From NCBI GenBank assembly GCA_019314185.1, contig JAFCZU010000026.1, forward strand, positions 1 to 16,225: a DNA stretch of 16,225 nt, in the 5' to 3' direction. The notes below the pieces were generated by a model. The model made no database searches. It was not told where the DNA came from and worked only from the letters and a program-made list of their open reading frames with translations. Shown here one piece after another: positions 1 through 16,225 of the stretch; within the stretch, counting starts at the first letter, position 1, and each line of letters starts with the position of its first letter. The DNA comes from Deltaproteobacteria bacterium. GTDB lineage: Bacteria > Desulfobacterota > Desulfobacteria > Desulfobacterales > ETH-SRB1. Position numbers and translations under genes: made by a program.

Positions 1-318
1 CTGCTTGATGAAGCCTTTCAAAAACATGTTTTATCCCGCATTTTATCAGACAAAAAGGAGATGGACAGGCTGATAATGCTTAATCCATATATTTCACACT
101 TAGGCGATTTGCCGAACAAAAAGAAATTAATACAGGAAAACAGAAAGGCAATACTGTACAACTACAATGAAAAAATATATAAGAAAACACTTCTCAAAAT
201 TTACTCCAGAGTGATAAAAAAGCCGGTTTGCCAGAGTATAGACAAAAATATTCTTCTCTCAGAATTTTTGAACCCAAACAATTTCAGCCTGCTCAAATGG
301 AGCGATTATGTTGAATAA
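1..318 (+). CDS. C-terminal part of an unrecognised protein (5' truncated)
   Basis: The reading frame is open from base 1, so the true start lies before the window and 105 C-terminal residues are visible. The ATG at 61 is probably internal. The fragment is basic and helical, with many Lys, Tyr and Asn residues and no membrane segment. A stretch around residues 50-72 (AILYNYNEKIYKKTLLKIYS) loosely resembles the last helices of GT4-type glycosyltransferases, but this is not diagnostic and I do not assign a function. The stop overlaps the start of the HAD-family gene by 11 bases, so the two are very likely co-transcribed and translationally coupled. Confidence 0.7.
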   Translation: MLDEAFQKHVLSRILSDKKEMDRLIMLNPYISHLGDLPNKKKLIQENRKAILYNYNEKIYKKTLLKIYSRVIKKPVCQSIDKNILLSEFLNPNNFSLLKWSDYVE

Positions 319-1150
319 AGAACTGGTTTCAAAATATATTACCCTCCTTCATCCGATTCCCACCTCTTTAAAGCGCAGCGGAAATTTAAAAGAAAAGATT
401 AAATGTATTCTGTTTGATATTTACGGCACACTTTTTATAAGCGGTTCAGGCGATATAGGTGTCGCAAAAAAGGAACTGCAAAAAGCAGAAAAAATTGAGC
501 CTTTGCTGCAAAAATACCGGATAATCAAAACCCCCGAAGCTGTTTTAAAAGATCTGTTCATCGCTATTGAGAATAAACACAACCTAATAAAAAAAAACGG
601 TATAGATTTTCCGGAAGTTGAGATAGACCGCATATGGATGGGTGTTCTTGAAAATAACAATCCGGATACGGTCAGGAAGTTTGCAATAGAATACGAACTG
701 ATTACAAACCCTGTATATCCCATGCCAAATTTAAAAGAGCTGATTGCCGAATGTACGAAAAAAAAAGTATTGATGGGTATTATTTCAAATGCACAGTTCT
801 ATACATCATATCTTTTCAACTGGTTTTTAAATTCGGAATTAGAGGATCTTGGTTTTAATCCTGATCTCTGTTTTTTCTCATACAGGCTGGGCAGGGCAAA
901 ACCTTCGCCATTTATGTTTAAGATCGCCTTTGAAAAACTTAAAGAAATCGGTGTGTCGGCAGACTCAACCCTGTATGCAGGAAACGATATGTTAAACGAT
1001 ATCTATCCCGCAAAACAGGCTGGATTTAAAACAGCCCTCTTTGCAGGTGATGCAAGGTCTTTGAGGCTTAGAAAAGATGCTTCGAAATGTAAAAACCTGC
1101 GCGCAGATCTTGTCATAACCGATCTTATTCAACTTCTTGAATTTATATAG
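308..1150 (+). CDS. HAD-superfamily hydrolase, haloacid dehalogenase/phosphatase type
   Basis: A 280-residue protein with all four HAD motifs. Motif I is FDIYGTL with nucleophile Asp37; the Tyr two residues later is common in the dehalogenase-like branch. Motif II is IISNAQ with Ser160. Motif III is the GRAKPSP lysine at Lys198. Motif IV is YAGNDMLND with Asp227 and Asp231. Residues 50-150 form the helical cap expected between motifs I and II. Such enzymes usually hydrolyse small phosphorylated metabolites in the cytoplasm; the substrate cannot be read from sequence. The ATG at 308 follows GGAG at 299-302 and lies inside the end of the upstream gene. The next gene on this strand encodes a DUF89-like protein; DUF89 members are metal-dependent phosphatases in several organisms, so a shared role in metabolite clean-up is possible but only inferred. 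Confidence 0.85.
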   Translation: MLNKELVSKYITLLHPIPTSLKRSGNLKEKIKCILFDIYGTLFISGSGDIGVAKKELQKAEKIEPLLQKYRIIKTPEAVLKDLFIAIENKHNLIKKNGIDFPEVEIDRIWMGVLENNNPDTVRKFAIEYELITNPVYPMPNLKELIAECTKKKVLMGIISNAQFYTSYLFNWFLNSELEDLGFNPDLCFFSYRLGRAKPSPFMFKIAFEKLKEIGVSADSTLYAGNDMLNDIYPAKQAGFKTALFAGDARSLRLRKDASKCKNLRADLVITDLIQLLEFI

Positions 1151-1156
1151 AGAACT

Positions 1157-1447
1157 GTCAAAACTTTTAATCACGAAAACACGAAACGTAAAGAATTCAC
1201 GCCCAAAGGCCATGGTTTCCAAAATTGAAATAATAGTAACACTTGATGAACTCGTAAAAAGTCGAATTCATCAGGTGTTAGGTGTTAAGATAAAACAATT
1301 TAATTGTTATATCAGGTTCTTAACACTTAACACGTTTTGTAAAAAGTGGTTTTTGACTTTACGAAACCATCAACACTTTAGTTGTCTTAATTTAGTCCTT
1401 TTTTTGTGCTTTTAATATTTCGTGTTTTCGTGATAAAATTTTTATCA
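1157..1447. repeat. Nested inverted-repeat block, MITE-like or degenerate
   Basis: The 312-base gap between the HAD gene and the next gene is almost filled by inverted repeats. The outer arms share a perfect 16-bp core: TCACGAAAACACGAAA at 1171-1186 and its reverse complement at 1418-1433. Similarity extends outward to about 30 bases on each side. Inside, AACACTTGATGAA (1238-1250) pairs with 1267-1279 with one wobble, GTGTTAAGA (1282-1290) pairs with 1318-1326, and GATGAACTCGTAAAAAGTC (1245-1263) is partly inverted at 1355-1371. The block has no convincing coding content and I found no clear target-site duplication. It may be one large palindromic element or an element nested inside another. 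Confidence 0.65.
1431..1447. promoter_or_regulatory. 17-bp perfect palindrome just before the DUF89-like gene
   Basis: TGATAAAATTTTTATCA is a perfect dyad of 8-bp arms around one T. It overlaps the right end of the repeat block and ends directly before the AAAAAGGA ribosome binding site of the gene at 1463. It could be an operator or only the tip of the repeat. It is AT-rich, so chance is not excluded. Confidence 0.35.
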
Positions 1448-1462
1448 AAAAGGATGGTATAA

Positions 1463-3256
1463 ATGAAATCGCATGATAATGACTTAGATAACAAAAACAG
1501 TCGGTTACCGGATGAAAGCCCTGAAATGGATGCCTGGCTGACCACCTTTTTTATCGAAAACCATCTTGATTACTATGCCTACCAGGATCATGTATCTTCT
1601 CCTGAACAGATAAGGTTTATTGTCTATACAGAAGGAGAAGAGCGATATTATCCATGTTCAGACCGCATGTTTGAAGCAATCATGAACAAAAACAAGTCGG
1701 CCTTCATGCAAAAAAAATATAATGAGGTTCTTCAAAAAATATTGAATCTTATTAATGAGAAAATTGAAGATGAGAAAGAAAAAGCCTATCTTGAGTCTCT
1801 TATAATAACCAAGTACAAACATGAGACAAGAGATGAAATAATGATACCGTCCCGCCTGAAAAAGCGCCTCCTGGGAATCTTTTTAAACCGCACCCAGATT
1901 GAAGACCCATGTATTTGTGATAAAAACCTGCGAAACAGCAGAGCAGACAAAGCATTAAGCTCAGAAGCCTTTACCACGTCCATGAACCATGCGGATACAT
2001 CCAACATTAAAACACTTTCAGCCACACTTTCAGGAATAAGAAAGATTGTGCATCATCTCGAACTAAAAAGACTGTTTTCTCTGTCAGTAGAAAAATCTCT
2101 CTGGGAATCTGATAAAGCAGCAGGATATTCAAAGGATGACTATTTATCCTTTTTTAACCGTGGGTTTTCCGGAAACGGCCTTGAACCATTGCTTCATTTC
2201 CTGGAAATGGAGGAAAATAAAAAATCCGGGCACAAAAGGATACTCTGGCTTGCAGACGAAGCCGGAGAGATAATTGTAGATTTTGCCATAATCAAGTATC
2301 TGGCAAAGCTTGGCCATAAAATTATTATTGCGTTCAAAGAGGGGCCGCTTTTTACAAAAATAGATTTCTCTGATGCTGTTGGAAATGAAATATTAAGCAG
2401 CTACCTTGAAGAAGCATTAATTATTCACGAAAAAAACCTTGGTAAAAATGAATTAGCCGGTTTGCTGAGAAGTGATAAAAACATAATAATCATATCCGAC
2501 GGAACCAGTGAAAATCTTAATTTTCTTCTTGCATCTACGACATTTGCCAGAATTTTCAAAGAGGTTGACGGCGTTATATCAAGGGGAGATGATCAGCGGC
2601 GGCGGTTATTTGACACACACTTTCAATTTACCCAGGACGTCTATAATATCTCGGCAGGTGATAAAAATTCGGCTCTAATAAGTTTTAAACCCAGGCATCC
2701 GGCAGTAATAAAATTTACTCATCATGATCTTGAAAAGAAAGCAAAAACAATTATTGATCAAATGGAAGATGCAAAGAAAAAGGGTATGACTGTAATATTT
2801 TACAGCGGGATTATCGGTTCAATCCCCGGAAAAATAGAAATGGCAAAAAAGATTATGTCTGTTTTTATAAATCACCTGAAACAGCAGCTATCCATGACAT
2901 TTATAATAAACCCGTCTGATTATTATGAATCCGGGATGGATGCGGATGACCTGATGTATATGTGGGAAATCGTCCAAAGAAGCAGCCTGATCGACATATG
3001 GCGTTTTCAGACCTATGATGATATTGTCAAGACATTTCAAGCCATGGATAAAAAAGTCCCCCCCGAATGGGTGGGTAAAGACGCAACATTCAGCACCGGA
3101 TGCACAAAGGAGATGAAAATCGCACTTGAAGTCCAGCAAAAATATCCTGAAATGCAGATTATGGGGCCTGCGAGAGAAAGGTTTCTGAGACGTGATAAAT
3201 ACGGCATCGGAAAAATGTACGATCAAAGGCTGAGCGAAATTTGTCAACAGAAATAA
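1463..3256 (+). CDS. Large protein with a divergent DUF89-like core
   Basis: A 597-residue soluble protein that I do not recognise as a named family. Its middle can be aligned by eye with the canonical DUF89 protein at 11659. ILWLADEAGEIIVD (Asp265) matches ILYLTDNAGEIVFD. IIISDGTSEN (346-351) sits where VIDNGSDAPG sits. VDGVISRGDDQ (around 374-378) matches ADLIIAKGQGN. The metal-ligand Asn is Glu266 here, the third-ligand Asp is replaced by Ser or Glu, and the conserved Lys is Arg374. About 240 N-terminal residues and a 180-residue C-terminal part (including GMDADDLMYMWE, a short RFQTYDD stretch and a final TGCTKEM region) have no counterpart. If the homology is real, metal binding is altered or lost. 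The ATG at 1463 follows AAGGA at a spacing of about eight bases. There are no membrane segments. Confidence 0.75.
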   Translation: MKSHDNDLDNKNSRLPDESPEMDAWLTTFFIENHLDYYAYQDHVSSPEQIRFIVYTEGEERYYPCSDRMFEAIMNKNKSAFMQKKYNEVLQKILNLINEKIEDEKEKAYLESLIITKYKHETRDEIMIPSRLKKRLLGIFLNRTQIEDPCICDKNLRNSRADKALSSEAFTTSMNHADTSNIKTLSATLSGIRKIVHHLELKRLFSLSVEKSLWESDKAAGYSKDDYLSFFNRGFSGNGLEPLLHFLEMEENKKSGHKRILWLADEAGEIIVDFAIIKYLAKLGHKIIIAFKEGPLFTKIDFSDAVGNEILSSYLEEALIIHEKNLGKNELAGLLRSDKNIIIISDGTSENLNFLLASTTFARIFKEVDGVISRGDDQRRRLFDTHFQFTQDVYNISAGDKNSALISFKPRHPAVIKFTHHDLEKKAKTIIDQMEDAKKKGMTVIFYSGIIGSIPGKIEMAKKIMSVFINHLKQQLSMTFIINPSDYYESGMDADDLMYMWEIVQRSSLIDIWRFQTYDDIVKTFQAMDKKVPPEWVGKDATFSTGCTKEMKIALEVQQKYPEMQIMGPARERFLRRDKYGIGKMYDQRLSEICQQK

Positions 3257-3280
3257 GTCGGAAGGCAGAGATCAGAGGTC

Positions 3281-3404
3281 AGTTGGCGGTAAGCAGTTGG
3301 CAGTTGGCAGTTGGCGGAGCAAGAATTAATAATTTATGATTGTCGATTGAAAAGGTAGAGCGGAGCAACATCATTATTCGACGTTCGATGTTCGATGTTC
3401 ATCT
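3281..3404. repeat. Short tandem heptamer repeats in the 5' flank of the CNNM pair
   Basis: Two tandem heptamer runs occupy the 190 bases between the DUF89-like gene and the first CNNM gene. CAGTTGG is repeated three times at 3294-3314, with a further AGTTGGCGG copy at 3281-3289. TTCGATG-type units are repeated at 3378-3397 (TTCGACG, TTCGATG, TTCGATG). They look like slippage-prone spacer sequence. The ATG at 3395 lies inside the second run, one reason for preferring the later start at 3449. Confidence 0.7.
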
Positions 3405-3448
3405 TTCAAAATAACTTAGCGCTTATTCTAAAAAAACAGGATTGTGAA

Positions 3449-4468
3449 TTGGAACTTTCCATACTCATTAAAATAATCATAATATTTTTTCTACTGCTTT
3501 TTTCCGGCTGCTTTTCAGGAGCTGAGGCTGCTATGTTCTCTCTATCTCTTATACAGCGTGAACGTATAAAAAGAAGCGGGGGGGAACGGGCAGCTCTAAT
3601 AGAAAAACTTCTGTTACAGCCAAAACGGCTGATTATAACAATACTTATGGGCAACGATCTGGTTAATATCGCTGCATCGGTTGTTGCAACTTATCTGTTT
3701 GTATCTCTTGTCGGCGAATATGGCAAATGGGCAACGATTGCCATTATGACACCTGTAACACTTATATTCGCAGAAGTTATACCAAAAACCTTTTGTGTTG
3801 CCCACAATGAGCGTATCGCCCCATTTGTGTCCGGCCCTCTTTACCTGTTTTCAAAACTAATCACTCCCTTGCGGTGGGTTTTCAATGAGTCGGCAAATTT
3901 AATAATCAAATTTTCAGGTTTTGAAAAACGAAAAGCTCCATATGTCATTATGGAAGATGATTTTCGGGACATGGTTGATATAAGCCACGAAGACGGAGAG
4001 CTGAAAAAGATGGAAAAGGAACTTATTCATAATGTTTTTGAATTTAGCGATACTAATGTTTTCTCTGTTATGACTCCGCTGGATAAAATGTTCTGTCTGA
4101 CCGAAAATATGGATATTGAAACGATTACAAGACATGTAAAAGACAGCCATTTTTCCAGGATCCCTGTTTGCAAAGAAAACATTAATAACATTACAGGTGT
4201 TTTGTATGTAAAGGACTTGTTAAAAATCAAAATTAAAAAAATAAGTGGGGATATAAAACCTTTGCCGAAAATATGCCGGAAACCGTTTTTTATCCCGGAA
4301 ACAACAAAGGTTGATAAACTTTTTTATATCCTGAAGCAAAAACACACACATATAGCTATTTGCTTGAATGAACAGGAAAAGGTTTCCGGACTTGTTACAA
4401 TGGAAGATCTGTTGGAAGAGCTGTTTGGTGAAATCTACGACGAACATGATACGGATGGAGCAGGATGA
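3449..4468 (+). CDS. CNNM/CorC-type DUF21-CBS membrane protein, first of a pair
   Basis: A membrane protein of 339 residues from the TTG at 3449, which follows AGGA (3438-3441) at seven bases. The upstream ATG at 3395 would add 18 residues but lies in a heptamer repeat with no ribosome binding site. The DUF21 domain spans about residues 1-165: helix 1 ends in FSGCFSGAEAAMFSLS, and EVIPKTF is the usual signature near residue 110. A CBS pair occupies about 205-335 (VMTPLDKM, SRIPVC, VTMEDLLEELFGEI). The C-terminal CorC/HlyC transporter-associated domain is missing; the protein ends just after the CBS pair. CNNM/CorC proteins export Mg2+ (Na+-coupled in characterised cases), and CBS domains bind ATP-Mg. 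The stop overlaps the next start by four bases (ATGA), so the pair probably works together, perhaps as a heterodimer. Confidence 0.85.
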   Translation: MELSILIKIIIIFFLLLFSGCFSGAEAAMFSLSLIQRERIKRSGGERAALIEKLLLQPKRLIITILMGNDLVNIAASVVATYLFVSLVGEYGKWATIAIMTPVTLIFAEVIPKTFCVAHNERIAPFVSGPLYLFSKLITPLRWVFNESANLIIKFSGFEKRKAPYVIMEDDFRDMVDISHEDGELKKMEKELIHNVFEFSDTNVFSVMTPLDKMFCLTENMDIETITRHVKDSHFSRIPVCKENINNITGVLYVKDLLKIKIKKISGDIKPLPKICRKPFFIPETTKVDKLFYILKQKHTHIAICLNEQEKVSGLVTMEDLLEELFGEIYDEHDTDGAG

Positions 4469-5700
4469 CAATTTTGAGCATCATTATAATCATCTTTTGC
4501 ATCCTTATACAGGCTTTTTTTTCTGGTTCTGAGATGGTGTTGATAGCATCCAGCAAGCTGGGTCTCAGGCAAAAGATCGCAAAAGGATCAAAAGGAGCAA
4601 AGCTTGCTCTGGATATGATCAATAACAGGCAATGGTTTCTCGCTACGACAAGCACAGGAACAAACATGTTTGTGATAATATCCTCTGTTATTGCTGCAGT
4701 GTTGTTTCATCGTATTTTCGGAAATTTTGGAGAATTTCTTACAATTATTATCATTTCTCCTGTGCTGCTTATGTTCGGAGAAATAATTCCAAGAACACTA
4801 TTTCAGCAAAAAGCAACGGAAATCGCTCCCAAAATTGCTCGCACATTACGGATTGCTTCCAAGATTATCTCTCCTGTTACACACCTGGTTTTTTGGACAA
4901 GTAAACTCATCTATGGCCATCTTGGGCAGGAAGTCTTTAAAAAACAACATTTGATAACCAGGGAGGATTTAGCTCTGATGTTAAATATCACTAACAAAGA
5001 CAGTGATATGTCAGGGAAGGAAAAGAAGCTTATTCACAGGGTTTTTCATCTTGCCAGATCGGATGTCGCGGATGTAATGGTTCCCCTTATTAATGTTACC
5101 GCTATACCCGAAACAGCTTCTATAAAAGATGCAATAGTCGTAATAGGCCGAACCGGATATTCAAGACTTCCGGTTTTTAAAGAAAGAATCGATAATTTAA
5201 CAGGCACAATATATGCTAAGGATCTGCTTGATGTGCATGATATACAGATGCATATTGGTCAATACATACGAAAGCCGATTTATGTGCCGGAATTTAAAAG
5301 AGCGGACAAGCTTCTAATCTTATTCCAAAAAAGCCGCAACTCTATTGCAATTGTTGTTGACGAATACGGAGGATCTGCCGGAATCATAACAATTGAGGAT
5401 ATTCTTGAAGAGGTGGCAGGGGAAATTCGTGATGAATATGATATGGAAACAGGGCAGCTTGTCATGCTTGACAAAAACCGGTTTCTTGTAAAAGCTGTAA
5501 TGGAGATTGAGAGCGCCAATGAAAAAATGAATCTGAACCTGCCAAAAGAGGATTATGAAACGATCGGGGGGTTCTTGCTGAAACATTTCGGAAAAATACC
5601 TCAAAAAGGGGAGAGCTTCACATACAAAAACATGAAGTTCACGATCACGCAATCCAGCAAAAAAGCAATTCGTGAAATAATTATTGAAAAAGATTTGTAA
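4465..5700 (+). CDS. CNNM/CorC-type DUF21-CBS-CorC_HlyC protein, second of a pair
   Basis: A full-length 411-residue member of the family. The DUF21 membrane domain covers about residues 1-155, with FFSGSEMVLIASSKL after helix 1 and GEIIPRTLF near 105-113. The CBS pair lies at about 200-325 (DVMVPLINV, YSRLPVFKERIDN, TGTIYAKDLL, AIVVDEYGGSAGIITIEDIL). A CorC_HlyC transporter-associated domain fills 330-408. The predicted role is export of Mg2+ or another divalent cation across the inner membrane; older annotations call such proteins hemolysins. The gene starts inside the stop of its neighbour, so translation is probably coupled. The two proteins share domain order but differ in that only this one carries the C-terminal regulatory domain. 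Confidence 0.9.
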   Translation: MTILSIIIIIFCILIQAFFSGSEMVLIASSKLGLRQKIAKGSKGAKLALDMINNRQWFLATTSTGTNMFVIISSVIAAVLFHRIFGNFGEFLTIIIISPVLLMFGEIIPRTLFQQKATEIAPKIARTLRIASKIISPVTHLVFWTSKLIYGHLGQEVFKKQHLITREDLALMLNITNKDSDMSGKEKKLIHRVFHLARSDVADVMVPLINVTAIPETASIKDAIVVIGRTGYSRLPVFKERIDNLTGTIYAKDLLDVHDIQMHIGQYIRKPIYVPEFKRADKLLILFQKSRNSIAIVVDEYGGSAGIITIEDILEEVAGEIRDEYDMETGQLVMLDKNRFLVKAVMEIESANEKMNLNLPKEDYETIGGFLLKHFGKIPQKGESFTYKNMKFTITQSSKKAIREIIIEKDL

Positions 5701-5706
5701 CTATTT

Positions 5707-5730
5707 GCGTAGTCAGGCTGAAGTTTGTTT
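5707..5730 (+). repeat. Copy 1 of a CGTAGTCAGGCYGAAG repeat
   Basis: CGTAGTCAGGCTGAAG at 5708-5723 recurs with one change at 6833-6848, and weaker similarity continues downstream in both copies. The copies flank the DtxR-feoA1 unit in direct orientation. They are probably fragments of one dispersed intergenic repeat family. Confidence 0.6.
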
Positions 5731-5771
5731 AGCTTAACAGCTAATTATTTAAAATGAGACTTTTGCCGTTA

Positions 5772-5789
5772 TTCCTGCGAAAGCAGGAA
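5772..5789. terminator. REP-like hairpin downstream of the CNNM pair
   Basis: TTCCTGC-GAAA-GCAGGAA forms a perfect 7-bp stem with a GAAA tetraloop, 70 bases after the second CNNM gene. The surrounding GTTATTCCTGCGAAAGCAGG resembles the widespread proteobacterial CATTCCCGCGAAAGCGGGAATC repeat. It may act as a transcript end or RNA stabiliser, but no T-run follows directly. The rest of the 295-base gap holds only the dispersed repeat and the possible promoter described next. Confidence 0.5.
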
Positions 5790-5926
5790 AGGGCGTAAAT
5801 TTATCGAGGATACTTTTTTGTTGCTTGAAGCATATTACAGAAATTCAGAATCATTCCGACAACTGGAATAAGTAATGGGTAAGCTTGATGAAAATTTGCA
5901 TAGATTTTGAAAAATAATAAAAAAGC

Positions 5927-5970
5927 TTGACTTGGAATTTTTCAGGCGATAGTTAGATATATAAAACATA
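5927..5970 (+). promoter_or_regulatory. Possible promoter and operator region of the DtxR-feoA1 unit
   Basis: TTGACT at 5927-5932 fits a -35 element. AT-rich sequence around 5950-5966 (TAGTTAGATATATAA) could hold the -10 element, though spacing to a good hexamer is not ideal. TTAGATA here recurs in the TTAGATAGTTCTAA dyad at 6780, so an autoregulatory metal-repressor site is possible. This is a weak motif-level call. Confidence 0.3.
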
Positions 5971-5995
5971 AGTAGTTGCTGCTAATAAGGTGTTT

Positions 5996-6565
5996 ATGCA
6001 AAATAAAGATAATATTTCAAAAAAACCTCTGACACCAGCTATGGAAGATTATCTGGAGGCTATTTTTAATCTGGGTAAGGAAAAAAGAGTTGTCAGGGTA
6101 AAGGATATTGCCAAAAGGCTCAAGGTAAAGATGCCCACGGTTACAAGTATGCTCAAAACCCTTAGTAAGAGGAAATTAATCAATTATGAAAAATATGAGT
6201 ATCTTGAACTGACAAAAAAAGGGTTTGAAGTTGGCAGAGAAATACATCGGAGACATCATATCTTACGGAGCTTTCTGACGGATATCTTAAATATAGATTT
6301 TAAAAAAGCCGATGAAGAAGCCTGCAAAATGGAACATGCTGTCAGCGCCTCAACGCTTGACAGGTTTATAGAGTTTATGGAATTTATTCAATTCTGCCCG
6401 AGGGTAGGGTTAGACTGGCTGAAATATTTTGATGAATACCGGCTGCATGGTCAGGAACCGGATAAATGTCTGGCCAGGATGAAAGAATTTGCAGGTGGAT
6501 TCAAGGTCAGGATAAATACCATGAAAGAGGTGGAGAATAAAAATAATGGTGTTAAGCAGAATTGA
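5996..6565 (+). CDS. DtxR-family iron-dependent transcriptional regulator, short form
   Basis: A 189-residue regulator counted from ATG 5996, which has AAGGTG just upstream; a GTG at 5990 would add two residues. The N-terminal winged helix-turn-helix (about 12-75) has LTPAMEDYLEAIFNL and a recognition helix around MPTVTSMLKTL. The dimerisation/metal domain has HRRHHIL (His87/His88) and EEACKMEHAVS, where Cys110, Glu113 and His114 match the DtxR-type ligand set. The Cys lies where MntR has Glu, which favours Fe(II) over Mn(II) sensing by family knowledge. The FeoA-like SH3 domain of full-length DtxR is absent; separate feoA genes follow instead. The gene overlaps feoA1 by 20 bases and probably represses the feo genes when iron is sufficient. 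Confidence 0.88.
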   Translation: MQNKDNISKKPLTPAMEDYLEAIFNLGKEKRVVRVKDIAKRLKVKMPTVTSMLKTLSKRKLINYEKYEYLELTKKGFEVGREIHRRHHILRSFLTDILNIDFKKADEEACKMEHAVSASTLDRFIEFMEFIQFCPRVGLDWLKYFDEYRLHGQEPDKCLARMKEFAGGFKVRINTMKEVENKNNGVKQN

Positions 6566-6761
6566 TCCGGGGGAAGAGGTTACTCTTATAGATATTGATG
6601 GAGGAAGAGGGGTCAGGTCAAAGCTTTATAGTATGGGGCTTGTGCCTGGAATAACCCTTAAAATCTTGAGTCGGAACGGTTCAGGGCCTGTTATGATTGC
6701 GGTTAGAGATTCCAAGCTGGCTATCGGTCGAGGGATAGCGGAAAAGATTATCGTAGAATAA
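6546..6761 (+). CDS. feoA: FeoA-family protein 1
   Basis: A 71-residue SH3-like FeoA protein with the family core LYSMGLVPGITLKILSRNGSGPVMIAVRDSKLAIGRGIAEKI cut into recognisable parts: the GLVPG turn at about 32-36, GPVMI at 47-51, and the terminal GIAEKIIV strand. FeoA is a small cytoplasmic partner of the Fe(II) transporter FeoB. The start lies inside the end of the DtxR gene (ATG 6546), so regulator and FeoA are translated from the same message. This copy is separated from feoA2-feoB by 250 bases of repeats and may be a regulatory rather than transport-linked FeoA; that is inference. Confidence 0.88.
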   Translation: MVLSRIDPGEEVTLIDIDGGRGVRSKLYSMGLVPGITLKILSRNGSGPVMIAVRDSKLAIGRGIAEKIIVE

Positions 6762-6779
6762 TTTTTTTTCTTTTTAAAG

Positions 6780-6793
6780 TTAGATAGTTCTAA
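6780..6793. promoter_or_regulatory. Small dyad TTAGATAGTTCTAA, possible metal-regulator site
   Basis: TTAGA-TAGT-TCTAA is a perfect 5-bp inverted repeat directly after feoA1. The first 12 bases recur exactly at 11175-11186, in the leader of the NifX-like operon, and TTAGATA also occurs upstream of the DtxR gene. Identical 12-mers are expected by chance a few times in a window of this size, so this is only a candidate operator. Confidence 0.25.
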
Positions 6794-6832
6794 TTGCAAT
6801 AGATAATACTAAACAATTGAGGTGACTACCCA

Positions 6833-6982
6833 CGTAGTCAGGCCGAAGCTGTTCAGATTGAAGGGGTCAGAAGAACATGATTGCCGCATTTTCGCTTTTT
6901 CCTAACGGTCTTCAGCCTATCTACCTGAGTAGGGTGGATTAAGCAAAGCGAATCCACCAAAAAGCGGAAAGTGTCCCGCTTT
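6833..6982. repeat. Composite palindromic repeat between feoA1 and feoA2
   Basis: The 250-base gap between the feoA genes contains overlapping inverted repeats. GTAGTCAGGCCGAAG (6835-6849 region) is partly inverted at 6905-6924. GGTGGATT (6933-6940) pairs perfectly with AATCCACC (6951-6958). AAAGCGG (6961-6967) pairs with CCGCTTT (6976-6982). CGCATTTTCGCTTTTT upstream is roughly inverted around 6957-6972. The GGTGGATT...AATCCACC unit resembles repeats common in proteobacterial intergenic regions. No gene is supported here. The block may end the DtxR-feoA1 transcript and carry the start of the feoA2-feoB one. Confidence 0.6.
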
Positions 6983-7011
6983 AAGTTGGTAGCACAGAGG
7001 AGGTTTATAAA

Positions 7012-7245
7012 ATGAGTAAAATAATGATGCGAAAAATGAAGGATAACCAGTCCGGGATTATATCTGCTGTGAAGATTGGAGGCGAACTAGGCCGGCGCAT
7101 ACGTGATATGGGTCTTGTTCCGGGAGCGGGCATTAAGGTTAAAGGCCGCGCGCCTTTGTATGATCCTGTGGCTTTGAAAGTCATGGGGTTTACCCTGACT
7201 CTTCGGAACAATGAAGCAGACCATATAGAAGTGGAGGTGGAATAA
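7012..7245 (+). CDS. feoA: FeoA-family protein 2
   Basis: A 77-residue FeoA protein with RRIRDMGLVPGAGIKVKGRAP in two recognisable parts, then DPVALKVMGFTLTLRNNEADHIEV, the typical SH3-like ending. A perfect AGGAGG ribosome binding site precedes the ATG at 7012. It is only two bases from feoB, so this copy is the probable direct partner of FeoB at the inner face of the membrane. Sequence identity with the first FeoA looks low beyond the MGLVPG core, which argues for two specialised paralogues rather than a recent duplication. Confidence 0.92.
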   Translation: MSKIMMRKMKDNQSGIISAVKIGGELGRRIRDMGLVPGAGIKVKGRAPLYDPVALKVMGFTLTLRNNEADHIEVEVE

Positions 7246-7247
7246 AA

Positions 7248-9470
7248 ATGGAAACAAAAATAGCTTTAGCAGGAAATCCAAACTCCGGCAAAACCACCCT
7301 TTTCAACGAGCTTACCGGCGCTCGTCAGCATGTGGGCAATTATCCGGGAGTTACTGTGGAAAAGAAAGAAGGCACACATGTCCATGATGGACATCACATA
7401 CATATTGTGGATCTTCCGGGGGCATATTCTCTTACAGCGTATTCCCTCGAAGAAGTGGTTGCCAGGGATTTTCTAATTAATGAAAAACCGGATGTGGTCA
7501 TTGATATAATCGATTCGTCAAACCTGGAGAGAAACCTTTACCTTGCGATTCAATTTCTTGAAATGGGCATTCCCCTGTGTATCGCTCTCAACATGATCGA
7601 TGTGGCTGAAAAAAGAGGAATTAAAATTAATGCGGAAAAACTTTCAACGCTGTTAGGGGTTCCAGTTGTTCCAACAATTGCCAGAACCGGTAAGGGAAAA
7701 AATAATCTCATAGACGCAGCCGTAAAGGTGGCTCAGGGAAAAAGAAAGCAGAATAATCTTAAAATATCCTACGGAGACAATCTGGACAGAGCGCTTCTTG
7801 AAATGGAAGAGGAAATCAAGGCCAATGAATTTTTAATTCATACATACAGGGCGCGCTGGATTGCCTTAAAATATCTGGAAGATGACAAACAGATTCTGTC
7901 AAAAGGACGAAAAAATAATCCTTCTCTGTCTGCAAAGCTTGAGAAAATGGTGAAGAAGGTTTCACAGCATTTGGAGAGAACCCTGAACACCTATCCTGAA
8001 GCCATGATTGCAGATCAACGATACGGTTATATTAACTCTATTATAAAGCAAGGAGTTGTTCAGCAGAAGCAAGATCAAAACAGGCTCTATACGTCTGATA
8101 AGATAGATCTGGTTGTCACCAACCGTTTTCTTGGTCCTATCATTATGCTGGCAGCGCTTATGGGACTGTATCATTTTACGTTTACCTACAGCGAAATTCC
8201 GGTGAGCTTGTTCGAAAGCTTTTTCGGATGGCTTGGGAATGCGGCATCTGTCCACCTGCCTGACGGCCTTCTTAAATCTCTTGTTGTTTCGGGTATCATT
8301 GACGGTGTTGGAGGCGTTCTTGGGTTTGTGCCGCTTATTATGTTCATGTTTTTCGGAATTGCCCTGTTGGAGGATTCAGGATATCTCGCCAGAGTTGCCT
8401 TCATGTTGGACAGGATATTCAGGGTCTTCGGTCTTCACGGCAGTTCAGTCATGGCCTTTATCGTATCCGGCGGTATTGCCGGAGGCTGCGCTGTGCCCGG
8501 TGTCATGGCAACCCGTACCATTAAATCACCGCGTGAACGTCTGGCGACATTGCTCACGGTTCCATTTATGAATTGCGGGGCAAAGCTGCCGGTCTTTGCG
8601 CTTTTAATTGCGGCTTTTTTTCCGAAAAACGAGGCAACAATGATGCTGATCATTACAATTATTGCCTGGCTGGGCGCCCTGCTTGTTGCAAAATTATTGA
8701 GAGTCACGGTTATTAAAGGAGAATCCGCTCCTTTTATCATGGAGCTTCCCCCGTACCGTTTCCCAACATTTAAAGGGCTGGCCATACACACCTGGGAAAG
8801 GACATGGCAATATATTAAAAAGGCAGGAACGGTTATTCTCGGTGTTTCAATTATTCTGTGGGCAATGATGACCTTTCCCGGTTTGCCGGATTCTAAAGTA
8901 CAGGAATTTGAATACCAGCGTGAAGCTGCAAAGGCGTCAGCCCCTATGACTATTGTCAGAGGATTGGAGGAAGCTGGTGAAGAGACCGGATTTTCTCAAG
9001 AAGCGCAGGATCTGAAAAATCGGCTGATACTCATTGATTTACGGGAAGCGGAAGAGGGCTTAAGAAATTCCGCGGCCGGCCGTTTTGGAATAGCCCTGGA
9101 GGGTATATCGAAGTGGGCGGGCTTTGACTGGCGTACCAATATTGCCCTCGTGGGTGGTTTCGCAGCCAAGGAAGTGGTTATTTCGGCCCTGGGCACTGCT
9201 TATTCCCTGGGTGAGGTTGACCCGGAGGAGAGTGACTCTCTTTCTGAAATTCTGACCAAAACCCCGGGCTGGAGCCCGCTTGTCGCATTGAGCCTGATCA
9301 TTTTTACCATTTTCTACGCACCCTGTTTTGTTACTGTGGTCATGATTGTGAGAGAATCCGGTTCGTGGAAATGGGGAGCTTTTTCCATGGCGTTTAACAC
9401 GACTCTGGCCTTTGTGTTGGCTGTGTTTGTATTTCAAATCGGTTCGACAATGGGTATATTGGGAGGTTGA
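7248..9470 (+). CDS. feoB: Ferrous iron transport protein B, GTP-driven Fe(II) transporter
   Basis: A full-length 740-residue FeoB. The N-terminal G domain has G1 GNPNSGKTT (9-17), G2 NYPGVTVE (31-38), G3 DLPG (55-58) and G4 NMID (115-118), followed by a helical GDI-like segment to about residue 270. The membrane part starts near 285 and contains the two Gate regions, with GGIAGGCAVPGVMATRT and PFMNCGAKLPVF carrying the conserved cysteines thought to line the iron path. A charged soluble loop (about 550-620, rich in Glu) sits between membrane segments. FeoB imports Fe(II) across the inner membrane in anoxic or low-oxygen cells. It is in one unit with feoA2; a very short ORF with a strong ribosome binding site follows. 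Confidence 0.96.
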   Translation: METKIALAGNPNSGKTTLFNELTGARQHVGNYPGVTVEKKEGTHVHDGHHIHIVDLPGAYSLTAYSLEEVVARDFLINEKPDVVIDIIDSSNLERNLYLAIQFLEMGIPLCIALNMIDVAEKRGIKINAEKLSTLLGVPVVPTIARTGKGKNNLIDAAVKVAQGKRKQNNLKISYGDNLDRALLEMEEEIKANEFLIHTYRARWIALKYLEDDKQILSKGRKNNPSLSAKLEKMVKKVSQHLERTLNTYPEAMIADQRYGYINSIIKQGVVQQKQDQNRLYTSDKIDLVVTNRFLGPIIMLAALMGLYHFTFTYSEIPVSLFESFFGWLGNAASVHLPDGLLKSLVVSGIIDGVGGVLGFVPLIMFMFFGIALLEDSGYLARVAFMLDRIFRVFGLHGSSVMAFIVSGGIAGGCAVPGVMATRTIKSPRERLATLLTVPFMNCGAKLPVFALLIAAFFPKNEATMMLIITIIAWLGALLVAKLLRVTVIKGESAPFIMELPPYRFPTFKGLAIHTWERTWQYIKKAGTVILGVSIILWAMMTFPGLPDSKVQEFEYQREAAKASAPMTIVRGLEEAGEETGFSQEAQDLKNRLILIDLREAEEGLRNSAAGRFGIALEGISKWAGFDWRTNIALVGGFAAKEVVISALGTAYSLGEVDPEESDSLSEILTKTPGWSPLVALSLIIFTIFYAPCFVTVVMIVRESGSWKWGAFSMAFNTTLAFVLAVFVFQIGSTMGILGG

Positions 9471-9472
9471 AG

Positions 9473-9556
9473 ATGGATGTATTACTTGCTTTATACTTGA
9501 ATATAGCAGAAACAATTACGAAAATAAAACCCGCGCTATTGTGGGACTCATTTTAA
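9473..9556 (+). CDS. Possible 27-residue peptide directly after feoB
   Basis: GGAGG at 9462-9466 stands six bases before an ATG at 9473, and 27 codons follow to TAA at 9554-9556. The peptide begins MDVLLALYLNIAETITKIKP and is partly hydrophobic. It lies where feoC or a Cys-rich FeoB-associated small membrane protein often sits, but has no cysteine and is too short for those families. It could be a genuine small protein, a decayed remnant, or a chance ORF. The remaining sequence to 9635 shows no other clear feature. Confidence 0.35.
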   Translation: MDVLLALYLNIAETITKIKPALLWDSF

Positions 9557-9635
9557 CCGGACAGATTAATTATTTCTGACGAACTGAAATTATTGTTTGA
9601 ATAACAGTTAGTTTAAAAGTAGCATTATTAATAAT

Positions 9636-10982
9636 ATGCATAATCAAGAACGGGACATAATCCTTGATTCGATTACCGAGGGCGTTTTTACCGTGGATTG
9701 CTATTGGCGTGTTACATCCTTTAACAGGGCTGCTGAAACCATAACCGGAATCTCTCGAGAGGAGGCGCTTGGTCAGCCGTGCAAGGATATTCTGCGGGCG
9801 GATATCTGTGAAGGGGATTGCGCTCTTCAGGAAACTATTCGCACAGGGAAACCGATTGCAGGCAAAGGAGTGACGATTCTTGATGCTGATGGGAATCGTC
9901 ACCCTATCAGCATCTCCACCGCTATTTTGAAGAACAACGAAGGCCGGATTATAGGAGGTGTCGAGACTTTTCGAGATCTTACGATGATCGAACAGCTTCG
10001 AAAGGATATTGAGCGCAACTACTCCTTTGAGGATATCATTAGTCGCAGCCACCGTATGCGTGAGATCTTTGATGTCATTCCCCGGGTTGCTGACAGCAGA
10101 AGCACTGTGTTAATACAGGGTAAGAGCGGAACAGGAAAGGAGCTTGTTGCCAGGGCTATTCACAAACTGAGTCCTCGCGGGAGCAGGCCTTTTGTTGCTG
10201 TCAATTGCGGGGCGCTTCCGGACACGCTTTTGGAATCAGAACTTTTTGGTTACAAAGCAGGCGCTTTTACTGATGCCAGAAAGGATAAGCCAGGACGTTT
10301 TGCCCTTGCGGAGGGCGGGACTCTTTTTCTTGATGAAATTGGTGATGTCTCACCAGCTTTACAGATTCGCCTGTTACGTTTTTTGCAGGAACGGGTTTAT
10401 GAACCATTAGGTTCTGTCCAATCAATTAAGGCAGATGTGCGGGTTATCGCTGCAACCAATAAGAATCTGACAATTTTGGTTGGGGATGGTAAATTTCGCG
10501 AGGACCTTTTTTACCGGATCAACGTGGTGCGAATTGATCTCCCACCTCTTCGAGAGCGCATGGAAGATATCCCGCTTCTTGTCGACCACTTCATAGCGCG
10601 TATGAACCGCATGCAGGGCAAAAAAGTGACGGGTATTGCCGACGAGGTGCTTACCTGTCTGATGTCTTATAATTATCCGGGTAATGTGCGTGAGTTGGAA
10701 AATATTATTGAGCGGGCTTTTGTGTTCTGTTCTTCAGGAGAGATTGAATCAAAGCATCTTCCTGAACCGTTATGCGGCAAGGCTTGTGTGGAATATCCCA
10801 GGCAGGCGGAATTTGTGAGCTTCAAACAGATGGAAGCCGCTTTTCTGATGAATGCGTTGCGACGTAATAACTGGAACCGTTTAAAGACGGCTATGCAATT
10901 AGGCATACACAAGACTACACTTTTCCGAAAAATCAAGTCTCTGGGACTTGAAATTCCTTCTTCCGGTAAACAATCCCGATGA
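9636..10982 (+). CDS. PAS-containing sigma54-dependent transcriptional activator
   Basis: A 448-residue enhancer-binding protein. A PAS domain (about 5-118) carries three cysteines, Cys49, Cys58 and Cys62, in PCKDILRADICEGDC, which suggests redox, metal or Fe-S sensing (inference). The AAA+ domain (about 132-365) has Walker A GKSGTGKE (163-170), Walker B TLFLDEIGD, the REDLFYRINV sensor region and the NYPGNVRELEN motif. The sigma54-contacting loop reads GAFTDA (209-214) instead of GAFTGA. A Fis-type helix-turn-helix ends the protein (about 395-437, NRLKTAMQLGIHKTTLFRKI). No response-regulator domain is present, so activity is probably set by the PAS domain. No good ribosome binding site precedes ATG 9636, but no nearby alternative start is better. 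The adjacent sigma54 promoter and dyads at 10998-11149 are its likely target. Confidence 0.92.
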   Translation: MHNQERDIILDSITEGVFTVDCYWRVTSFNRAAETITGISREEALGQPCKDILRADICEGDCALQETIRTGKPIAGKGVTILDADGNRHPISISTAILKNNEGRIIGGVETFRDLTMIEQLRKDIERNYSFEDIISRSHRMREIFDVIPRVADSRSTVLIQGKSGTGKELVARAIHKLSPRGSRPFVAVNCGALPDTLLESELFGYKAGAFTDARKDKPGRFALAEGGTLFLDEIGDVSPALQIRLLRFLQERVYEPLGSVQSIKADVRVIAATNKNLTILVGDGKFREDLFYRINVVRIDLPPLRERMEDIPLLVDHFIARMNRMQGKKVTGIADEVLTCLMSYNYPGNVRELENIIERAFVFCSSGEIESKHLPEPLCGKACVEYPRQAEFVSFKQMEAAFLMNALRRNNWNRLKTAMQLGIHKTTLFRKIKSLGLEIPSSGKQSR

Positions 10983-10997
10983 TTTTTTTCTTTCACT

Positions 10998-11014
10998 GGT
11001 GCGATTGTGCTACC
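10998..11014 (+). promoter_or_regulatory. Upstream activator site 1 (imperfect dyad)
   Basis: GGTGCGATTGTGCTACC is an imperfect version of site 2, with one base missing in the left half. It begins 16 bases after the stop of the sigma54 activator gene. GCGATTRTGCTAC is shared with site 2 at a distance of exactly 33 bp, about three helical turns, as expected for an activator binding two sites on the same DNA face. Confidence 0.6.
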
Positions 11015-11029
11015 TGACCACTCATAAAG

Positions 11030-11047
11030 GGTAGCGATTATGCTACT
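11030..11047 (+). promoter_or_regulatory. Upstream activator site 2 (perfect GTAGC dyad)
   Basis: GGTAGCGATTATGCTACT contains the perfect inverted repeat GTAGC-GATTAT-GCTAC. Its centre is about 97 bp upstream of the -24 element at 11135, a normal enhancer distance for sigma54 activators. Binding by the Fis-type domain of the adjacent regulator is inferred from position and symmetry. Confidence 0.65.
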
Positions 11048-11080
11048 TAACTTCACCTGTTTTGCCACACGCCTGATATA

Positions 11081-11093
11081 TAACCTGATGATT
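11081..11093 (-). promoter_or_regulatory. Possible IHF site between enhancer and promoter
   Basis: On the minus strand the sequence reads AATCATCAGGTTA, which fits the IHF consensus WATCARNNNNTTR at all defined positions but one. It lies between the paired activator sites and the sigma54 promoter, where IHF-assisted looping is usual. The consensus is degenerate, so this is a tentative call. Confidence 0.35.
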
Positions 11094-11133
11094 ATAAACG
11101 ATTTCTAATTAAAGTGTTGTTTTGCTGTTGGTG

Positions 11134-11149
11134 TGGTACGAGAATTGCT
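11134..11149 (+). promoter_or_regulatory. Sigma54 (-24/-12) promoter
   Basis: TGGTACGAGAATTGCT matches the sigma54 consensus TGGCACGNNNNTTGCW at every defined position except one (T for C at position 4), with correct spacing between the GG and GC dinucleotides. Transcription would start near 11160, giving a leader of roughly 85 bases before the NifX-like gene. The activator gene immediately upstream and its two dyad sites make this the most convincing promoter in the window. Confidence 0.8.
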
Positions 11150-11205
11150 TTGTTAATTAAAATGTTAAAGGCTTTTAGATAGTTCTTTTAGTGCGGCTTA
11201 TTCTT

Positions 11206-11240
11206 CTCTCCCAATCGTGGGAGAGGGCCAGGGTGAGGAG
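11206..11240 (+). repeat. REP-like hairpin in the leader of the NifX-like gene
   Basis: CTCTCCCA-ATCG-TGGGAGAG is a perfect 8-bp stem with a 4-base loop (11206-11225), followed by GGCCAGGGTGAGGAG. The combination resembles the dispersed proteobacterial repeat CTCTCCC...GGGAGAGGGCCAGGGTGAGGG. Its last bases (GAGGAG, 11235-11240) provide the ribosome binding site for the ATG at 11247, so the repeat has become part of a functional leader and may affect translation or RNA stability. Confidence 0.6.
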
Positions 11241-11246
11241 ATAACA

Positions 11247-11636
11247 ATGATAGTGGCAATTTCTGTATGGTCTGACCAGGTTTCTACTGTCTTTGACTTT
11301 GCGCGTCACATCCTTTTGGTGGAGTTGGATGGTGGTAACGAGATTGGTCGGAGCGAACACCCTCTTAAAGAAGGGTCACTGATCTTTCCGGCCGGGGAAT
11401 TGTCACGCTTTGGTGTTGATGTGCTGATTTGCGGAGCAATCTCCCGTTCCATGGCCAGAATTGTGGAAAGTTATGGGATTGAAATCATTCCGTTCGTCCG
11501 CGGTACCGTAAATGATGTGTTGAGTGCATACTTGACCGGTCAGCTCGCAGATTCATGTTTCTGTCTTCCAGGTTGTCGGCCTGGCACGAGGAGGGATTGG
11601 AGACGGAGGCATTGTTTTAGGGGCGGCCGCTGGTGA
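11247..11636 (+). CDS. NifX/NifB-type (dinitrogenase Fe-Mo cofactor biosynthesis) domain protein
   Basis: A 129-residue single-domain protein counted from ATG 11247, which follows GAGGAG; the GTG at 11217 lies inside the repeat hairpin and is unlikely. The fold is the NifX/ORP type: MIVAISVW, FDFARHILLVEL, a central GVDVLICGAISRSMARIVE helix-strand pair, then VNDVLSAYLTGQL. The C-terminus has FCLPGC and an Arg-rich tail, as seen in small NifX-like proteins outside nitrogen fixation. Family members bind metal or metal-sulfur clusters in the cytoplasm. It is the first gene after the sigma54 promoter and is followed at 22 bases by a DUF89 gene. No nif structural genes are in the window, so a role in nitrogen fixation is not supported. 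Confidence 0.82.
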   Translation: MIVAISVWSDQVSTVFDFARHILLVELDGGNEIGRSEHPLKEGSLIFPAGELSRFGVDVLICGAISRSMARIVESYGIEIIPFVRGTVNDVLSAYLTGQLADSCFCLPGCRPGTRRDWRRRHCFRGGRW

Positions 11637-11658
11637 AAGGGAGCGCTGGGTGTAAATT

Positions 11659-12543
11659 ATGAAAACTTATTTTGAATGTATTCCATGTCTTCTTCGACAG
11701 ACTTTTGAGGCAGCCAGACTTACGACTGATGATGAGACGATCCACGAGCAGGTGCTCCGTAAGGTGTTGCGTGCAGCAAGCGAGATGAATCTGCGGGAAT
11801 CTCCCCCGTTTATGGCTCAACGTATCCACCGCCTGATTCGTCAGATGACAGGCAACAATGACCCGTACTGTGACATCAAGGATCGTTTCAACCATTTCGC
11901 TTTAGCGCTTTATCCGGAGCTTAAAGAGGGTATCGAGTTGTCTCGCAAGCCATTGGATACGGCAATTCGCCTGGCTATTGCTGGCAATATCATCGATTCC
12001 GGTGTAAATCATCATATAGACGAGACACATGTTCACAATGCAATTGAGCATGCGTTGACAGCGCCGCTTGCAGGAGATCCGGAAGAGTTTCGCGAAGCAG
12101 TATCTGAGGCAAAAGATATCCTCTATCTAACGGACAATGCCGGGGAAATTGTTTTTGACCGCTTGCTCATTGAGCAAATGCCGCTCGAGAAAATAACCCT
12201 TGCAGTAAAGGGGAGCCCGATTATTAACGATGCTTGCATTGTTGACGCTCAAGCAACAGGTATGGCTGACCTTGTTGAAGTTATTGATAACGGTTCTGAC
12301 GCCCCTGGTACCATTCTGGGTGAATGTTCAGAAGGATTTAAACGGCGGTTTGAAAACGCTGATCTGATCATAGCAAAGGGGCAGGGGAACTACGAAACCC
12401 TCAGCGATGTTAAAAAGGACATTTTTTTTATGCTCAAGGCAAAGTGTCCTGTAATCGCTCACCACGTCGGCTGTGAGGTGGGTAGTCTGGTTTTTCTCAG
12501 AAGTGCCTCAGGGGATAGCGTCTATGGTGGGGAAAAAATGTAA
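11659..12543 (+). CDS. DUF89 family protein, probable metal-dependent phosphatase
   Basis: A 294-residue canonical DUF89 protein of the short bacterial/archaeal type. The N-terminus MKTYFECIPCLLRQ carries the CxxC pair (Cys7, Cys10) typical of this subgroup. The metal-binding core is LTDNAGEIVFD with Asp159 and Asn160, and VIDNGSDAPGT with Asp214. LIIAKGQGNYETLSD carries the conserved Lys, and AKCPVIAHHVGCEVGSLVF is the usual ending. Characterised DUF89 proteins are Mn- or Ni-dependent phosphatases, several in metabolite damage control. Its position between a NifX-like protein and small metal-binding proteins suggests a link to cofactor or metal handling, which is inference. It shares motifs with the larger divergent protein at 1463. 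Confidence 0.9.
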   Translation: MKTYFECIPCLLRQTFEAARLTTDDETIHEQVLRKVLRAASEMNLRESPPFMAQRIHRLIRQMTGNNDPYCDIKDRFNHFALALYPELKEGIELSRKPLDTAIRLAIAGNIIDSGVNHHIDETHVHNAIEHALTAPLAGDPEEFREAVSEAKDILYLTDNAGEIVFDRLLIEQMPLEKITLAVKGSPIINDACIVDAQATGMADLVEVIDNGSDAPGTILGECSEGFKRRFENADLIIAKGQGNYETLSDVKKDIFFMLKAKCPVIAHHVGCEVGSLVFLRSASGDSVYGGEKM

Positions 12544-12557
12544 AGGAGGTGATAGAA

Positions 12558-12749
12558 ATGCCAAGAGGTAATGGAACAGGACCGCCTCAAGGTAGAGGCG
12601 GCGGCGGAAGAATGGGTGGTCCATTTGCCGCAGGGCCGGACGGGGTGTGTGTTTGTCCGAAATGCGGACACAGGGTTTCGCATGTTCGCGAGCAACCCTG
12701 CAACAAGATGGCTTGTCCAAAATGTGGTACTGCAATGACAAGAGGTTAA
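12558..12749 (+). CDS. Small glycine-rich zinc-ribbon protein
   Basis: A 63-residue protein counted from ATG 12558; a perfect AGGAGGTGAT ribosome binding site precedes it and the in-frame GTG at 12549 is part of that site. It starts MPRGNGTGPPQGRGGGGRMG, the same type of glycine-rich opening as the next gene. Two CPKCG knuckles follow (VCVCPKCGHRV and ACPKCGTAM) with another Cys between them, a pattern for one zinc or iron site of rubredoxin or zinc-ribbon type. It lies 14 bases after the DUF89 gene and is surely in the same operon. The partner is unknown. Confidence 0.8.
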   Translation: MPRGNGTGPPQGRGGGGRMGGPFAAGPDGVCVCPKCGHRVSHVREQPCNKMACPKCGTAMTRG

Positions 12750-12773
12750 TGATTTTTAAAAGGAGGGAGAATT

Positions 12774-13136
12774 ATGCCAGGTGGAGATGGAACAGGCCCG
12801 GTTGGACTGGGGCCAATGACAGGACGCGCAGCTGGTTACTGTGCAGGATATGGGACTCCGGGTTTTACGACCGGTATGCCTATACGTGAGTTTGGCAGAT
12901 GGCCGCGCGGTGGTGGCAGGGGACGACGAAATCGATTCTACGCTACTGGACTTACCGGTTGGCAAAGATCCGCGTATGGTTACCCGGGTGGTTCATATGG
13001 AATGCCCTATGGAGAACCACTCGGTCCGACCCCTACCAGAGAGCAAGAACTCAATGTACTCAAGGAGCAGGCTGAAGATCTTGAAGATACGCTTAACGGG
13101 ATCAAAAAGCGTATTGAGGAGATAGAAAAGAAATAA
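12774..13136 (+). CDS. DUF5320-type glycine-rich protein with C-terminal coiled coil
   Basis: A 120-residue protein. The N-terminal MPGGDGTGPVGLGPMTGRAA is the signature of DUF5320-type proteins found near NifX, Mrp and ferredoxin genes in anaerobes. A Gly/Arg/Tyr-rich low-complexity middle (about 20-85) is followed by a short coiled coil (about 87-120, EQELNVLKEQAEDLEDTLNG and on). AAAGGAGGG stands before the ATG. Only one cysteine is present (Cys24 region, AGYCAGYG). Function is unknown; the shared N-terminal type with the preceding small protein suggests both dock to the same partner. Confidence 0.8.
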   Translation: MPGGDGTGPVGLGPMTGRAAGYCAGYGTPGFTTGMPIREFGRWPRGGGRGRRNRFYATGLTGWQRSAYGYPGGSYGMPYGEPLGPTPTREQELNVLKEQAEDLEDTLNGIKKRIEEIEKK

Positions 13137-13161
13137 GGGTTATAACAGTAGAACAGTATGG

Positions 13162-13190
13162 CGGAGCAGGGTAGCAGCTACTCTGCTCCG
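13162..13190 (+). terminator. Strong 13-bp hairpin after the DUF5320 gene
   Basis: CGGAGCAGGGTAG pairs with CTACTCTGCTCCG around a CAG loop, a 13-bp stem with a single G-T wobble, 25 bases after the DUF5320 stop. No T-run follows, so it may not end transcription alone. It could be a processing or stability element that lowers expression of the ferredoxin-CDF part relative to the NifX-DUF89 part. Confidence 0.6.
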
Positions 13191-13202
13191 TAAACATACA
13201 GC

Positions 13203-13345
13203 GAGACCTTTGCAAAACGCCCCCTTTTGCCCAATTACTGCGTCAGGCTCAAATTTTAAGCCTCGGAATACGGTAGTGTATTCCTACGTTTAAAATTTTC
13301 GCCTTTCTTGTACTTGAACAAAATTGAACATTTTTCAAAGGTTTC
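13203..13345. mobile_element. 143-bp MITE with terminal inverted repeats and 5-bp target duplication
   Basis: The element starts GAGACCTTTGCAAAA and ends TTTTTCAAAGGTTTC, terminal inverted repeats matching at 13 of 15 positions. It is flanked on both sides by ACAGC (13198-13202 and 13346-13350), a direct 5-bp duplication that marks insertion. The whole element is a long imperfect palindrome (arms about 70 bases, roughly 70 percent complementary), with the centre GGAATAC-GGTAGT-GTATTCC. It encodes nothing and needs a transposase in trans. It sits between the DUF5320 and ferredoxin genes. Confidence 0.8.
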
Positions 13346-13442
13346 ACAGCAACAGGACTAAATTAAAATGAGCAGACAGAAGTTTGTTTGAGAAATTTCA
13401 CTTGATTTTTAATAGTTGACACGAAAAAAAGGAGGCTGAAAA

Positions 13443-13817
13443 ATGCCATGGGTTAATCAGGAGATGTGTAATGGTTGCGGTATTTGTATAGATGAATGCC
13501 CGGTGGGAGCGATTACGCTCAATGAAATAGATAAAGCACAGATTGATGAAGAGTCATGTATTCGTTGTGCAAAGTGCCATGATGTTTGTCCTGAGGATGC
13601 AGTGCGGCATGACAGTGAAAAAATTCCGGACCAGGTAGAGGAGAATCTCGAAAAGACCCGTAAACTTTTAAAATACTATGATACCTCTGCTGATCAGCAA
13701 GCGTTTATAGAGCGCATGATACGTTATTTCAACAAAGAACGAAAGGTGACCGAACTTACCATTGAAAAACTGAAAGCTTTAAAAGATGATATGGCCGGAA
13801 GTACCGCATCCTCATGA
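13443..13817 (+). CDS. 2[4Fe-4S] ferredoxin with helical C-terminal extension
   Basis: A 124-residue protein. Two cluster-binding motifs are complete: CNGCGICIDECP (9-20) and CIRCAKCHDVCP (about 40-51), each CxxCxxC...CP, so two [4Fe-4S] clusters are expected. Residues 60-120 are a charged helical extension not found in minimal ferredoxins (short runs such as KTRKLLKYYD and KERKVTELTIEKLKALKDD). AAAGGAGG stands before the ATG at 13443. A TTGACA-like hexamer lies only about 30 bases upstream, too close for a normal promoter, so transcription may come from further up, through or from the MITE. It is 15 bases before the CDF gene and likely coupled to it. Confidence 0.92.
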   Translation: MPWVNQEMCNGCGICIDECPVGAITLNEIDKAQIDEESCIRCAKCHDVCPEDAVRHDSEKIPDQVEENLEKTRKLLKYYDTSADQQAFIERMIRYFNKERKVTELTIEKLKALKDDMAGSTASS

Positions 13818-13832
13818 AAAAGGTGATCGTCT

Positions 13833-15098
13833 GTGAACAACTCAGAAATACATCCTGACAGGGAGAACAATACTCTTACCAGAGAAGCCGGACAGATTGA
13901 GCGGGTAGCCCTTTATGCGTTACTCATTAACGTTATGCTCACAGCAATCAAAGGTGTACTCGCATGTTTTTCGGGCAGCCTGGCTGTTGCCGCAAGCGCT
14001 ATCGACTCTGCAACCGATTCCGTTGCTTCTCTCACTATATTAGGCGGCCTGAAATTATCGACCCGCAAAAGTCCCACGTTTCCGTATGGATTGTACAAAA
14101 TTGAAAATGTAATCTCGGTGATTTTGGCGATGTTCATTTTTTTTGCAGGATATGAAATCATCCGTAACATCCTCTCATCAGGTGCAAAGCCGCCAACTAT
14201 TACGTTGGGGCTTATTGGCTGGTTATCAGCGGGAATATTGATTACGTTTTTGTTTGGGCAGTATGCGATTGCTGTCGGCAAGCGCACGAAGTCACCTACC
14301 TTGATTGCCGAGGGCCGCCATCGTCAGGTTGATGTACTCTCTTCACTCGTGGTGCTGTTGGCTGTAGGACTTCACTATTTTGGATTGGATATAGATTTTT
14401 TTGGGATAACCATAGATCACATTGCAGCCGGACTGGTACTTGTTTTTATCGGCTATGCCGGATGGGAAATACTTTCCGACGGAATGCGCGTACTCCTTGA
14501 CGCCTCCCTTGATCCTGAAACACTGGGCCAGATACGAAAAATTATCGAGTCACAGCCAATGGTAACAGAGATTCGACGGCTGGCAGGCCGGAATGCAGGC
14601 CGTTACCGCTTCCTGGAAACAGAGATGGTTTTGCGTACCGGCGATCTGAAAAAAGCACACGCAATCAGTCAACATATCGAAGCGGACATTAGAAAACAGA
14701 TACCTCTCGTAGAGCGGGTGGTGATTCACTATGAGCCTCAGGTGCGTGAGTATCTGCGTATCGCAGTGCCGCTTGCAGACAGTGTGGAACAGATTAGCGC
14801 TCATTTCGGCGAAGCGCCTTATTTTGCAGTGGTACTCTTGCGTTTGGCTGACGGGAACATTGAACAGCAGGAGATACTAACCAATCCGCATACTAAGGTT
14901 CCTAAGGCCAAAGGAATTTGCGTGGCCGAGTGGCTGCTTGAGCATAAAGTAGACGTGGTAATAGTAAAACAGGATTTACATAAAAAAGGGCCGGCATACG
15001 TTTTTGCTGATGCCGGAGTAGAGTTGCAGGTATCTACGGCCGGCCGGTTGAGTGAAGTGATTGACTTCTTCAGGAATCAAGTGGTCAGCAGTCAGTAA
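13833..15098 (+). CDS. CDF metal cation transporter fused to a NifX-like domain
   Basis: A 421-residue protein starting at GTG 13833, preceded by AAGGTGAT. The cation diffusion facilitator part covers about 20-305: six membrane segments, with metal site A formed by AIDSATDS (Asp58, Asp62) and RHRQVD (His163, Asp167). This DxxxD/HxxxD set is the one seen in FieF/YiiP-type Zn/Fe/Cd exporters. A cytoplasmic CDF C-terminal domain follows (about 225-302). The rest (308-415) is a NifX/NifB-type domain: YLRIAVPLAD, ISAHFGEAPYFAVV, VDVVIVKQDLHKKGPAYVFADAG. Such fusions occur in anaerobes; the domain may sense or deliver the exported metal or cluster (inference). It is the last gene of the ferredoxin unit and converges with the NicO-type gene. 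Confidence 0.9.
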   Translation: MNNSEIHPDRENNTLTREAGQIERVALYALLINVMLTAIKGVLACFSGSLAVAASAIDSATDSVASLTILGGLKLSTRKSPTFPYGLYKIENVISVILAMFIFFAGYEIIRNILSSGAKPPTITLGLIGWLSAGILITFLFGQYAIAVGKRTKSPTLIAEGRHRQVDVLSSLVVLLAVGLHYFGLDIDFFGITIDHIAAGLVLVFIGYAGWEILSDGMRVLLDASLDPETLGQIRKIIESQPMVTEIRRLAGRNAGRYRFLETEMVLRTGDLKKAHAISQHIEADIRKQIPLVERVVIHYEPQVREYLRIAVPLADSVEQISAHFGEAPYFAVVLLRLADGNIEQQEILTNPHTKVPKAKGICVAEWLLEHKVDVVIVKQDLHKKGPAYVFADAGVELQVSTAGRLSEVIDFFRNQVVSSQ

Positions 15099-15105
15099 AA
15101 CATAT

Positions 15106-15132
15106 AAGAGCAGTCAGAAAAACGCTGCTCTT
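15106..15132. terminator. Probable bidirectional terminator between convergent genes
   Basis: AAGAGCAG (15106-15113) pairs perfectly with CTGCTCTT (15125-15132) around an 11-base loop. It lies just after the CDF stop and before the end of the minus-strand NicO-type gene. Neither side has an ideal T-run: GCAAAAAAAA follows on the plus strand and ATATGTTTT on the minus strand. It is placed where a shared terminator would be expected. Confidence 0.5.
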
Positions 15133-15194
15133 GCAAAAAAAATCATTTGTGAGCAAGGAAATAAAAATATTTTTTGAGAGATTTACATATTCAA

Positions 15195-16106
15195 TCAAAT
15201 AATGGCGGTCAAAAATAACAATCCCAGGCATGTGATCATCAGGCCGGCGATTGTTTCAATCAAATGCTCAAGTCTAATTACCAGGCCGCCATTTCCGGCC
15301 ACCATTCCAAGTGAGGCGCTTTTGCCTAATGTGGCTATTACTACTACGCATGTGATGGTAATGGCCATACCGAGGGAAAAGGTAACCCCAAGCATGATAC
15401 CCAATCCAACCAGATTCATGGATAGAGCAAACAGCATGACCATAACTACCCCAGGGCATGGGACCATACCGACTACCAATGCGGATAACAAAGGACTATT
15501 GAGATACCGTTTATCGCTCTTATCCAAAGATGGGGGGCTGCTTTTTGCATTTTTTATCCATCTGTAAATGCTTTTGATCAGAATACCCAAACCCAGGCAG
15601 GTAATCAGGCTGAAGCTGATGATTTGGGTAACGCGGGTCACATCTTCCAATGTTCCTGTAATACTTTTTTGCAAAATGATGCGTATGATCAGCACAAACA
15701 GGATTCCCGATAAGCCGTGAAACAGGGCAATAAAATTGCCAAAAAGTATTCCACGGAATAATCCTGGACGTTGAGACAGAATGTACGATATGGCAAATAG
15801 TTTGCCATGCCCTGGACCTGCCGCATGGATTAACCCATAGGCAAAGGCCACTATCAACAAAAAAGCCAAAGGCTTCAGGCTGTTGCTTTCTTTGGCTTCG
15901 CGCATCAGGTCTGCCATTTTCTGATTGAGTTGGCTTTGCCAGAAAGCGATCATAGACAGAAACCGATTGCCGGCAGCAGGATGCGTCGTAATACGATGGG
16001 CTTCTGATCTATGTTTGGCGGTAAACGGGTTTTGTGCGAAGACCGGCCGCGGTATAACTGCTATGTAAACAGTTAAAAGGCCAAGCAATAAAAATGTAAT
16101 TTTCAT
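15195..16106 (-). CDS. NicO/RcnA-type nickel/cobalt permease
   Basis: A 303-residue membrane protein. The first 24 residues look like a signal or membrane segment ending VFAQ. The family core is present: GLIHAAGPGHGKLFAISYI (His94, GPGHGK at 97-102), GNFIALFHGLSG (His130) and VVGMVPCPGVVMVMLFA near 211-226, then SLGMAITI. About six membrane segments are visible, and the His-rich loop of E. coli RcnA is absent. Members move Ni2+ or Co2+ across the inner membrane, some as importers and some as exporters; direction cannot be read from sequence. Its ATG overlaps the stop of the upstream minus-strand gene by four bases, so the two are coupled. Nickel supply would suit hydrogenase or CO dehydrogenase, not seen here. 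Confidence 0.87.
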   Translation of the reverse strand: MKITFLLLGLLTVYIAVIPRPVFAQNPFTAKHRSEAHRITTHPAAGNRFLSMIAFWQSQLNQKMADLMREAKESNSLKPLAFLLIVAFAYGLIHAAGPGHGKLFAISYILSQRPGLFRGILFGNFIALFHGLSGILFVLIIRIILQKSITGTLEDVTRVTQIISFSLITCLGLGILIKSIYRWIKNAKSSPPSLDKSDKRYLNSPLLSALVVGMVPCPGVVMVMLFALSMNLVGLGIMLGVTFSLGMAITITCVVVIATLGKSASLGMVAGNGGLVIRLEHLIETIAGLMITCLGLLFLTAII

Positions 16107-16225
16107 GATTTTAACCTGAATTTCAGAAATAGCGCCCAGGGATTGAGCATATCAAAATAAATTGAGGTGGATTTGTCTTCTTTAATGGAGCTTTCAATCA
16201 CAAATCGATCTCCATTCTCAACAAA
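16103..16225 (-). CDS. C-terminal part of a gene coupled to the nickel permease (partial)
   Basis: On the minus strand the frame is open from the window edge (16225) to TGA at 16103-16105, giving the last 40 residues, which include GDRFVIESSIKED and MLNPWALFLKF. It overlaps the start of the NicO-type gene by four bases (ATGA). DUF1007-type periplasmic proteins often precede NicO-type genes and this could be one, but the visible tail is too short to confirm it. Confidence 0.6.
   Translation of the reverse strand, partial: FVENGDRFVIESSIKEDKSTSIYFDMLNPWALFLKFRLKS

Follow-up and report, generated by a model that had tools for sequence, protein, structure and literature searches.

The region at positions 10998 to 11149 of the window (the whole stretch of 16,225 nucleotides analyzed here) very probably comprises a sigma54 enhancer and promoter through which the activator encoded immediately upstream would switch the NifX-DUF89-small protein-DUF5320 operon. 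A sigma54 switch is rated this highly because the same layout of two dyads plus promoter recurs beside related activators in other anaerobes. Comparison of these loci establishes, at the level of sequence, the elements themselves, their fixed geometry, and their linkage to both the activator family and NifX genes.

Control region and operon in the window

The features on which the analysis is based are the following.

9636 to 10982, plus strand: PAS-AAA+-Fis HTH activator, i.e., an enhancer-binding protein (Pfam Sigma54_activat 3e-68, PAS_9, HTH_8)
10998 to 11014, no strand assigned: dyad 1, GGTGCGATTGTGCTACC (from the sequence; conserved in relatives)
11030 to 11047, no strand assigned: dyad 2, GGTAGCGATTATGCTACT (from the sequence; conserved in relatives)
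11081 to 11093, minus strand: IHF-like site AATCATCAGGTTA, one mismatch to WATCAANNNNTTR (from the sequence; positional enrichment in relatives)
11134 to 11149, plus strand: predicted sigma54 promoter TGGTACGAGAATTGCT, with -24 GG and -12 GC (from the sequence; kept in relatives)
11160, plus strand: predicted transcript start, placed 12 bases downstream of the -12 GC
11247 to 11636, plus strand: NifX-like gene (Nitro_FeMo-Co; Pfam PF02579, 2.8e-9)
11659 to 12543, plus strand: DUF89/ARMT1-like gene (Pfam PF01937, 2.4e-67; PDB relatives 2ffj and 2g8l)
12549 to 12749, plus strand: small CxxC-rich protein, 66 amino acids from GTG (ORF list; no Pfam match)
12774 to 13136, plus strand: DUF5320 gene (Pfam PF17253, 2.3e-21)
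13156 to 13199, plus strand: strong RNA hairpin after DUF5320, without a T run (z-score -3.5; 0 of 200 shuffles as stable)

The activator has the hallmarks of an enhancer-binding protein, namely, a Sigma54_activat domain, a GAFTDA loop (GAFTGA type), and a Fis-type HTH. Its Walker A motif reads GKSGTGKE, with a Lys at the second position that is found in no other relative among those compared. By eye, the ORF list places two FeoA-like genes and FeoB upstream of the activator (6546 to 9470), preceded by a gene for a DtxR/MntR-type-looking regulator (5990 to 6565); the switch thus adjoins genes for ferrous iron uptake.

The activator stop codon is separated by 265 bp from the NifX ATG (11247), and the gaps between the NifX, DUF89, small protein, and DUF5320 genes measure 14 to 24 bases or less. 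For the small CxxC-rich protein, an in-frame ATG at 12558 matches a ribosome site better than the GTG does. Between DUF5320 and the ferredoxin and cation-efflux/NifX fusion genes that follow there is a gap of approximately 300 bp with a sigma70-like match inside it (13416 to 13444), which, together with the hairpin at 13156 to 13199, suggests that the sigma54 operon ends after DUF5320, possibly at the hairpin.

The two dyads 33 bp apart of the original prediction were confirmed, at 10998 to 11014 and 11030 to 11047, the right half-sites (GCTAC) lying at 11009 and 11042. The left arm of dyad 1 has one base missing compared to relatives (the dyad 1 position of relative L126 reads GGTTGCGATTGTGCTACC), and with the weight matrix described below, dyad 1 scored lower than dyad 2 (13.2 and 16.7 bits, respectively). 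The promoter at 11134 to 11149 likewise proved to fit the sigma54 consensus at all but one position, as had been claimed, the single mismatch to TGGCAC-N5-TTGCW being C to T at the fourth base. Double dyads with a spacing of 30.5 to 34.5 occur exactly once in the window. When matching was loose, the dyad pattern (up to three mismatches) was found 24 times in the window compared to 16.7 expected, a count reached in 21 of 200 shuffles, and the sigma54 pattern (up to two mismatches) eight times compared to 8.8 expected. On their own, the window motifs therefore show no excess over chance with loose matching and are suggestive only; it is because of its conservation across relatives that the dyad-promoter arrangement stands above chance.

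The NifX 5' leader also contains a REP-like perfect palindrome, CTCTCCC-N6-GGGAGAGG, followed by GGCCAGGGTGAGG (11206 to 11226), which looks like a mobile REP-type repeat. It accounts for two matches in the window (one palindrome read on both strands) versus 0.02 expected, and it was found in none of the 201 other loci searched.

Conservation of the two-dyad layout

A genome search was performed on 291 genomes sampled evenly from the class of the relative G003 (Deltaproteobacteria; the genome of locus L003). At a cutoff of E 1e-150, 177 of them contained an activator relative, many genomes of the class having several. Four close orthologues stood out at 77 to 80% identity, the next best relative reaching 62%. 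All four have NifX downstream of the activator and both dyads, which read GTTGC-N6-GCTAC (dyad 1) and AGTAGC-N6-GCTACT (dyad 2) and are separated by exactly 33 bp; in all four the -24/-12 element is kept, with AGGCAC replacing TGGCAC in one. The promoter lies 93 to 94 bp past the center of dyad 2 in the four orthologues and 95 bp past it in the window. The length of the activator-to-NifX gap, in contrast, varies widely, from 229 to 648 bp, and in the alignment of the close control regions the conserved islands are both dyads, a central TAAC..TGTTTTTAAA-like block, and the promoter. The outcome that had been named in advance as speaking against the switch, orthologous loci with neither dyads nor a -24/-12 element, is thus contradicted in four of four cases, both being kept at matching distances.

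The genes that follow are less constant. L123 carries an ORP-like set with NifX, ferredoxin, DUF5320, and Mrp/NBP35, and L124 an ORP-like set with NifX, ferredoxin, DUF5320, and MinD-type ferredoxin ATPases; a DUF89 match was found in none of the four close-orthologue stretches, two of which (L125 and L126) are short contigs, that of L126 ending just past NifX. Since the downstream genes differ among the close orthologues, the switch is better conserved than the set of genes behind it.

That the dyads lie directly 3' of the activator stop codon would also suit hairpins that terminate or attenuate transcription of the activator gene. We rejected this reading, which retains a minimal probability, on the grounds of folding and geometry: the dyad RNA folds no better than shuffles (z-score -0.79), no terminator-like prediction and no Rfam family coincide with the dyads, and the 33-bp spacing and the distance to the promoter are fixed across relatives. 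In locus L063 (see below), moreover, the module exists without an upstream activator.

To extend the comparison beyond the close orthologues, a DUF89 scan of genome contigs was carried out, which gave at least 80 loci; an activator match was present in 18 of the best 80 DUF89 loci listed. From the listed DUF89 loci and the genome searches we took 70 distinct activators, 43 of which are followed by NifX at a distance of no more than 700 bp. In 41 of these 43 activator-NifX gaps there is a sigma54 element with a score of 8 or more out of 10, compared to 4.3% of shuffles. Dyads were sought with a symmetric weight matrix (threshold, 10) trained on the same 43 gaps; scored on these training gaps, it found at least one dyad in 37 of them versus 3.8 per shuffled set and two dyads in 23 versus 0.1 per shuffled set, so that at this threshold 6 of the 43 gaps have no dyad and 20 have fewer than two. 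A strict dyad-pair criterion, superseded by the matrix, had detected pairs in just 10 of the 43 gaps versus 0.2% of shuffles. The resulting dyad consensus is approximately RGTNGCA per arm, the GC cores being separated by 5 or 6 bases.

The same elements were then scored at 40 further activator loci plus 3 others, corresponding to 42 activators outside the training set. In the first 300 bp downstream, a dyad was found for 21 of the 42 test activators; for coding and distal stretches the counts were 2 of 42 and 5 of 38, respectively. A sigma54 element was detected for 20 of the 42, compared to 8 of the 42 coding stretches and 2 distal stretches. A caveat is that some test loci have near relatives among the training rows (L165 and L139 are almost identical in the tree). 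The NifX-linked test gaps outside the training set (n = 13) had a dyad in 11 cases and a sigma54 element in 11 cases, whereas for activators without a nearby NifX, both sets combined, the first 300 bp contained a dyad in 21 of 56 cases and none in 35. Where two sites were present in NifX-linked gaps, they were spaced 31 to 34 bp apart in 24 of 28 cases and 22 to 24 bp apart in the other four, i.e., about three or two helical turns, respectively. Searching related genomes for the dyads and a sigma54 promoter beside orthologues of the activator, as the original prediction had proposed, therefore recovered the layout, including in most of the NifX-linked distant relatives.

Going by record titles, the full module is present in Deltaproteobacteria/Desulfobacterales and in Planctomycetota, where an activator relative was detected in 4 of 294 genomes at a strict cutoff of E 1e-175. 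In one Aminicenantes contig (L045), NifX is preceded by dyads and a perfect promoter. The sigma54 activator-interacting domain was found in all six relative genomes tested.

These data also bear on whether most transcription of the operon might start at a sigma70 promoter or continue through from the activator gene, the sigma54 element being minor. No terminator is predicted inside the 265-bp gap to NifX, as read-through would need; on the other hand, the plus strand from 10983 to 11247 has no sigma70-like match, and the sigma54 element recurs in the 41 of 43 gaps noted above, which makes transcription of this kind highly unlikely as the main route.

A possible IHF site had also been proposed between the dyads and the promoter. 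Two IHF-like sequences with one mismatch each are present in the window spacer, AATTAAAGTGTTG (plus strand) and AATCATCAGGTTA (minus strand); just the latter (11081 to 11093, its center approximately 46 bp upstream of the -24 element) sits where the matches of relatives do, i.e., in the bin 40 to 49 bp upstream. At up to one mismatch to WATCAANNNNTTR, 13 of 45 spacers have a match versus 8.5 expected, no clear overall excess. One-mismatch matches in the 40-to-49-bp bin numbered 11 versus 2.2 in local shuffles, and those in bins 40 to 59 numbered 12, with 0 of 200 shuffles as high (2 of 200 when two mismatches were allowed). The bins were set after the matches had been seen, making this positional excess supportive but not conclusive. 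The proposed site thus has support from its position, with no clear excess seen across whole spacers. A chance match, with bending either intrinsic to the AT-rich spacer (AT content of 70 to 75% in its middle) or unneeded, is a serious contender with something like one chance in three; it would account for the near-expected overall count but sits less well with the post hoc clustering at 40 to 49 bp and with the IHF requirement described for the orp operons of Desulfovibrio vulgaris (PMC3897727).

Linkage of the dyads to the activator family

Specificity was examined by scanning 1,395,451 bases in 202 records, including the window, for pairs of dyads that each score at least 12 and are spaced 30.5 to 34.5 apart. 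The scan returned 42 double dyads, or 33 distinct places once overlapping records were removed; 40 of the 42 (31 of the 33 places) have an activator or NifX match no more than 600 bp away, and a promoter scoring at least 8 stands at the right distance from 40 of the 42. These figures are to be read in view of the fact that the records were chosen for activator or NifX-type genes and the matrix was partly trained on them, the sites themselves occupying gaps of a few hundred bases. Of the two exceptions, L058 has a double dyad upstream of DUF89 without a promoter, and L063 (1960 to 3621) has a double dyad plus TGGCACATAATTTGCT before DUF5320 and an Mrp/NBP35 ATPase, the family activator being absent nearby. 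In L001 and L003, the nearest DUF89 relatives listed for which sequence upstream was available (87% identity), neither an activator nor NifX nor a double dyad adjoins the DUF89 gene; their genomes encode one activator relative each, elsewhere, 56 to 57% identical and followed by a dyad and, 0.8 kb on, a NifX match.

A motif-first search, blind to the activator, was performed in the 291 genomes with a model built solely from the sequences of the five close control regions. At a cutoff of E 0.05, matches were obtained in 24 genomes versus approximately 15 expected by chance (estimated as 291 x 0.05). Each of the four close genomes gave exactly one match, at the known place. The next five matches had E values of 6e-6 to 4e-4, and three of them, which are close kin, lie ahead of NifX operons, their dyads being 33 bp apart; the other two are L208 and L210. 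At L208 (position ~1641, plus strand), one dyad and TGGTAT...TTGCT precede a family activator gene, pointing to possible autoregulation. At L210 (position ~1632, plus strand), dyads 31 bp apart and TGGCACACATTATGCT are followed by what by eye looks like an HdrC-type Fe-S subunit. The sole weak match inspected, L211, showed no module.

The upstream gene had been taken to encode the cognate activator, an assignment that gains support from the linkage and from the motif-first return of NifX operons and of one family activator gene. It could nevertheless be that the switch is real and its dyads are bound by an activator of the same family encoded elsewhere, the adjacent gene being a mere neighbor or co-controlled. 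Many genomes of the class encode several activator relatives, and L063 has the full module without a nearby activator, both of which would fit such an arrangement. We consider it improbable given that the activator and dyads stay together in the four close orthologues and that 31 of the 33 distinct double dyads adjoin an activator or NifX gene.

A link between a recognition-helix residue and dyad spacing was tried as a further argument for binding by the adjacent activator. A His at the marked helix position goes with 6-bp dyads in 39 of 41 activators, and an Asn or Asp with 5-bp dyads in 14 of 16, so that 53 of 57 raw cases agree, as expected if neighboring activators bound the dyads. The association is, however, not significant when phylogeny is considered, and to that extent leaves room for an activator encoded elsewhere: a tree of the 57 activators, with the HTH excluded, affords only 3 to 5 independent helix-spacing contrasts, about 2 of them in the expected direction, 0.3 to 0.4 in the opposite one, and the remainder equal. 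As a code it was rejected, and linkage, co-conservation, and motif-first recovery appear to be the stronger arguments for binding by the adjacent activator. In the same phylogeny, the clade of the window activator groups with planctomycete proteins (13 rows, support 100/95) and not with most desulfobacterial ones, making transfer of the activator gene between phyla possible.

Paired inverted repeats upstream of a promoter and conserved with an activator are what characterizes a sigma54 enhancer (UAS), and this is the arrangement found here. From it we infer how the switch may operate. The PAS-AAA+-Fis activator would bind, probably as paired dimers, to the two dyads, which are separated by approximately three turns of the helix, and the DNA between enhancer and promoter would bend, probably via an IHF-type protein. 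The bend would let the AAA+ ring reach an RNA polymerase-sigma54 complex waiting at the -24/-12 element, where ATP hydrolysis would open the promoter, with the NifX, DUF89, small protein, and DUF5320 genes being transcribed from about 11160. The PAS domain would gate this activation in response to a signal.

The PAS signal and relation to known systems

As to the nature of the signal, the PAS domains of all 112 activators examined contain a cysteine triad, CX8CX3C (residues 49, 58, and 62 of the window activator). It also occurs in the more distant activator L091 (41% identity), indicating that it is not peculiar to the family of the window activator, and is absent from L092 (also 41%); the control among unrelated activators comprised a single usable protein. 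Among PAS domains of solved structure, those closest in sequence include the cytoplasmic PAS domain of CitA and DcuS (E 2e-5 to 4e-4), a likeness that does not name the ligand. Because the triad is conserved, redox or metal/Fe-S status is plausibly the signal.

NtrC/NifA-type modules combine an AAA+ activator with a Fis-type HTH, paired inverted repeats about 100 to 150 bp upstream, a GG/GC promoter, and a possible bending site. In the window, the activator, the paired repeats, and the promoter correspond to these, with the IHF-like match as a candidate bending site. The window differs from them in its half-sites (GTNGC/TTGCA, with 5 or 6 bp between GC cores), in the PAS input with three conserved cysteines, and in its NifX-type targets.

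A closer parallel is provided by the orp operons of D. vulgaris Hildenborough. As described in PMC3897727, these are controlled by the activator DVU2106 through palindromic sites and sigma54 promoters, with an IHF site between the activator sites and the promoter that is needed for full activity. The window resembles this system, DVU2106 being compared by its description, in having a one-component activator gene beside its targets, palindromes upstream of a sigma54 promoter, and a candidate IHF site between the two. The GAFTDA loop is shared as well, being among the loop variants listed for D. vulgaris activators in Table 1 of PMC4641369. The orp targets include NifX-type (Di-Nase) domains and ferredoxin-ATPases, according to PMC6345978, and both types recur in the orthologous operon of L124. 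In contrast to the two divergent orp operons, only one side of the activator in the window carries a target operon, which consists of NifX, DUF89, the small protein, and DUF5320 and has no Mrp-type or ferredoxin-ATPase gene; the orp gene set (Orp3, Orp4, Orp5, Orp8, and MrpORP) is absent from it. The activator sites also differ in position, at about -154 and -121 in the window and -131 and -88 in orp, whose IHF sites lie at -42, -79, and -43.

No paper on a wider regulon of this kind was found in the open literature, most subscription papers lying outside it, and the main text of a 2025 sigma54 survey (PMC12316311) does not contain the COG numbers of NifX-type and DUF89 proteins. The breadth of the system (Desulfobacterota, Planctomycetota, and one Aminicenantes contig) looks new, as does a DUF89-containing target. 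It is conceivable, at somewhat less than even chances, that these loci belong to a cross-phylum regulon of NifX/ORP-type, Mrp, DUF5320, and DUF89 genes, switched via one paired-dyad code by a PAS cysteine-triad sensor that perhaps bears a metal or Fe-S cluster. The Desulfovibrio orp system is thereby suggested to be a single case of a wider regulon; if true, metal-cluster carriers of anaerobes would be under a general sigma54 control, of which orp would be a local instance. The CX8CX3C triad is a lead toward the PAS signal, and the conservation of these cysteines makes the question of the signal testable. The motif and its exact geometry, for their part, offer a way to connect uncharacterized NifX, DUF89, and DUF5320 genes with a single sensor family amenable to in vitro assays.
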